Source: Christensenellaceae bacterium (GTDB lineage Bacteria > Bacillota > Clostridia > Christensenellales > Aristaeellaceae). From it: a stretch of DNA of 49,677 nucleotides. Of the stretch, positions 1-49,677 are shown piece after piece. Below the pieces are notes generated by a model. That model made no database searches, had not been told where the DNA came from, and saw only the letters and a program-made list of their open reading frames with translations. Positions within the stretch are counted from its first letter, which is position 1. The number at the start of each line of letters is the position of its first letter. The stretch spans positions 1-49,677 of the forward strand of contig JAFLST010000021.1 of assembly GCA_022510815.1 (NCBI GenBank), written 5' to 3'. The translations under genes were made by a program, and so were the position numbers.

Positions 1-175
1 TCTTTTCAATCAATGCTTTGTCACGGATGCCGACGATCATGCTCCGCTGCCCGCCTCCCGCGCTGGGGGCGTAGGTTCCGGCTTCGATAATTTTCTCCAA
101 ATCTTCTTGAGAAACCTGCCGATCCTGATATTTGCGGATGGCGCGGCGGCTTTTCATCAGTTCAAGCAGTTCCAT
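1..175 (-). CDS. Nitroreductase family protein, N-terminal part (runs off the window)
   Basis: The first 58 residues are visible; the gene continues beyond base 1. The start MELLELMKSRRAIRKY, followed by an APSAGGGQ stretch near residue 37, is the usual N-terminus of the FMN-dependent nitroreductase fold: an RRSIRxF-type FMN phosphate site, then the APS(A/G) turn. Its ATG overlaps the stop of the upstream radical SAM gene by one base (TAATG), and its ribosome site (AAGGAGA) lies inside that gene, so the two are translationally coupled. In this context it may oxidise or reduce the modified peptide or serve as a flavin partner; that role is inference. The family call is firm, the substrate unknown. 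Confidence 0.85.
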   Translation of the reverse strand, partial: MELLELMKSRRAIRKYQDRQVSQEDLEKIIEAGTYAPSAGGGQRSMIVGIRDKALIEK

Positions 176-1209
176 TACAGAATCTCCTTCCAGCATTGAG
201 GGTCTGCGTCGTAGAAGTCTCCTCGGGCGCCGCTGGCGACGGCGGGGCAGCCCCGGCGCCATGCTTTCAGCTCGCATTTGCCGCATTTCTTGAACTTGTC
301 ATAATCCCGGTAGGCCTCCATCACACACACCCATACGTCGGCGATTCTGTCCTCAAAGACGTTCGCCACGCGGCTGTTCTGCACCCGGCGGCAAACGTAC
401 AGGTCGCCATTGGGCAAGATCGTCAGATGGCAGTTGCCGCAGTTGCAGCCGCCGTAGATCATGCCCTCTTCGGCGGTCGCGGGAATGGCGAAGGCCCCCG
501 TCTCATACTCGTACAGCGTCCACAGATGATCCTTTTTGTTAAAATACGTCTCGCAGCCAGCCGCCTCGTATTCCCTGAATTTGCTGTCGCAGAGGGTCAG
601 CAGCTCCCGGCAGCGCGTCGGCTCGATACCCGTGGCCTTTTCCTCGCTGGTCGGACAGTAGCGGGCAAAGGCGAACACGTCCGCCTTGTGCGCGACGACC
701 GTATCCATGATGTCCGGGACTTCATCAATGTTCATGTCGGAAACCGCGGTCATGAGCATGCTGCGGATGCCAGCTCTCTTGACGCAGGCGATTTTCTCCA
801 GCGTGATGTTAAAGGAGCCGGGCTTGCGGAACCAGTCGTGCGTCTCCCGCATGCCGTCCAGAGAGAGCTGGTATTTCTGACAGCCGAGTTCCTTCAGCCT
901 CCGACATACTTCATTATTCCGATGGAATGGGTTGCCGAGAATCGTGAAGGGGATGCCATGCTCCCTGAGCAGCGCCAGCAGCTTTCAGAAATCCGGGTGC
1001 AGAATGGGGTCATCGCCCGTCAGGTAGAAATACAGCAGGCGGTCGTGCATCTCGCAGAAGTCAAGGCAGTTGTAGAAGGTGTCCTCGATTTGCGGCCACG
1101 TCATGGCGTCCGGTGCCTTGCCGCAATCCTCCGAAAAGATATAGCAATGCTTGCAACGCTGGTCACACGCGTCCGCGATGTGCCATTGAAAGGCGAAATA
1201 CTGCTTCAT
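175..1209 (-). pseudogene. Radical SAM/SPASM peptide maturase (ACGX-type system), interrupted by an in-frame TGA
   Basis: Read from ATG at 1209 (ribosome site GGGAGAG) the frame gives a 344-codon radical SAM protein. CDQRCKHC near residue 15 is the CxxxCxxC cluster motif. The C-terminal third carries a SPASM cysteine set (GGCNCGNC, LYVCRR, CGKCELKAWRRGC, PQCW) for auxiliary Fe-S clusters. Such enzymes modify ribosomal peptides by radical chemistry. At 985-987 the frame holds TGA between HPDF and KLLALLREHG. The frame is intact on both sides, so this is one codon, not a frameshift. Relatives usually have an aromatic residue there, so TGG to TGA is the simplest reading; selenocysteine or a sequencing error remain possible. 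I recall the name 'radical SAM/SPASM, ACGX system' for this arrangement but could not check it. Confidence 0.8.
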
Positions 1210-1241
1210 GCTGTTCTCTCCCGCGGCTATGTCGATCGGGT

Positions 1242-1269
1242 GTTCCCGGCAAGCTGCCCCACCGGGAAC
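1242..1269 (-). promoter_or_regulatory. Hairpin between precursor peptide and maturase
   Basis: GTTCCCGG (1242-1249) and CCGGGAAC (1262-1269) form a perfect 8-bp stem with a 12-base loop. Such hairpins commonly lie between a RiPP precursor gene and its maturase gene and lower expression of the latter. There is no T-run, so it looks like an attenuator or processing site rather than a terminator. Its presence suggests this stretch was originally non-coding, although the frame is now open across it. Confidence 0.5.
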
Positions 1270-1287
1270 GGGAATAAGGAAGCATGA

Positions 1288-1368
1288 CTTGTCGCCAGCG
1301 CCACAGGCAGCACCGCAGGCGGAAGCAACCTTGCCCTCAGTCCATCCGGCCAGATTGGAAAGAGCCAT
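1288..1368 (-). CDS. ACGX-type Cys-containing precursor peptide, stop codon missing
   Basis: The 27 residues from ATG 1368 run MALSNLAGWTEGKV, then ASACGAACGAGDK. The tandem ACGA ACGA near the end matches precursor peptides of the ACGX kind that sit next to radical SAM/SPASM enzymes. No stop follows GDK: the next codon is TCA, one base from TGA or TAA, and the frame stays open through an intergenic-looking hairpin into the maturase. No good ribosome site precedes ATG 1368. An alternative start at 1435 (MTADKLK) lies one frame away, joined through a run of four A (1414-1417), so an older longer leader may have been broken by an indel. End coordinate is my estimate of the functional peptide. 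Confidence 0.55.
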
Positions 1369-1469
1369 GTTCGTGTCCGCGTTTTCGTATTCAGAGATAG
1401 GGAAATCTCCGTATTTTCAGTTTATCGGCGGTCATCGCGGCCGACAAGTACGCACTTTTTGATAACAAA

Positions 1470-1485
1470 GTTACTTTTTTGTAAC
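1470..1485. promoter_or_regulatory. Inverted repeat, candidate HxlR operator
   Basis: GTTAC at 1470-1474 and GTAAC at 1481-1485 form a symmetric site separated by six T, just upstream of the hxlR-type promoter and between the two divergent genes. HxlR-family proteins bind as dimers to such sites. Assignment is by position only. Confidence 0.4.
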
Positions 1486-1493
1486 CCATCGAA

Positions 1494-1522
1494 TTGACTA
1501 TTTGCGCATGTTACAGTATAAT
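1494..1522 (+). promoter_or_regulatory. Sigma-A-type promoter for the HxlR gene
   Basis: TTGACT (1494-1499) and TATAAT (1517-1522) are separated by exactly 17 bp, giving a near-consensus promoter about 38 bp before the HxlR start. Confidence 0.8.
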
Positions 1523-1560
1523 TGAATGCAACATTCTATTTTGAAGTATTGGGGGGCCTT

Positions 1561-1893
1561 ATGAAAACGAAAGCAGAGCTGCCCGAGTGTCCGGTGGCGA
1601 CAACGGTGGCGATGATCGGCAGCAAATGGAAGCTGCTGATTATTCGCAATCTGCTGGCGCGTCCGTGGCGCTTTAGTGAGCTGCAAAAAAGCCTCGAAGG
1701 AATCAGCCAGAAGGTGCTGACGGACAGCCTGCGCTCCATGGAAGCGGATGGCATCGTCGTTCGCACGGTCTATGCGGAGGTTCCTCCGAGGGTGGAATAT
1801 TCGTTGAGCGAGCTGGGCGAATCCATGCGGCCTATTATCGGCGCCATGGAAGCATGGGGGAAATCGTATCAGTCAATGGCGGGAGAAGCATGA
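1561..1893 (+). CDS. HxlR/MarR-like winged-helix transcriptional regulator
   Basis: 110 residues. The order CPVATTVAMIGSKWKLLIIRNL, then RFSELQKSLEGISQKVLTDSLR, then DGIVVRTVYAEVPPRVEYSL is the hallmark of the HxlR family: an N-terminal Cys that can act as a thiol or electrophile sensor, a recognition helix in ISQKVLT, and a beta wing with PPRVEYSLS. I chose ATG 1561 (after TTGGGGGG) over an upstream in-frame ATG because the family starts just before the CPV Cys. It stands alone and divergent from the peptide/maturase/nitroreductase set, so it is the likely regulator of that set, in keeping with HxlR members that control nitroreductase genes. Confidence 0.9.
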   Translation: MKTKAELPECPVATTVAMIGSKWKLLIIRNLLARPWRFSELQKSLEGISQKVLTDSLRSMEADGIVVRTVYAEVPPRVEYSLSELGESMRPIIGAMEAWGKSYQSMAGEA

Positions 1894-1929
1894 TTCGGGC
1901 AATCCCGCATAGAACAGTCTGCGGTTGAC

Positions 1930-1958
1930 GAGGAGCCATGCGAAGGCTCTTCTTTTTT
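1930..1958 (+). terminator. Rho-independent terminator after the HxlR gene
   Basis: GAGGAGCC and GGCTCTTC pair over 8 bp (one G-T) with a 7-base loop, followed by six T at 1953-1958. Confidence 0.8.
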
Positions 1959-2031
1959 CTGCCTGCCATTTCCATCATGCATGGCCTTTTCTTCGGGCAA
2001 CATGCAGGGTGAAAAGGAGGTTGATGCAGCC

Positions 2032-2181
2032 ATGACGGAAAGACCGAAGCGGCCAAATGATCTCGTGAACGCGATCGTCCGGGAGCAGCGCAGGAAGGAT
2101 CAGACCGACGTGCTGGGCTCATGGACGGGCGTGCCGTGGGACGAGTGGGAGGAGCCGGTGCAGGACGCGGATGACCTCTGA
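2032..2181 (+). CDS. Small charged protein of unknown function (49 aa)
   Basis: Starts at ATG 2032, 11 bases after an AAGGAGG site at 2014-2020; an earlier ATG at 2024 stops after three codons. The protein begins MTERPKRPNDLVNAIVREQ and ends with an acidic, Trp-rich tail (SWTGVPWDEWEEP). There is no signal peptide or membrane segment, and I recognise no family. It overlaps the next gene by 11 bases and so probably forms an operon with the PRC-barrel-like protein, the 43-residue Met-rich protein and perhaps the permease. Confidence 0.65.
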   Translation: MTERPKRPNDLVNAIVREQRRKDQTDVLGSWTGVPWDEWEEPVQDADDL

Positions 2182-2656
2182 TGTGCGCCTTGCGGGGGTG
2201 CTGGGTCTGCCGGTGGTTCTGCGGGGACGGATGATCGGTCGCGTGGAGCGGGCGGTGGTGACGACGGACGGCCGCTGCCTGCGGGGCCTGATGGTTCGCC
2301 GGGGACTGGGCGGCGCGAAGTGGGTGGAGGCCCGCCGGATCGTGGTGCTGGGCGAGGTATCGGTGGTCATCGACGAGGGCCCGGAGCGGCTGCCACGGGA
2401 CGCGGATTTCTCCCTGCGGACGGTCAAGGACACAGGCGGCATGACCCTCGGCTGGGTGACCGATGTGCTACTCAATCCCGTGACCTACCGCGTGACCGGG
2501 CTGGAGCTGACCCTCGGGCTCGTGGAGGAGCTGATGGGCGGCAGGCTGATCGCGCGGAGCTGGGCGGTCGTGCCCGGCACGGGTCAGGTGCTCGTCCCCT
2601 GCGGCTATGCGCTGGAGACCGCCCGGGGGACTGAGCTAACTGCGCAAAGGAGGTGA
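2171..2656 (+). CDS. PRC-barrel-like domain protein
   Basis: 161 residues starting at ATG 2171, overlapping the preceding stop. The pattern VLGLPVVLRGRMIGRVERAVV near the N-terminus and FSLRTVKDTGGMTLGWVTDVLL around residue 80 gives two short beta-barrel repeats of the PRC kind (V....G..iG.V.D.l), which usually mediate protein or RNA contacts. It ends in a basic tail. It is soluble, with no catalytic motif. Its neighbours (a small charged protein, a small membrane-like protein and a polytopic permease) suggest an envelope-linked adaptor, but that is inference. The family call rests on the repeated motif only. Confidence 0.6.
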   Translation: MTSDVRLAGVLGLPVVLRGRMIGRVERAVVTTDGRCLRGLMVRRGLGGAKWVEARRIVVLGEVSVVIDEGPERLPRDADFSLRTVKDTGGMTLGWVTDVLLNPVTYRVTGLELTLGLVEELMGGRLIARSWAVVPGTGQVLVPCGYALETARGTELTAQRR

Positions 2657-2661
2657 GAGGC

Positions 2662-2793
2662 ATGAACAAAATGGCTTTCGGCGGCGCGATGGGTCTGGCG
2701 ATGGGCATCGGCATCATGATGGTGCCCGGTATGAGCCGGATGATTCGCCGGGATATGAACAAAATGAAGAAGTGGGTCAAGAACAACATGTAA
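2662..2793 (+). CDS. Met-rich 43-residue membrane-associated miniprotein
   Basis: A textbook ribosome site (AAAGGAGGTG, 2646-2655) precedes ATG 2662. The product has 11 methionines in 43 residues: a glycine/methionine-rich hydrophobic half (GGAMGLAMGIGIMMVPGM) followed by a basic amphipathic tail (RRDMNKMKKWVKNNM). It could be one short membrane helix with a cytoplasmic basic anchor. I know no family for it. The strong ribosome site and its place in a four-gene run make it a real gene. Confidence 0.75.
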   Translation: MNKMAFGGAMGLAMGIGIMMVPGMSRMIRRDMNKMKKWVKNNM

Positions 2794-2800
2794 GCATCGG

Positions 2801-2835
2801 GGGAAGGGAGCCTTCGCGCGGAGGGCTTCCTTCCC
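2801..2835 (+). terminator. Stem-loop before the permease gene, no T-run
   Basis: A 12-bp stem (GGGAAGGGAGCC with GGCTTCCTTCCC, one G-T pair) with an 11-base loop, but no T tail. It may be a weak terminator or an mRNA-processing hairpin that separates expression of the permease from the upstream genes. Confidence 0.4.
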
Positions 2836-2863
2836 TTCGGTGAATCCGGAAGGAGGGCTGGGC

Positions 2864-3880
2864 GTGGAGAGACAGCGGATCAGGATACACGGGCAGCTCC
2901 TCCTCTGCGCTGCCGCGGCGCTGGTGGGGGCCTATCTGCTGCGGCGGGTGCTGTGGGCGCTGCTTGCTCAGATGACGGCGGCGGCAGTCCTGATGCTGCT
3001 GGCGCTCCCCCTGTGCCGCCTGCTGGAACGGCGGTGGTCCCCATCCCTGTCGGCGGTGCTGTCGCTGGGCGCGCTGGCTGCGGCGGTGATCGCGGCGGTG
3101 CTGCTGCTGGTGCCGCCGGTGGCCCGGCAGTTCCGGCAGTTGACGGAGGCCCTGCCCGCGGTCATCGCGTGGTGTCAGAAGCGCCTCATGCTGGCGCAGT
3201 CATGGCTGGCTGAGCGGGATATCAGCCTGATTCCTGCCCGGGACGAGCTGTTCGGGCAGCTCGGCGGCAAGGTGGGCGGCTGGGTCACATCGCTGGCGGG
3301 GATGGTCGGTCACGCGGCGCAGGGCGTTGGACAGCTGCTGCTCTCGCCGCTTCTGGCGTTCTACCTCCTGCGGGATCGGCGCAGGATTGCATCGGGACTG
3401 ACGCTAACAATCCCCGTGAAGTATCGTGCACGGGCGGTTCGGGCGGCCCGGGAGATGCGGCGGGAGACGGCGGGCTTCCTGCGGGGGCAGCTCATTCTTT
3501 CGCTGGTGGTGGGCGGACTGACCGCCGTGGCGCTGCTGGTGGTGGGTACGCCGGGCTGGCTGCTGTTAGGCGTATTCATGGGTGTGATGGAAATGGTGCC
3601 CTACATCGGGCCGTTCATCGCCGGGGTTCCGGCGGTGCTGCTGGCGATGCAGGGCGGACTGGCTCGGGCGCTGTGGACGCTGGGCGCGATAATGCTGGTG
3701 CAGCAGCTGGAGGGCACCTTTCTCTCACCGCGGCTGCTCTCCGGGGCCACAAGGCTGCATCCGCTGGCGGTGCTGCTGGCGATCTCCGCAGGCGGCATGC
3801 TGGGCGGCGCGATCGGCATGGTAGCCGTCATCCCGGCGATGGTCTCCGTGCGCGGCGCGCTGCGGGGCTGGCGGCGCTGA
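2864..3880 (+). CDS. AI-2E family (UPF0118) permease, YtvI-like
   Basis: 338 residues, starting at GTG 2864 seven bases after GGAAGGAGGG; a GTG eight codons upstream has no ribosome site. Two hydrophobic segments open the protein, followed by a soluble region (about 85-150) and then four to five further segments. LLSPLLAFYLLRDR, a segment beginning GVMEMVPYIGPFIAG, and a C-terminal helix with SPRLLSG and HPLAVLLAI are the conserved features of this eight-helix family. Members export small molecules, and YtvI-type ones belong to sporulation gene sets in Bacillota. The substrate here cannot be inferred. Confidence 0.85.
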   Translation: MERQRIRIHGQLLLCAAAALVGAYLLRRVLWALLAQMTAAAVLMLLALPLCRLLERRWSPSLSAVLSLGALAAAVIAAVLLLVPPVARQFRQLTEALPAVIAWCQKRLMLAQSWLAERDISLIPARDELFGQLGGKVGGWVTSLAGMVGHAAQGVGQLLLSPLLAFYLLRDRRRIASGLTLTIPVKYRARAVRAAREMRRETAGFLRGQLILSLVVGGLTAVALLVVGTPGWLLLGVFMGVMEMVPYIGPFIAGVPAVLLAMQGGLARALWTLGAIMLVQQLEGTFLSPRLLSGATRLHPLAVLLAISAGGMLGGAIGMVAVIPAMVSVRGALRGWRR

Positions 3881-3970
3881 AGCTGCTTTGGCGGCAGGCA
3901 GGGCTATTGGTCATGTCGTCTGTGACGGCAAACGGATACGCGCCGAGGCTCATGGCGCATCTCTCCCCAT

Positions 3971-4000
3971 GAAAAAGGACTTCCCTGTTCAGGAAGTCCC
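3971..4000 (-). terminator. Terminator of the esterase gene
   Basis: GGACTTCC and GGAAGTCC form a perfect stem with a 7-base loop. On the minus strand it ends in five T (3972-3976). It lies between the convergent permease and esterase genes and may stop both transcripts. Confidence 0.8.
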
Positions 4001-4060
4001 AATGGCTTTTATCCGAAGGTTTCAATGCCCATGTCTTGCCCGTTTGATATTTGCTATGGC

Positions 4061-4825
4061 TTACCCCAGCATCCACGGGATGAACTTGCTGATCTCCCGA
4101 TCCCAGAAGGCCCACTCGTGGCCCACGTCCGGCTCCTCGTAGGAGGTGACGTCCCACCCGGCCTTCTTCGCCGCGGGAACAAATTTCTGATGCTGATGAT
4201 AGAGGAAATCCGCCGTGCCGCAGCTCACATAGAGCCGCGGCCTTTTCGCTGCCTTGGCGTTCTTTTCCAGCAGATGGAACAGGTCGTTGTCGCTGCCGGG
4301 AATCTGGCTGATGTCGCCGAAGATGCGGGACTGCTCGGCAGAGGCGTGCACGCTGCTGCGTTCCGCGATATCCATCGCGCCGGAGAAGCTCGCCGCCGCC
4401 CCGAAGCGCTCCGGGAAGGACAGCGCCAGTTTCATCGCGCCGTAGCCGCCCATCGACAACCCCGCCACGAAGGTATCCTCCGGCTTGTCGGAGAGGCGGA
4501 AGAAGCGCTGCATCACCGCCGGAAGCTCCTGCGCCACATAGTCCCAGTAGCGCTCACCATAGACCTCGTTGCAGTAGAAGCTGTGATTGACGGCGGGCAT
4601 CACCACCGCTAAATTGTACGCGGCGGTATAGCGCTCGACGGAGGTGCGGCGCAGCCAGATGGAGTGGTCGTCGCTGTAGCCGTGGAGCAGATAGAGCACC
4701 TTGGGCAGCTCCTCCTTGCCGGAGGCCTGAATGCCGATACCCTGCGCCGCCTCAGGCAGAATGACGTTGACCGTCGTCTGGACTTTCAGCGCCTCGGAGA
4801 AGCATTGCACCTGAAGAAAAGCCAT
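4061..4825 (-). CDS. CE1-like alpha/beta-hydrolase esterase (tributyrin/acetyl esterase type)
   Basis: 254 residues without a signal peptide; ATG 4825 follows AAGGAGGA. The fold shows LYLLHGYSDDHSIW (oxyanion region), AGLSMGGYGAMKLAL with nucleophile Ser124, CGTADFLY with Asp206, and VGHEWAFW with His236, which makes a complete catalytic triad. The order and length match the family of EstA-type tributyrin esterases and S-formylglutathione hydrolase/feruloyl esterase relatives. It probably deacylates small esters or acylated sugars in the cytoplasm. A 14-base gap separates it from the secreted protein gene upstream on the same strand, so the two may be co-transcribed. Confidence 0.9.
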   Translation of the reverse strand: MAFLQVQCFSEALKVQTTVNVILPEAAQGIGIQASGKEELPKVLYLLHGYSDDHSIWLRRTSVERYTAAYNLAVVMPAVNHSFYCNEVYGERYWDYVAQELPAVMQRFFRLSDKPEDTFVAGLSMGGYGAMKLALSFPERFGAAASFSGAMDIAERSSVHASAEQSRIFGDISQIPGSDNDLFHLLEKNAKAAKRPRLYVSCGTADFLYHQHQKFVPAAKKAGWDVTSYEEPDVGHEWAFWDREISKFIPWMLG

Positions 4826-4839
4826 AATCGGGTTCCTCC

Positions 4840-5355
4840 TTAATCGTCGTTCGTTTCTTCCGCTGCCGCTGCGGGCAGGATCGGTTCCCCCGCCAGCGTC
4901 ACGCCGGAGAGCAGCTCTGTCAGCAGCGTGTGAACCGCCAGCGTGTCGCCGTCGAAATCATAGCCGGAGAGGATCAGCAGTTCCTCCTCCGTCAGAATCA
5001 GCATGGGCACCTCATGGATGCCCTCGCCGAAATGATCCTCGATCAGTCCCATCGCGCCGTAAACGCCCGAGACGAGCGTCACGTCGGTGACGTCGGAGAT
5101 GTCCGCGCTGTAGACGGGCATCAGGCCGCGAACCTGCTCCTGACCGTCTTCCTCCAGCTCCTGCGGAATGACCTGCACCACCACCCGCGTCTGTCCGCGC
5201 ACCACCGTGATGGTCGTGTCATATTCCTCGACGGTCACGTCCTCCGGCACCGTGAGCGCAAAGCTGCCAAAGGGATACGAGGATGCGCTTCCCTCGGCCA
5301 GCGCGGTCACCGTCAGCATCGCCAGCGCAAGGGCCAGCAGCAGGATTCGTTTCAT
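4840..5355 (-). CDS. Secreted protein of unknown function (171 aa)
   Basis: ATG 5355 follows GGAGGTG; the longer frame upstream lacks a ribosome site. The N-terminus MKRILLLALALAMLTVTALAEG is a clear signal peptide with an ALA cleavage site. The mature part begins SYPFGSFALTVPEDVTVEEY and shows alternating beta strands (TTITVVRGQTRVVVQVI) and acidic surfaces, ending in a low-complexity AAAAEETNDD tail. There is no lipobox and no catalytic motif I recognise. It resembles the many small exported beta-rich proteins of Clostridia. It precedes the esterase by 14 bases. Confidence 0.75.
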   Translation of the reverse strand: MKRILLLALALAMLTVTALAEGSASSYPFGSFALTVPEDVTVEEYDTTITVVRGQTRVVVQVIPQELEEDGQEQVRGLMPVYSADISDVTDVTLVSGVYGAMGLIEDHFGEGIHEVPMLILTEEELLILSGYDFDGDTLAVHTLLTELLSGVTLAGEPILPAAAAEETNDD

Positions 5356-5406
5356 GATGGAACACCTCCGTTTCTGCGTCCATGATACCGCATGGGCCAA
5401 GCCATG

Positions 5407-6105
5407 TCAATTAACCGGGTGTAAAAACTCCGTGAGCAGCGCCCGGGCCTCAGCCAGCGTGGCCGCCGTGTAGGTTGCCGGAGAGCTGCCCTGTCCGCGA
5501 TGGTCAAGGTAGATGCTGTCAATGCCCGCGGCGATGGCGGCGGGAATATCGGCTGTCAGGCTGTCACCCAGCATGACGGCCTGCGCCTTGTCCTCGCAGC
5601 CCAGCGCGGTCAGCGCCGCGTCGATCATCCGGGGGTCGGGCTTGCTGATGCCGATCTCCTCGGAAATGATGATCGCGTCCAGAAGCGGCAGGATGGGACT
5701 GCGGCTTAGCCGTCCGCGCTGAATGGCGCTCACGCCGTTGGACACCAGCGCAATCTTCATTTGGCCGTGGATGGCTTCCAGCAGCTCCAGCGCTCCGGGA
5801 AGCAGATCGTCATGGGTTGCCAGATGATTGGAATACTGCCCGGCGACCTCCGCCGCGTCGAGGTCCGTGCGCCCGAGGCGCTCCAGCAGCCGCGCGAACC
5901 GCTCCACCTTGAGCAGCTTCTGCGTGGTCTCGCCCCGCTCGAGGGCCTTCCATAGCGCGTCGTTGATGTGATGATACGCCGTGCAGGTCGCCTCGTCCAC
6001 GGGCAGCCCGCAGGTCTCCAGCGTCTCCATCAGCGCCTTCCGCTCGGCGAGGTTGAAATCCATGAGCGTGTTGTCGTTGTCCACCAGCAGATACCTGTAC
6101 TTCAT
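5407..6105 (-). CDS. yjjG: HAD-superfamily hydrolase, YjjG-type nucleotidase
   Basis: 232 residues. The HAD motifs are in order: DNDNTL (residues 9-14, nucleophile Asp9 and acid Asp11), VSNGVS (motif II Ser/Asn), GISKPDPRMID (motif III Lys) and MLGDSLTADIPAA (motif IV). The opening MKYRYLLVDNDNTLMDF and a helical cap domain at about 20-100 fit the YjjG pyrimidine 5'-nucleotidase group, which removes phosphate from dUMP, dTMP and non-canonical nucleotides. The ribosome site AAAGGAGC precedes ATG 6105. A nucleotide-cleaning role would suit the dUTPase a little upstream on the same strand, though a 97-base gap separates this gene from the kinase. Confidence 0.85.
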   Translation of the reverse strand: MKYRYLLVDNDNTLMDFNLAERKALMETLETCGLPVDEATCTAYHHINDALWKALERGETTQKLLKVERFARLLERLGRTDLDAAEVAGQYSNHLATHDDLLPGALELLEAIHGQMKIALVSNGVSAIQRGRLSRSPILPLLDAIIISEEIGISKPDPRMIDAALTALGCEDKAQAVMLGDSLTADIPAAIAAGIDSIYLDHRGQGSSPATYTAATLAEARALLTEFLHPVN

Positions 6106-6202
6106 AAGCCGCTCCTTTGTTCAAGATGGCGGGCCGGGGCCCGTCAAAGGTTTTTCGGGAGAGTGCTCGGAGGTTCAAGGCATCCTCCGGCTATAGCGTC
6201 CC

Positions 6203-7198
6203 TCACCCAAGGTCCACCCATTCCTCCCGGCGGAGATCAAGCGCCACCCGCGTCCCGACGCCGACCTCCGAGCTCAGGGAAATGCCGTGGCCCAGCTCGT
6301 CGCAGATGCGCTTGCACAGGTAGAGTCCGATACCCGTCGATTTCTCCTGTCCGCGTCCCGTCTGCCCGGTGAAGCCCCGGTCGAAGACCCGCGCCTGATC
6401 CTCCGGCCGGATGCCGATGCCCGTGTCGGAGATGACCAGCAGACCCGGGGATTCCTGCGTGATGGTGATGTGCCCGCCGGCGGGGGTGTACTTGAGGGCG
6501 TTGGTCAGCACCTGCGTGAGCACCACCAGCAGCCACTTGGCGTCGGTGAGCGCGTCGCCCTCGAAGGCCGACAGGGTCAGGCTGATCTGCCCGTACTGGA
6601 ACAGGGGCCGGAGCTTCCGCACAGCCTGACAGCAGAGCGGATAGAGCGGGACATGGGTGAGGTGCAGGTCGTTGTGGATGCTCTGCAGGCGCTGATAGTC
6701 CAGCGCGATGGCGGCGTACTGCTCGATCTTGAGCGTCTCCTGCCGCAGCAGGCTCTTATCGACCTCCCCCGGCGACTGAGCCAGCAGGTTCAGCGCGGCC
6801 AGCGGAGTCTTGATCTGGTGCAGCCACAGGGTGTAGTAGTCCGCGGTCTCCCGGGCGTCACCGATCATGCGGCCTGACAGCTCGCGGGACTGGGCCTGAT
6901 AGGCTTCGGTCAGCTCGCGCCACGCTTCCTCCGCGGGCTGTGCGGCGGTCGGCAGAGCGGAGGGTTCCTCCGGCAGGTGACGCAGGGCGCCGCGCAGCAT
7001 CCGCAGCCTTCGCCTGAGCATGAGCAGGCTGATGACGGCAGCGGTCAGGCAGACCACGCCGCAGAGGGTCAGCGCGTAACGAAGCTCCCGAATCTCGCCG
7101 CCGCCCAGCAGGTGGGTCAGCGGGAAGAGCAGGAGCAGCGACAGGATCAGCAGCGCTGGCAGACGATAGGTCCGCAGCCATGCAATCAGCAGTTTCAT
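6203..7198 (-). CDS. Bce-type intramembrane-sensing histidine kinase
   Basis: 331 residues. Two membrane segments (about 13-31 and 42-61) are joined by only about ten outside residues, so there is no sensor domain. The H box is LWLHQIKTPLAAL with His127. The ATPase part shows LTQVLTNALKYTPAGG (N box), VISDTGIGI (G1) and STGIGLYLCKRICDELG (G2). This is the BceS/GraS layout, in which the kinase senses cell-wall antibiotics through a partner BceAB transporter. Its ATG overlaps the regulator's stop (ATGA), so the two are coupled. No BceAB-like transporter is encoded nearby, which is unusual for the type. Confidence 0.92.
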   Translation of the reverse strand: MKLLIAWLRTYRLPALLILSLLLLFPLTHLLGGGEIRELRYALTLCGVVCLTAAVISLLMLRRRLRMLRGALRHLPEEPSALPTAAQPAEEAWRELTEAYQAQSRELSGRMIGDARETADYYTLWLHQIKTPLAALNLLAQSPGEVDKSLLRQETLKIEQYAAIALDYQRLQSIHNDLHLTHVPLYPLCCQAVRKLRPLFQYGQISLTLSAFEGDALTDAKWLLVVLTQVLTNALKYTPAGGHITITQESPGLLVISDTGIGIRPEDQARVFDRGFTGQTGRGQEKSTGIGLYLCKRICDELGHGISLSSEVGVGTRVALDLRREEWVDLG

Positions 7199-7875
7199 AG
7201 GCGTTCCACCAGATATCCCTGCCCCTTCTTTGTCACGATGAAGTCCGGCAGGCCCGCTTCCTCTAACTTGCGGCGCAGGCGGCCGACGTTCACGGTGAGG
7301 GTATTGTCGTCGATGAACAGGTCGCTGTCCCAGAGCCGCTGCATCAGCGTGTCCCGGGAGACGATCACGCCCTTGTGCTCCATGAGCGTCTGCAGAATGC
7401 GGCTCTCGTTGCGGGTCAGGCCGATAATGCGCTCGCCGATGGTCAGGGTGCTGTCGGCGGGGTTCAGGACGGCTCCGCGGTGCTCCAGCGTCTCGGGCGC
7501 GCCGGTGAAGTCGTAGGTTCGCCGCAGGAGCGCGCCGATCTTCGCCACGATTAGCGCCATGTCGAAGGGCTTCGAGATGAAGTCGTCGCCGCCCATGGTC
7601 ATGGCCATGACCGCGTCCATGCTGCCGGTGCGGGAGGAGATGAACACGATCGGCGCGGTGGAGACCCGTCGAATCTGTTCGCACCAGTGGTAGCCGTTGA
7701 AGAAGGGCAGGCCCACGTCCAGCAGGAGCAGATGCGGCTTCTCGCGGGTGAACTCGCCCAGCACATCGGTCAAATCGCGGCAGGAAAAGGCCTCGTAGCC
7801 CCAAGCGCGCAGGTTCTCCTCCAACAGCCGGGCGATGGCCGCGTCGTCCTCGACGATCATGATGCGGTGCTGCAT
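7195..7875 (-). CDS. OmpR/BceR-type response regulator
   Basis: 226 residues. The receiver domain has the acid pocket IVEDD, phospho-acceptor Asp53 in LLLLDVGLP, switch Ser in VFISSRTG and Lys102 in FISKPFD. The C-terminal winged helix (ILQTLMEHKGVIVSRDTLMQ, then LTVNVGRLRRKLEEAG and KGQGYLV) is of the OmpR group. The sequence GLPFFNGYHWCEQIR is close to BceR-type regulators. It sits between dut (five-base gap) and the kinase, which it overlaps by four bases. It should activate genes for defence against peptide antibiotics; the target promoters are not in this window as far as I can see. Confidence 0.93.
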   Translation of the reverse strand: MQHRIMIVEDDAAIARLLEENLRAWGYEAFSCRDLTDVLGEFTREKPHLLLLDVGLPFFNGYHWCEQIRRVSTAPIVFISSRTGSMDAVMAMTMGGDDFISKPFDMALIVAKIGALLRRTYDFTGAPETLEHRGAVLNPADSTLTIGERIIGLTRNESRILQTLMEHKGVIVSRDTLMQRLWDSDLFIDDNTLTVNVGRLRRKLEEAGLPDFIVTKKGQGYLVERL

Positions 7876-7879
7876 GGCT

Positions 7880-8362
7880 TTACCTCCCTGTGGAGCCCAG
7901 ACCGCCGGAGCGCTCGCCGGGCATGCCTGCTTCTTCGGCCAGTCCGTAGGGAACGAACACGCCCTGACAGAAGCGTTCGCCCCGGCGAAGGGTGAACCCG
8001 TGATCGGAGCCGTTGACGATCTTGACCATGATATGCCCCTCGTTGGCGGCGCTCACATAGTCGCTGTCGATGACGCCGGTGGTGTTGGCGAGGCGCATGT
8101 GATGCTTGAAGCCTAAGCCGCTGCGGGGGAAGATCAGCAGCACCCAGCCCGGCTCCATGAAGGCCCGGACGCCCGTGGGAATCACGATGCTCTCGCCGGG
8201 GGCCAGCGTAACCTCCGCCGGGCACACAAAATCATAGCCGGCACTTCCGGCGGTGGCGCGGGCAGGCAGGGGAATCGCGCCGGGGAGCAGCGGATCGGAC
8301 AGGTGCGCGGCATCCTGCCGGAACTGCGCCTCGGAGACATGGTCGAATCGCGCGATGGTCAT
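7880..8362 (-). CDS. dut: dUTP diphosphatase (trimeric type)
   Basis: 160 residues carrying all five signature motifs of the homotrimeric dUTPase: SAGYDF, PRSGLGFKH, NTTGVIDSDY, ERFCQGVFVPY and the C-terminal P-loop-like ERSGGLGSTGR. The enzyme cleaves dUTP to dUMP and pyrophosphate, keeping uracil out of DNA and supplying thymidylate synthesis. Its start overlaps the rsmA stop (ATGA), giving translational coupling. The unusual N-terminal stretch (about 25 residues before PLPARATAGSAGYDF) is longer than in minimal forms. Call is firm. Confidence 0.97.
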   Translation of the reverse strand: MTIARFDHVSEAQFRQDAAHLSDPLLPGAIPLPARATAGSAGYDFVCPAEVTLAPGESIVIPTGVRAFMEPGWVLLIFPRSGLGFKHHMRLANTTGVIDSDYVSAANEGHIMVKIVNGSDHGFTLRRGERFCQGVFVPYGLAEEAGMPGERSGGLGSTGR

Positions 8363-9207
8363 GCGTGTTCCTCCCGATAGGCGGTGTACGCGTCGGACAG
8401 CCGGGCCAGCTCCTCCATGGTCAGCTTTTCGCCCCGGACGCGGTCATCCAGCCCGGCGGCGCTCATCAGGCCCAGCGCATCCTCCCGGCTCAGATGGAAC
8501 GCCGCGCACAGGCCGTTGGTCATGGTCTTGCGCCGCAGGGCAAACCCGGCCTGCGCCACCCGGAAGAAGTCGTCCTCGTTCTTCACCGTGACAGGGGGCT
8601 TGTCCCGCAGGGGCATGACGAGGAAGGCGCTGTCCACCTTGGGCGGCGGTGTGAAGCAGGCGGCGGGGACGTCGAGGGCCAGCCGAGGCTCGCACAGGTA
8701 CTGGCACCGGAGCGCCAGCATGCCCCAGCCGTCCTCACCGGGGCCGGAGAGCACCTTCTCCGCGACCTCCTTCTGCACCATCAGCGAGAGCTGCTTGAGC
8801 GGCAGGCCCGCCGTCAGCAGCAGGGTGATCAGCGGCGTGGTGATATAGTAGGGGATGTTCGCGACCACCGAAAAGGGCTTGCGCAGCCCCGCGGTGAGCT
8901 CCGGCAGGTTCAGGCGCATCACGTCGCCCTGCTTGAGCGTGAAGTTGTCATAGGACTCCATGAAGGCCGTCAGCAGCGGGATCAGCCGCTCGTCCAGCTC
9001 GATGGACAGCACATGATGCGCCGCCTTGCACAGATGCTTGGTCATGGTGCCCGCGCCGGGGCCGATCTCCAGCACGTCGTCCTCCGCCGTCACGCCCGCC
9101 AGCGTCACCAGCGACGCCAGCAAATCCTCGTCGTAGAGGAAGTTCTGCCCCAGTCCCTGCTTGTATTGAAGCTGGCTGTTGTGGATGCGGTCCTTCGTCT
9201 TGCTCAT
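8359..9207 (-). CDS. rsmA: 16S rRNA dimethyladenosine transferase RsmA (KsgA)
   Basis: 282 residues. KQGLGQNFLYDEDLL near the start, LEIGPGAGTMTKHL (SAM-binding motif I), SIELDERLIPLL and VANIPYYITTPLI (the NxPY catalytic motif) identify the enzyme that dimethylates the two adjacent adenines near the 3' end of 16S rRNA during 30S maturation. I start it at ATG 9207, which overlaps the GNAT stop (ATGA); a longer frame extends upstream but lacks family similarity. It is part of the coupled run GNAT-rsmA-dut-regulator-kinase. Confidence 0.97.
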   Translation of the reverse strand: MSKTKDRIHNSQLQYKQGLGQNFLYDEDLLASLVTLAGVTAEDDVLEIGPGAGTMTKHLCKAAHHVLSIELDERLIPLLTAFMESYDNFTLKQGDVMRLNLPELTAGLRKPFSVVANIPYYITTPLITLLLTAGLPLKQLSLMVQKEVAEKVLSGPGEDGWGMLALRCQYLCEPRLALDVPAACFTPPPKVDSAFLVMPLRDKPPVTVKNEDDFFRVAQAGFALRRKTMTNGLCAAFHLSREDALGLMSAAGLDDRVRGEKLTMEELARLSDAYTAYREEHA

Positions 9208-9641
9208 AGCGTTAACCTCATGATGATTTCGTCTTCGTCGGCCTCGCCCGTCAGGACAAAGCCGCATTTCTCATAGAGCCGGCGCGCCGCCTCGTCACCG
9301 TCGACATAGCAGAGCTCCACCTCGCGATACCGGCCGTCCCGGCGCATCTCGTCCAGTGCGAGCATCGCGGCGGCATAGCCATAGCCACGCCCCTGCCAGC
9401 GCTGGTCGATGAAGAACTGGTTGAGGATGTAGGCCCTGTCTTCCCAAGCGTCGTCGTGATACAGCAGCATGCCGATGGGCGTGCCGTCCAGCAGGATGAA
9501 TCTGGTCTGACTGCGGTAATCGCGGTAGGCATAGGCCCGGGCCAGCAGCGTGGTTCGGTCAGCGACGAATTGCCGCTGGTCTTCCCGCACGCTGAGCGGC
9601 TCGCGCCAGTTGTCCGGGCCGATGGGGGCAAGGGTCAGCAT
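9204..9641 (-). CDS. GNAT N-acetyltransferase (BltD/spermidine acetyltransferase-like)
   Basis: 145 residues from ATG 9641 after AAGGAGGAA. The GNAT core is clear: ILNQFFIDQRWQGRGYGYAAAML contains the acetyl-CoA pyrophosphate loop (QGRGYG), and AARRLYEKCGFVLTG is the C-terminal motif B. The sequence FILLDGTPIGMLLYHDD and the NQFFID strand are close to the polyamine acetyltransferase group, so an amine or polyamine substrate is plausible but not proven. First gene of a tightly overlapped minus-strand transcript; its promoter overlaps the rarA control region. Confidence 0.88.
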   Translation of the reverse strand: MLTLAPIGPDNWREPLSVREDQRQFVADRTTLLARAYAYRDYRSQTRFILLDGTPIGMLLYHDDAWEDRAYILNQFFIDQRWQGRGYGYAAAMLALDEMRRDGRYREVELCYVDGDEAARRLYEKCGFVLTGEADEDEIIMRLTL

Positions 9642-9669
9642 GGCGTTCCTCCTTCAGGCGGATGGCTCC

Positions 9670-9698
9670 AGTATACCACAAAGCGCCGCCCGGGGCAA
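9670..9698 (-). promoter_or_regulatory. Promoter for the GNAT-rsmA-dut-regulator-kinase run
   Basis: On the minus strand TTGCCC (9698-9693) and TATACT (9675-9670) are 17 bp apart, with the GNAT start 28 bases further on. Confidence 0.6.
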
Positions 9699-9706
9699 AT
9701 GCCGGC

Positions 9707-9735
9707 TTGACAAACTTACGTTCTCATATCATAAT
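9707..9735 (+). promoter_or_regulatory. Promoter for rarA
   Basis: TTGACA (9707-9712) and CATAAT (9730-9735) with a 17-bp spacer; the rarA ATG is 21 bases downstream. Confidence 0.8.
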
Positions 9736-9756
9736 AGAGGTCGAGGAGGTGCGCCC

Positions 9757-11076
9757 ATGGAACAGACGAGCATGTTTGAGTCGGAGGCCCCGCAGCCCTT
9801 GGCGGCGCGGCTGAGGCCCCAGACGCTGGAGGAGTTCACGGGGCAGGAGCACCTGATCGGCGAGGGCAGGATTCTCCGCCGGCTGATCGAACGCGACCAG
9901 ATTTCCTCGATGATCTTCTGGGGCCCGCCGGGGGTCGGCAAGACGACGCTGGCCCGCATCATCGCGCACCGGACAAAGGCGGTGTTCATTGACTTCTCAG
10001 CGGTGACCAGCGGCATCAAGGAAATCCGGCAGGTCATGCAGAAGGCCGACGACAACCGCCGCTACGGCGAGAAGACCATCGTCTTCGTCGACGAGATTCA
10101 TCGCTTCAACAAGGCCCAGCAGGACGCGTTTCTGCCCTTCGTCGAAAAGGGCAGCATCATCCTCATCGGCGCGACCACCGAGAACCCGTCCTTCGAGGTC
10201 AACGGGGCGCTTTTGTCCCGGTGTAAGGTGTTCGTGCTGCACGCGCTGACCACGGAAGATCTCGTTGGCCTGCTCAGGCGCGCGCTGGCGGACGAGCGGG
10301 GCTTCGGCGGCCAGCGAGTGACCATCGCGGACGAGCTGTTGGAGGCTCTTGCGGTCTTTGCCAACGGCGACGCGCGGACGGCGCTGTCCACGCTGGAGAT
10401 GGTTGTGCTCAACGGCGACATGGACGAGCAGGGCGGCGTCACCGTCACTTCCGAGACCCTTGAACAGTGCATCTCCCGCCGTTCCCTGCTCTACGACAAG
10501 CAGGGCGAGGAGCACTACAACCTCATCTCCGCGCTGCACAAATCCATGCGCAATTCCGACCCGGACGCGGCGGTCTACTGGCTGGCGCGGATGTTAGAGG
10601 CGGGCGAGGACCCGCTCTATGTGGCCCGCCGGGTGATGCGCTTTGCCTCGGAGGACGTGGGCCTTGCAGACCCCCGGGCCCTCGAGAACGCGGTCGCGGC
10701 TTATCAGGCCTGCCACTTCATCGGCATGCCGGAGTGCACCGTGCACCTGACGCAGGCCGTGGTCTATATGGCTCTCGCGCCCAAGTCGAACGCGCTCTAC
10801 GTCGCCTACGAGACGGCCAAGAAGGACGCCGTCCGCCAGCTTGCCGAGCCGGTGCCGCTGGTGATCCGCAACGCGGTGACGAACCTGATGGCTGATCTCG
10901 ACTACGGCAAGGGCTACCAGTACGCCCACGATTCCGCCGAGAAGCTGACGAACATGCAGTGCCTCCCGGACAGCCTGCTGGGCCGCGAATATTACCGCCC
11001 GACCGAGCAGGGGCTGGAGGCCCGGTATAAGGCCCGCCTCGAGGAGATCAAGGACTGGAAAAAGCAGCATGAATAA
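9757..11076 (+). CDS. rarA: Replication-associated recombination ATPase RarA (MgsA)
   Basis: 439 residues. ATG 9757 follows GAGGAGGT; the longer open frame upstream crosses the promoter and is not used. Walker A is GPPGVGKTT (56-64), Walker B IVFVDEIH (108-115), followed by the sensor GATTENPSFEVNGALLSRC. The C-terminal part (ALHKSMRNSDPDAAVYWLARML, then RRVMRFASEDVGLADP) is diagnostic of the RarA/WRNIP1 clamp-loader-like AAA+ family, which acts as a tetramer at stalled replication forks. It stands alone under its own promoter with a terminator just behind it. Confidence 0.97.
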   Translation: MEQTSMFESEAPQPLAARLRPQTLEEFTGQEHLIGEGRILRRLIERDQISSMIFWGPPGVGKTTLARIIAHRTKAVFIDFSAVTSGIKEIRQVMQKADDNRRYGEKTIVFVDEIHRFNKAQQDAFLPFVEKGSIILIGATTENPSFEVNGALLSRCKVFVLHALTTEDLVGLLRRALADERGFGGQRVTIADELLEALAVFANGDARTALSTLEMVVLNGDMDEQGGVTVTSETLEQCISRRSLLYDKQGEEHYNLISALHKSMRNSDPDAAVYWLARMLEAGEDPLYVARRVMRFASEDVGLADPRALENAVAAYQACHFIGMPECTVHLTQAVVYMALAPKSNALYVAYETAKKDAVRQLAEPVPLVIRNAVTNLMADLDYGKGYQYAHDSAEKLTNMQCLPDSLLGREYYRPTEQGLEARYKARLEEIKDWKKQHE

Positions 11077-11077
11077 G

Positions 11078-11114
11078 AAAGACGGCATGATCGGGCTGAT
11101 CGTGCCGTCTTTTT
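11078..11114. terminator. Bidirectional terminator between rarA and the solute-binding-like gene
   Basis: AAAGACGGCA (11078-11087) pairs with TGCCGTCTTT (11103-11112). The stem extends inward through one G-T pair and GATC/GATC to a five-base loop. T-runs or A-runs flank both sides, so it can serve both convergent genes. Confidence 0.9.
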
Positions 11115-11117
11115 CGG

Positions 11118-13409
11118 TTACTGGCCGCTCTCCAATTCCGCCATCTGCATCCGCTGATCCAGCCGCAGGGCGTAGGTCCGGCTGTCCATTCTTCCTTCCA
11201 GGAACATATTCGTCAGGTCGTCGCAGCTATTTCTCAGGAAGCCGTAGCCGTCCGCGGTCAGGGGGGTGAAGTAGGGCATCATCCGTGCCAGCATCTCCGC
11301 CATGTAGGGCCGCACTTCCCACCTGTTCAGGTACTCGTCGGTCAGTGCCCTCTTATCCTTCTCCCAGCGGGTCACAACCGCGTCGTCGCCCTCCTTCATG
11401 GCGTCGGCGAGGTTTTCGTCCAGCTCGGCAAGAAGCTGCTCATATTGAGCGTCCAGCTCCTCGTACCCCTTCTCCCGCAGGCCGACCGGGCCGGCGCCGA
11501 GCATGTAGTATCGGGCCCATGTGGTGGGATGCCCGGCGATGTAGGAGAGGTATGCCTTCGCCAGCTCCTGACGCTTGCTGTTGGGGTTCACGACCAGCAT
11601 GGTGAGGAACACCGATTCCACACAGTCCTCCGGGTCAGTCAGGCCCAGCGGCAGCGGCTCGTAGGCGTTGTTCTCCGCTGTGACTTCAAAGCCCATGAAG
11701 CCCGTGATTCGTATGATGTTCGACATCACCCCTTCAAAGATGAGGCCGTCACCGGCGATGTTCCGCGCGTCATGAGCCTCCAGAATAGGCCGCAGGGCCT
11801 CCAACCGGCTCAACAGGCGCAGCAGGGTCTCGTCCGAAAAGACGACTGGCCGTCCTTCCCGCTTGCATTGACCTATGTGGTCGTACAGGATCCGGCGGAG
11901 CAGCTCGCTGAAGGACGACGTGCTGCGATGGAAGAGCGGCACCTCGTCCAGAACGCCCATGCTGTCCCATTCCTCGATGCAGTCGAAGAGTTCGTCATAG
12001 GTCGTCGGATAGTCGCCGAGCCCTTCTTCCCGCCAGATATCAAGGTTCACCATGAACGTCCAGATGTTCCTCACGTTGATCGGGATGCCGACGATCTCAT
12101 CCCCGAGCAGGCACTTGTCCCGCCACGTCGGATACAGGCTTTGCACATAGGAGGCGATCACCTCGTCCTCCGACAGGTTCACATAGTATCCCTTGCTGAG
12201 CAGGCTGTCCACATTGCCCTCGGACAGCTCCAGCACCATGAGGTCGAACCGGTCGCTGCCGGAGACCAGCTCCAGCGCGAGATCATCAAAGGAGGACGGA
12301 TAGTCAACGGACGCGATCTGCGCGCCGCCGTGGGCCACGGAGAAGTCGGAAAAATCCGGCAGGCCGTTGGCGTTTTCGTATTCGTTGAGGCTTCCGGCGA
12401 GTATCAGCGTGCGGGAGGCCTCGTCATCCTCGACGGGCACGGGATAGATGCCCAGAAGTCCGTTCCAGCAGCAGACATAGATGGTGGACTGATCCTCGCT
12501 CAGGGTGATGCTGGTTTCCTGAAGATTCTTCGGCAGCAGCGCGATCTGCTCACCCGGACCGCCATCCCTGCCATAGTGGCAGAGGCGGGCGTTTGGACCG
12601 ATGGCGATGGTGTACCATCCGCCATGTCCGTCGGAAACGGGCTGATCGAAGGTTTCGTTGGAAAACCGCGTCTTTGCTTCGGAGGCAAGATCGTAGAGAT
12701 ACCAGCAGACGAAGTTGTAGGGCCCGTCATACTTCCCCTTGAACAGCATCGTGTTCTCATCCACGAAATACATCTCACGCAGGCTCGGATACGTCAGCAG
12801 CTTTTCGCCCGCGCCGCTCGTCAATGAGAAGGAGAAGGCGGTGCCCGGCTGGTCTTCGTCGTCGTCCTCCGTTCGCTCAAGGAAGCAGGCGAAGAGCGTA
12901 TCGCCCTCCGCGCTGAACGACTTGTTGATGACGAGGTTGTCAAAATCGAAGATGGAGACGTCGAGCGTGCACAGATAGCGCCATGGCTCCTCGTCTTCGG
13001 GCGTCCACTGGTACACGGCCCAGTCCCCGTCGATCAGGTACGTCCTGTTCTGCGGGCTGACGGCTATGCCCATTATCCCTCTGGAGGGGATGACCTCGGT
13101 TGAAGCGTTCTGAAACGTGCGATCCTGAAACCGATCCGCGCAGCGATCCTGACAGGGGACGAGCACGCCGTCCTTCAGCGCGCTGCATTGCGCCGCTATG
13201 CTGAGCGTAATCTCGGAGAGATCCTTCAAGGGATGCGGATGGCTGCTGATGGTCAGGCAGTGCAGCGTGTCGCCGCTGCGGAGCATGTAGGTGTACGCCG
13301 TATCATCCTGCAGATCCGTCTCCACGGGGAGCATCTCCGCGCTGGCGCCGCATGCCATCAGCGCGGTGAGCAGAAGAGCGAATATCAGGAACCAATGGAG
13401 CTTCCTCAT
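11118..13409 (-). CDS. Exported solute-binding-like protein with N-terminal propeller-like region
   Basis: 763 residues. The signal peptide (MRKLHWFLIFALLLTALMAC) could be a lipoprotein signal with Cys20 (LMAC, a weak lipobox) or a standard one cut after ASA. Residues of about 30-345 form repeated beta-strand blocks with Trp/Tyr-rich turns (SQNRTYLIDGDWAVYQW type), like a beta-propeller. About 350-700 resembles family 1 extracellular solute-binding proteins: FDLMVLELSEGNVDSLLSKG, GIPINVRNIWTFMVNLDIW, then YPTTYDELFDCIEEW. No permease genes are adjacent, so it may be an orphan binding protein. It follows the aldo/keto reductase by 37 bases on the same strand. Confidence 0.7.
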   Translation of the reverse strand: MRKLHWFLIFALLLTALMACGASAEMLPVETDLQDDTAYTYMLRSGDTLHCLTISSHPHPLKDLSEITLSIAAQCSALKDGVLVPCQDRCADRFQDRTFQNASTEVIPSRGIMGIAVSPQNRTYLIDGDWAVYQWTPEDEEPWRYLCTLDVSIFDFDNLVINKSFSAEGDTLFACFLERTEDDDEDQPGTAFSFSLTSGAGEKLLTYPSLREMYFVDENTMLFKGKYDGPYNFVCWYLYDLASEAKTRFSNETFDQPVSDGHGGWYTIAIGPNARLCHYGRDGGPGEQIALLPKNLQETSITLSEDQSTIYVCCWNGLLGIYPVPVEDDEASRTLILAGSLNEYENANGLPDFSDFSVAHGGAQIASVDYPSSFDDLALELVSGSDRFDLMVLELSEGNVDSLLSKGYYVNLSEDEVIASYVQSLYPTWRDKCLLGDEIVGIPINVRNIWTFMVNLDIWREEGLGDYPTTYDELFDCIEEWDSMGVLDEVPLFHRSTSSFSELLRRILYDHIGQCKREGRPVVFSDETLLRLLSRLEALRPILEAHDARNIAGDGLIFEGVMSNIIRITGFMGFEVTAENNAYEPLPLGLTDPEDCVESVFLTMLVVNPNSKRQELAKAYLSYIAGHPTTWARYYMLGAGPVGLREKGYEELDAQYEQLLAELDENLADAMKEGDDAVVTRWEKDKRALTDEYLNRWEVRPYMAEMLARMMPYFTPLTADGYGFLRNSCDDLTNMFLEGRMDSRTYALRLDQRMQMAELESGQ

Positions 13410-13446
13410 GGCGGGGCCTCCTTCTGTCTGCGAAACATCCTTTGTG

Positions 13447-14592
13447 TTACTTTCCGAAGATGCTCAGGGCTTCCCTCATGTTGTCCACGATGCCCACGCT
13501 GAAGGGGCATCGCTTCTCGCAGGCGCGGCAGGCGACGCAGGCTTCGGCGGTGGCCTTAAGGGCGCCGTAGTGCTCCCGGACGGTCTCGGGGACTTCGCCC
13601 TGCGCCTTGGCGAGGTTCAGGAACTTCGTCACGCTGGCCACGTCGATGCCCTTCACGCAGGGCGCGCAGTGACCGCAGTACATGCAGTGTCCCTGCCAGC
13701 TGATACGAGGGAAGGTCGCGAACACGGCGGCGTAGTCCTTTTCCTCGTCGGTGGCGTTGGCATAGGCGAGGGAGGCTTTGAGCTGCTCGATATCGCGCAC
13801 GCCGGAGAGCACCGTCGCCACAGCGGGTCGGGTCAGGGCGTAGTGGATGCACTGGTTGACCGTCAGCGCCACGCCCGCGGGGGAATCCTCCGTCAGCAGG
13901 TCGCCGCCGCCGAAGGCTTTCATCACCGTAATGCCCACGCCTCGCCGCTGGCAGGTCTCGTAGAGAGCTTCGCGCTTCGGGTCAAGGTTCGACAGCGGAT
14001 TGACGTAGCTGTCCTGCGACCACAGGGTCTCGCAGTCCTCGTCGGCGGGCAGCAGGTCATAGCAGGGGTTCACGGAGAACATCAGCACCTCGATCGCGCC
14101 GCTGTTCACTGCCTCCAGCGCCACCTCGGGGTTGTGGCTGCTCATGCCGATGTGCAGGATGCGCCCATCAGCCTTGAGCTGCCGGGCGTAGTCGAGGATG
14201 CCGCCCGCGATCACCTGCCGCCATGTTTCCATGGAGTCGACATAGTGGATCATGCCGATATCGAGGTAGTCCGTGCCGAGGTTTTGAAGCTGCCGCTCGA
14301 AGGCAGCCTTGACCTCGTCAAGGTTGCGGGTGGCCTTGTACTGGTCGCCCGTCCACATGGTGCACAGGTGCGCCTGCAGCACGAAGTCCTTCCGGCGGGG
14401 CCGGATGGCGTTGCCCACCCGGCGCTGCATGTCGGGGTTAGGGCTGTAGAGGTCCATGCAGTTCACGCCATGGGCGAAAGCGAGGTCAAACATCTCGTTT
14501 GTGAACGCGTCGTCCCGGCCGTTGAAGCCCTCGCAGCCCAGCCCGATGACGCTGACCTTCAGACCAGTGGCGCCCAGATTGCGGTATTCCAT
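13447..14592 (-). CDS. Aldo/keto reductase with C-terminal ferredoxin-type Fe-S domain
   Basis: 381 residues from ATG 14592 (GGAGGAGCAAG before it). The N-terminus MEYRNLGATGLKVSVIGLG begins an aldo/keto reductase barrel. Catalytic-type Asp and Tyr appear in VNCMDLYSPNP, with QNLGTDYLDIGMIHYVD and LEAVNSGAIEVLMFSVNP following. The last 100 residues carry CMYCGHCAPC and CVACRACEKRCPF, cysteine patterns for one or two 4Fe-4S clusters. Such ferredoxin-fused reductases are common in strict anaerobes and are thought to pass electrons to or from small carbonyl compounds. The substrate is unknown. Confidence 0.9.
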   Translation of the reverse strand: MEYRNLGATGLKVSVIGLGCEGFNGRDDAFTNEMFDLAFAHGVNCMDLYSPNPDMQRRVGNAIRPRRKDFVLQAHLCTMWTGDQYKATRNLDEVKAAFERQLQNLGTDYLDIGMIHYVDSMETWRQVIAGGILDYARQLKADGRILHIGMSSHNPEVALEAVNSGAIEVLMFSVNPCYDLLPADEDCETLWSQDSYVNPLSNLDPKREALYETCQRRGVGITVMKAFGGGDLLTEDSPAGVALTVNQCIHYALTRPAVATVLSGVRDIEQLKASLAYANATDEEKDYAAVFATFPRISWQGHCMYCGHCAPCVKGIDVASVTKFLNLAKAQGEVPETVREHYGALKATAEACVACRACEKRCPFSVGIVDNMREALSIFGK

Positions 14593-14647
14593 CTTGCTCC
14601 TCCGATTCCGTCCGTCCCCGCGCGGAGAACAGTTCCTGTTTTTGCTT

Positions 14648-14677
14648 ATAATACCATGCCGGAGCAGGGTTTTGCAA
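14648..14677 (-). promoter_or_regulatory. Promoter for the aldo/keto reductase
   Basis: Minus-strand TTGCAA (14677-14672) and TATTAT (14653-14648), spacer 18 bp, 55 bases before the start codon. Confidence 0.6.
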
Positions 14678-14733
14678 GGCTGCCGGATGAGGTTTTTCCT
14701 GTGTAAAAACAACGTTTATGAGAGCAGGAAGAA

Positions 14734-14762
14734 TTGACAATCCTTGATGGGTATGTTATCCT
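14734..14762 (+). promoter_or_regulatory. Promoter for the PIG-L/glycosidase fusion gene
   Basis: TTGACA (14734-14739) and TATCCT (14757-14762) with 17 bp between them, 41 bases before the start at 14804. Confidence 0.6.
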
Positions 14763-14803
14763 TTCCATGCGAGTTATTGACACGGAAAGGATGGCCTGAC
14801 AGG

Positions 14804-16984
14804 ATGAGAAAATGGCTGACGGCGCTGCTGCTGACGCTGCTGCTTGTGTGCGCGACCACTGCCGCGCTGGCGGCGGAGGCCATGGATATCACCAACGAGT
14901 GTACATTCAAGGTTTGCTATTCCAATATTAAATATACGCAGATGATCAATAAGAAGTTCACCGGCACGACATGGAAGAGCAAAAAGATCAATAACCCGTG
15001 GGTCGAGATCACCGCGCCGAGCGCCTTTCCGATGCAGGGCCTGTATATCTGCTTTGCGGACATGCCGGAGAGCTGGGAGATTCAGATCGCTGATGAGGAC
15101 GGCGACTGGATGACCTCCATCCCGGGCGACACGCGCTTCCTGCACAGCTGGGTGCAGCTCCCGCAGCCCGCGACGCATGTGCGCATCATGGTGACGCAGG
15201 AGAGCAAGTACGAGCTGACGATCCATGAGATTTACGTTTTCGGCGAGGGCGACATTCCGGGCTGGGTGCAGCGCTGGGAGCCCACTCACGAGAAGGCGGA
15301 TATCCTCTTCCTCGCCACGCACCCGGACGACGATTTGATCTTCTTTGGCGGCGCGATCCCGACTTACGCCGCGGAGCAGGGCCGCAAGGTCATTGTGGCC
15401 TACTATACCACGTCGACCGCTGTCAGACAGTCCGAGCTGCTCAACGCCCTGTGGTCCATGGGCGTGCGGAATTATCCCATCTGGGGCAGCTTCACCGATC
15501 ATTATGACAAGGACATTAAATCCGCCTACAAGTACGCCGGCGGACAGCAGAAGGTGGAAGAATGGCTGACGGGGATTTACCGTCAGTACAAGCCCGAGGT
15601 CGTCGTGACGCAGGATGTGAACGGCGAGTACGGTCACGCGCAGCACAAGATGGTCGCCGAGGTGGCGCAGAACTGCGTTGCCTACGCGGCCGAGGAGGGG
15701 AAGTATCTCGATTCCTTCCTTGAATACGGTCAGTGGCAGGTCAAGAAGCTCTACCTGCACCTGTGGCCGGAGAATCAGATCACCTTTGACTGGACGGTGC
15801 CGCTCAAGTCCATGGGCGGCAAGACCGGCATCGAGCTGGCGACGGAGGCCTTTGATACCTATCATCTGACACAGGCCGGCACCAAGTATAACGTGACGGA
15901 CACCGGCTCGCAGTACGATAACCGCGTCTTCGGCCTTGCCTTCACTTCCGTCGGCCCTGACGTGCGCAAGGACGATTTCCTCGAGAATATCTACGATTCG
16001 GTCGGCTCCTTTGTGGAGATTCCCGCGACGCCCGAACCCACGGCCGCGCCCACCGCGCCGCCTGCCTACATGTCCGTGATGCCGGAGCTGAACGAAAGCG
16101 GCTACCTCGATGAGGGCGAGCCCGAATTCATCTACTCCAGCGAGGACGAGGGCCTGTGGATTTATGTCAGCCAGACAGCGAAGGTCATCATCGAGCGCAA
16201 GTACAATGCCGACCCGAAGCAGCCGCTGACATGGTTTGAGGCGGAGCTGTGGTGCGACATCGAGAAGGGCGAGACGCTGCAGACCGTCTGGAAGAACCCG
16301 GAGCCGGACGTCAGCGTCAGGGTGTCGAGCAAGTCCCACGACCTGATCTACAACACGGCGACGGAGAACAAGGCCGTCTTCGCCATGAACACGGACTACT
16401 TCACCTACCGCAAGGTCAGAAACTCCAACCCGAAGATGGGCATCATCATCCGCGACGGGGAAATCATCTACGACAACCCCTATAAGGAGAGCGAGGTCAG
16501 CAGGTGGCTGTTCCCGAATCTGGACATGCTGGCCCTCTATCCCGACGGCAACATGACGGTGCACCACAGCTATGAGGTGACCGCGCAGGAGTTCATTGAT
16601 CAGGGAGCCGTCGCGGTGTATTCCTTCGGCCCGTATCTGATCAAGGACGGTCAGCTCTCGGAGAAGGCTTACACCAGCTCCGACAGCAAGAACCCCCGCT
16701 GCGCCATCGGCATGGTGGAGCCGGGGCACTATGTCGCCATCATGTGCGAGGGCCGTCTGGCCCGCTCCGGCGGCGTGGACATCGAGTATCTCGCCAAGCT
16801 CATGCGCAGCAAGGGCTGTCAGGTCGCCTTCAACATGGACGGCGGTCAGACCGCGGTGTTCTGCTTCATGGGCAAGCAGATCAACCAGATCGGCAAGTAT
16901 GACGGCAAGACCGCGCCTCGCAAGACCTGCGAGATTCTTGTGCTCGGCACGTCGGATCAGGTGGGCGTCTACGAGGTGAAATAA
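14804..16984 (+). CDS. Secreted fusion: PIG-L deacetylase plus phosphodiester glycosidase (NAGPA) domain
   Basis: 726 residues. The signal peptide ends near ALAAEA (residue 25). Residues of about 30-165 form a beta-sandwich-like region. At about 170-390 is a PIG-L/LmbE metal-dependent deacetylase with ATHPDDDLIFFGG (the zinc-binding HPDD motif) and NGEYGHAQHKMV (third ligand His). A Pro/Thr linker (PEPTAAPTAPPA) leads to a C-terminal domain of the phosphodiester glycosidase/DUF2233 type: AMNTDYFTYR, MGIIIRDGEIIY, RCAIGMVEPGHYVAIMCEGR and VAFNMDGGQTAVF. Together they suggest stepwise trimming of acetylated, phosphodiester-linked surface glycans outside the cell; this pathway is inference. Confidence 0.9.
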   Translation: MRKWLTALLLTLLLVCATTAALAAEAMDITNECTFKVCYSNIKYTQMINKKFTGTTWKSKKINNPWVEITAPSAFPMQGLYICFADMPESWEIQIADEDGDWMTSIPGDTRFLHSWVQLPQPATHVRIMVTQESKYELTIHEIYVFGEGDIPGWVQRWEPTHEKADILFLATHPDDDLIFFGGAIPTYAAEQGRKVIVAYYTTSTAVRQSELLNALWSMGVRNYPIWGSFTDHYDKDIKSAYKYAGGQQKVEEWLTGIYRQYKPEVVVTQDVNGEYGHAQHKMVAEVAQNCVAYAAEEGKYLDSFLEYGQWQVKKLYLHLWPENQITFDWTVPLKSMGGKTGIELATEAFDTYHLTQAGTKYNVTDTGSQYDNRVFGLAFTSVGPDVRKDDFLENIYDSVGSFVEIPATPEPTAAPTAPPAYMSVMPELNESGYLDEGEPEFIYSSEDEGLWIYVSQTAKVIIERKYNADPKQPLTWFEAELWCDIEKGETLQTVWKNPEPDVSVRVSSKSHDLIYNTATENKAVFAMNTDYFTYRKVRNSNPKMGIIIRDGEIIYDNPYKESEVSRWLFPNLDMLALYPDGNMTVHHSYEVTAQEFIDQGAVAVYSFGPYLIKDGQLSEKAYTSSDSKNPRCAIGMVEPGHYVAIMCEGRLARSGGVDIEYLAKLMRSKGCQVAFNMDGGQTAVFCFMGKQINQIGKYDGKTAPRKTCEILVLGTSDQVGVYEVK

Positions 16985-16998
16985 GCCTGTGTTTGGGG

Positions 16999-17034
16999 CT
17001 GCCGGCTCCCTCAAAAAGGGAACCGGCGGCTTTC
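16999..17034 (+). terminator. Probable terminator after the fusion gene
   Basis: GCCGGcTCCCT pairs with AGGGAaCCGGC (one mismatch) around a five-A loop. Only three T follow, so it is moderate. Confidence 0.5.
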
Positions 17035-17135
17035 CCGTTCCACTGTCTGATTTTTTAATCCACGGATGAATTGCGACGGCGGATTCGTTCTATATTTTGG
17101 AGAAGCATTCCTGACGGCCTGCTGGAGGAAAAACC

Positions 17136-19205
17136 ATGAAAAAAGCCTGCCGGATTTCCGCTCTGGTGCTCGCGCTGATGCTGGCATGCGTTGCCCTGCC
17201 CGCGCTGGCGGAGACGAACCAATTCCATTTTGATAAGACCGTTAACGCCGTCTTTGAGGGCGAGTCGGTGCAGATGCTGCTGGTGCGCACGGGCGACTGC
17301 GCCGAGGAGGGCACGCTGACCTACACATCCTCCCGGGAGAGCGTCGCGACCATCGACCAGAGCGGCGTGATCACGGGCGTGACGAAGGGTCAGACGACCA
17401 TCACCGCGGAGCTGACCACATCCAAGCGCACATGGAAGACGACGATCACCGTGACCGTCAAGCGCAAGGTGACGGCGGTCGACGTGAAGGAGGATAAGCT
17501 GCCGCTGTACCAGAAGACGGACAGCGAGGTGGCGGGGCTGCTCAAGGACATGTCGGAAGACCCGGATGTCGACGCCCTGCCGGTGCTTGTGCTGCGCGTG
17601 GGCAGCAATCAGACGGTTCAGGCCACCCTTGAGCCCAAGGACGCCAACGACCGCAATTTCGTTCTGACCACCTCCGACGAGAGCATCGTAAAGGTGCAGA
17701 GCAATAACTTCCGGCCGCAGCAGCCCGGCGAGTGCGTCGTCACGGTGCAGAGCCGCCAGAACCCGGAGGTGTACACCGCCTACCGCGCGCTGGTGGTGCA
17801 GCCGGTCACGAAACTGACCCTCTCCGCGGCGGAGAAGTTCACCTATGTGGGCGGCACGCTGCCGCTGGCGGTGACCTATGCCCCGGACAACGCGTCGATC
17901 AAGGCCGTCACATGGACGAGCGCCAACGAGAAGGTCGCCACCGTCGATGCGAATGGCGTGGTCACGGGCGTGAGCAAGGGACAGGTGAACATCCGCGCGA
18001 CGGCGGCGGACGGCTCCGGCAAGTCCGCGACCTTTCAGGTGACGGTTCGTCAGCAGCCGGAGTCCATCGAGCTGACCAGCAAGACAGACGCAGTCAATGT
18101 TGGCTCCTACTTGACCATTCAGGCCAAGGTGCTCCCCAACAACGTCAACGACAAGTCCGTGACATGGTCCTCCTCCGACGAGTCCGTCGCGAAGGTGAAC
18201 ACCTCCGGCCGCGTCACGCCGGTGGGCCCGGGCACCTGCGTCATCACCTGCGCAAGCGCCGCCTTCCCGGAGGTGGCCGCGTCGATGAACATCACGGTCA
18301 GCCAGCCCGTGACCAAGGTGTCCTTCATGGAGAAGGAAGTGACGGTGCATGTGGGCGGCTCGGTGACCGTGTTCTGGCAGGTGGAGCCCGCCAACGCCAC
18401 CGATCAGAGCGTCGCCTTCTCCAGCCGTGACGAGCGCATTGCCACGGTGAATGCGGACGGCACCATCTACGGCGTCAAGCGCGGCAGCACGACCATCAGC
18501 GTCACCGCGCAGGACGGCTCGAACAAGCGGGCGACCATCAAGGTGAACGTGCTCCAGCCGGTGGAGGGTGTCCACATGCAGAACGACACCATCACCGTGG
18601 GCGTGAACGAATCCGTCCGCGCCTCGGCGGTGCTGGAGCCCTCCGACGCGAGCAACGTCAACATGAGCTGGACTAGCGAGGACGAGACCATCGCGACGGT
18701 TCGCGGCACCAACAACAGGCCGTCAGTGACGGGCAAGCGCTGGGGCACCACCTCCATCGTCGGCGTGACGGAGGACGGCGGCTATGTCACCACCGCGACG
18801 GTTCGCGTCGGCAACTATGACAAGGCGCTGGTCATCACCGACCTGTACCTGAACGGCGACGCGATCAAGATCAACGTGCAGAACCAGTCCAACATGACCA
18901 TCACGCGGTTCTACTACACCATCGAGATGTACGACATGGGCGGCCAGCCGCTGGCCTGCAACATCAACGGCACGAACACGTTCAACGGCTCCTATGGCTA
19001 CGAGCTCTACGAGGGCGACACCACCACCCACGGGCGCTTCTATTTCTCCGATTTCGTGCAGCCTGCGGGCGTCGGGCGGGTGCTCATGCGCATCACCGGC
19101 TACTCCACGGATGACGGCTACAGCCGCACGATCCGCGAAGAGCAGCAGGAGATCATGGAGTACCTCGCGCCCGGGTTCAGCGTCGAAGAGTCGCCGAACG
19201 GCTGA
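17136..19205 (+). CDS. Secreted protein with six bacterial Ig-like (Big_2) domains
   Basis: 689 residues. ATG 17136 follows CTGGAGGAAA; the signal peptide ends at PALAE (residue 26). Six tandem Ig-like domains of about 85 residues follow, each with the signature TWTSANEKVATVD, then GVVTGVSKGQ and a closing strand (TFQVTV). The first two are more diverged, and the sixth lacks the usual glycine loop. The last 120 residues (from YDKALVITDLYLNGD) form a different beta domain rich in Asn/Thr, perhaps a ligand or partner binding domain. There is no sortase signal or membrane anchor, so it is probably released or held by wall polymers. Big_2 arrays usually act as spacers or adhesins. Confidence 0.88.
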   Translation: MKKACRISALVLALMLACVALPALAETNQFHFDKTVNAVFEGESVQMLLVRTGDCAEEGTLTYTSSRESVATIDQSGVITGVTKGQTTITAELTTSKRTWKTTITVTVKRKVTAVDVKEDKLPLYQKTDSEVAGLLKDMSEDPDVDALPVLVLRVGSNQTVQATLEPKDANDRNFVLTTSDESIVKVQSNNFRPQQPGECVVTVQSRQNPEVYTAYRALVVQPVTKLTLSAAEKFTYVGGTLPLAVTYAPDNASIKAVTWTSANEKVATVDANGVVTGVSKGQVNIRATAADGSGKSATFQVTVRQQPESIELTSKTDAVNVGSYLTIQAKVLPNNVNDKSVTWSSSDESVAKVNTSGRVTPVGPGTCVITCASAAFPEVAASMNITVSQPVTKVSFMEKEVTVHVGGSVTVFWQVEPANATDQSVAFSSRDERIATVNADGTIYGVKRGSTTISVTAQDGSNKRATIKVNVLQPVEGVHMQNDTITVGVNESVRASAVLEPSDASNVNMSWTSEDETIATVRGTNNRPSVTGKRWGTTSIVGVTEDGGYVTTATVRVGNYDKALVITDLYLNGDAIKINVQNQSNMTITRFYYTIEMYDMGGQPLACNINGTNTFNGSYGYELYEGDTTTHGRFYFSDFVQPAGVGRVLMRITGYSTDDGYSRTIREEQQEIMEYLAPGFSVEESPNG

Positions 19206-19256
19206 CGCAGGCAGTTCTGCCGCCGTTTAAGGCGAAGTGAGGAAGTTGCTGATCAT

Positions 19257-19715
19257 ATGCGCTTGGAAATTAAAAGATATACAAAAGATAAGATACCGGA
19301 TGTGCTGGATTTTGAAAACAGGTTAAGGGCAGAAGAAAGCTTCTGGGGATGGGAAATCAATGACGCCTATATTCAGGCGGTTGAGAAAAGCTTTGACGAC
19401 AGCGCCTTCGCCGATTCCATTTCCTTATTGGCATATGATGATGATAAGGTGATCGGAAGAATTGACTCTACGATGATCGCGAGTCACTTTGATGGGTCTA
19501 AAAGAGCTTATCTGGATTGGATTTGCGTCATTAAGAGTTATAGGCATAGGGGCGTTGCGCAAAGGCTCATGGAAGCTCTGAGAGAAATTCTGAAGCGTAA
19601 TCATATCACTGCGTTAATTGCCCTGACAGCTTCTAATGAAGAAGCTCAGAGATTTTATCAGCGCATTCCGAATTCCCAAATGCGGGACATCGGTATTTGG
19701 ATTGACATCACCTGA
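19257..19715 (+). CDS. GNAT N-acetyltransferase, AT-rich, probably acquired
   Basis: 152 residues. The acetyl-CoA loop is SYRHRGVAQRLMEAL, with LDWICVIKSY as the beta-4 strand and ALTASNEEAQRFYQRI as motif B. The N-terminus MRLEIKRYTKDKIPDVLDFENR is typical of small-molecule acetyltransferases. Codons here are clearly richer in A and T (AAA, GAT, ATT) than in every flanking gene, suggesting recent transfer. A GAGGAAG site lies about 11 bases before ATG 19257. It sits alone between two terminators. The substrate is unknown; amino acid or aminoglycoside-like amines are possible. Confidence 0.85.
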   Translation: MRLEIKRYTKDKIPDVLDFENRLRAEESFWGWEINDAYIQAVEKSFDDSAFADSISLLAYDDDKVIGRIDSTMIASHFDGSKRAYLDWICVIKSYRHRGVAQRLMEALREILKRNHITALIALTASNEEAQRFYQRIPNSQMRDIGIWIDIT

Positions 19716-19741
19716 ATTTCTGCTTATCAGATCGTGATAAA

Positions 19742-19786
19742 GGGGACATGGCCGTCCATCGGCGCGTCATGTCCCCGTTTGTTTTG
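19742..19786 (+). terminator. Terminator after the AT-rich GNAT gene
   Basis: GGGGACATG (19742-19750) pairs perfectly with CATGTCCCC (19768-19776), followed by a T-rich tail. Confidence 0.85.
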
Positions 19787-19893
19787 TGGTGCCCTGCCCT
19801 TCGACGGTCTGTTTCACCTTGCTGCAATTGAGCCGTCAGCCGGAGAACCGCTGTTCTTCGATATCTCCTGTGCGTTTTTCGGCAGTCTGAAAA

Positions 19894-19934
19894 CAGGAGG
19901 ATGCCTGTCACGCATCCTCCTGCTTTCTTTTTTG
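19894..19934. terminator. Bidirectional terminator, mainly for the Mrp gene
   Basis: CAGGAGGATGC and GCATCCTCCTG make a perfect 11-bp stem with a 7-base loop. It is flanked by a T-rich run on the plus side and TTTTC on the minus side. It lies directly after the Mrp stop. Confidence 0.88.
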
Positions 19935-19935
19935 C

Positions 19936-20757
19936 TTACAGGTGCTCGATCACCTCGACCGCGCCGTCGAGCCAGCTCTCGTTGAACAGCTCGATCACGC
20001 CGTCGTCGCATTCCTTGGCGATCGTGGGGTCGATGGGGATCTGCGCCAGCAGGGGCAGGGAGTTCTTCTGCGCCACCTCGAGGGTCTTGCCCTCGCCGAA
20101 GGGGTAGAGCTTCCGATTGCAGTCGGGGCACTTGATGTAGGACATGTTTTCCACAAGGCCCAGCACAGGGATGTTCATCATCTTCGCCATGCCCAGCGCC
20201 TTTTCAACGATCATCCCGACCAGCTCCTGCGGGGACGTCACGACGATGATGCCGTCCACGGGCAGCGACTGGAACACCGTCAGCGGCACATCGCCCGTTC
20301 CCGGAGGCATGTCGACGAACATGTAGTCCACATTGCCCCAGATGACGTCGCTCCAGAACTGCTTCACCGTGCCGCCGATCAGGCTGCCGCGCCAGATCAC
20401 CGGGTCAGTGTCATGCTCCAGCAGCAGGTTGATGCTCATCATCCGCACGCCGGTCTTGGTCGCGCCGGGGAAAATGCCGTCCTCGCAGCCCATGGCCTTG
20501 TCGGTCACGCCGAACATCTTGGGGATGGACGGGCCCGTAATGTCCGCGTCCAGAATGGCCGCCTGATGGCCGCGGCGCTGCATGAGGGTCGCCAGCAGGC
20601 CCGTGACAAGGCTCTTGCCGACGCCGCCCTTGCCGGACACGACGCCGATGACCTTCTTGACATGACTGCCCGGATTCGAGGGCGCCAGCAGGCTCTCCGG
20701 CTGGGCGGAGGCGCACTTGCTCTGGCAGGTGGAGCAGTCGTGAGTGCATTCAGACAT
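19936..20757 (-). CDS. mrp: Mrp/NBP35-type Fe-S cluster carrier ATPase
   Basis: 273 residues. I start at ATG 20757 (GAGGTGA eight bases before) rather than an in-frame GTG four codons upstream. An N-terminal cysteine set (CTHDCSTCQSKC) is followed by a deviant Walker A, SGKGGVGKS (41-49), LDADITGPSIPKMFG, VDMPPGTGD (Walker B-like) and the CPDC pair that binds the shared Fe-S cluster in the dimer. Mrp proteins assemble and hand over 4Fe-4S clusters to apo-enzymes. The extra N-terminal cysteines are as in NBP35/Ind1-like members. Single-gene unit with its own terminator; the anaerobic Fe-S enzymes in this window are possible clients. Confidence 0.93.
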   Translation of the reverse strand: MSECTHDCSTCQSKCASAQPESLLAPSNPGSHVKKVIGVVSGKGGVGKSLVTGLLATLMQRRGHQAAILDADITGPSIPKMFGVTDKAMGCEDGIFPGATKTGVRMMSINLLLEHDTDPVIWRGSLIGGTVKQFWSDVIWGNVDYMFVDMPPGTGDVPLTVFQSLPVDGIIVVTSPQELVGMIVEKALGMAKMMNIPVLGLVENMSYIKCPDCNRKLYPFGEGKTLEVAQKNSLPLLAQIPIDPTIAKECDDGVIELFNESWLDGAVEVIEHL

Positions 20758-20977
20758 GGATACTTTCACCTCGCTTGTCCGCCTTCCGCGGACGATTCCA
20801 GAAGGGTTTCGACTCGCCCGATAAGTTTTCCTGCCCGGGGCGGTCGAATCCGCAAGAAAAGCATGAAATATCTTTCTGCTATGGGAAGAATTTCCGCGCT
20901 CTGATCGTCTTATGTGTAACAGGCGGCGAAATCATCGCCTGTCGTCAAGCGAAGTCACGATGGGATAAATTTAGCGC

Positions 20978-21006
20978 TTGTCCTGCGCGATGGAACCGTG
21001 TATAAT
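20978..21006 (+). promoter_or_regulatory. Promoter for the peptidoglycan-binding lipoprotein
   Basis: TTGTCC (20978-20983) and a perfect TATAAT (21001-21006), spacer 17 bp, leaving a leader of about 58 bases. Confidence 0.75.
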
Positions 21007-21070
21007 AAATAAGCATAGAGTCATTCAAAGGGAAACATCCCTTTTTCAGACGGAAGGAAGGCTGGCCAAC

Positions 21071-23038
21071 ATGAAGAACAAAATCGTCAAGGCGCTGGCG
21101 CTGGGCGGTATGCTGCTCCTGTGCCTGAGCCTTTCCGGATGCTATATTCCCCCGGACGATCTCGCCGGCGACGTGAGCAACCTTGGCGTCGGCTCCAACA
21201 ATCTGCCCTTTGACCCGGTGGTCTATACCGACGCGCCCACCGCTTCGCCCACGCCCACCGCGGCCATGGCGGGCGCTTTCGGAGCACCGCAGACGGCTGA
21301 CAATACCGGCAGCGGCGTTCCGAGCGTCAACTGGGACGACGGCGTTGGCGATCCCATCACGGGCGGCGGCACGTCGCAGACGAACCTGCCCGGTATCGGC
21401 GTTAACAGCGGAACCGGCGCGGCGACCACGAGGCCGAGCATCGGCGTCACCACAGCGAATCCCGGCACCGCCCGTCCGTCTGCGACGAACACCCCCGCGC
21501 CCTCCAGCCTGAAAAAGGGCTCCTCGGGCGATTCGGTGCGGGCGCTGCAGAAGCGCCTCAAGGAGCTGGGCTACTACACCGGCAGCGTGGACGGCGACTT
21601 CGGCGAGAACACCGAGAAGGCCGTGAAAGCCTTCCAGGAGCGCAACGGCCTGACAGTGGACGGCAAGGCTGGCACCAACACGATGGCCAAGCTGAACAGC
21701 TCCTCCGCCGTTAAGGCTGCGACGGCCACCGCCACCCCCAAGAAGACCGCGACGCCCACCCCCAAGCGCACGGCAACGCCGACGCCCCGCAAGACGGCGA
21801 CTCCTACCCCCAAGCCTACGTCCACCCCGAACCTGACCAAGGATATCTATCTGCGGGACGGCTCCTCCGGCAAGGACGTCAAGCGGCTGCAGGAGCGGCT
21901 GATCTCGCTGGGCTGGCTGACGGGCACGGCGAACAGCGACTTCGGCGGCGCGGTGGAAGCGGCGGTCATGGCCTTCCAGAAGAAGACCTCCGGCCTGTAT
22001 GATGACGGCGTGGCGGGCCCTGAAACGCTCAAGGCGCTGTATTCAAGCAACGCGGCCAAGTCCTCCTCCCCGGTGGCCTCCGTGGGCGTGAAGCTCCAGA
22101 CCGGCTCGGAGGGCGACGCTGTCCGGGCGCTGCAGAAGCGCCTCAAGACGCTGGGCTATCTGACGGGAACCCCTGACGGCAGCTATGGCGAGAAGACCAA
22201 GGCGGCGGTGATCGCCTTCCAGACGAACAACGGTCTCAAGGTTGACGGCATCGCGGGCACCAGCACGCTGGACGCCATCTACAGCCAGAACGCCATCAAG
22301 GCCGGTCAGAGCGTCTCGAGCGGCACGACCAATTCCGGCAGCGGCTCCGGCAGCGGCACCTATTCGATCCTGCGCGAAGGTGACAGCGGCGAGGCGGTGC
22401 GGCAGCTCCAGCAAGCGCTCAAGAATCTTGGCTACTATTCCGGCACCGTGGACGGCAACTATGGCAGCGGCACGGTGGACGCGGTGAAGCTGTTCCAGCA
22501 GATGAACGGTCTGCGCGTGGACGGCAAGGCGGGCGAGGCAACTCAGCGCGCGCTCTACGGCACCAGCGCCAAGGTCAATGACACCACGCTGCGGGTCGGC
22601 GACGAGGGCGACGCGGTGACCAACCTGCAGTACGCGCTCTATGAGCTGGGCTACTATGACGGCCAGATCAACGGCATCTATTCCAGTCTGGTCAGCGAGG
22701 CGGTCAAGGCATTCCAGAGCAACAACGGCCTGAAGGCTGACGGTGTGGCGGGAAAGGATACCCTGCAGAAGCTCTATTCCTCCTCGGCCAAGGCGGCGGG
22801 CGCGTCGTCGGTCACCTTCGAGAAGCTGAAGAAGGGCGATTCGGGCAGCGCGGTGGTCGAGATGCAGGACGTACTCAAGGGCCTCGGCTATCTTGCCGAG
22901 ATCACGGGCATCTATGACGACGCGACCTACTGGGCGGTCAAGAGCTTCCAAGAGCGCAACGGCCTCAGCTCGGACGGCATCGCGGGCAATGAGACCCTGA
23001 CCAAGCTCTACTCCGGCAGCGCCGTGAGCATGTATTGA
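21071..23038 (+). CDS. Lipoprotein with six PG_binding_1 domains
   Basis: 655 residues from ATG 21071 (GGAAGGAAGG before it). The signal ends in a lipobox LSGC with Cys24, so the protein is anchored in the membrane. A long Ser/Thr/Pro/Gly region follows, then six peptidoglycan-binding domains of about 70 residues. Each starts L.xGxxGxxVxxLQ and contains LGYYTGSVDGDFGENTEKAV and a GLTVDGKAGTNT-type end. Domains one and two are separated by a (T/K)ATPTPK linker of about 45 residues. No enzymatic domain is present. It probably ties the membrane to the cell wall or acts as a spore/cortex-type binder. Confidence 0.92.
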   Translation: MKNKIVKALALGGMLLLCLSLSGCYIPPDDLAGDVSNLGVGSNNLPFDPVVYTDAPTASPTPTAAMAGAFGAPQTADNTGSGVPSVNWDDGVGDPITGGGTSQTNLPGIGVNSGTGAATTRPSIGVTTANPGTARPSATNTPAPSSLKKGSSGDSVRALQKRLKELGYYTGSVDGDFGENTEKAVKAFQERNGLTVDGKAGTNTMAKLNSSSAVKAATATATPKKTATPTPKRTATPTPRKTATPTPKPTSTPNLTKDIYLRDGSSGKDVKRLQERLISLGWLTGTANSDFGGAVEAAVMAFQKKTSGLYDDGVAGPETLKALYSSNAAKSSSPVASVGVKLQTGSEGDAVRALQKRLKTLGYLTGTPDGSYGEKTKAAVIAFQTNNGLKVDGIAGTSTLDAIYSQNAIKAGQSVSSGTTNSGSGSGSGTYSILREGDSGEAVRQLQQALKNLGYYSGTVDGNYGSGTVDAVKLFQQMNGLRVDGKAGEATQRALYGTSAKVNDTTLRVGDEGDAVTNLQYALYELGYYDGQINGIYSSLVSEAVKAFQSNNGLKADGVAGKDTLQKLYSSSAKAAGASSVTFEKLKKGDSGSAVVEMQDVLKGLGYLAEITGIYDDATYWAVKSFQERNGLSSDGIAGNETLTKLYSGSAVSMY

Positions 23039-23050
23039 GAAACAAAAGCT

Positions 23051-23074
23051 GGGACGGGAGGCGCTTTTCCGGCG
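23051..23074 (+). repeat. 24-bp direct repeat, left copy
   Basis: Begins GGGACGGGAGGCGC and ends CCGGCG; identical to 23273-23296. Confidence 0.9.
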
Positions 23075-23141
23075 GCTACCGATCAGGCAGCGACAAATCC
23101 CGGGCGGCGTCGGAGGGCCCGCAGGTCCTTCGACACCCATC

Positions 23142-23170
23142 AAAAACTGACGACATGCGCGTCAGTTTTT
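23142..23170. terminator. Bidirectional terminator-like hairpin
   Basis: AAAAACTGACG and CGTCAGTTTTT form a perfect 11-bp stem around a 7-base loop. It probably ends the lipoprotein transcript. Confidence 0.8.
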
Positions 23171-23272
23171 GCGTTTTCCTTTAGGAAAACTTCCTTACAG
23201 TCCATGGCGGTCTGGTATCGGACCGCCTTGGACTGCTTTCCTCGGCAAAGGCCTGCCTTTGTCGATACGCTG

Positions 23273-23296
23273 GGGACGGGAGGCGCTTTTCCGGCG
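23273..23296 (+). repeat. 24-bp direct repeat, right copy
   Basis: Identical to 23051-23074. Here it forms the 5' part of a terminator-like hairpin ending in five T. Confidence 0.9.
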
Positions 23297-23325
23297 CTTC
23301 CCGCTTTTTGTGAAGGAGGACGATC

Positions 23326-24408
23326 ATGCGCCGTGTGATGGCAGGGCTGCTCATGCTGCTGCTTATGCCCGTCTGCGCGATGGCCGCGCCGGATACCCCT
23401 TATGCGCCGGAGACCGTGCTGCAGACCGAGCCGCTGTCCGACGGGGCGCTGGCGGCGCTGGAGGGGCTCTATCCGGCGATCCGGCGCTGTGAAGAGCAGA
23501 TTGAGCTGCCCGAGGGAACGCGCTACGATGACGTCAGCGCCGCGATGAGCTGCCTGTCGCGGAATTATCCGGAGCTGTTCCATCTTCGGAATGAATGGGC
23601 TATCGGGTATTTTCAGGATGCCCCGGCTTACGCCACGGTGGTCAAGCCAGCCTATACGATGTCTTATTGGGAATACGAGTCGGTGCTGTCGCGGCTGCTG
23701 GAAACGGCGCGGAACATGGCGGTTGTAGTTTCCGGGTCGCAGGCGGATCGGGCGGAGACACTGCATGACCTGCTGTGCGAGAGAGCGTCCTACGACCGGA
23801 GCGAAACCCTCGACGCTGACAACACGGCGGTGGGAGCGCTGCTCGTGGGCGTGACCCGCTGCGAGGGATACGCGCAGGCGCTGTCACTGCTGTACCGGCT
23901 GTCGGGCATTCCCTGCGGCGTCGTGACAGGGGACGCGGGCACGGGGCTGGATGTTTCGCGGCACGCGTGGAACGCCGCGGTGATCGACGGCACGCCCACC
24001 CTGATCGACGCGACATGGAACGATCAGGAAGGAAACGGCTGCGTCACGCACTGGTATTACGGGCTGACGGACGCCATGATGGCGGCGGATCATGTTCCCG
24101 ATCCTGAGTTCAGCCTGCCGGTGATGAACGTGATCACCGTGAACTGGCATGCCCGCCGGGGGCTGCTGGTGACGGACAGCGCGGGACTGTACGCGGCGAT
24201 CCGGCGCTTTGCCCTCGAGGGGGAGATCAGCATCCGCTTTGCCGATTCTGCGCTGTACGCCGATTTTATCAGCCGAACCAACGACTGGCTGAATGATTAC
24301 AACGCCATGAGCGCGCCCGGAGAAGCCTTTTATGGGAGCTTCGGCGTGATCTTCGCGGATGAGCAGCTTTGCGCGATGCTCGCAGCGGTGGAGGTGGAAG
24401 GCCCGTGA
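23326..24408 (+). CDS. Secreted transglutaminase-like cysteine protease-fold protein
   Basis: 360 residues. A signal peptide ends at CAMAAP (about residue 21). The Cys-His-Asp triad of the transglutaminase-like superfamily is visible: TRCEGYAQALSLLYRLSGI with Cys179, SRHAWNAAVIDG with His213 and LIDATWND with Asp228. ATG 23326 follows GAAGGAGGA. Bacterial members are mostly secreted peptidases or cross-linkers of wall or surface proteins. A C-terminal alpha/beta domain (about 250-360) has no motif I know. The stop overlaps the next start (GTGA), coupling it to a cytoplasmic DUF402 protein. Confidence 0.9.
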   Translation: MRRVMAGLLMLLLMPVCAMAAPDTPYAPETVLQTEPLSDGALAALEGLYPAIRRCEEQIELPEGTRYDDVSAAMSCLSRNYPELFHLRNEWAIGYFQDAPAYATVVKPAYTMSYWEYESVLSRLLETARNMAVVVSGSQADRAETLHDLLCERASYDRSETLDADNTAVGALLVGVTRCEGYAQALSLLYRLSGIPCGVVTGDAGTGLDVSRHAWNAAVIDGTPTLIDATWNDQEGNGCVTHWYYGLTDAMMAADHVPDPEFSLPVMNVITVNWHARRGLLVTDSAGLYAAIRRFALEGEISIRFADSALYADFISRTNDWLNDYNAMSAPGEAFYGSFGVIFADEQLCAMLAAVEVEGP

Positions 24409-24929
24409 AGCGCAAGAGCCTTTCCTATGAATCATGGACGTGCATTCTGAAAAGGGACCTGCGCGTCTGCCGGATAGCGGAACCCTTTGTCGGGCAGGCG
24501 GCGCTGCTGCGAATCCGCGAGGTGACCGAGCCGCAGGTGTGGAACTGGCAGGGCAGGTCGCTGACCGTCTGCGACCGGGGCATGGCATGGCTGTCGATGC
24601 TGCCGGAGCGCGGCGGGCTGTGCATCACGGCGCAGCTTAACCCGGACGGCACGGTGGCCCTGTGGTACATCGACATGATCGCCGGGCAGGGCGTTGACGA
24701 ATCAGGCGTGCCGTGGTTTGACGACCTGTACCTTGACCTGATCGTGAACCCGGACGGCTCCATGCATGTGGACGACCGGGATGAGCTCGACAGGGCGCTG
24801 CGGCTGGGCGACATTACCGAAGAGCAGCACCGGCAGGCGCTCGATGTCTGCGCGATGCTGCAAAAAGGTCTGGAAGGCGGCGTTGAAGCCCTCCAGACCC
24901 TGACGGAACAGAGTTTATCAGCCTTTTGA
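24405..24929 (+). CDS. DUF402 family protein
   Basis: 174 residues starting at GTG 24405, which overlaps the preceding stop. The conserved core is WYIDMIAGQGVDESGVPW, then FDDLYLDLIVNPDG, VDDRDELDRALRLGDIT and a final helix, as in the DUF402 (YgaC/FomD) barrel. Structures of relatives bind a metal and a nucleotide-like ligand, and FomD hydrolyses a CMP-linked intermediate, so a nucleotide phosphoryl hydrolase role is possible. The Trp-Tyr-Asp and Asp-Asp residues for metal binding are present. The 3' end overlaps the convergent gene by 12 bases. Confidence 0.85.
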   Translation: MKRKSLSYESWTCILKRDLRVCRIAEPFVGQAALLRIREVTEPQVWNWQGRSLTVCDRGMAWLSMLPERGGLCITAQLNPDGTVALWYIDMIAGQGVDESGVPWFDDLYLDLIVNPDGSMHVDDRDELDRALRLGDITEEQHRQALDVCAMLQKGLEGGVEALQTLTEQSLSAF

Positions 24930-25352
24930 TATGGCACGCTGCCTGAGCAGCGTCATGCCCAGCAGCGCTGATGCGCAGCCCAGCAGGACAAAGCCGCCCC
25001 AAATCATGTTCCAGTGCGGAACGGAAATATCAAACATGCTTTCAATGATCGAATGCCAGAATGACCATCCTGTCGCGATGGCGAAAAGATCAAACAGCAG
25101 ATAGCCGCCGCAAAGAGGATAAATCCAGCGCCACCAAGGATTGGCGTGCAGATTTGTCAGGAAAATCACGATGCCCGCGATGCACAGTGCCGACAGTATC
25201 CCCATGAGCAGGAAGTACAGCGGGCCCTTGTCGGACATGATGCCCAGCCAAAAAGCGGCATAGGATTGCCGGTCAAACAAGCCCCAGATTCGGTGGAGAT
25301 GAAAGGCACCGAAGAACAGGAAAATCCAAGGCTCGATGCGTTTGATTTTCAT
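24918..25352 (-). CDS. Four-helix membrane protein of unknown function (144 aa)
   Basis: ATG 25352 follows AGGAGAACGGC; the upstream extension lacks a ribosome site. Four hydrophobic segments can be seen: IEPWIFLFFGAFHLHRIWGL, a segment beginning GPLYFLLMGILSAL, WIYPLCGGYLLFDLFAIA and MIWGGFVLLGCASALLGM. His and Trp residues lie at the membrane edges (FHLHRIW, FWHSIIE). I recognise no named family. It is 17 bases downstream of the VanY-type gene on the same strand and so is likely co-transcribed with it. Confidence 0.75.
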   Translation of the reverse strand: MKIKRIEPWIFLFFGAFHLHRIWGLFDRQSYAAFWLGIMSDKGPLYFLLMGILSALCIAGIVIFLTNLHANPWWRWIYPLCGGYLLFDLFAIATGWSFWHSIIESMFDISVPHWNMIWGGFVLLGCASALLGMTLLRQRAISKG

Positions 25353-25369
25353 GCCGTTCTCCTGCACCC

Positions 25370-26422
25370 TTACTGTCCGTAAAGCTCCAGATACTCCTCG
25401 AGGCACAGGCCGCTGTTGCGCATGGGGATGCTGTGCTCCACGCCGACATAGCGGAAGTGCCACGGCTCGGCGAGGAACCCGGTGATGCTTTCCTTCTCCT
25501 CGGTGTAGCGGAGGATGAAGCCCCATTCCCAGCAATGCTCAGCCAGCCAGATGGCCTGCTTGGTGCCCTTGAAGGATACGCCCGGCACCGTAATGTCAAA
25601 GGATGTGCCGAGGTGATGCTCGCTGGAGCCGGGGTCGGCGACGGTCTGCCGGGTGGCGGAAATGGCCCGCTCCTCGGAGAAGCCGCGATCCAGATACTCC
25701 TTTTTCTGCTCGTCAAACAGCGCCTGCTGATAGGCGACCGTCCGGTAAGCCGAGCTGATCTGCCAGACCGTGATGCCCTCCTGATGGGCCTGAGCCAGCA
25801 TGGCCATCAGCGCGTCCACAGCGGTCCGGTCCGCCTGCGTGCCGTTGTACTTGATGGTGACGATGCTCGGGTCGCAGTAGGTATTCATGTTGACCAGATC
25901 CGCGGGGATATAGCCTTCCGGCAGCAGGTGGGTGCGGTTGACCAGCATGGGCAGGCCCTCTGCGGTCATGCCAGCGAGCGCGGCTTTGACGGGCTCTGCG
26001 GTTTCCATGGGATGGGCATTCTCGGAGTACAGCGTCTCGCGGGTTTCCTGACCCACGATGCCGTCCGCGCCAAGGCCATGCTGCTGCTGGAACAGCGTCA
26101 CCGCTTCGCGGGTGCCGGGGCCGAACTGGCCGTCAATCTCTCCGGTGTAGTAGCCCAGTTCCTTGAGCCGCGTCTGCAGCTCGATGACCTCCTCGCCCTC
26201 GGAGCCGGAGCGCAGCATGGGCGCGGGCGTGGGCAGCGACGGGTCGATGGTGACCTGCATGACGTTGCCGTAGGGCGGCACGGGCGTTGGCGTGAGGTGC
26301 ATCTCGGTATAGGTCAGGTCGATTAGCCCGGCCACCCGCACGCCCAATACGATTACGACCACAGCCAGCACGGCGAGTACGGCAAGACCGGCGATCTTCC
26401 ATGGATTCCTATCATTGCGCAT
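25370..26422 (-). CDS. VanY-type D-Ala-D-Ala carboxypeptidase with PG-binding domain
   Basis: 350 residues. One membrane helix (about 9-31) anchors it with the rest outside. A PG_binding_1 domain occupies about 68-135 (LRSGSEGEEVIELQTRLKEL, then IVGQETRETLY). The C-terminal metallopeptidase has SSAYRTVAYQQALFDEQ, SSEHHLGTSFDI with zinc ligands His259 and Asp266, and AEPWHFRYVG with Glu309 and His312, which together form the VanY/LAS site. It should trim the terminal D-Ala of peptidoglycan stems. ATG 26422 follows GAGGT, so the longer upstream frame is not needed. There is no van gene context, so housekeeping or spore wall work is likelier than glycopeptide resistance. Confidence 0.93.
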   Translation of the reverse strand: MRNDRNPWKIAGLAVLAVLAVVVIVLGVRVAGLIDLTYTEMHLTPTPVPPYGNVMQVTIDPSLPTPAPMLRSGSEGEEVIELQTRLKELGYYTGEIDGQFGPGTREAVTLFQQQHGLGADGIVGQETRETLYSENAHPMETAEPVKAALAGMTAEGLPMLVNRTHLLPEGYIPADLVNMNTYCDPSIVTIKYNGTQADRTAVDALMAMLAQAHQEGITVWQISSAYRTVAYQQALFDEQKKEYLDRGFSEERAISATRQTVADPGSSEHHLGTSFDITVPGVSFKGTKQAIWLAEHCWEWGFILRYTEEKESITGFLAEPWHFRYVGVEHSIPMRNSGLCLEEYLELYGQ

Positions 26423-26452
26423 AGCGGTATACCTCGTTATGTAATCCTTATC

Positions 26453-26481
26453 AGTATACTTTTTTTTTGGCAGGTTCGCAA
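26453..26481 (-). promoter_or_regulatory. Promoter for the VanY-type gene
   Basis: Minus-strand TTGCGA (26481-26476) and TATACT (26458-26453), 17 bp apart; the spacer contains nine A. Confidence 0.7.
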
Positions 26482-26679
26482 GGGGATTGGGGCGCATGGG
26501 CAGGGTGCGGGATGTAAATACTAACGCCGTCTGCGAATCTGAAATGGTAACAATCGGGTTCCCCGGTCGGGCGGGGAGCTTCCCGGAGACAAAGCAGCGT
26601 TTTGCGCAGGGAAGCATGCATGAGCGAAAATCGAAAATCGAAAAGCGAAAAGCGGCTTTGACTTTTTCGAGGCAAAACA
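26482..26679. repeat. Divergent intergenic region with a 7-bp tandem repeat (26625-26652)
   Basis: Non-coding space between the VanY and gpmI promoters. It holds four head-to-tail 7-mers (CGAAAAT twice, then CGAAAAG twice) at 26625-26652 and a small GC-rich stem (CCCCG/CGGGG) around 26560-26580. No gene seen. Confidence 0.7.
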
Positions 26680-26708
26680 TTGACAATCTGCTGCCATTGC
26701 TTTATGCT
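26680..26708 (+). promoter_or_regulatory. Promoter for gpmI
   Basis: TTGACA (26680-26685) and TATGCT (26703-26708), spacer 17 bp, about 50 bases before the start. Confidence 0.75.
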
Positions 26709-26759
26709 AAGAGATGCGGTTTTTCTATCCGAAACGACGCAAGGAGGCTGTGATTTCCT

Positions 26760-28337
26760 ATGAATAAACCCGTTGTGCTGGTTGTTATGGACGGCGTGGG
26801 CGAGACCCCCGCGGAACTGGGCAACATGGTCATGAAGGCCACGACCCCGACCCTTGATGAGCTGAAGGCCACCCAGCCTTGGCGCACCATCCGCGCTCAT
26901 GGCGAGGCGGTGGGTCTGCCCTCTGACGACGACATGGGCAACTCCGAGGTCGGCCACAATGCCCTCGGCTGCGGTCAGATCTATTCGCAGGGCGCGAAGC
27001 TGGTCAATGAGTCCATCGAGTCCGGCAAGATCTTCGCTTCCGAGACATGGCAGGAGCTGATCGCGGGCGTGAAGAAGAGCGGCGGCGCGCTGCACTTCAT
27101 CGGCCTGCTGTCCGACGGCAATGTCCACTCCAACATCAGCCATCTGATCGCCATGCTGAAGGAGGCCAAGAAGGAGGGCGTCGCCAAGGTGCGCTGCCAC
27201 ATCCTGCTGGACGGCCGCGACGTGCCCGCCACCTCTGCGCTGGAGTATGTCGGCCAGCTCGAGGATACCCTTGCCGCGCTGAACGACGCGACCTTCGACG
27301 GGCGCATTGCTTCCGGCGGCGGGCGCATGAAGATCACCATGGACCGCTATCAGGCCAACTGGGGCATGGTCAAGACCGGCTGGGACGTGCATGTCCACGG
27401 TGAGGGCCGCGCCTTTGCCTCCGCGAAGGAAGCCATCGAGACTTACCGTGCCGAGACCGGCGCGATTGATCAGGACCTCCCGGCCTTCGTCATTGCCGAG
27501 AACGGCAAGCCCGTGGGCACCATCAACGACGGCGACAGCGTCATCCTGTATAACTTCCGCGGCGACCGCGCCCTCGAGCTGTCCATGGCCTTCGACGGCG
27601 GCGCTGAGTTCAACGCCTTTGACCGCGGCACGGTGCCGAACGTCCTCTATGCCGGCATGCTGCAGTACGACGGCGACCTGTGCATCCCGAAGAAGTATCT
27701 GATGAATCCGCCGGAGATCCGCCACACCCTCACTGAGCTGCTGGTGGAGAACGGCATCCCCGAGTATGCCTGCTCCGAGACCCAGAAGTACGGCCATGTG
27801 ACCTATTTCTGGAACGGCAACCGCTCCGAGAAGTTCTCCGACACCCTCGAGGTGTGGGAGGAGGTTCCCTCTGATGTGCGCTCCTTCGATGAGTGCCCGT
27901 GGATGAAGGCCACCGAGGTGACCGATCTGGTCATCAAGGCGCTGGAAAGCAAGAAGTACGGCTTCATCCGCTGCAACTACCCCAACGGCGACATGGTGGG
28001 CCACACCGGAAACTGCCTCGCCACCGAGATCGCTGTGGAGACCGTCGATCTGTGCCTCGCTCGGGTCAAGAAGGCCGTTGAGGAAGCCGGCGCCATCCTG
28101 CTGGTGACCGCCGACCATGGCAACGCCGACCAGATGCTCGAGAAGGACAAGAAGGGCAACATCGCCCCGCGCACGGCCCACAGCCTGAACCCCGTGCCCT
28201 TCATCGTGTATGATCCCGACAAGCGCCATGAGCTTAAGGACGACCCGTCCTTCGGTCTGGCCAACGTCGCGCCCACTGTGGCGGAGCTGCTGGGCGTCAA
28301 GCCCTATGACTGCTGGAACGAGAGCATGCTCAAGTAA
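26760..28337 (+). CDS. gpmI: 2,3-bisphosphoglycerate-independent phosphoglycerate mutase
   Basis: 525 residues. VVMDGVGETP near the start provides the first metal Asp11; DMGNSEVGHNALGCGQI holds the phosphoserine nucleophile Ser62. Further on are VTADHGNADQM and RTAHSLNPVPF, metal ligands of the alkaline-phosphatase-like fold. The protein interconverts 3- and 2-phosphoglycerate in glycolysis using two Mn ions. AAGGAGG lies 12 bases before ATG 26760. It is a single-gene unit with its own promoter and a strong terminator. Confidence 0.97.
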   Translation: MNKPVVLVVMDGVGETPAELGNMVMKATTPTLDELKATQPWRTIRAHGEAVGLPSDDDMGNSEVGHNALGCGQIYSQGAKLVNESIESGKIFASETWQELIAGVKKSGGALHFIGLLSDGNVHSNISHLIAMLKEAKKEGVAKVRCHILLDGRDVPATSALEYVGQLEDTLAALNDATFDGRIASGGGRMKITMDRYQANWGMVKTGWDVHVHGEGRAFASAKEAIETYRAETGAIDQDLPAFVIAENGKPVGTINDGDSVILYNFRGDRALELSMAFDGGAEFNAFDRGTVPNVLYAGMLQYDGDLCIPKKYLMNPPEIRHTLTELLVENGIPEYACSETQKYGHVTYFWNGNRSEKFSDTLEVWEEVPSDVRSFDECPWMKATEVTDLVIKALESKKYGFIRCNYPNGDMVGHTGNCLATEIAVETVDLCLARVKKAVEEAGAILLVTADHGNADQMLEKDKKGNIAPRTAHSLNPVPFIVYDPDKRHELKDDPSFGLANVAPTVAELLGVKPYDCWNESMLK

Positions 28338-28350
28338 TCCGGACAGAAGA

Positions 28351-28389
28351 AAGAGGAGACCTTTCATCAGGAAGGTCTCCTCTTTTTAT
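28351..28389. terminator. Bidirectional terminator between gpmI and rnc
   Basis: AAAGAGGAGACCTT pairs perfectly with AAGGTCTCCTCTTT (14 bp, 8-base loop), followed by T on the plus strand and TTTCTTC on the minus strand. Confidence 0.92.
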
Positions 28390-28406
28390 GCTTGTGGGAT
28401 GCTGGG

Positions 28407-29060
28407 TCAGCTGTCCTTCAGTGCCTGCAGGGCCTTGAGTGCCGCCGCCTGCTCCGCCTGCTTCTTGGTGCGTCCCGTGCCCCGGGCAAGCTCCTTGCCA
28501 TACCGGGAGACCGCCGCCTCAAAGGTGCGGTCATGGGGCGGGCCATCCTGCGCGACGATCTCATAGGTGGGAGCTTCGCCGCCGTCCCGCTGGAGATGCT
28601 CCTGCAGCGCGCCCTTGCTGTCCTGCATGGGGCGGTGGACCTCCTCGGGCTTGGGCCAGCAGCGCTTCACGATCTCCCGGGCAGCGTCCATGCCGCCGTC
28701 CAGATAAACCGCCGCCAGCACGGCCTCCATCGCGTCGCAGAGCACGCTGGGCTTGTCCCGTCCGCCGGTCTGCTCCTCGCCCTTGTCCATCAGCAGCGCC
28801 TCGCCGACGCCCAGCCCGCGCGCCACCTGTGACAGCGCCGCCTCGCACACCAGCAGCGCCCGCTGATGCGTGAGCTGGCCTTCCTGACTCTCCGGGTGCG
28901 TCTGATAGAGCAGCTCGCTCATCAGGAACTGCAGCACCGCGTCGCCCAAGAACTCCAGCCGCTGGTTGTCCTTGCGGCCCATGGACGGGTGCGTCAGTGC
29001 CTGCCGCAGCAGCGCCGGGTCGCGGAACTGGTAGCCCAGAGCCTGCATCAATGCCTGCAT
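28407..29060 (-). CDS. rnc: Ribonuclease III
   Basis: 217 residues. The signature NQRLEFLGDAVLQFLMSELL is present near residue 32, with the second acidic patch in LCDAMEAVLAAVYLDGG. A C-terminal double-stranded RNA binding domain (SKGALQEHLQRDGG, then GTGRTKKQAEQAAALKAL) completes the enzyme. It cuts double-stranded RNA in rRNA and mRNA processing. I start at ATG 29060, 7-8 bases after GGAGGT, rather than the ATG two codons upstream that touches the ribosome site. It is the last gene of the plsX-acpP-rnc run. Confidence 0.96.
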   Translation of the reverse strand: MQALMQALGYQFRDPALLRQALTHPSMGRKDNQRLEFLGDAVLQFLMSELLYQTHPESQEGQLTHQRALLVCEAALSQVARGLGVGEALLMDKGEEQTGGRDKPSVLCDAMEAVLAAVYLDGGMDAAREIVKRCWPKPEEVHRPMQDSKGALQEHLQRDGGEAPTYEIVAQDGPPHDRTFEAAVSRYGKELARGTGRTKKQAEQAAALKALQALKDS

Positions 29061-29191
29061 CGTCATACCTCCACACGGAGGGAACGGAAAAAGCCGGATG
29101 CGGTTTTCTCTGTTCCATCCATCCTTTTGATGATATGGAAGCGCCGCGCCCGGCGGATCATCCCTCACAGGCGCGGCGTCCGAAAAAGCGC

Positions 29192-29419
29192 TTACTGATG
29201 CTCGTCGATGTACTTGACCACATCGCCGACGGTGCGCAGCTTCATGATCTGGTCATCCTCGACCATGATGCCGAAGGTATCCTCCAGATCCATGATCATC
29301 ACCATGACGGTGGCGGAATCGGCCTTGAGATCCTCCACAAGGCGGGATTCGGGGGTGATGGACGCCTCGTCCACCTTGAGCTGCTTGGCCAGCATGGTCT
29401 TGACGGTATCGTAGGTCAT
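29192..29419 (-). CDS. acpP: Acyl carrier protein
   Basis: 75 residues, acidic, four-helix carrier. LVEDLKADSATVMVMIMDLEDTFG holds the phosphopantetheine serine (Ser35 in ADS). The residue after it is Ala, where most carrier proteins have Leu, a mild oddity. The product carries growing acyl chains in fatty acid and phospholipid synthesis, fitting plsX just upstream. ATG 29419 follows AAGGAGGAG. Confidence 0.95.
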   Translation of the reverse strand: MTYDTVKTMLAKQLKVDEASITPESRLVEDLKADSATVMVMIMDLEDTFGIMVEDDQIMKLRTVGDVVKYIDEHQ

Positions 29420-29494
29420 GGGTATCTCCTCCTTATGATGTAAGATGATTCCGGATAATCTCGTTTATGCGTGAAACCCGTTCGGGTCAGCGCC

Positions 29495-30499
29495 TTATTC
29501 CTGCGGAACCGTTTCCGCAACACCCTTTTCGATGATCTCGACCACATGGCCGTCGACCATCTTGATTACCTGACCGATGGCACAGGACATGGCATGCGCG
29601 TTGGAGGAGCCGTGGGCCTTGACCACAGCGCCCTGAACGCCCAGCAGCGGCGCGCCGCCGACCTCGGTGTAGTCCATCAGCTTTTTGAAACGGCGGAAGG
29701 CGGGCTTGGCAATGACCGCGCCGATCTTCGAGCGGGTATCGGCCAGCATTTCCTTTTTCAGCATGTCCACCAGCGTGCCGGCCAATCCCTCCATGAACTT
29801 GAGGATCAGATTGCCCGCAAAGCCGTCGGTGACCAGCACGTCCGCCACATCGCCGGTGATGTCACGCGCCTCCACATTGCCCACGAAATGGTACGGGGCC
29901 TGTTCCATCAGCGGATAGGTGGCCTTGACCAGCGCGTTGCCCTTCTCGGATTCCGCGCCGATGTTGATGAGGCCTATCCGCGGTTTCTCCATGCCCATAA
30001 CGCCGCGCATATACGCGTCGCCCATGACGCCGAACTGCTGCAGATAATGGGGCTGACAGTCGACGTTGGCGCCGCAGTCGATCAGCAGAAAATACCCCTT
30101 GCCGTTGGGCATCAGCGGAGCCAGCGCCGGACGTTCCACACCGGGAATGCGGCCCAGACGGAACATGCCGCCCGCCAGCACCGCGCCCGTGGAGCCCGCG
30201 GACACAAAGCCGTCGACCTCCTTGTCCCGCAGCTTCAGCATGCCGATAACCGTCGCGGACTTGGTCTTGCGGCGCACGCCCATGACGGGGCTCTCCTCAT
30301 TGGTGATGACCTCCGGCGCGTCCACCAGCTCGATGCGGTCGCGCACATCATCAGCGCCCGTTAGCAGCGGCTCGATGGCGTCCAGCACGCCCGCCAGCAC
30401 GATGCTGATCTGCGGGAATCGCCGCAGCGCTTCGATGGCGCCCTCAACCGGGGCCTGCGGGGCGTTATCGCCGCCCATCGCGTCTACAAAAATGCGCAT
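29495..30499 (-). CDS. plsX: Phosphate acyltransferase PlsX
   Basis: 334 residues beginning MRIFVDAMGGDNAPQAPVEG, the family's N-terminal signature. EESPVMGVRRKTKSATV, DGFVSAGSTGAVLAGGMF, and GVERPALAPLMPNGKG follow, as in PlsX. It converts acyl-ACP and phosphate to acyl-phosphate, the donor for PlsY in phospholipid synthesis at the membrane. GGAGGCG precedes ATG 30499. First gene of the unit with acpP and rnc. Confidence 0.97.
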   Translation of the reverse strand: MRIFVDAMGGDNAPQAPVEGAIEALRRFPQISIVLAGVLDAIEPLLTGADDVRDRIELVDAPEVITNEESPVMGVRRKTKSATVIGMLKLRDKEVDGFVSAGSTGAVLAGGMFRLGRIPGVERPALAPLMPNGKGYFLLIDCGANVDCQPHYLQQFGVMGDAYMRGVMGMEKPRIGLINIGAESEKGNALVKATYPLMEQAPYHFVGNVEARDITGDVADVLVTDGFAGNLILKFMEGLAGTLVDMLKKEMLADTRSKIGAVIAKPAFRRFKKLMDYTEVGGAPLLGVQGAVVKAHGSSNAHAMSCAIGQVIKMVDGHVVEIIEKGVAETVPQE

Positions 30500-30526
30500 A
30501 GCTACGCCTCCAATCGTGTACGGTTT

Positions 30527-30556
30527 ATTCTACCATAAATTCCCCTGAAATTGCAA
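30527..30556 (-). promoter_or_regulatory. Promoter for plsX-acpP-rnc
   Basis: Minus-strand TTGCAA (30556-30551) and TAGAAT (30532-30527), spacer 18 bp. I see no FapR-type palindrome. Confidence 0.6.
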
Positions 30557-30638
30557 GGGGGGGGCGCTGCCCTTGTACCCTGCGAAGACACACACCTTGC
30601 GGCAGAGAGACACGCCTCCGGCCTTACCGCATGCGCGT

Positions 30639-30670
30639 GAAAAAAGCAGCCGACGAATACCGTCGACTGC
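30639..30670 (-). terminator. Terminator for the 905-residue PG-binding gene
   Basis: GCAGCCGACG and CGTCGACTGC pair over 10 bp (one mismatch) with a 5-base loop, followed on the minus strand by six T. It lies 120 bases past the stop; the space between holds no gene. Confidence 0.8.
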
Positions 30671-30790
30671 CTGATGGACAGGATAAGCACGCGAGCGTTG
30701 CTTGACCGAAGGGCTGTCTCTCCATCGCGGGAAGGGAGCCCAGAGGGATGATAGCCATCTGACAGGGGTGCCGGGGACTGCGTCCCTGAC

Positions 30791-33508
30791 TTACCGCACC
30801 ATGTCCTGCGTGCGGGCCCAGCCGTCGTCGATCTCCTGCTGATGGCTGGTGGCGTAGGTGCCGATGGCGGTGACCTGCGCCTGCGTGCGCGGGAAGTGGA
30901 TGCACAGGTGGCCGGGGAAGTTGTTGTCCTTGATGTGCTGCACCTCGTGCGGATAGGAGTGGGTCGAGGCAATGAAGATCTCGCCGTTGCCGAAGATGAC
31001 CCACACGGCCTTGGGATTCCATGTGTTGCCGCCGAAGGCCTGCTCCATCTTGGCGGTGTCCGAGGCGGTCAGAGGCTCGGAGTCAGCATGCGCGCCGAGG
31101 GAGAACATGTGCACCTGCCACGAGATGCCCGTCTCGAAATCATAGACCGTCGCGTAGGGATAGGTGCGGGCCTTGGCACGGATGACGGAGTACCAGTTCT
31201 CATACTGGACGTTGGCGGCCGTCACGCGGGTGCTGGAGAGACTCGGCGCGGGAACCAGCGTCGGGGCCGGGGCCGTGGTGGCGGAGGAGCTGGAGCCGGT
31301 GCCCTTCGCGCTGCTGCTGTTGAGCGCCGCGAGGGTCTTCTGGCCCGCGATGCCGTCCACGTTCAGGGCGTTGGCGCGCTGGAAGGCCACCAGCGCCGCG
31401 TAGGTCTGGGAGCCGAAGTTGCCATCCGCCTTGCCGGACAGGTAACCCAGCTCGATCAGCCGCTGCTGCATCGCCTTGACGGAGCTGCTGACGTCGCCCT
31501 GACGAAGGGTCTTGCTGGTCGCAATCTGAATGGTGCTGTCGGTGACGCTGGGCGTTGGCGAGGGAACGGGTGTGGCCGTGGCAGCGGAGGAACCGTACAG
31601 CTTGCTGAGCGTCTTGTTGCCCGCGACGCCGTCGCGCACGAGGCCGTTGGCCTTCTGGAAGGCGTAGACAGCTTCGGCGGTCTTGGTGCCGTAATTGCCG
31701 TCGGCGGAACCCGTCGCGAGGTAACCCAGCGCGATGAGGCGATCCTGCATCAGCTTGACCAGCTCGCCGGTCATGCCCTTGCGCAGGGTGGCGAAGGAGT
31801 CAACCGTGCCGCCCGCAATGTCGCCGCTGTAGGTCACGGCGGTCAGGGAGTACAGCTTGACCTGCGTGTCATAGCCGGCTACGCCGTCCTCCTTCAGGCC
31901 GTTGTAGCGCTGGAAGACGCGGATCGCCGCCACATCGTCGAGCTTGCAGACGCCGTCGACGTTCGCAGAATAGTAGCCGAGCTGGGTCAGGCGCTCCTGC
32001 AGCCTGCGGACCTCATCGCCCGTGGTGCCCTGACGGATCGTGACGACGTTCTCGCGGGTGATGGGTGCGGGCGTGGGCGTCGCGGTAACGGGCGCGGCAG
32101 TCGGGATGGTCGTGACTGCCGACGCGCTTGTGGGAGCCCCGGTGGGCATCTGATCCACAGCCAGCGCGTCATAGCTGAACAGCACGGCGTAGGTGTCCGG
32201 GCCCGCGGCGCCGTCAACCTTGAGGTTGTTTCTGCTCTGGAAATCCTCCAGCGCCTTCTGGCTCGCGGCACCGAACACACCGTCGGCCTTGCCGGACAGA
32301 TAGCCCAGTTCAATCAGCCGCTGCTGGATCAGCCGCGCGTTCTCGCCCGAATCGCCCCGGCGGACCGTGCCGGTGGGAATCTGGAAGGTCGGCGCGGGCG
32401 TGGGAATGGCGGTGGGTTCAGGGGTGCCGGTGGCTTCCGGGGGAACCGCGTCGGTGCCCAGCAGCGCGGTCTGCGTAATCCGGCCGCAGATGCCGTCAGC
32501 CGTCAGGCCGGAGGCCTTCTGGTAGCTGGTGACCGCCGAGCGGGTCTTGGTGTCATAGACACCGGAAATCTCGCCGTCATAGTATCCCAGCTCCTTGAGC
32601 TTGGTCTGCACGTCGCGCACAAGCTGTCCGCGGTCGTTCAGATAGATGTTGATGCCCGTGAGAGGCGGCAGGGTCTTGACGTCAGTCTTGACGCCCTTGG
32701 CGTTCTTGGGTGTGCCGGAGTAGATATGCGCCTGAAGGTTCTGATCCACAACGCCCGTCTCGGGGTATTCGTTCATCTTCTGCAGGGCCATGACCGCCGT
32801 CTGGGTGCCAGCGCCGAACACGCCGTCCGCCGTGCCGGAGAGGAAGCCCAGCTCGATCAGCGCCTCCTGCAGGGCCTGAACGCGGCTGCCCGTTGAGCCG
32901 AGCTGCAGGACAGTGTAGCTGTCCGTGTCCTGCGCGGGGGCGAGGGTCGGGCTTGCGGTAGGCGTCGCGGTGGGCTTGACGATGGTCTTGAGGTTCACAT
33001 ACTTCTTGAGGCACCAGCCGGAGACGCCGTTGTAGGTCACCTCGGCATAGGAGCCGGAGATGCTTGCCACGGTGACCGTCGCGCCCTTCGGGATGGAGGC
33101 CAGCCGGCGGCTGGAGGTGGACTTTGCCGTGCGCAGGTTGACCTGACTGTTGGTGGTCGTCTCGTAGGGGTAGCCCTCAGCCGTCGTCTGCTGCACCGGC
33201 GCGATGGTGGCCTGCGCGTCAGGCGCGTCGTTGAGGTACTGCTTGACAATATAGCCGCTCACGCTGTTGTAGCGCACCTTGTAATAATTCCCCGATTCCC
33301 CGGTCACTTCGACCGCGGCGCCGTTGGGGATTTTGGCCAGCACAGCCGAGGAGGAGGACGCGCTCCGGCGCAGGTTCACCTGAGCGTTGGTCGTGGTGGT
33401 GTAGGGATAGGCCGCTGCCAGCGCGGCCGCGCAGATCATCATCAGCGCGATGACCACGGCGATCAGGGCGATCCCGTGCAGCTTCAAGGCCTTCTTCGTA
33501 TGGCGCAT
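30791..33508 (-). CDS. Secreted SH3/peptidoglycan-binding protein with an unassigned C-terminal domain
   Basis: 905 residues. A signal or membrane anchor (about 12-33) is followed by two SH3b domains (about 38-95 and 113-172; each has QVNLR and a GYIVKQYLN/GWCLKKYVN end). Six PG_binding_1 domains come next, separated by Thr/Pro linkers. The last 150 residues (from NVQYENWYSVIRAKA) form a separate domain with WQVHMFSLGAHADSEPLT, AVWVIFGNGEIFIASTHSYP and NNFPGHLCIHFPRT. The repeated His and the HLCIHF motif look catalytic, faintly like the SHGCIR motif of L,D-transpeptidases, but the family is not one I can name. Confidence 0.85.
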   Translation of the reverse strand: MRHTKKALKLHGIALIAVVIALMMICAAALAAAYPYTTTTNAQVNLRRSASSSSAVLAKIPNGAAVEVTGESGNYYKVRYNSVSGYIVKQYLNDAPDAQATIAPVQQTTAEGYPYETTTNSQVNLRTAKSTSSRRLASIPKGATVTVASISGSYAEVTYNGVSGWCLKKYVNLKTIVKPTATPTASPTLAPAQDTDSYTVLQLGSTGSRVQALQEALIELGFLSGTADGVFGAGTQTAVMALQKMNEYPETGVVDQNLQAHIYSGTPKNAKGVKTDVKTLPPLTGINIYLNDRGQLVRDVQTKLKELGYYDGEISGVYDTKTRSAVTSYQKASGLTADGICGRITQTALLGTDAVPPEATGTPEPTAIPTPAPTFQIPTGTVRRGDSGENARLIQQRLIELGYLSGKADGVFGAASQKALEDFQSRNNLKVDGAAGPDTYAVLFSYDALAVDQMPTGAPTSASAVTTIPTAAPVTATPTPAPITRENVVTIRQGTTGDEVRRLQERLTQLGYYSANVDGVCKLDDVAAIRVFQRYNGLKEDGVAGYDTQVKLYSLTAVTYSGDIAGGTVDSFATLRKGMTGELVKLMQDRLIALGYLATGSADGNYGTKTAEAVYAFQKANGLVRDGVAGNKTLSKLYGSSAATATPVPSPTPSVTDSTIQIATSKTLRQGDVSSSVKAMQQRLIELGYLSGKADGNFGSQTYAALVAFQRANALNVDGIAGQKTLAALNSSSAKGTGSSSSATTAPAPTLVPAPSLSSTRVTAANVQYENWYSVIRAKARTYPYATVYDFETGISWQVHMFSLGAHADSEPLTASDTAKMEQAFGGNTWNPKAVWVIFGNGEIFIASTHSYPHEVQHIKDNNFPGHLCIHFPRTQAQVTAIGTYATSHQQEIDDGWARTQDMVR

Positions 33509-33573
33509 GCGTCTTTCCTCCGATTGGCTCGATCATGATGGCAACACAAACATATCTATATATCGCCATTGTT

Positions 33574-33602
33574 ATTGTACGCTTTTCTTCATCCAATGTC
33601 AA
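33574..33602 (-). promoter_or_regulatory. Promoter for the SH3/PG-binding gene
   Basis: Minus-strand perfect TTGACA (33602-33597) and TACAAT (33579-33574), spacer 17 bp. Confidence 0.85.
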
Positions 33603-33654
33603 CCAGATTTCTTCAATCCGGCCCTGTCTGAAGGCCGGCGCGGGGGCGGTTTCC

Positions 33655-33683
33655 TTGACATCCGCAAGAAGAAATGTTATCAT
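33655..33683 (+). promoter_or_regulatory. Promoter for the sugar transferase operon
   Basis: TTGACA (33655-33660) and TATCAT (33678-33683), spacer 17 bp, 46 bases before the start. Confidence 0.8.
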
Positions 33684-33729
33684 GAGCGCAGTACTTTCCA
33701 TGCCGGCGAAAGGATGGTGGAGGGTTCTG

Positions 33730-35142
33730 ATGAATTTATTGCGCCGAGGCCTGAATCGGCACCGGACGGAGCTGACGATCTCCTTCTACCGGCTGCTGCT
33801 TTACGGCGGGCTGATGGCGATTTTTTTCGGGCTGATGGCGATTCATAACATCGGCCTGCATAACCCGTCCCGTACCATGGCGACCACGCTGCTGACCTAC
33901 TGGGCGATGACCTTCGCCATGTCGTCGGTCTACGGCGGCTATGACGTGGGCCGCAGGAAGAGCAAGCCCATCATTTCGGGCCTGTCGCTGGCGGCGATCG
34001 TCACCGACGCGGTGACCTACCTGCAGCTCCAGATCATGAACGTTAACGAGAACAACAACGACTATCTGGTGCTTTTCGGCCCGGATTTCTGGATGCTGCT
34101 GCTGTGCATCGTGCTGCAGGTGCTGTTTGTCGTTTTCATGGCCTATCAGGGCAACGCGGCTTACTTCCGGCTCAATCCGCCGCAGGAGTGCCTGCTGGTG
34201 CTGGGCGACGAGAGCCGTCGGGAGAGCTGCGAGCGCAAGATCGGCCGCTACAAGCTCCAGTGGAAGGTCACGGACGTGGCCCTGTGGGACGCGACGGATC
34301 TGCGGCAGCGCATCGACGCGGCGCAGGTGGTCTTTCTGGATTCGGAAATCCCCGGGGAGGCAAAGCACAGCCTGCTCAAAACCTGCTATGACCTGCACAG
34401 GGACGTGCTGTGCAAGGCGCAGCTTCAGGATATCATGCTCTCCAGCGCCCGTCAGGTCGTGGTGGACGACGCGCCGTTCCTCGAGATGGATTACCGCAAG
34501 ATGACGCTGGGGCAGCGCATCGGCAAGCGGCTGATGGATATCGCGGTTTCCGCGGTGGTGCTGGCGGTTCTGAGCCCCGTACTGGGGATCATCGCGCTGT
34601 GCATCCGCATGGAGGACGGCAAGCCTGTCATCTTCCGGCAGACCCGGATGTCTGTGGGCGGACGCACCTTCACGATCTATAAGTTCCGGACGATGCGCAA
34701 GAATGACGACGGCGACGATCCGGAGGTGTCCGCTACCTGCGATGACGACCGCATTACCCGGGTGGGCAAGGTGCTCCGCCGGTGGAGGCTGGACGAGCTG
34801 CCGCAGCTCTGGAACATCCTCAGGGGCGACATGACCCTCGTGGGTCCGAGGCCGGAGATGCTCGAGAACATCGAGCGCTACAAGCTGGAGCTGCCCGACT
34901 TCGTCTACCGGGAAAAAATGAAAGCCGGGCTTACCGGCTACGCTCAGATCGAAGGCCGGTACAACACGACGCCTGAGGACAAGCTCATGCTGGACCTGAT
35001 GTACATCGAGAGCTACTCGCTCTGGGAGGATATCAAGCTGCTGTTCCGGACATTTACAGTGTTCTTCAAGGCGGACAGCACGCAGGGCTTCACCCAGCCG
35101 GCGCCCGCGGAGGACGACGGCCATCACGACATCAGCGCATAA
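33730..35142 (+). CDS. Polyprenyl glycosylphosphotransferase (bacterial sugar transferase)
   Basis: 470 residues from ATG 33730 (GGTGGAGGG). Four N-terminal membrane segments and a modified Rossmann-like region (LLVLGDESRRES) precede a fifth helix and the catalytic PF02397 domain: KRLMDIAVSAVVLAVLSPVL, FRQTRMSVGGRTFTIYKFRT, WRLDELPQLWNILRGDMTLV then GPRPEM, and GLTGYAQIEGRYNT. This is the WbaP/CpsE layout; the enzyme moves a sugar-1-phosphate onto undecaprenyl phosphate, the first step of surface polysaccharide synthesis. Followed by a nucleotidyltransferase and galE, which can supply nucleotide sugars. Confidence 0.94.
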   Translation: MNLLRRGLNRHRTELTISFYRLLLYGGLMAIFFGLMAIHNIGLHNPSRTMATTLLTYWAMTFAMSSVYGGYDVGRRKSKPIISGLSLAAIVTDAVTYLQLQIMNVNENNNDYLVLFGPDFWMLLLCIVLQVLFVVFMAYQGNAAYFRLNPPQECLLVLGDESRRESCERKIGRYKLQWKVTDVALWDATDLRQRIDAAQVVFLDSEIPGEAKHSLLKTCYDLHRDVLCKAQLQDIMLSSARQVVVDDAPFLEMDYRKMTLGQRIGKRLMDIAVSAVVLAVLSPVLGIIALCIRMEDGKPVIFRQTRMSVGGRTFTIYKFRTMRKNDDGDDPEVSATCDDDRITRVGKVLRRWRLDELPQLWNILRGDMTLVGPRPEMLENIERYKLELPDFVYREKMKAGLTGYAQIEGRYNTTPEDKLMLDLMYIESYSLWEDIKLLFRTFTVFFKADSTQGFTQPAPAEDDGHHDISA

Positions 35143-35171
35143 CGCCCTGACCATCAAAAGGAGGATCAGCG

Positions 35172-36074
35172 ATGAAGACTACTCTGCTCATCATGGCGGC
35201 AGGCATGGGCAGCCGCTACGGCGGCGACAAGCAGATCGACCGCATCGGCCCGAACGGAGAAATTTTGCTGGAATACGCCATCCATGACGCGCTGGAAGCG
35301 GGCTTTGACAAGATCGTCTTCGTCATCCGCCGCGCGAAGATGGATACCTTCAGGGAGCTGGTGGGCGGCAAGCTGGAGGGCAAGGCCGAGGTGCACTATG
35401 TGTTTCAGGAATACGACTCGCTGCCCGAGGGCTTCGTGCCACCGGAGGGCCGTACCAAGCCCTATGGCACCGCGCATGCCATCCTCGCGGCGAAGGATGT
35501 GATTCATGAGCCCTTCGCGGTCATCAACGCCGATGACTACTATGGCAAAGGAGCCTTCCGCGCCATGGCGGAGAGCCTCCATGACCTTGCGGGCAAGACC
35601 AACAGCGCGTCGATGGTGGCTTACCGCCTGCGCAACACCGTGTCGAAAAACGGCCATGTCACCCGCGGCGTCTGCGAGACGGACGAGCAGGGGCGGCTGA
35701 TCGGGGTGACCGAAACCTACAAGATCATGCCCTTCCCCGACGGCACCATCCGGGACCTGCATACCGACCCGGAGGGCCGCGTGCTGGATCCGGACGCGCT
35801 GGTGTCCATGAATTTCTGGGGCTTTACGCCGTGGCTCCTTGAGGCGGCGGAGCGGGAATTCACGGCGTTCCTCGCAGGGCCCGGCGATCCCATGACCAAG
35901 GAATACGCCCTGCCGACGCTGGTAGACAAGCTGATGCACACCGACGGCCTGACCGTCGAGGTGCTCGCCACGGACGCGGTCTGGTTCGGTGTGACCTACC
36001 ACGACGACCGGGACTACGTCGCCGCGGAGCTGAAAAAGCTGCATGACGCGGGGCAGTATCCTCCGGCGCTGTGA
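35172..36074 (+). CDS. Sugar-phosphate nucleotidylyltransferase-like protein
   Basis: 300 residues. LLIMAAGMGSRYGGDKQIDRIGPNGE is an NTP_transferase start (GxGxRxGxxK variant); AVINADDYYGKGAF holds the metal-binding Asp pair. The region GTAHAILAAKDVIHEP is also typical. It belongs to the broad RmlA/GalU fold, making NDP-sugars from sugar-1-phosphate, though the GGDKQ in place of GTRxxP..K suggests a distinct substrate. It lies 29 bases behind the sugar transferase under the same promoter. Confidence 0.88.
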   Translation: MKTTLLIMAAGMGSRYGGDKQIDRIGPNGEILLEYAIHDALEAGFDKIVFVIRRAKMDTFRELVGGKLEGKAEVHYVFQEYDSLPEGFVPPEGRTKPYGTAHAILAAKDVIHEPFAVINADDYYGKGAFRAMAESLHDLAGKTNSASMVAYRLRNTVSKNGHVTRGVCETDEQGRLIGVTETYKIMPFPDGTIRDLHTDPEGRVLDPDALVSMNFWGFTPWLLEAAEREFTAFLAGPGDPMTKEYALPTLVDKLMHTDGLTVEVLATDAVWFGVTYHDDRDYVAAELKKLHDAGQYPPAL

Positions 36075-36098
36075 GCTCTCCAGCCGAATAAATTGCGC

Positions 36099-36135
36099 AA
36101 ACGGCTCCTCTGGCTCTTGCCAAAGGGGCCGTTTT
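36099..36135 (+). terminator. Terminator overlapping the galE promoter
   Basis: AAACGGCTCC and GGGGCCGTTT pair over 10 bp (one G-T), with TTTT at the end. The loop contains the galE -35 box. Confidence 0.7.
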
Positions 36136-36145
36136 CCCGTACAAT
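36117..36145 (+). promoter_or_regulatory. Promoter for galE
   Basis: TTGCCA (36117-36122) and TACAAT (36140-36145), spacer 17 bp. Confidence 0.7.
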
Positions 36146-36190
36146 AACAGGTGGGATTGATGGCTCATGATGACAGGAGGTCGGTTGAAC

Positions 36191-37207
36191 ATGCGTATTC
36201 TGCTGACGGGCGGCGCGGGCTACATCGCCACGCACACAGCCGTGGAGCTGCTGAACGCGGGCCATGAGGTCGTGGCCGTGGACAACTATGTGAACAGCCA
36301 GCCGGAGGCCGTGCGCCGGGTCGAGGAGATCACGGGCAAGACGGTCAGGCTCTATGAGGCGGATGTCTGTGACAAGGCTGCCATGAACCGCATTTTTGAT
36401 GAGAATCAGTTCGACGCCGTGATTCACTTCGCGGGCCTCAAGGCGGTGCCGGAATCGGTGCACAAGCCCCTCGAATATTACCGCAACAACCTCGACTCCA
36501 CCCTGACCCTCTGCGAGGTCATGGCGGCTCATGGCTGCAAGCGGATCGTGTTCTCCTCCTCCGCGACGGTCTACGGCGACCCGGACGAGGTGCCGCTGCG
36601 GGAGGACATGTTCTGCAAGGGCTGCACCAATCCCTACGGCTGGACGAAGTACATGATCGAGAAGATCCTCGGCGGCGTGGTCGTGGCGGATCCCGAGTGG
36701 AGCGTGGTGCTGCTCCGATACTTCAACCCCATCGGCGCCCATGAGTCGGGCCGCATCGGCGAGTATCCCAACGGCATCCCGAACAACCTGATGCCCTATA
36801 TCACGCAGGTGGCCGTGGGCAAGCGCGATCATCTGACCATCTACGGCAACGACTACAACACCCCCGACGGCACCGGCGTGCGCGACTACATCCATGTGGT
36901 CGATCTGGCGAAGGGCCATGTGAAGGCCTGCGAATACGCCGCGGAGCATGAAGGCTGCGAGATTATCAATCTGGGCACCGGCGTGGGCTATTCCGTGCTG
37001 GATTTGGTGAACACCTTCAGCCGCGTCAACGGCGTGGCGATCCCCTATGAGATCGGCCCCCGCCGCCCCGGTGACATCGACGTCTGCTATGCCGAGCCGG
37101 ATAAGGCCAAGGCGCTGCTGGGCTGGGAGGCCACGAAGAATCTCGAGGACATGTGCCGCGACTCGTGGCGGTGGCAGTCGAACAATCCCAACGGATACGA
37201 TCAATAA
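36191..37207 (+). CDS. galE: UDP-glucose 4-epimerase
   Basis: 338 residues from ATG 36191 after AGGAGGT. The NAD-binding loop is TGGAGYIATHTAVELL, with Ala where most GalE proteins have the third glycine. The catalytic Ser/Tyr/Lys are in FSSSATVYGDP and NPYGWTKYMIE. FNPIGAHESGRIGEYPNGIP and YNTPDGTGVRDYIHVVDLA are GalE signatures. It interconverts UDP-glucose and UDP-galactose and so feeds surface glycan synthesis started by the upstream transferase. Confidence 0.95.
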   Translation: MRILLTGGAGYIATHTAVELLNAGHEVVAVDNYVNSQPEAVRRVEEITGKTVRLYEADVCDKAAMNRIFDENQFDAVIHFAGLKAVPESVHKPLEYYRNNLDSTLTLCEVMAAHGCKRIVFSSSATVYGDPDEVPLREDMFCKGCTNPYGWTKYMIEKILGGVVVADPEWSVVLLRYFNPIGAHESGRIGEYPNGIPNNLMPYITQVAVGKRDHLTIYGNDYNTPDGTGVRDYIHVVDLAKGHVKACEYAAEHEGCEIINLGTGVGYSVLDLVNTFSRVNGVAIPYEIGPRRPGDIDVCYAEPDKAKALLGWEATKNLEDMCRDSWRWQSNNPNGYDQ

Positions 37208-37269
37208 TCAACAAAGGCGGGGGCCCGGTATGAGAGCCGTGCCCCTTCTTTTACGGGAGGATGATGAAC

Positions 37270-39213
37270 ATGAAGCGCATTGCGATGCTTTTCGGCGGCT
37301 GCGGCGGCCGGGTGGCGGAGGCTCTTGCCTTTGCGGCCTGTGCGGGCGCGCTGTCCGTGCCTGACATGCGCCTGATGTTCATCGACTCCGACGGCGAGGA
37401 AGCCCACACGGCCCGGGCGCTGTCGCTGCTGCGGGATTATGAGCGCGTCCGGGCGCTGTATCAGGACAGCCCGTCTCACGGGGAGTTCCAGACCGTTCTG
37501 ACTGCCGGGCGCTGGCCCGATCATCTGCCCGGGCATGTCGCGACCCTGCGGCAGTGGATTCAGGAGGACACGGACGACGCGCTGCTGATGCGGGCGCTCT
37601 TTGCCCCGGAGACCGCCGACCGTGATATGCGCCGGGGCTTTCAGGGCGATCAGGCGCTGGCGGCAACGGTGCTGGCAGGTCTGCTGACGGAATCGGAGAG
37701 CGACCCTGACGATGCGCTGCGGCGGCTGATGGACGAGCTGGATGGCGAGGATGCGCAGATCGTGCTGGTGGGCTCCGTCTGCGGCGGCACCGGCGGCGCT
37801 GGCATCCCGGCAATGGCGGCGCATCTGCGGGAGCGACTGGGCAGCCGGGCGCACCTGTCGGCAGTTCTGCTGCTGCCCTATGGCGCGGGGGAGGAGACCT
37901 CCGACGCGAGAGCGGCGCTGCGGCGGTATGGCGCGGAGGGGCTCGACATGCCCGTCTGCCTGCTGGGCTTGCCGGAGGGCGCGCGCAGCAGTGAGCTATC
38001 GGACGCTGCAAGGCTGAACGAGTGGCTGGCTGTCCACGCTCTGGACTGGCTGATGCGTCACGACGCGTCCGATCACGCCGCCTATACCTATCGGGCGGAG
38101 AATGCCGGTCTGACGTGGGGAATGTTCGGCCGGGAAGCGGCGCTGTTCCGCTCCGGATATATCCGGCTGATGAAGACGGCGGCGCTGTTCCGCCTGACTC
38201 TGACCGGAGAGCTGACCGAGCGGCTTTCGCGGCCCTCGGGGCTGCGGGACAGGCTGTCCGGCTGGTATGCGGCCTGCTGCAAGGGTGCGCTGAAGCTCCC
38301 GGATGAGGAGCGGCAGGCGCTGCTGGAGGATTTGCGGGCGCTGACGAATCTGCTGGACGGCGCGCTTGGGTGGATGGAACAGCTTTCCGCGACGCTGCCG
38401 CCCCAGCTTCGCTATGCCAGCGTGATGGCCGGTGCCTTTGATGCCGCCAAGGCCAACGAGCGGGCTGTGGCCGACCTGTCGGGACAGCTTGAGGTGCTGA
38501 TCCGGGAGGCGGAGGAGAGCGGTATGGCCCACGAGACGGTCGTTCACCGCAGCGGCACCGCGGAGGAAAATGAGGCCGAGCAGGAGCAGCGCCGGCTGGC
38601 CACGATGCAGGAGCGCCTGCGAGAGCTGACCCAGACACAGGCGGCGCTGAACCGTCGCCTTGGCGGGCGCGAAACCATTGACATGCTGCGGGGCCTGCTG
38701 GTCGAATGCAGGAATGAGGCTGAGTCCGTCCGGGAGCAGGAGAAGGAAGCCCGCCGCCGCATTGATCAGGCCGAGGCCGTCGCGACCCCGCAGGAGCAGC
38801 ATCTGATCCATACCGCCCGCACGAAGCTCAAGCCCATGCAGCGGCACCTCGCCATGCAGGACGCGCGGATCGCCCGGGTGGAGCGGGATCTGGAGGCGGC
38901 ACAGGCGGATGCGCTCCGCTGGCAGGCTCCCGTGCTCGGCGGGCAGGACGCGCCGTCGCCGGGGCTTTTCTCGACGGAGGCCCTGCACAGCCTTTGGCTC
39001 GACGCCCGGGGTGATGGGCGGCGCAAGGAGCAGAAGCAGCGCCAGCAGGAGGCGGTCGCGGCATTCCCGGCGCTGGCGGTGATGGACCAGCCGGACGGCG
39101 CGACGGTCAAGCGGGTGATGCAGGGACTGAGCAAGGTGCGCGCGGAGGACGAGCATCCGCTGGCCTGTCTGCTGTCCCGGACGATGGCGCTGGTGCTGGA
39201 GGAGGATGCGTGA
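37270..39213 (+). CDS. Tubulin/FtsZ-superfamily-like protein with C-terminal coiled coil
   Basis: 647 residues. I use ATG 37270, nine bases after GGGAGG; two earlier ATGs touch the ribosome site. The N-terminus MKRIAMLFGGCGGRVAEALAF has a glycine loop like the T1 loop of tubulins (GxCGxx). Residues 167-178 (GSVCGGTGGAGI, followed by PAMAAHLRERLG) match the tubulin/FtsZ signature loop T4 (GGGTGxGxxP plus helix). The T1-T4 distance is about 80 residues longer than in FtsZ, as in large tubulin-like bacterial proteins. Residues of about 420-570 are highly charged and helical, probably a coiled coil. It is coupled to the next gene by overlap. GTP binding and polymerisation are inference. Confidence 0.7.
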   Translation: MKRIAMLFGGCGGRVAEALAFAACAGALSVPDMRLMFIDSDGEEAHTARALSLLRDYERVRALYQDSPSHGEFQTVLTAGRWPDHLPGHVATLRQWIQEDTDDALLMRALFAPETADRDMRRGFQGDQALAATVLAGLLTESESDPDDALRRLMDELDGEDAQIVLVGSVCGGTGGAGIPAMAAHLRERLGSRAHLSAVLLLPYGAGEETSDARAALRRYGAEGLDMPVCLLGLPEGARSSELSDAARLNEWLAVHALDWLMRHDASDHAAYTYRAENAGLTWGMFGREAALFRSGYIRLMKTAALFRLTLTGELTERLSRPSGLRDRLSGWYAACCKGALKLPDEERQALLEDLRALTNLLDGALGWMEQLSATLPPQLRYASVMAGAFDAAKANERAVADLSGQLEVLIREAEESGMAHETVVHRSGTAEENEAEQEQRRLATMQERLRELTQTQAALNRRLGGRETIDMLRGLLVECRNEAESVREQEKEARRRIDQAEAVATPQEQHLIHTARTKLKPMQRHLAMQDARIARVERDLEAAQADALRWQAPVLGGQDAPSPGLFSTEALHSLWLDARGDGRRKEQKQRQQEAVAAFPALAVMDQPDGATVKRVMQGLSKVRAEDEHPLACLLSRTMALVLEEDA

Positions 39214-42200
39214 TGCCGGAACTGATCTTTTTGCCCGATCGCGACGGCGTCGACCGGCTGTCCTCCGGCGCGGGACTGACGCGCATGGAAGGCGCTGCGG
39301 ATGCGGCGCTGCGGGATTTTTCCGGACGGATGCTGGCCCGCGGGGTGTCGGCCTCTGCCGATGAAATGGAAACGGCTGCGTGGCGCGGCGCGCTGGCGAC
39401 GGCCCTGCTGATGAATGTCTGGGACGGCGTGGGGACGGCCCTGCGCATCCTGACCATGGACGAGCATACCTCGCCCTTTTCCGCCATGGTGATGGCGTCC
39501 CGGCCCGTTAAGGAGCGGCAGGAGCCGCTGCGCCTCGTGCTGCTGGAAAAGGACGGCATGCGGCGGGTGCTGGGGCTGGCGTCCCGGCGCAAGGGGCTGA
39601 TCCCTGCCGCCGATCCGGGGAACCTGAGCGAGCTGCTGCCTGAGCGCGTCGCGTGGTACGACCGGAAGGCAAAGCGCTTCCTCGACCCTACGCCCATGCT
39701 GAACGAGCGGGACGGCGAGCTGCTGGTTCGCCGCCTGCATCTGCTGCGCGTTCAGAGCCCCGAGGTCAGCGCCTTCGTGGCCGATCTGGTGAAGGAGCAG
39801 GGCCGTGAGAGCCATGCCGTCGCGCAGTATGAAAAGGATGCGCTGGACAGGCTGTTCCTGCGCGTCAGGGCTGTTATCGGTCTGGAAGGCGAAGGCTTTG
39901 CGGCGCTGACCACGCAGGAGGAGCGCTATACCGCCCCGGAGGAGGAACCGCTGCTGCGCTGCTTTACCGATGCGCCGGGCCTTGCCGGGGAATCCCTCGG
40001 CGTGCAGACGACGTGGCTCTGGCAGGGCATTCCCTTTGCGCGAAGCAGCGCGGCGCTGGGTCTCCGGGGGACGAATCATCCCCGGGAGCAGGAGGCGCTG
40101 GACGCCATTGCGCGGGAGCTGTCGCTGCTGGACGAGCATTCCCGGCGCTGGCAGAGGGACGCGGCGGAGCGGATCCGTGCGTGGCTGGATGCCGTGGGCA
40201 CGCGGCGCGTCTTTTCTCCGGTGGCAAAGGAAACCATTGAAAACCGCTGCCATGCTCTCGAGGAGGCCGCCCGGCGGCCGCAGGAGACCGTGGTGCTTAC
40301 ATGGCCGTGGGACGAGAAATCCGATGCGGCGAAGCTTTTGCTGCGGGAATCCCTTGGCGAGGACTTTGCGTTCATGGGCTCGCCCTTCTCTGCCCGGCTG
40401 ACCCGGCTGGAGGGCGCGGCCAATGCGCTGGGTGATACGGCCCTGCGGGTGAGCTGCCGTCTGGGTGAGGATACCTGCCTGCCGCCGCTGTCGCCGGAGC
40501 TGGCCGCGTGCCTGTACCGGGTGCCGGAGGGTCAGGGCTTCGTGTCCGAGCAGCTGTACCTGATACCCGAGGAGGACGGCGATATCACGGCGTCCTTCCT
40601 GCTGCGGGGCACGGGAGAACTGGCGCTGGTGCGCCGCTACAAGCCTGAGGAGGTCGTCACGCTGGCCCCGGATGAGGTGCCGACCGTGGCGGTCTGGCCC
40701 TGCATTCCCATGGCTGACGAGCGCTGGAAGGCCTATTTCGTGTACCTGCACGGCGCGGGGCTGACCGTGAAGGCGCTCTCGGAGGACGAATGGGTCGGGG
40801 ATTCGCCGGAGGGACAGGACTTTGATATCCTGCGCACGACGGCTTATCCCGCGTGCCTGACGGTGTATCGCGGAGACGAGTGTCTCGGCGCGCTGCCCAA
40901 TGCGCTGCCCCCGATGGCGATAGAATCCGCCGGAGCCGCGGTGATCGCGCTGGACATCGGCGCATCGGGCATTTCCGCGATGATGCGGCTGGGCGAGACC
41001 GTCGAGCCGCTGACCGGGCCCTGCCTGCTGCGGACGCTGCTCTCCGGCGGGGATGCCCCTGTGGCCGAGGAATTCATGGCCCCGGAGGAGATCACAGGCC
41101 TGCTGCCCACCGCGCTGCTGCTCTCGGGCGGCGGCTCGGAGGCGATCAGGGATGGGCGGCTGTTTGCCCCCGCGGAACCCTCTGAAGTGCTGGCATGCGG
41201 TCAGGCGCTGCTGTCCGGGAGCCTGTCATGGCGGAGCGACGCGGCGGGCGCCCGGGCACGGGAGCTGCTTTTGCACCAGCTTATGCTGCAGGCTTCCCTC
41301 GCGGCGCTGCTGCGGGGCGCGTCGAGCGTGTCGTGGCGGCTGGCACTGCCGGGCAGCGGCGGTCAAACGCTCTGGCAGCGCTGGATTGATCCTGCCAACG
41401 CGCTGGCCGAGGTGGTGGCGCAGGAGACAGGTCTGCCGCTGAACCTGGCCGTGAGGCCCGTAACGTGGGCACCGGCCTATCGGGCGCTGGGCGCTCATCT
41501 GCGGGATGAGGCTGTCCGGGGCAGCTTTGTCGCGCTGGATTTCAGCGGCGGCGGTACGAGCGCGCATCTGTGGCTGCGGACGATGAACAAGCCCGTGGGC
41601 GGCTATAGCCTTCAGGGCGGCATGCAGGCGCTCCTGCTGAGCGCGATGAACGAGCATCCGGCCCTGCTGACCGAGGATTTTGCCGACTGCCCCGACGAGG
41701 CGCTGCGCAAGGATCTGGCGGACACGCTGGCGGAGCTCAGGCATGGCGGCGAGGCGCTGCGGCAGATGGACCGGGCGCTGCTGCTGCTCGACCTGCTGCT
41801 GGACAGGCATGCCCCGGCCATGACCGCGCACATGAACGCCCGGTACGCCGCTGGACGCATGACGTGGCTGCAGGCGCTGCTGCTGGAGCACTTCGCCATG
41901 GCGCTGCTGCTGACGGGTCTCCTGCTGGAACAGGCTGCCGGAGACGCGATGCGCAGCCATCTGCTGCCCGAGGAGCTGACGTTCTGCCTGTCGGGCCGGG
42001 GGAGCCACCTGCTCTCCGCCATGCCCAGCGTGCTGGAGAACAGTCTTGCCCGCTTTGTCCGCGCAGCGATGAACGAGCGCCATCCGGTGCGTTCGCTGCT
42101 TTTGCGCCAGAGCCCCGAGTCCAAGCTGGATGTCTGCCGTGGCCTGTGCCAGATGTCGCTGCTCTCCTTCGACGCCGGGGAGGAAGAATCCATGCCGCCC

Positions 42201-42464
42201 GTCAAAACCAGCGAATCCTTCGCCGAGCTGGTCATGCGGTTCCTGACGCTGCTGCGCGCGGCTTATCCGCAGGTCTGTGAGCTGCTGCATCCGGGCCTGT
42301 TCAGCCCGCAGGGCACGCTGACCGTGGCAGGCGAAGCGAGCGTGCGCAGGGCGGCGGCGCAGCGCTACTTGGACGGCGAGGATATCCCGTCCTCCCTGTC
42401 CGCGGCACTGCGGGATTTACGTCTGCCCGTAGAGCCGATTCAGCCTTCTGCGCCGGTCGACTGA
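39213..42464 (+). CDS. Large protein with C-terminal actin/Hsp70-type (ASKHA) ATPase domain
   Basis: 1083 residues; ATG 39213 overlaps the tubulin-like stop (TGATG) and has GGAGGAGG upstream. Residues 1-570 are mixed alpha/beta with no motif I know. From about 575 the ASKHA order appears: VIALDIGASGISAMM (phosphate-1, Asp581), RPVTWAPAYRALGAHL (connect-1-like), FVALDFSGGGTSAHLWL (phosphate-2, Asp776) and FCLSGRGSHLL (adenosine loop, about 924-934). The gaps of about 195 and 150 residues are those of Hsp70. It therefore should bind ATP. I cannot place it in a named family; large SrfB-like ASKHA proteins are one group to compare. The partner is surely the coupled tubulin-like protein. Confidence 0.65.
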   Translation: MPELIFLPDRDGVDRLSSGAGLTRMEGAADAALRDFSGRMLARGVSASADEMETAAWRGALATALLMNVWDGVGTALRILTMDEHTSPFSAMVMASRPVKERQEPLRLVLLEKDGMRRVLGLASRRKGLIPAADPGNLSELLPERVAWYDRKAKRFLDPTPMLNERDGELLVRRLHLLRVQSPEVSAFVADLVKEQGRESHAVAQYEKDALDRLFLRVRAVIGLEGEGFAALTTQEERYTAPEEEPLLRCFTDAPGLAGESLGVQTTWLWQGIPFARSSAALGLRGTNHPREQEALDAIARELSLLDEHSRRWQRDAAERIRAWLDAVGTRRVFSPVAKETIENRCHALEEAARRPQETVVLTWPWDEKSDAAKLLLRESLGEDFAFMGSPFSARLTRLEGAANALGDTALRVSCRLGEDTCLPPLSPELAACLYRVPEGQGFVSEQLYLIPEEDGDITASFLLRGTGELALVRRYKPEEVVTLAPDEVPTVAVWPCIPMADERWKAYFVYLHGAGLTVKALSEDEWVGDSPEGQDFDILRTTAYPACLTVYRGDECLGALPNALPPMAIESAGAAVIALDIGASGISAMMRLGETVEPLTGPCLLRTLLSGGDAPVAEEFMAPEEITGLLPTALLLSGGGSEAIRDGRLFAPAEPSEVLACGQALLSGSLSWRSDAAGARARELLLHQLMLQASLAALLRGASSVSWRLALPGSGGQTLWQRWIDPANALAEVVAQETGLPLNLAVRPVTWAPAYRALGAHLRDEAVRGSFVALDFSGGGTSAHLWLRTMNKPVGGYSLQGGMQALLLSAMNEHPALLTEDFADCPDEALRKDLADTLAELRHGGEALRQMDRALLLLDLLLDRHAPAMTAHMNARYAAGRMTWLQALLLEHFAMALLLTGLLLEQAAGDAMRSHLLPEELTFCLSGRGSHLLSAMPSVLENSLARFVRAAMNERHPVRSLLLRQSPESKLDVCRGLCQMSLLSFDAGEEESMPPVKTSESFAELVMRFLTLLRAAYPQVCELLHPGLFSPQGTLTVAGEASVRRAAAQRYLDGEDIPSSLSAALRDLRLPVEPIQPSAPVD

Positions 42465-42578
42465 CAGGCACGCGCCCTCACGCCGGAGCATCCGCCCCAG
42501 ACAGGTGCGGCAGATAGGCTGGTGCCGGATGATGAGGCCCGCCGGACGCTGCTGCCCGCAAAGAAGACATGTCTGCAT
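42417..42578 (-). CDS. Gin (CsfB)-like small zinc protein
   Basis: 53 residues starting MQTCLLCGQQRPAGLIIRHQ; ATG 42578 follows AGGGAGGG. The pattern CxxC, GLxI, ICRTCL and a basic tail ending RRRRLNRLYGQ fits Gin, a zinc-ribbon anti-sigma factor that holds back sigma-G (and sigma-E) during sporulation. Length is close to, though shorter than, the roughly 64 residues I recall for the Bacillus protein. The gene overlaps the end of the ASKHA gene on the opposite strand by 48 bases, so their 3' ends are antisense. If correct it implies a spore-former. Confidence 0.55.
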   Translation of the reverse strand: MQTCLLCGQQRPAGLIIRHQPICRTCLGRMLRREGACLSVDRRRRLNRLYGQT

Positions 42579-42676
42579 GCCGATCCCTCCCTGCTGATAA
42601 GATGGCTTCCGGAGATTTCCAGCATACGCGCTTTGGGGCGCCCGGTGCGCGACAGGTGAAAATTCCATCTTCACCC

Positions 42677-42705
42677 TTGCGAAACCGCCGCCGCTATGCT
42701 ATAAT
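42677..42705 (+). promoter_or_regulatory. Promoter for the tRNA-Ser locus
   Basis: TTGCGA (42677-42682) and a perfect TATAAT (42700-42705), spacer 17 bp. It points into the partial tRNA copy; no equally good promoter precedes the intact tRNA. Confidence 0.8.
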
Positions 42706-42718
42706 AGCCCTGTTACCC

Positions 42719-42763
42719 GGAGGTGTATCGAAGTGGTCATAACGGCCCTGACTCGAAATCGGG
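42719..42763 (+). pseudogene. Duplicate 5' half of tRNA-Ser(CGA)
   Basis: Covers the acceptor 5' strand (GGAGGTG, two changes), D arm and anticodon arm with loop CTCGAAA. 36 bases (42725-42760) are identical to the intact tRNA at 42904-42939. The variable and T arms are missing, so it cannot make a tRNA. Confidence 0.85.
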
Positions 42764-42897
42764 CGACCAATGGGGAAGTGGAAGTTTCAAGAATCCTGAT
42801 TTTTCAAAGGTTCCGAGTCCCTCGGAAATCTTGAAGTTACGAAGTTCTCTCCAACAGTTCTCTCTTTTCTCCTTGGAACTGTTAGAGTGACATATAT
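42764..42897 (+). other. AT-rich spacer with two nested hairpins between the tRNA copies
   Basis: One structure pairs TTCAAGA with TCTTGAA enclosing a perfect TTCCGAG-TCC-CTCGGAA stem. A second pairs AACAGTTC with GAACTGTT (flanked by CTC/GAG). Base composition is clearly lower in GC than the ASKHA gene to the left. No gene seen. Confidence 0.6.
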
Positions 42898-42983
42898 GGA
42901 GCGGTATCGAAGTGGTCATAACGGCCCTGACTCGAAATCAGGTGTACCTCACGGTACCGTGGGTTCAAATCCCACCCGCTCCG
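42898..42983 (+). tRNA. tRNA-Ser (anticodon CGA)
   Basis: 86 bases. The acceptor stem GGAGCGG pairs with CCGCTCC; discriminator G. The anticodon arm CCTGA-CTCGAAA-TCAGG gives CGA, reading UCG. A long class II variable arm (GTACCTCACGGTACC) and a T arm with GTGGG-TTCAAAT-CCCAC complete it. CCA is not encoded. Confidence 0.95.
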
Positions 42984-42989
42984 CACTCG

Positions 42990-43017
42990 CCCGCCTGTTG
43001 CAGCAGGCGGGTTTTTT
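42990..43017 (+). terminator. Terminator of the tRNA-Ser transcript
   Basis: CCCGCCTG and CAGGCGGG (perfect, 6-base loop) followed by six T. Confidence 0.9.
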
Positions 43018-43034
43018 CGTGCGGATATACCTTG

Positions 43035-44228
43035 TTAGGCCACTTGATCCTTTTCGGCCCCATCTGTCCCTATGCCTAAACCCGCCAACATGGCATCGGC
43101 AGACATAAGCTTGGAATGGTAATCCAGATGTGCGTAAATGTTCGCCGTCGTGGAGAAATCGCTGTGCCCCAGCCACTCTTGAATCTGCTTCATGGACACG
43201 CCGTTCGCCAGCAGGAGGCTGGCACAGGTATGCCGCAGATCGTGAAAGCGAATCACGCGCATATTGTGCTTCTTCAACATCTTGGGGAGCGCAGAGGTTA
43301 GGTAGGCGGGCTTGACCCGCTCGCCGATCTCGTTTACGCAGATGTAACCGAGAAAATCAGTGCAGTACGAGCGACCGCAAAGCCTGCGATTGATCCCCTG
43401 TTCCTCGTGCAGTTGAAGCAGCATTTCCCGGAAAAGGGGTACAAGCGGCAGTGTGCGCATACTCGACTTCGTTTTCGTCGTATCTGACGCAATCTCCATA
43501 CGCTTTCCGTCAATGACACAGCTTGCGACAGTGTGCTTGATCGTGATCGTATTCGCCGCAAAGTCTATGGCATCCCATTTGAGACCAACCACTTCGCTGC
43601 GTCGCAGGCCGTAGAAAGCCGCAAGCATGACGGGCAGTTCCAATGGAGTGTCCTTGACAATGGCGAATAACTGATTGATCTCATCACTGTCATAGAAGCT
43701 GGCAACGTAGCGATCTTTCTTCGGACGCTCAACTTTATCTGCCGGGTTCGCTGGTAGCAAATCCATTTTCACAGCGTATTTGAGGGCCTTGTGAATGATC
43801 GCGTGGTAGTGAATGACCGTGTTGGCGCTGACGCGCTCAAGCTGTGCCGTGTAAAACTCCTGAATATCGCTTGCCTGCAACTCCGTCAGCGTAATCCACT
43901 TGTGCCGAAAGTATGGGAGGATAACGCCATCGAGCATTCCAGAATAGGAGCTGTACGTTGCGGGCTTGATACTGCTCTTTACCACAGCAAGCCATTTGGT
44001 CAGAAAGTCCGAAAAAAGAGTGTCTTGGGTGATCGCTGCTGTCGCTGGTGCTGTTTCTGGTATAAAGGTCTTTCGTGCTTCCATGAGCATAGCTTCCGCA
44101 CGTTTCTTGTTTCCTTTTACCGTCAGGCCTGTGGGAAGCCATTTGGTCTTGCGCTGATTGTCCGACCCTTTATAGCTCAGAACGATATAGAACATACCCT
44201 TTTTTTCTTGCAGATGTCCTGCTACCAT
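43035..44228 (-). CDS. Tyrosine-family site-specific integrase
   Basis: 397 residues. An N-terminal arm-binding region (FYIVLSYKGSDNQRKTKWLP) and a core-binding SAM-like domain (about 65-165) precede the catalytic domain: Arg209 in FYGLRRSEVVGLKW, His339 and Arg342 in FHDLRHTCAS, His365 in WLGHSDFSTTANIYAHL and nucleophile Tyr375. This is the layout of Tn916-type conjugative element and phage integrases. Its 3' end faces the tRNA-Ser gene 52 bases away, the usual place for an element integrated near a tRNA. Codon use and GC are lower than in the genes to the left. ATG 44228 follows GAAGGAGGA. Confidence 0.96.
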   Translation of the reverse strand: MVAGHLQEKKGMFYIVLSYKGSDNQRKTKWLPTGLTVKGNKKRAEAMLMEARKTFIPETAPATAAITQDTLFSDFLTKWLAVVKSSIKPATYSSYSGMLDGVILPYFRHKWITLTELQASDIQEFYTAQLERVSANTVIHYHAIIHKALKYAVKMDLLPANPADKVERPKKDRYVASFYDSDEINQLFAIVKDTPLELPVMLAAFYGLRRSEVVGLKWDAIDFAANTITIKHTVASCVIDGKRMEIASDTTKTKSSMRTLPLVPLFREMLLQLHEEQGINRRLCGRSYCTDFLGYICVNEIGERVKPAYLTSALPKMLKKHNMRVIRFHDLRHTCASLLLANGVSMKQIQEWLGHSDFSTTANIYAHLDYHSKLMSADAMLAGLGIGTDGAEKDQVA

Positions 44229-44312
44229 GCTGTCCTCCTTCTCGCAGATAGATTCCCTGCCGTTGACAGGAACATCATACCACGATTATTGTTGAAACGC
44301 CATGATACGGAA

Positions 44313-44537
44313 TTAACCCGCCTGACTACATCCAACAACTCTGAGATAGGTCAGCAGATGCACCTTTGGAATGCGATATGTGCGACCAACTTTCATAGAA
44401 GTGATCTGCCCTTCACGCAAAAGGCGGTAGCCAGTTTTCGTACTCACACCCAATACTGAACACATTTCGTCGATATTCAGTATATCAGGGTAATGTCGCA
44501 GCGTCAGACTATACACATCCCGACCAGAAATGTTCAT
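44313..44537 (-). CDS. Excisionase-like helix-turn-helix protein
   Basis: 74 residues. The core LNIDEMCSVLGVSTKTGYRL then LREGQITSMKVGRTYRIPKV is the MerR-like HTH_17/excisionase domain, with the last helix ending LLTYLRV. Such proteins bend element ends and set the direction of recombination. It is 84 bases upstream of the integrase on the same strand, the standard xis-int order. Confidence 0.88.
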   Translation of the reverse strand: MNISGRDVYSLTLRHYPDILNIDEMCSVLGVSTKTGYRLLREGQITSMKVGRTYRIPKVHLLTYLRVVGCSQAG

Positions 44538-44911
44538 CGTAACACCACCGATATTGATCTACAATGGTTATTGGTGTTTCCTATATATTTGCGATGTTAC
44601 TGGCTGCGGTTAGCTTCACCGCAACATAGTCCCACCTGTACCGCTGTCCGCCCAGACTGGCGAATACCGCAGGAACTCCCCATCAAGTCAGTGTGAGGCC
44701 GTAGAGGAAGTCTCATTATACCCGTGCCCTTCATCGCGCACCTGCCTGCCACAGCAGGGTCAATGGACTGCGTTGATCGCTCTGGATGAACCGTCGTCGC
44801 GCCGCTCCATTTGCCGCTATCCACACGGGGAACTGTACCAGTAACATCGCTATTTAGTTGTCAAGTTTCAGTCAGGAATAAGTTCCTTCACCTATGTCAG
44901 TCATTTTTGGG
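44538..44911. other. 374 bases without a recognised gene
   Basis: On the minus strand a 75-codon open frame (44597-44824) lacks a ribosome site and resembles nothing known to me. The stretch is more GC-rich than the genes beside it, and a TATAAT (minus) lies near 44720. It may be a structured or regulatory RNA between the sigma-like gene and xis. I see nothing firmer. Confidence 0.4.
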
Positions 44912-45340
44912 TCAATTGTTTACACCCTCCTCAGATGTTTTATTGATTTCTCTCAGTAATGCTTTCATTCCGCGTTGGATTGAGCTCGTTATCGCAGGCT
45001 TGCTGACGTTCTCACGGCGAGCGATTTCTGTAACGCTCATTCCAAGAAAGTACAGCGCGTAGATCCTACGAGCCTGATTTTCAGGGAGCGTTGCCATTGC
45101 AGTGTAGAGTTCTTCATTAGATAGTTTTCGTTCAAACGCTTCCTCTGTAGCGCAAGAGACCAAATGAACAGCACAATCGTCATAATCGAGCGTGTAGTAG
45201 GCATTATGCCGCATCATTGTCCGTCGCCTGCTATTCTCTACACGCTCCCATGCTTTGAACTGTTCGATAATTCTCTCATCAACATCTACGAATACATCTT
45301 GATGATAAAAAGGATAGTAGTCACGCAAGTTAATCAGCAT
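44912..45340 (-). CDS. Sigma-70 region 4-type regulator of the element
   Basis: 142 residues. ATG 45340 follows AGGAGGAACG. The first half (MLINLRDYYPFYHQDVFVDV, then RRTMMRHNAYYTLDYDD) is typical of small sigma-like proteins of Tn916-type elements. The C-terminal half is a sigma region 4 helix-turn-helix: YTAMATLPENQARRIYALYF then GMSVTEIARRENVSKPAIT. No region 2 is seen, so it may act as an accessory regulator rather than a full sigma factor. It precedes the xis and int genes on the same strand and probably helps control them. Confidence 0.85.
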   Translation of the reverse strand: MLINLRDYYPFYHQDVFVDVDERIIEQFKAWERVENSRRRTMMRHNAYYTLDYDDCAVHLVSCATEEAFERKLSNEELYTAMATLPENQARRIYALYFLGMSVTEIARRENVSKPAITSSIQRGMKALLREINKTSEEGVNN

Positions 45341-45447
45341 TCTCGTTCCTCCTGATACAATTCGTTGAAGAAATGAAAAGGAGGTTGCTGGGGGGTGAAC
45401 GGCAGTGCTCTATGTGGCAACAAGTTATACGCTGATGATCTTGGACG

Positions 45448-45482
45448 AAAAAAAGGCCCCAGATGTTCACAACCTCTGGCGC
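45448..45482 (-). terminator. Orphan terminator or attenuator upstream of the sigma-like gene
   Basis: On the minus strand GCGCCAGA pairs with TCTGGGGC (one mismatch), with an inner GTT/AAC, followed by seven T (45454-45448). No plausible gene lies between it and the next terminator upstream, so it probably ends a leader or small RNA. Confidence 0.75.
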
Positions 45483-45723
45483 ATGGCAAGTGTTCTTTTG
45501 TGCAATCAGCTATCTCGCCCCCATCAAAGCAGCTATGCATGAGCAAGGCGAAATTGGGAAAAACATAGTGGCAATCTAGGCCTGTTGTTCCCACAAGCCG
45601 TTTCACTTGTCACAAGATCACATGAAAAACATATTGGCTACGCGCCTTCATTAAGGCGCAATTGTAGCAACCAGAATTCCCGTTGAATAGCAAGCCTGTC
45701 ATATCGCTCTACTCAATAATAAA
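45483..45723 (-). ncRNA. Candidate leader or small RNA ahead of the attenuator
   Basis: This stretch has no convincing reading frame; one 90-codon frame across it starts at a GTG with no ribosome site. It contains a perfect 7-bp hairpin (GCGCCTT-CATT-AAGGCGC near 45642) and ends at the orphan terminator. No clear promoter was found. Candidate only. Confidence 0.35.
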
Positions 45724-45754
45724 ACCGGAACGCATACACTCACAGCGTCCCGGT
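45721..45754 (-). terminator. Terminator for the SH3/PG-binding protein gene
   Basis: Minus-strand ACCGGGACGC pairs with GCGTTCCGGT (one G-T), followed by TTTATTATT. Confidence 0.8.
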
Positions 45755-45774
45755 AAAAAGCGATATTATTTATC

Positions 45775-46344
45775 TTATCGTGCCCAGCCATCCAGTTCCA
45801 GCAGATCTTGGTACTCATGCCAGAGGACAGCTTTTGTGAGATCTCCTGCAACTCCCGTACCTTTCAGATTGTGATCCTTTTGAAACGCAATCAGAGCTTT
45901 TTCCGTATCCTTACCGAAATACCCGTCGATGCCGGGATCAGTCGATAGATACCCACCGTCTATAAGACACGCTTGAAGATTCATCACTTGGAAACGAGGG
46001 GTGTCATTTCCGCGCCGAAGAACGGAGGTGCCGAAAGCACTCTCAATATCATAGGGGCGTGGGTCAAACAGATCATACGGATCTTCCTCCTGCAAAAACT
46101 CTTTCTTACAGAATCCATATTGTCCGTAATACTCGATCACGCACCACTCGTCATTGTAGTCGTATATGTAGGTCACACTGGAGCCATATGGCATCCTCTC
46201 CAGATAGGGATTCGTCGTCGAAGCATCCTGCCGGAGAAAAGTATCCGGGTAGCCATTGATGTACCTAACTTCGTCTGCCGTCGCGCTGGTAGAGAAAGAA
46301 AATGCAATACAGAGGGTGAGTAGAACCGCCACAAACGCCTTCAT
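45775..46344 (-). CDS. Small secreted SH3-like plus PG_binding_1 protein
   Basis: 189 residues. The signal peptide ends at SATADE (about residue 24). An SH3-like domain (DTFLRQDASTTNPYLERMPY, then WCVIEYYGQYGFCKKEF) is followed by one PG_binding_1 domain (LRRGNDTPRFQVMNLQACLI, then GIDGYFGKDTEKALIAFQKD). ATG 46344 follows GCGAGGAT. It is probably a wall-associated cargo protein of the element, co-directional with the broken gene 32 bases upstream. Confidence 0.85.
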   Translation of the reverse strand: MKAFVAVLLTLCIAFSFSTSATADEVRYINGYPDTFLRQDASTTNPYLERMPYGSSVTYIYDYNDEWCVIEYYGQYGFCKKEFLQEEDPYDLFDPRPYDIESAFGTSVLRRGNDTPRFQVMNLQACLIDGGYLSTDPGIDGYFGKDTEKALIAFQKDHNLKGTGVAGDLTKAVLWHEYQDLLELDGWAR

Positions 46345-46376
46345 TAGAAATCCTCGCTTTCATTATGTGTTTGGGA

Positions 46377-46851
46377 TTATATCACTACAATGTAAAGGCG
46401 TTCGGCTACTCCCTGCAGAACATCCAGCGTAATGGCTGGCAGCGGCCAAGCTTGTTTGCGGAGATCGTCGTTCGCCCTGTTAGTTAGATCATACGCATCA
46501 CTCCTTTGTCCAGACAGTAGATGACACAGATGCTTTTCAGCAGCGGTTAAGCCAGTAGTGGTTTTTTCGGACAGGGAATTGAGTGTGTGATTGCAACTGT
46601 TGTTCAGCTTCCACAGAAATGACACAGAGCATATGTGTCAAACTAGTCTCACCACCGATATCAGTATGCTCGTCGGCGAAAAGGTAATCGCTATCTGCGC
46701 CAGCGTTCAGATAGATAGGTTTGAAGTCTGTCGCAGTTGCATAGTACATATCAGAAACAAGGTTCTTTTTGTCGTCTGGTGCGATTGAACCAACCGACAT
46801 CATAGCTATTACACTAAGTGCAAGGGCAATGATTTTGCAAACAACCTTCAT
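46377..46851 (-). pseudogene. Secreted protein gene with probable frameshift
   Basis: A strong ribosome site (AAAGGAGAAAAC) and signal peptide (MKVVCKIIALALSVIAMMSV) start the protein at 46851. The frame stops at 46537 (HYWLNRC). A second open frame continues to 46377, reading TTTGLTAAEKHLCHLLSG and ending 32 bases before the next gene. The two join through a run of six A near 46565 (PVRK to TTTG). I therefore read one gene of about 157 codons broken, or programmed to slip, at the A-run. No family recognised. Confidence 0.5.
46415..46448. repeat. Hairpin repeat, copy 1
   Basis: GCAGAACAT, stem CCAGC/GCTGG with a 6-base loop, then CAGCGGCCA. Same flanks as the copy at 49641-49676 but with a different, still paired stem. 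Confidence 0.7.
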
Positions 46852-46960
46852 AGTTTTCTCCTTTTCGCATTATGGTCTTTACTGTTATTTTGTCCTTCAG
46901 GTGTTCTCCTTTGGACATCTATATTCTAAGCGATATACAATGATTTGAAAATTGAAGAAT

Positions 46961-46981
46961 CCTAGAAGAAGCCTAGAAGAA
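46961..46981 (+). repeat. Paired direct repeat, upstream of the ECF promoter
   Basis: CCTAGAAGAA occurs at 46961-46970 and 46972-46981, 11 bp apart start to start. Confidence 0.8.
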
Positions 46982-47009
46982 TCACTGAACCTTTTCCAAG
47001 ATCACAGAC

Positions 47010-47038
47010 TTGACAATCTCATAAAAACACTGTAAAAA
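47010..47038 (+). promoter_or_regulatory. Probable promoter for the ECF sigma gene
   Basis: TTGACA (47010-47015) and TAAAAA (47033-47038), spacer 17 bp. It lies between the two repeat pairs. Confidence 0.5.
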
Positions 47039-47053
47039 TAAACTGCGAAAAAA

Positions 47054-47074
47054 CCTAGAAGAAAACTAGAAAAA
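47054..47074 (+). repeat. Paired direct repeat, downstream of the ECF promoter
   Basis: CCTAGAAGAA (47054-47063) and a degenerate ACTAGAAAAA (47065-47074), again 11 bp apart. Confidence 0.7.
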
Positions 47075-47140
47075 TTTTTTCAAAACCATTCAACTTTTGG
47101 AGTTCTATTTTGTCTAATTAATTGAGGAGGTGATCAGCTG

Positions 47141-47662
47141 ATGGAAGTTGTCAAGGCGCCAGACAACAGCCGAGAAGAATTGCTGACCCACTGGGTAGAA
47201 TGTCATCAAAAGCGTTTGCTGAATTTGTGCTATATGGTTCTGCAGGATCGTGAGCTTGCACGCGATGCAGTGCAGGAGACATTTCTGAAAGCGTATAAAG
47301 CCATGAGCACGTTTCGCGGTGATAGTAATGAGCTGACATGGCTGACCAGAATCGCACTGAACATCTGTCGAAGCATGAAGCGCAGTGCGTGGGCACGACA
47401 CGAAAAACGTGACGTGACTCCGGAAGACATTGTCCGTACTGCCACAAATGGCTTCAATCAGAACGCGATAGATCTGGCGAACGCAATCTTGCAGTTGCCA
47501 GATAAGTATAAGGAAGTCGTGATGCTGTACTATTTTCAGCGAATGACAATGGAGGACATTGCTCATGTGGAAGGTACAACAAAGTCATTGATTTCAAGAA
47601 GAATTCACAAAGCTCATGCACTGCTGCATGACATTTTAGGAAAGGAGTATCTATATGGATAA
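47141..47662 (+). CDS. ECF-type sigma factor
   Basis: 173 residues from ATG 47141 after GAGGAGGTG. Region 2 is RLLNLCYMVLQDRELARDAV then QETFLKAYKAMSTFRGD and LTWLTRIALNICRS. Region 4 is LPDKYKEVVMLYYFQRMTME then DIAHVEGTTKSLISRRIHKA. It directs RNA polymerase to special promoters and is held in check by the overlapping membrane protein. Its own control region holds paired 10-bp repeats, which suggests autoregulation or another regulator. Confidence 0.93.
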   Translation: MEVVKAPDNSREELLTHWVECHQKRLLNLCYMVLQDRELARDAVQETFLKAYKAMSTFRGDSNELTWLTRIALNICRSMKRSAWARHEKRDVTPEDIVRTATNGFNQNAIDLANAILQLPDKYKEVVMLYYFQRMTMEDIAHVEGTTKSLISRRIHKAHALLHDILGKEYLYG

Positions 47663-49088
47663 TTACGAGAAGAATGCTCATCTCGTAGAGGAGGCAGTAG
47701 AGCAGAAATGCGCCTTTCTCCAGCCTGATCCTTTCCTTGCGCAGCGTGTGCTTAACGCAGCGAACGAGAAAGGTGAAGTAAAAATGAAGAGGAAGATTTC
47801 TGTTGGTTTGGCGGTTATTCTGGCTTTGATGCTTATGAGCGTAACCGCACTTGCTGCTGCATTGCTGTGGCAGCAACAGGTTGTTCCTATGAAGGAGATC
47901 GAACAGACCGAAGGTGACTATGCTGGGTGGCCGATCAGCCAGAAGCAAGTTTTGATTCGTGCTTTGATCGACTCTGGCGTCATAACCGCAGGCAATGAAA
48001 CCGATCGCCTGTTTGATGAAGCTACAAATGAGGCTGAGAAGCATACCATTGCAGATCAGATTTTGCTGACGCTGACCGGACAAACCGATGTTAAGGAGAT
48101 CAGCGTTGACATAATTACATACGCGGTCATGGGGCCTACTGATACCTGGACTGCTGAACAGCGCGTATGGTGGCAGGATGTCACGCAGCAGTTCTACGGA
48201 GATGATGGCGCACCTGATGTGCTGATCAATGCCAGCCCTGAAGTAATCTCCGAAGCAGATGCGATCCGAATCGCAAAGGATGCACTTGTGACGGCATACG
48301 GCTGGTCTCAGAGCACTCTCGATAATGCTCTGGTTGTCGCTGATTTGTATGTGACGGAGCAGCGCCCTGATTATAAGCGGTGGAATGTGCAATTCAAATT
48401 CTATCGTGAGGGCAGCGATAACTATTTAGAGCGCGTCTATGTAGTTATTGTGGACGAGAATGGACAGGTCGTTGATGATCCTGATATGGGCATTATTCGG
48501 CCACAGGCCAGCCTTGAAGCAGAAACTCAGTTGGGCCGTACAAATTCTGCATTGTATCAAACCATTTACGCGATGGCCGGGCGCATCAATTCTGATCTTG
48601 CCTCCTTCGGTGTCTGGCCACTGGAGCTTCAATCCGAGTATTCGGAGATTGTTGCTCCTCAGGTGCGCGCTATTGTGGAAAGCGGAGATCTGACCCCCCT
48701 TATTAACGGTGAAGGACCTGACCTGTTCGTGATTGCTGCTTCCAAGTATACCTATGGGGTGCCGAGCGATGCTGATATGGAACAGGCCCCCGCATTGGCA
48801 ATCGCAAAGAATGCGATGATGGAGAAATTCGGTTTGGAGAGCAGCATTGTTGATCTATACGGTAACATTTCCGTATACTTCGACATTACTGATCCGAGCG
48901 CGCCACTGTGGAAATTTGTGTTCAGCCCTTCTTCAAGGCGCGCTTTCCCAGGTGGGTATGATAATCCGCAATCTCAACTGCTGTACAAGGTGGAGATCAA
49001 TGCGCAGACGGGAACCGTTGAATGCGCAGAGGAGTTTGAGTTCCAAATCTTGGGAAACGATCTCGATTATATGCTGCGCTTATACTAA
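47655..49088 (+). CDS. Membrane protein, probable anti-sigma factor/sensor for the ECF sigma
   Basis: 477 residues; its start overlaps the sigma gene by 8 bases. Residues 1-45 are charged and cytoplasmic (CAFLQPDPFLAQRVLNAA), followed by one helix (about 48-70) and a large outside part of about 400 residues. That part has repeated blocks of the ISEADAIRIAKDAL then NVQFKF..YVVIVDENGQVV kind, similar to PepSY-like or DUF4179-type sensor regions. The gene order and topology fit an anti-sigma factor. No zinc HxxxCxxC motif is seen, so the mode of sigma binding is unclear. Confidence 0.75.
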   Translation: MDNYEKNAHLVEEAVEQKCAFLQPDPFLAQRVLNAANEKGEVKMKRKISVGLAVILALMLMSVTALAAALLWQQQVVPMKEIEQTEGDYAGWPISQKQVLIRALIDSGVITAGNETDRLFDEATNEAEKHTIADQILLTLTGQTDVKEISVDIITYAVMGPTDTWTAEQRVWWQDVTQQFYGDDGAPDVLINASPEVISEADAIRIAKDALVTAYGWSQSTLDNALVVADLYVTEQRPDYKRWNVQFKFYREGSDNYLERVYVVIVDENGQVVDDPDMGIIRPQASLEAETQLGRTNSALYQTIYAMAGRINSDLASFGVWPLELQSEYSEIVAPQVRAIVESGDLTPLINGEGPDLFVIAASKYTYGVPSDADMEQAPALAIAKNAMMEKFGLESSIVDLYGNISVYFDITDPSAPLWKFVFSPSSRRAFPGGYDNPQSQLLYKVEINAQTGTVECAEEFEFQILGNDLDYMLRLY

Positions 49089-49093
49089 GCAAC

Positions 49094-49122
49094 AAAAAGC
49101 GAGGGGCCGAATGGCCCCTCGC
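49094..49122. terminator. Terminator between the anti-sigma gene and the small PG-binding gene
   Basis: GCGAGGGGCC and GGCCCCTCGC form a perfect 10-bp stem with loop GAAT; on the minus strand five T follow, and it also stands behind the plus-strand gene. Confidence 0.88.
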
Positions 49123-49131
49123 CAGTTGCTG

Positions 49132-49500
49132 TTACTGGAACTGGGGATAGACGACGATCAGGTTGGGCCAGATATCGCAAGCACTCCAGAGGGCCTGCTT
49201 CGTGTTCTTGCCAACGATACCGTCGGGATTGGAGTCGCCCATGTAGTTCCGCTGGAAGTCTTCCACAGCATCCTCAGTGCCGGAACCGAAGATACCATCG
49301 AGGGTCAGGTGCGTGCCCATGGTGGCGTTCAGAAGCATCTGAAGATTCTTGACCTGATCGCCAGTGTGACCGCGGCGGATGTTGTAGCTGCTGCCCGTCC
49401 CGCCCAGATAAGGCGCGTAGCTGCCAGACAGGGCGAACGCCGGGATGGCGATAGACAGGACAGTGACGAGTACGAGAACGATTGCAACAAACTTCTTCAT
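49132..49500 (-). CDS. Small secreted PG_binding_1 protein
   Basis: 122 residues. The signal peptide ends at PAFALS (about residue 24). The remainder is nearly one peptidoglycan-binding domain: YNIRRGHTGDQVKNLQMLLN, GIFGSGTEDAVEDFQ and GIVGKNTKQALW. ATG 49500 follows AAAGGAGAA. The protein is just a signal and a wall-binding module, so it may bind peptidoglycan fragments or compete with longer proteins. Confidence 0.88.
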   Translation of the reverse strand: MKKFVAIVLVLVTVLSIAIPAFALSGSYAPYLGGTGSSYNIRRGHTGDQVKNLQMLLNATMGTHLTLDGIFGSGTEDAVEDFQRNYMGDSNPDGIVGKNTKQALWSACDIWPNLIVVYPQFQ

Positions 49501-49677
49501 GAATGTTTTCTCCTTTCATTTTGGGCGCACGGAACACATCTACGTGTCACCCGGTCTTTTTTGTTGTTTTGGTAACGGGATATTGGAACACCGAGGGAAC
49601 CGATGACAGCGCTCAGCGCTTATGCATGATGTGAACCCTTGCAGAACATCCATCCCTTTGAGGATGGCAGCGGCCAG
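49501..49677. other. Right-hand edge, no gene called
   Basis: Upstream region of the small PG-binding gene. It ends with the second hairpin repeat (49641-49676). A 45-codon open frame on the minus strand reaches the window edge, but I cannot support it as a gene. Confidence 0.4.
49641..49676. repeat. Hairpin repeat, copy 2
   Basis: GCAGAACAT, stem CCATCC/GGATGG with a 6-base loop, then CAGCGGCCA. It shares both flanks with 46415-46448, but the stem sequence differs on both sides and stays paired. Confidence 0.7.

Follow-up and report, generated by a model that had tools for sequence, protein, structure and literature searches.

The window, by which we mean the whole stretch of 49,677 nucleotides analysed here (contig JAFLST010000021.1 of a Christensenellaceae bacterium), carries two overlapping genes, termed A and B. 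Their features are:

37270..39213, forward strand: gene A, a tubulin-superfamily protein related to FtsZ-like 1 / Tubulin_2 (647 aa)
37261..38154, forward strand: tubulin/FtsZ-like fold of A (residues 1-298, 650-aa frame)
37294..37308, forward strand: T1-like loop of A, GGCGG (family GG[TS]G; residue 12 of the 650-aa frame, residue 9 from ATG 37270)
37780..37803, forward strand: T4-like loop of A, CGGTGGAG (family FGGTGA[SA]G; residue 174 of the 650-aa frame, residue 171 from ATG 37270)
38416..38907, forward strand: long helices of A, a coiled-coil-like insert (residues 386-549, model)
39213..42464, forward strand: gene B, an actin/Hsp70-superfamily (ASKHA) protein (1083 aa)
39351..40928, forward strand: N-terminal part of B (residues 48-573, confident model; conserved W149, P160, P426, P497 and W506)
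40929..42197, forward strand: ASKHA fold of B (residues 574-996)
40950..40970, forward strand: phosphate-1 motif of B, LDIGASG (D582 in the 1084-aa frame)
41535..41561, forward strand: phosphate-2 region of B, LDFSGGGTS, degenerate in the window (D777)
41988..42005, forward strand: adenosine-site motif of B, LSGRGS (family GGNGS / AGNGG; G929)
42120..42143, forward strand: connect-2-like motif of B, ESKLDVCRG (family PK.EVA.G; residues 971-978)

For gene A we prefer the start ATG 37270, which has GGGAGG at 37255-37260 and whose close homologues start MKR; an in-frame ATG upstream, at 37261, would give 650 aa. The preferred start of gene B is ATG 39213 with AGGAGG at 39200-39205, the alternative being GTG 39210 (the one in the ORF list), which gives 1084 aa. 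The last base of the A stop codon is also the first base of the B start codon (TGATG). An earlier note on this DNA had described both reading frames, their coordinates and this overlap correctly, and GGCGG and CGGTGGAG lie at residues 9 and 171 from ATG 37270, as it had claimed.

The model of protein A matched the GTPase-domain fold of tubulin and that of protein B the actin/Hsp70 nucleotide-binding fold. These are the folds that had been proposed from the letters, and the outcome named as refuting the proposal, other folds, did not arise. The A model has helices at residues 386-549 and 572-644, which matches the Tubulin_2 layout of a coiled coil followed by a helical C-terminal region. The coiled-coil-like insert is absent from homologues of about 540 aa, seen as a profile gap at about 400-575 (L077, L080, L082-L085).

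Pfam comparison of A gave E values of 8.5e-4 for PF00091, below cut-off, and of 0.0064 for PF13809 (16.2 bits, under the cut-off of 27), and a six-frame search with PF13809 returned no match to A at E 0.001. Single-protein searches with A gave weak coiled-coil and importin matches, or none, and the A profile had no match among PDB sequences. Comparison of profiles with hhalign related A to Tubulin_2 (97.1%, E 6.9e-11) and Tubulin_2 to FtsZ (97.1%, E 5.2e-11), with cross controls at 0.2%; A against FtsZ directly reached 0.2% only, the link to FtsZ working solely via Tubulin_2. The T1 and T4 residues were invariant among 56 aligned A homologues, a result that stems partly from selection because the locus scan itself used T1 and T4 patterns. 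In the window, T1 (GGCGG) deviates from the family GG[TS]G, and T4 contains the GGTG of the FtsZ/tubulin superfamily. With profile similarity present and the Pfam score under its cut-off, we class A as divergent kin of FtsZ-like 1 (Tubulin_2), not a filed member. Makarova and Koonin 2010 (PMC2875224), in the portion of the paper at hand, describe FtsZ-like 1 systems (FtsZl1, Tubulin_2, PF13809) in a set that includes cyanobacteria, and list unnamed associated families A1-A2 and B1-B9. An actin/Hsp70 partner is not named in that portion of the text; B may be one of the unnamed families.

B was related to MreB by hhalign (97.7%, E 1.9e-12). Its profile matched only ASKHA families among the 60 of 100 PDB matches listed, which included Hsp70 chains and, at E 0.0023, FtsA chains. 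PF14450 (FtsA) gave weak matches in B relatives (best E 0.013). A Pfam SulA match of B (E 0.034) was dismissed as chance, being present in 1 of 20 members. We conclude that B is an ASKHA protein for which there is no existing family model.

The four ASKHA motifs reported earlier were located at D582, about 752, D777 and G929 (1084-aa frame), the connect-2-like motif being a fifth. They go beyond chance, since the motif residues are conserved across 51 aligned homologues. The phosphate-1 motif is intact, D582 and G584 being invariant in the 51 rows. The third motif is damaged: window B reads DFSGGGTSA, without the Gly779 and Asp784 of the family, most of which has D[IVLM]G[GA]GT.D or nearly so, and it thus departs from the phosphate-2 motif of the superfamily. 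As the ASKHA fold itself was found, this damage weakens the case for an active ATPase and not that for the fold. The B model matched structures of Hsp70, Hsp110 and MreB alike, and Hsp70 chains were among the PDB matches. On this ground B might be a dedicated Hsp70-like chaperone or assembly factor, acting on A by folding, loading or disassembling it, and not its structural partner. However, the ASKHA domain is C-terminal (574-996 of 1084), and in the model the approximately 90 residues that remain behind it contain no Hsp70-type substrate-binding domain. Moreover, neither B nor the relatives scanned had an HSP70 Pfam match, and the top Pfam match among distant relatives was MreB_Mbl. We therefore regard a chaperone role as unlikely.

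The earlier note had offered for refutation that homologues of the two genes might never occur together. They do occur together, and the pair is conserved. Among 31 A loci of the window's family, B was adjacent in 27, fused in three and cut off by the contig end in one, so that all 30 judgeable loci were linked. The fusions are single ORFs of 1732 and 1722 aa from two species of one genus. Among the best 80 of 430 candidates of a wider scan, which gave 79 named loci and whose T1/T4 patterns bias it towards intact-loop A proteins, B was adjacent to A in 53 of 79, from Bacillota, Cyanobacteria (Arthrospira and Microcystis included), an acidobacterium and a Chloroflexi-labelled contig. Nine of the 79 are the same stretches as family loci (L067, L071, L074, L075, L079, L081, L086, L087, L133), so the two counts overlap. 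B was lacking at 25 named loci (18 with room for it, 7 at contig ends), and 22 of these were followed by genome searches (L076, L095 and L145 were omitted). Among selenomonad genomes with A and no neighbouring B, 16 of 17 had B at another place in the genome, and matches were obtained for five of five contig-end loci, two of them fragments only and one cut at 997 of 1121. No A lay within flanks of up to 1.5 kb around seven detached selenomonad B loci (one with 0.2 kb upstream only).

Within the window's family the distribution of the pair is patchy: 88 of 120 genomes gave no match to A. In a survey of 398 genomes of the phylum, with no more than 2 or 3 candidates scored in each, A and full-length B occurred in the same two genomes among the matches listed. 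PF13809 exceeded its cut-off in 10 of the 398, and none of these 10 had a full-length B among the matches listed. The occurrence of relatives in Cyanobacteria and Selenomonadaceae speaks against the spore-stage role that had been suggested, and the Gin-like gene on which that suggestion leaned formed a cluster of one among 112 clustered loci (ORFs of at least 70 aa).

The classic precedent is FtsZ with FtsA: two proteins near the envelope, one of tubulin fold and one of actin fold, whose genes lie next to each other. A and B resemble them in all these respects, and differ in that B has about 570 extra N-terminal residues, that A belongs to another branch of the superfamily, and that the window's genome encodes an ordinary FtsZ besides A. 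The earlier note knew of no such system, and to read this as a lack of precedent for a tubulin-actin pair would be too strong. Besides FtsZ-FtsA, Kaur et al. 2020 (PMC7159879), in the sections at hand, report tubulin and HSP70 proteins in GTPase-centred GAP1-N2 systems. Those systems are membrane-near and include vWA proteins, and the presence of tubulin and HSP70 components raises the possibility that A and B belong to a similar biological-conflict (defence) system. In favour of this, five records of cyanobacterial plasmids, Picosynechococcus among them, carry B under the name 'hypothetical protein' or 'unknown protein', and an annotated tubulin-like gene precedes B in the one record that names that gene; for Picosynechococcus the test covered B alone. 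In contrast, the reported systems are centred on a GTPase plus GAP1, and their tubulin and HSP70 themes do not overlap in the detailed section (PMC7159879), whereas a scan of eight proteins of the window, six neighbours besides A and B, gave no P-loop or TRAFAC GTPase. By the same sections of that paper they are nearly absent from Cyanobacteria, yet the pair occurs at many cyanobacterial loci. The PADLOC hits were all weak and confined to the coiled coil of A, with none for B; B had no match in phage records, and one scan of viral contigs confirmed no A relative. A defence function is, in our estimate, improbable.

The genes beside relatives point to the cell envelope. Upstream of the pair, many lineages encode a vWA-like lipoprotein and also a small membrane protein. 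The lipoproteins have a conserved lipobox Cys and vWA-like motifs and are homologous between lineages (98.3%). The multi-span membrane gene lies just upstream of A; its products in Clostridia (A9) and in other lineages (A12, A13) have no detectable homology and agree in position and rough number of spans. Pfam scanning of six neighbours identified OmpA, LytR-CpsA-Psr and YrbL, at single loci each. The nearby vWA-like and membrane proteins, and the OmpA protein of one relative, are a likeness to the FtsZl1 operons of PMC2875224, as far as the portion at hand describes them.

Type IV pili have a comparable platform, PilM-PilN-PilO-PilP, in which an actin-like cytoplasmic protein is encoded with a membrane protein and a lipoprotein. 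That platform has no tubulin part, and there was no pilus family among the Pfam-scanned neighbours of A and B (10 + 6). The plasmid records, one of which has a gene for ParA some 10 kb away from B, also bring to mind a DNA segregation or positioning system, a hybrid of TubZ and ParM. But the pair is chromosomal as well, for example in Arthrospira (L093), and is found on many MAG contigs with no replicon assigned; and the same 10 + 6 scanned neighbours contained no DNA-binding gene, while lipoprotein and membrane genes recur. We consider segregation very improbable indeed.

The window's own pair lacks this setting. No gene for a vWA protein, as in Tubulin_2 operons, lies beside it or was detected in its genome, nor were the membrane partners found there. 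The first membrane and lipoprotein searches had no positive control; they were repeated on 26 genomes, of which eight were positive. Four genomes outside the window's clade (G107, G002, G028, G046) were negative in both searches, and the lipoprotein profile missed G028, which has a lipoprotein of another type beside its pair. Because of this miss, the result for the window's clade means that these genes are missing next to the pair and that no copy was detected elsewhere, and it does not prove loss.

The T4 GGTG was kept in 60 of 72 pairs, and the 12 that lost it all belong to the window's clade, in which 12 of 15 A proteins are without it. T1, T4, phosphate-2 and adenosine motifs are all eroded there, and from the alignments nucleotide-site residues are being lost. 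The correlation of erosion in A and B (Fisher p 3e-8 and 5e-9; 72 rows) was rejected as independent support, as the tree needs only 2-3 changes and significance was out of reach for the paired test. In addition, the tree was made by a quick method whose program warned of long branches, and support for the 15-row clade was 84 only. With T4 lost in 12 of 15 A proteins and phosphate-2 damaged in window B, a mechanism driven by NTP hydrolysis may no longer hold in this clade.

Such erosion, together with the membrane partners not found, could mean that the clade's pair is a decaying remnant of an envelope machine, heading for loss. B is indeed split into three ORFs in L048 and shortened in L057, both outside or at the edge of the clade. 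Nevertheless, nearly all members have long open frames, the start and overlap are intact in the window, the models are confident, and one genus shows fusion, not loss. These observations make simple decay decidedly unlikely.

The reading to which we lean, by a small measure, is that A and B each form one half of the cytoplasmic part of a single machine, an envelope module resembling FtsZ-FtsA. It starts from what was observed: the modelled folds, motifs, co-occurrence, fusion, gene order and envelope genes beside relatives. From these we infer contact between A and B, assembly, tethering to the membrane, a direction of coupling and a task. In its ancestral form A would bind GTP and then assemble or switch. 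B would be an ASKHA ATPase whose large N-terminal part serves as a platform; it would bind A, tie it to the small multi-span membrane protein and connect it through the membrane with the vWA-like lipoprotein. The nucleotide state inside would thereby be coupled to a task at the cell envelope. The window's clade would have retained A and B on their own, in one genus as a fusion. The keeping of this bare pair with eroding motifs and no membrane genes beside it suggests a scaffold that is less dependent on nucleotide. More tentatively, as a possibility rather than an expectation, the module may constitute a second widespread tubulin-actin cytoskeleton apart from FtsZ-FtsA: an envelope-spanning set of vWA lipoprotein, small membrane protein, tubulin-like protein and a large ASKHA family not recognised before, chromosomal and on plasmids, which the window's lineage has reduced to A and B alone, fused in part, a pair shedding its nucleotide sites and becoming a nucleotide-independent scaffold.

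To our knowledge, cell division is the main bacterial setting in which a tubulin is known to partner an actin. Relatives of A and B co-occur in widely differing bacteria, in many cases next to membrane proteins, and so the two look like an unstudied two-part machine of the cell envelope. If so, this would be a second, independent tubulin-actin pairing, and the FtsZ-like 1 proteins, in the literature since 2010 and with no tested job found in the publications searched, would gain a partner and a testable task. The relatives in Arthrospira and Microcystis, and B in Picosynechococcus, would make laboratory genetics feasible, and the window's clade would offer a natural series in which two proteins of nucleotide-binding type erode while being kept together.

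Gene A encodes a tubulin-superfamily protein related to FtsZ-like 1/Tubulin_2 (PF13809), and gene B a protein of the actin/Hsp70 superfamily (ASKHA). Inspection of reading frames and starts bore out the coordinates, motifs and A/B overlap of the coupled pair as an earlier note had given them. The features considered here are the following.

37270 to 39213, plus strand: gene A, ATG start, 647 aa
39213 to 42464, plus strand: gene B, ATG start, 1083 aa
42417-42674, minus strand: gene for a Gin-like protein; its PF10764 match of 27.0 bits lies exactly at the cut-off
42898-44228: tRNA-Ser (cga), then a phage-type integrase (minus strand)
30791-33508, minus strand: large protein with six peptidoglycan-binding and two SH3 stretches; passes the SleB model cut-off
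20978-23038, plus strand: large protein with six peptidoglycan-binding stretches
47141-49088: sigma-70-family factor gene and a 477-aa gene, with an 8-base overlap

The stop of A and the start of B share one base, and the two genes are preceded by GGGAGG and AGGAGG, respectively. Residues of A are numbered in a 650-aa frame from the upstream in-frame ATG at 37261; an alternative GTG start at 39210 gives B a frame of 1084 aa. On the 5' side lie galE, a nucleotidyl-transferase gene and a sugar-transferase gene. On the 3' side, the opposite strand carries the Gin-like gene, which overlaps the end of B and formed a single-member cluster when the neighbours of 112 loci were clustered. The tRNA-Ser and integrase follow, apparently marking the entry of a mobile element directly 3' of the pair. 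The 477-aa gene had no Pfam match and perhaps encodes an anti-sigma factor of the overlapping sigma-70-family gene.

Gene A was present in 32 of 120 genomes of the window's family (its own included); the search for A gave no match in the other 88. At the 31 loci from the other A-bearing genomes, B was adjacent to A in 27, fused to it in 3 and cut off by a contig end in 1. Two of the fusions (1732 and 1722 aa) contain the whole of B. The third (L057:9137-11827) carries only an N-terminal part of B, and at one of the 27 adjacent loci (L048:10443-13628) B is split into three frames; these two sequences show signs of loss in single lineages. Decay of the pair was scored among the alternatives to an envelope module.

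A further 79 named loci, some of them shared with the family set, came from the best 80 of 430 scan candidates. B was adjacent at 53, 4.2 kb away at 1 and missing from the locus at 18; 7 could not be judged. All 18 B-less loci carry the label Selenomonadaceae, Selenomonadales or Quinella, and for 16 of the 17 searched, a full-length B was found elsewhere in the genome. In the seven of these stand-apart B loci that were inspected, no A lay within flanks of up to 1.5 kb (just 0.2 kb upstream in one). At L094:7458-11386, A follows LytR-CpsA-Psr, a YrbL-like protein and a small membrane gene, with no adjacent B; a lone B lies at another site of that genome. Three cyanobacterial loci (L096:17412-19604, L106:16928-19912 and L115:18323-20521) each have B twice: a shorter paralogue of 730-994 aa lies 3' of the first copy.

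In a scan of 398 genomes of the window's phylum, with at most 2 or 3 candidates scored per genome, A and full-length B occurred in the same two genomes among the matches listed. The remaining B-profile matches listed cover short stretches by phosphate-2 (about 40 to 120 positions in most), and the frames that contain them, at roughly 190 to 510 aa, are as long as MreB and FtsA. Since the 10 of these 398 genomes with PF13809 over the cut-off had no full-length B among the matches listed, B is not tied to Tubulin_2 generally. At one locus from the phylum (L065, genome G367), B clusters with Selenomonadaceae on the tree, and L065 and L118 have neighbour clusters in common; judged from these sequences, the whole module could have been transferred horizontally.

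Five cyanobacterial plasmid records contain B. On the Gloeothece plasmid, B is annotated 'hypothetical protein' and the gene preceding it 'tubulin-like doman-containing protein'; further 5' are genes matching the lipoprotein and membrane protein in size. A Picosynechococcus plasmid has the same gene-size pattern, all hypothetical, with a putative A. Phage records gave no match to B; among viral contigs, a single scan yielded no confirmed relative of A. A role of A and B in DNA positioning was also scored as an alternative to the envelope module.

FtsZ-like 1 proteins, with operons rich in vWA, were described in 2010 (PMC2875224). The main text of that paper does not mention Hsp70, FtsA or MreB; its supplement lists unnamed associated families, and B may be among these without having been recognized as ASKHA. 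Tubulin_2 proteins have been classed as divergent FtsZ-like sequences (PMC9871819). Kaur et al. 2020 (PMC7159879) reported that GTPase-centred systems of one class include tubulin homologues and HSP70 proteins, which the detailed account treats as separate themes. A conflict system was a further alternative scored for A-B. Among the results listed by searches of the open-access literature, we found no description of this tubulin-ASKHA pair.

Lipoproteins of cluster c1 lie near A in 33 of the 112 clustered loci and those of c3 in 24; the two types are homologous (98.3% in profile comparison). The lipobox cysteine that they carry is invariant in all 11 aligned c1 rows. They also contain VDVYWDATxSM and IIVTDL, which we take to be vWA MIDAS-like; Pfam detected no vWA domain in the four lipoproteins scanned. 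In L093 and L096 (Cyanobacteria), the lipoprotein gene is on the opposite strand. Small membrane proteins, mostly with three or four spans in a hydropathy scan, are encoded immediately 5' of A (c2 in 29, c5 in 16 and c11 in 12 of the 112 loci); profile comparison detected no homology of c11 to c2 or c5. OmpA, LytR-CpsA-Psr or YrbL genes are additions in single loci. The neighbour genes point to the cell envelope.

FtsZ with FtsA serves as a model for the mechanism. On this analogy, with contact, assembly and task of A and B all inferred, A would assemble or switch, driven by GTP. B would link A to the membrane part via its N-terminal platform and, through ATP, would set the timing. That B is instead a dedicated chaperone was scored among the alternatives to this envelope module.

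The window belongs to a clade with a derived form of the pair. The GGTG of the T4 loop was missing from A in 12 of 72 pairs; the tree places these 12 in a single group of 15 (support 84) that also takes in the window and two near relatives. In B of these pairs, the full phosphate-2 motif is gone as well in 10 of 12 (versus 3 of 60 T4-intact pairs) and the G[NGC] adenosine pattern in 11 of 12 (versus 4 of 60). The window is among the T4-intact exceptions: T4 is kept, phosphate-2 is damaged (DFSGGGTSA) and the adenosine motif is GRG. Because two or three changes suffice on the tree, the motif erosion represents one or two histories and no statistical proof. Profile searches of 26 family genomes detected c3 in 8 and c11 in the same 8; all 14 genomes searched from the window's group lacked a match to either. 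Four further family genomes were likewise negative, among them G028, where a c1 lipoprotein gene adjoins the A-B pair; the c3 and c11 profiles can thus overlook divergent copies. The membrane partners were likely lost in the window's group. As read from its sequence, the window carries a stripped-down version of the module, possibly a nucleotide-poor one.
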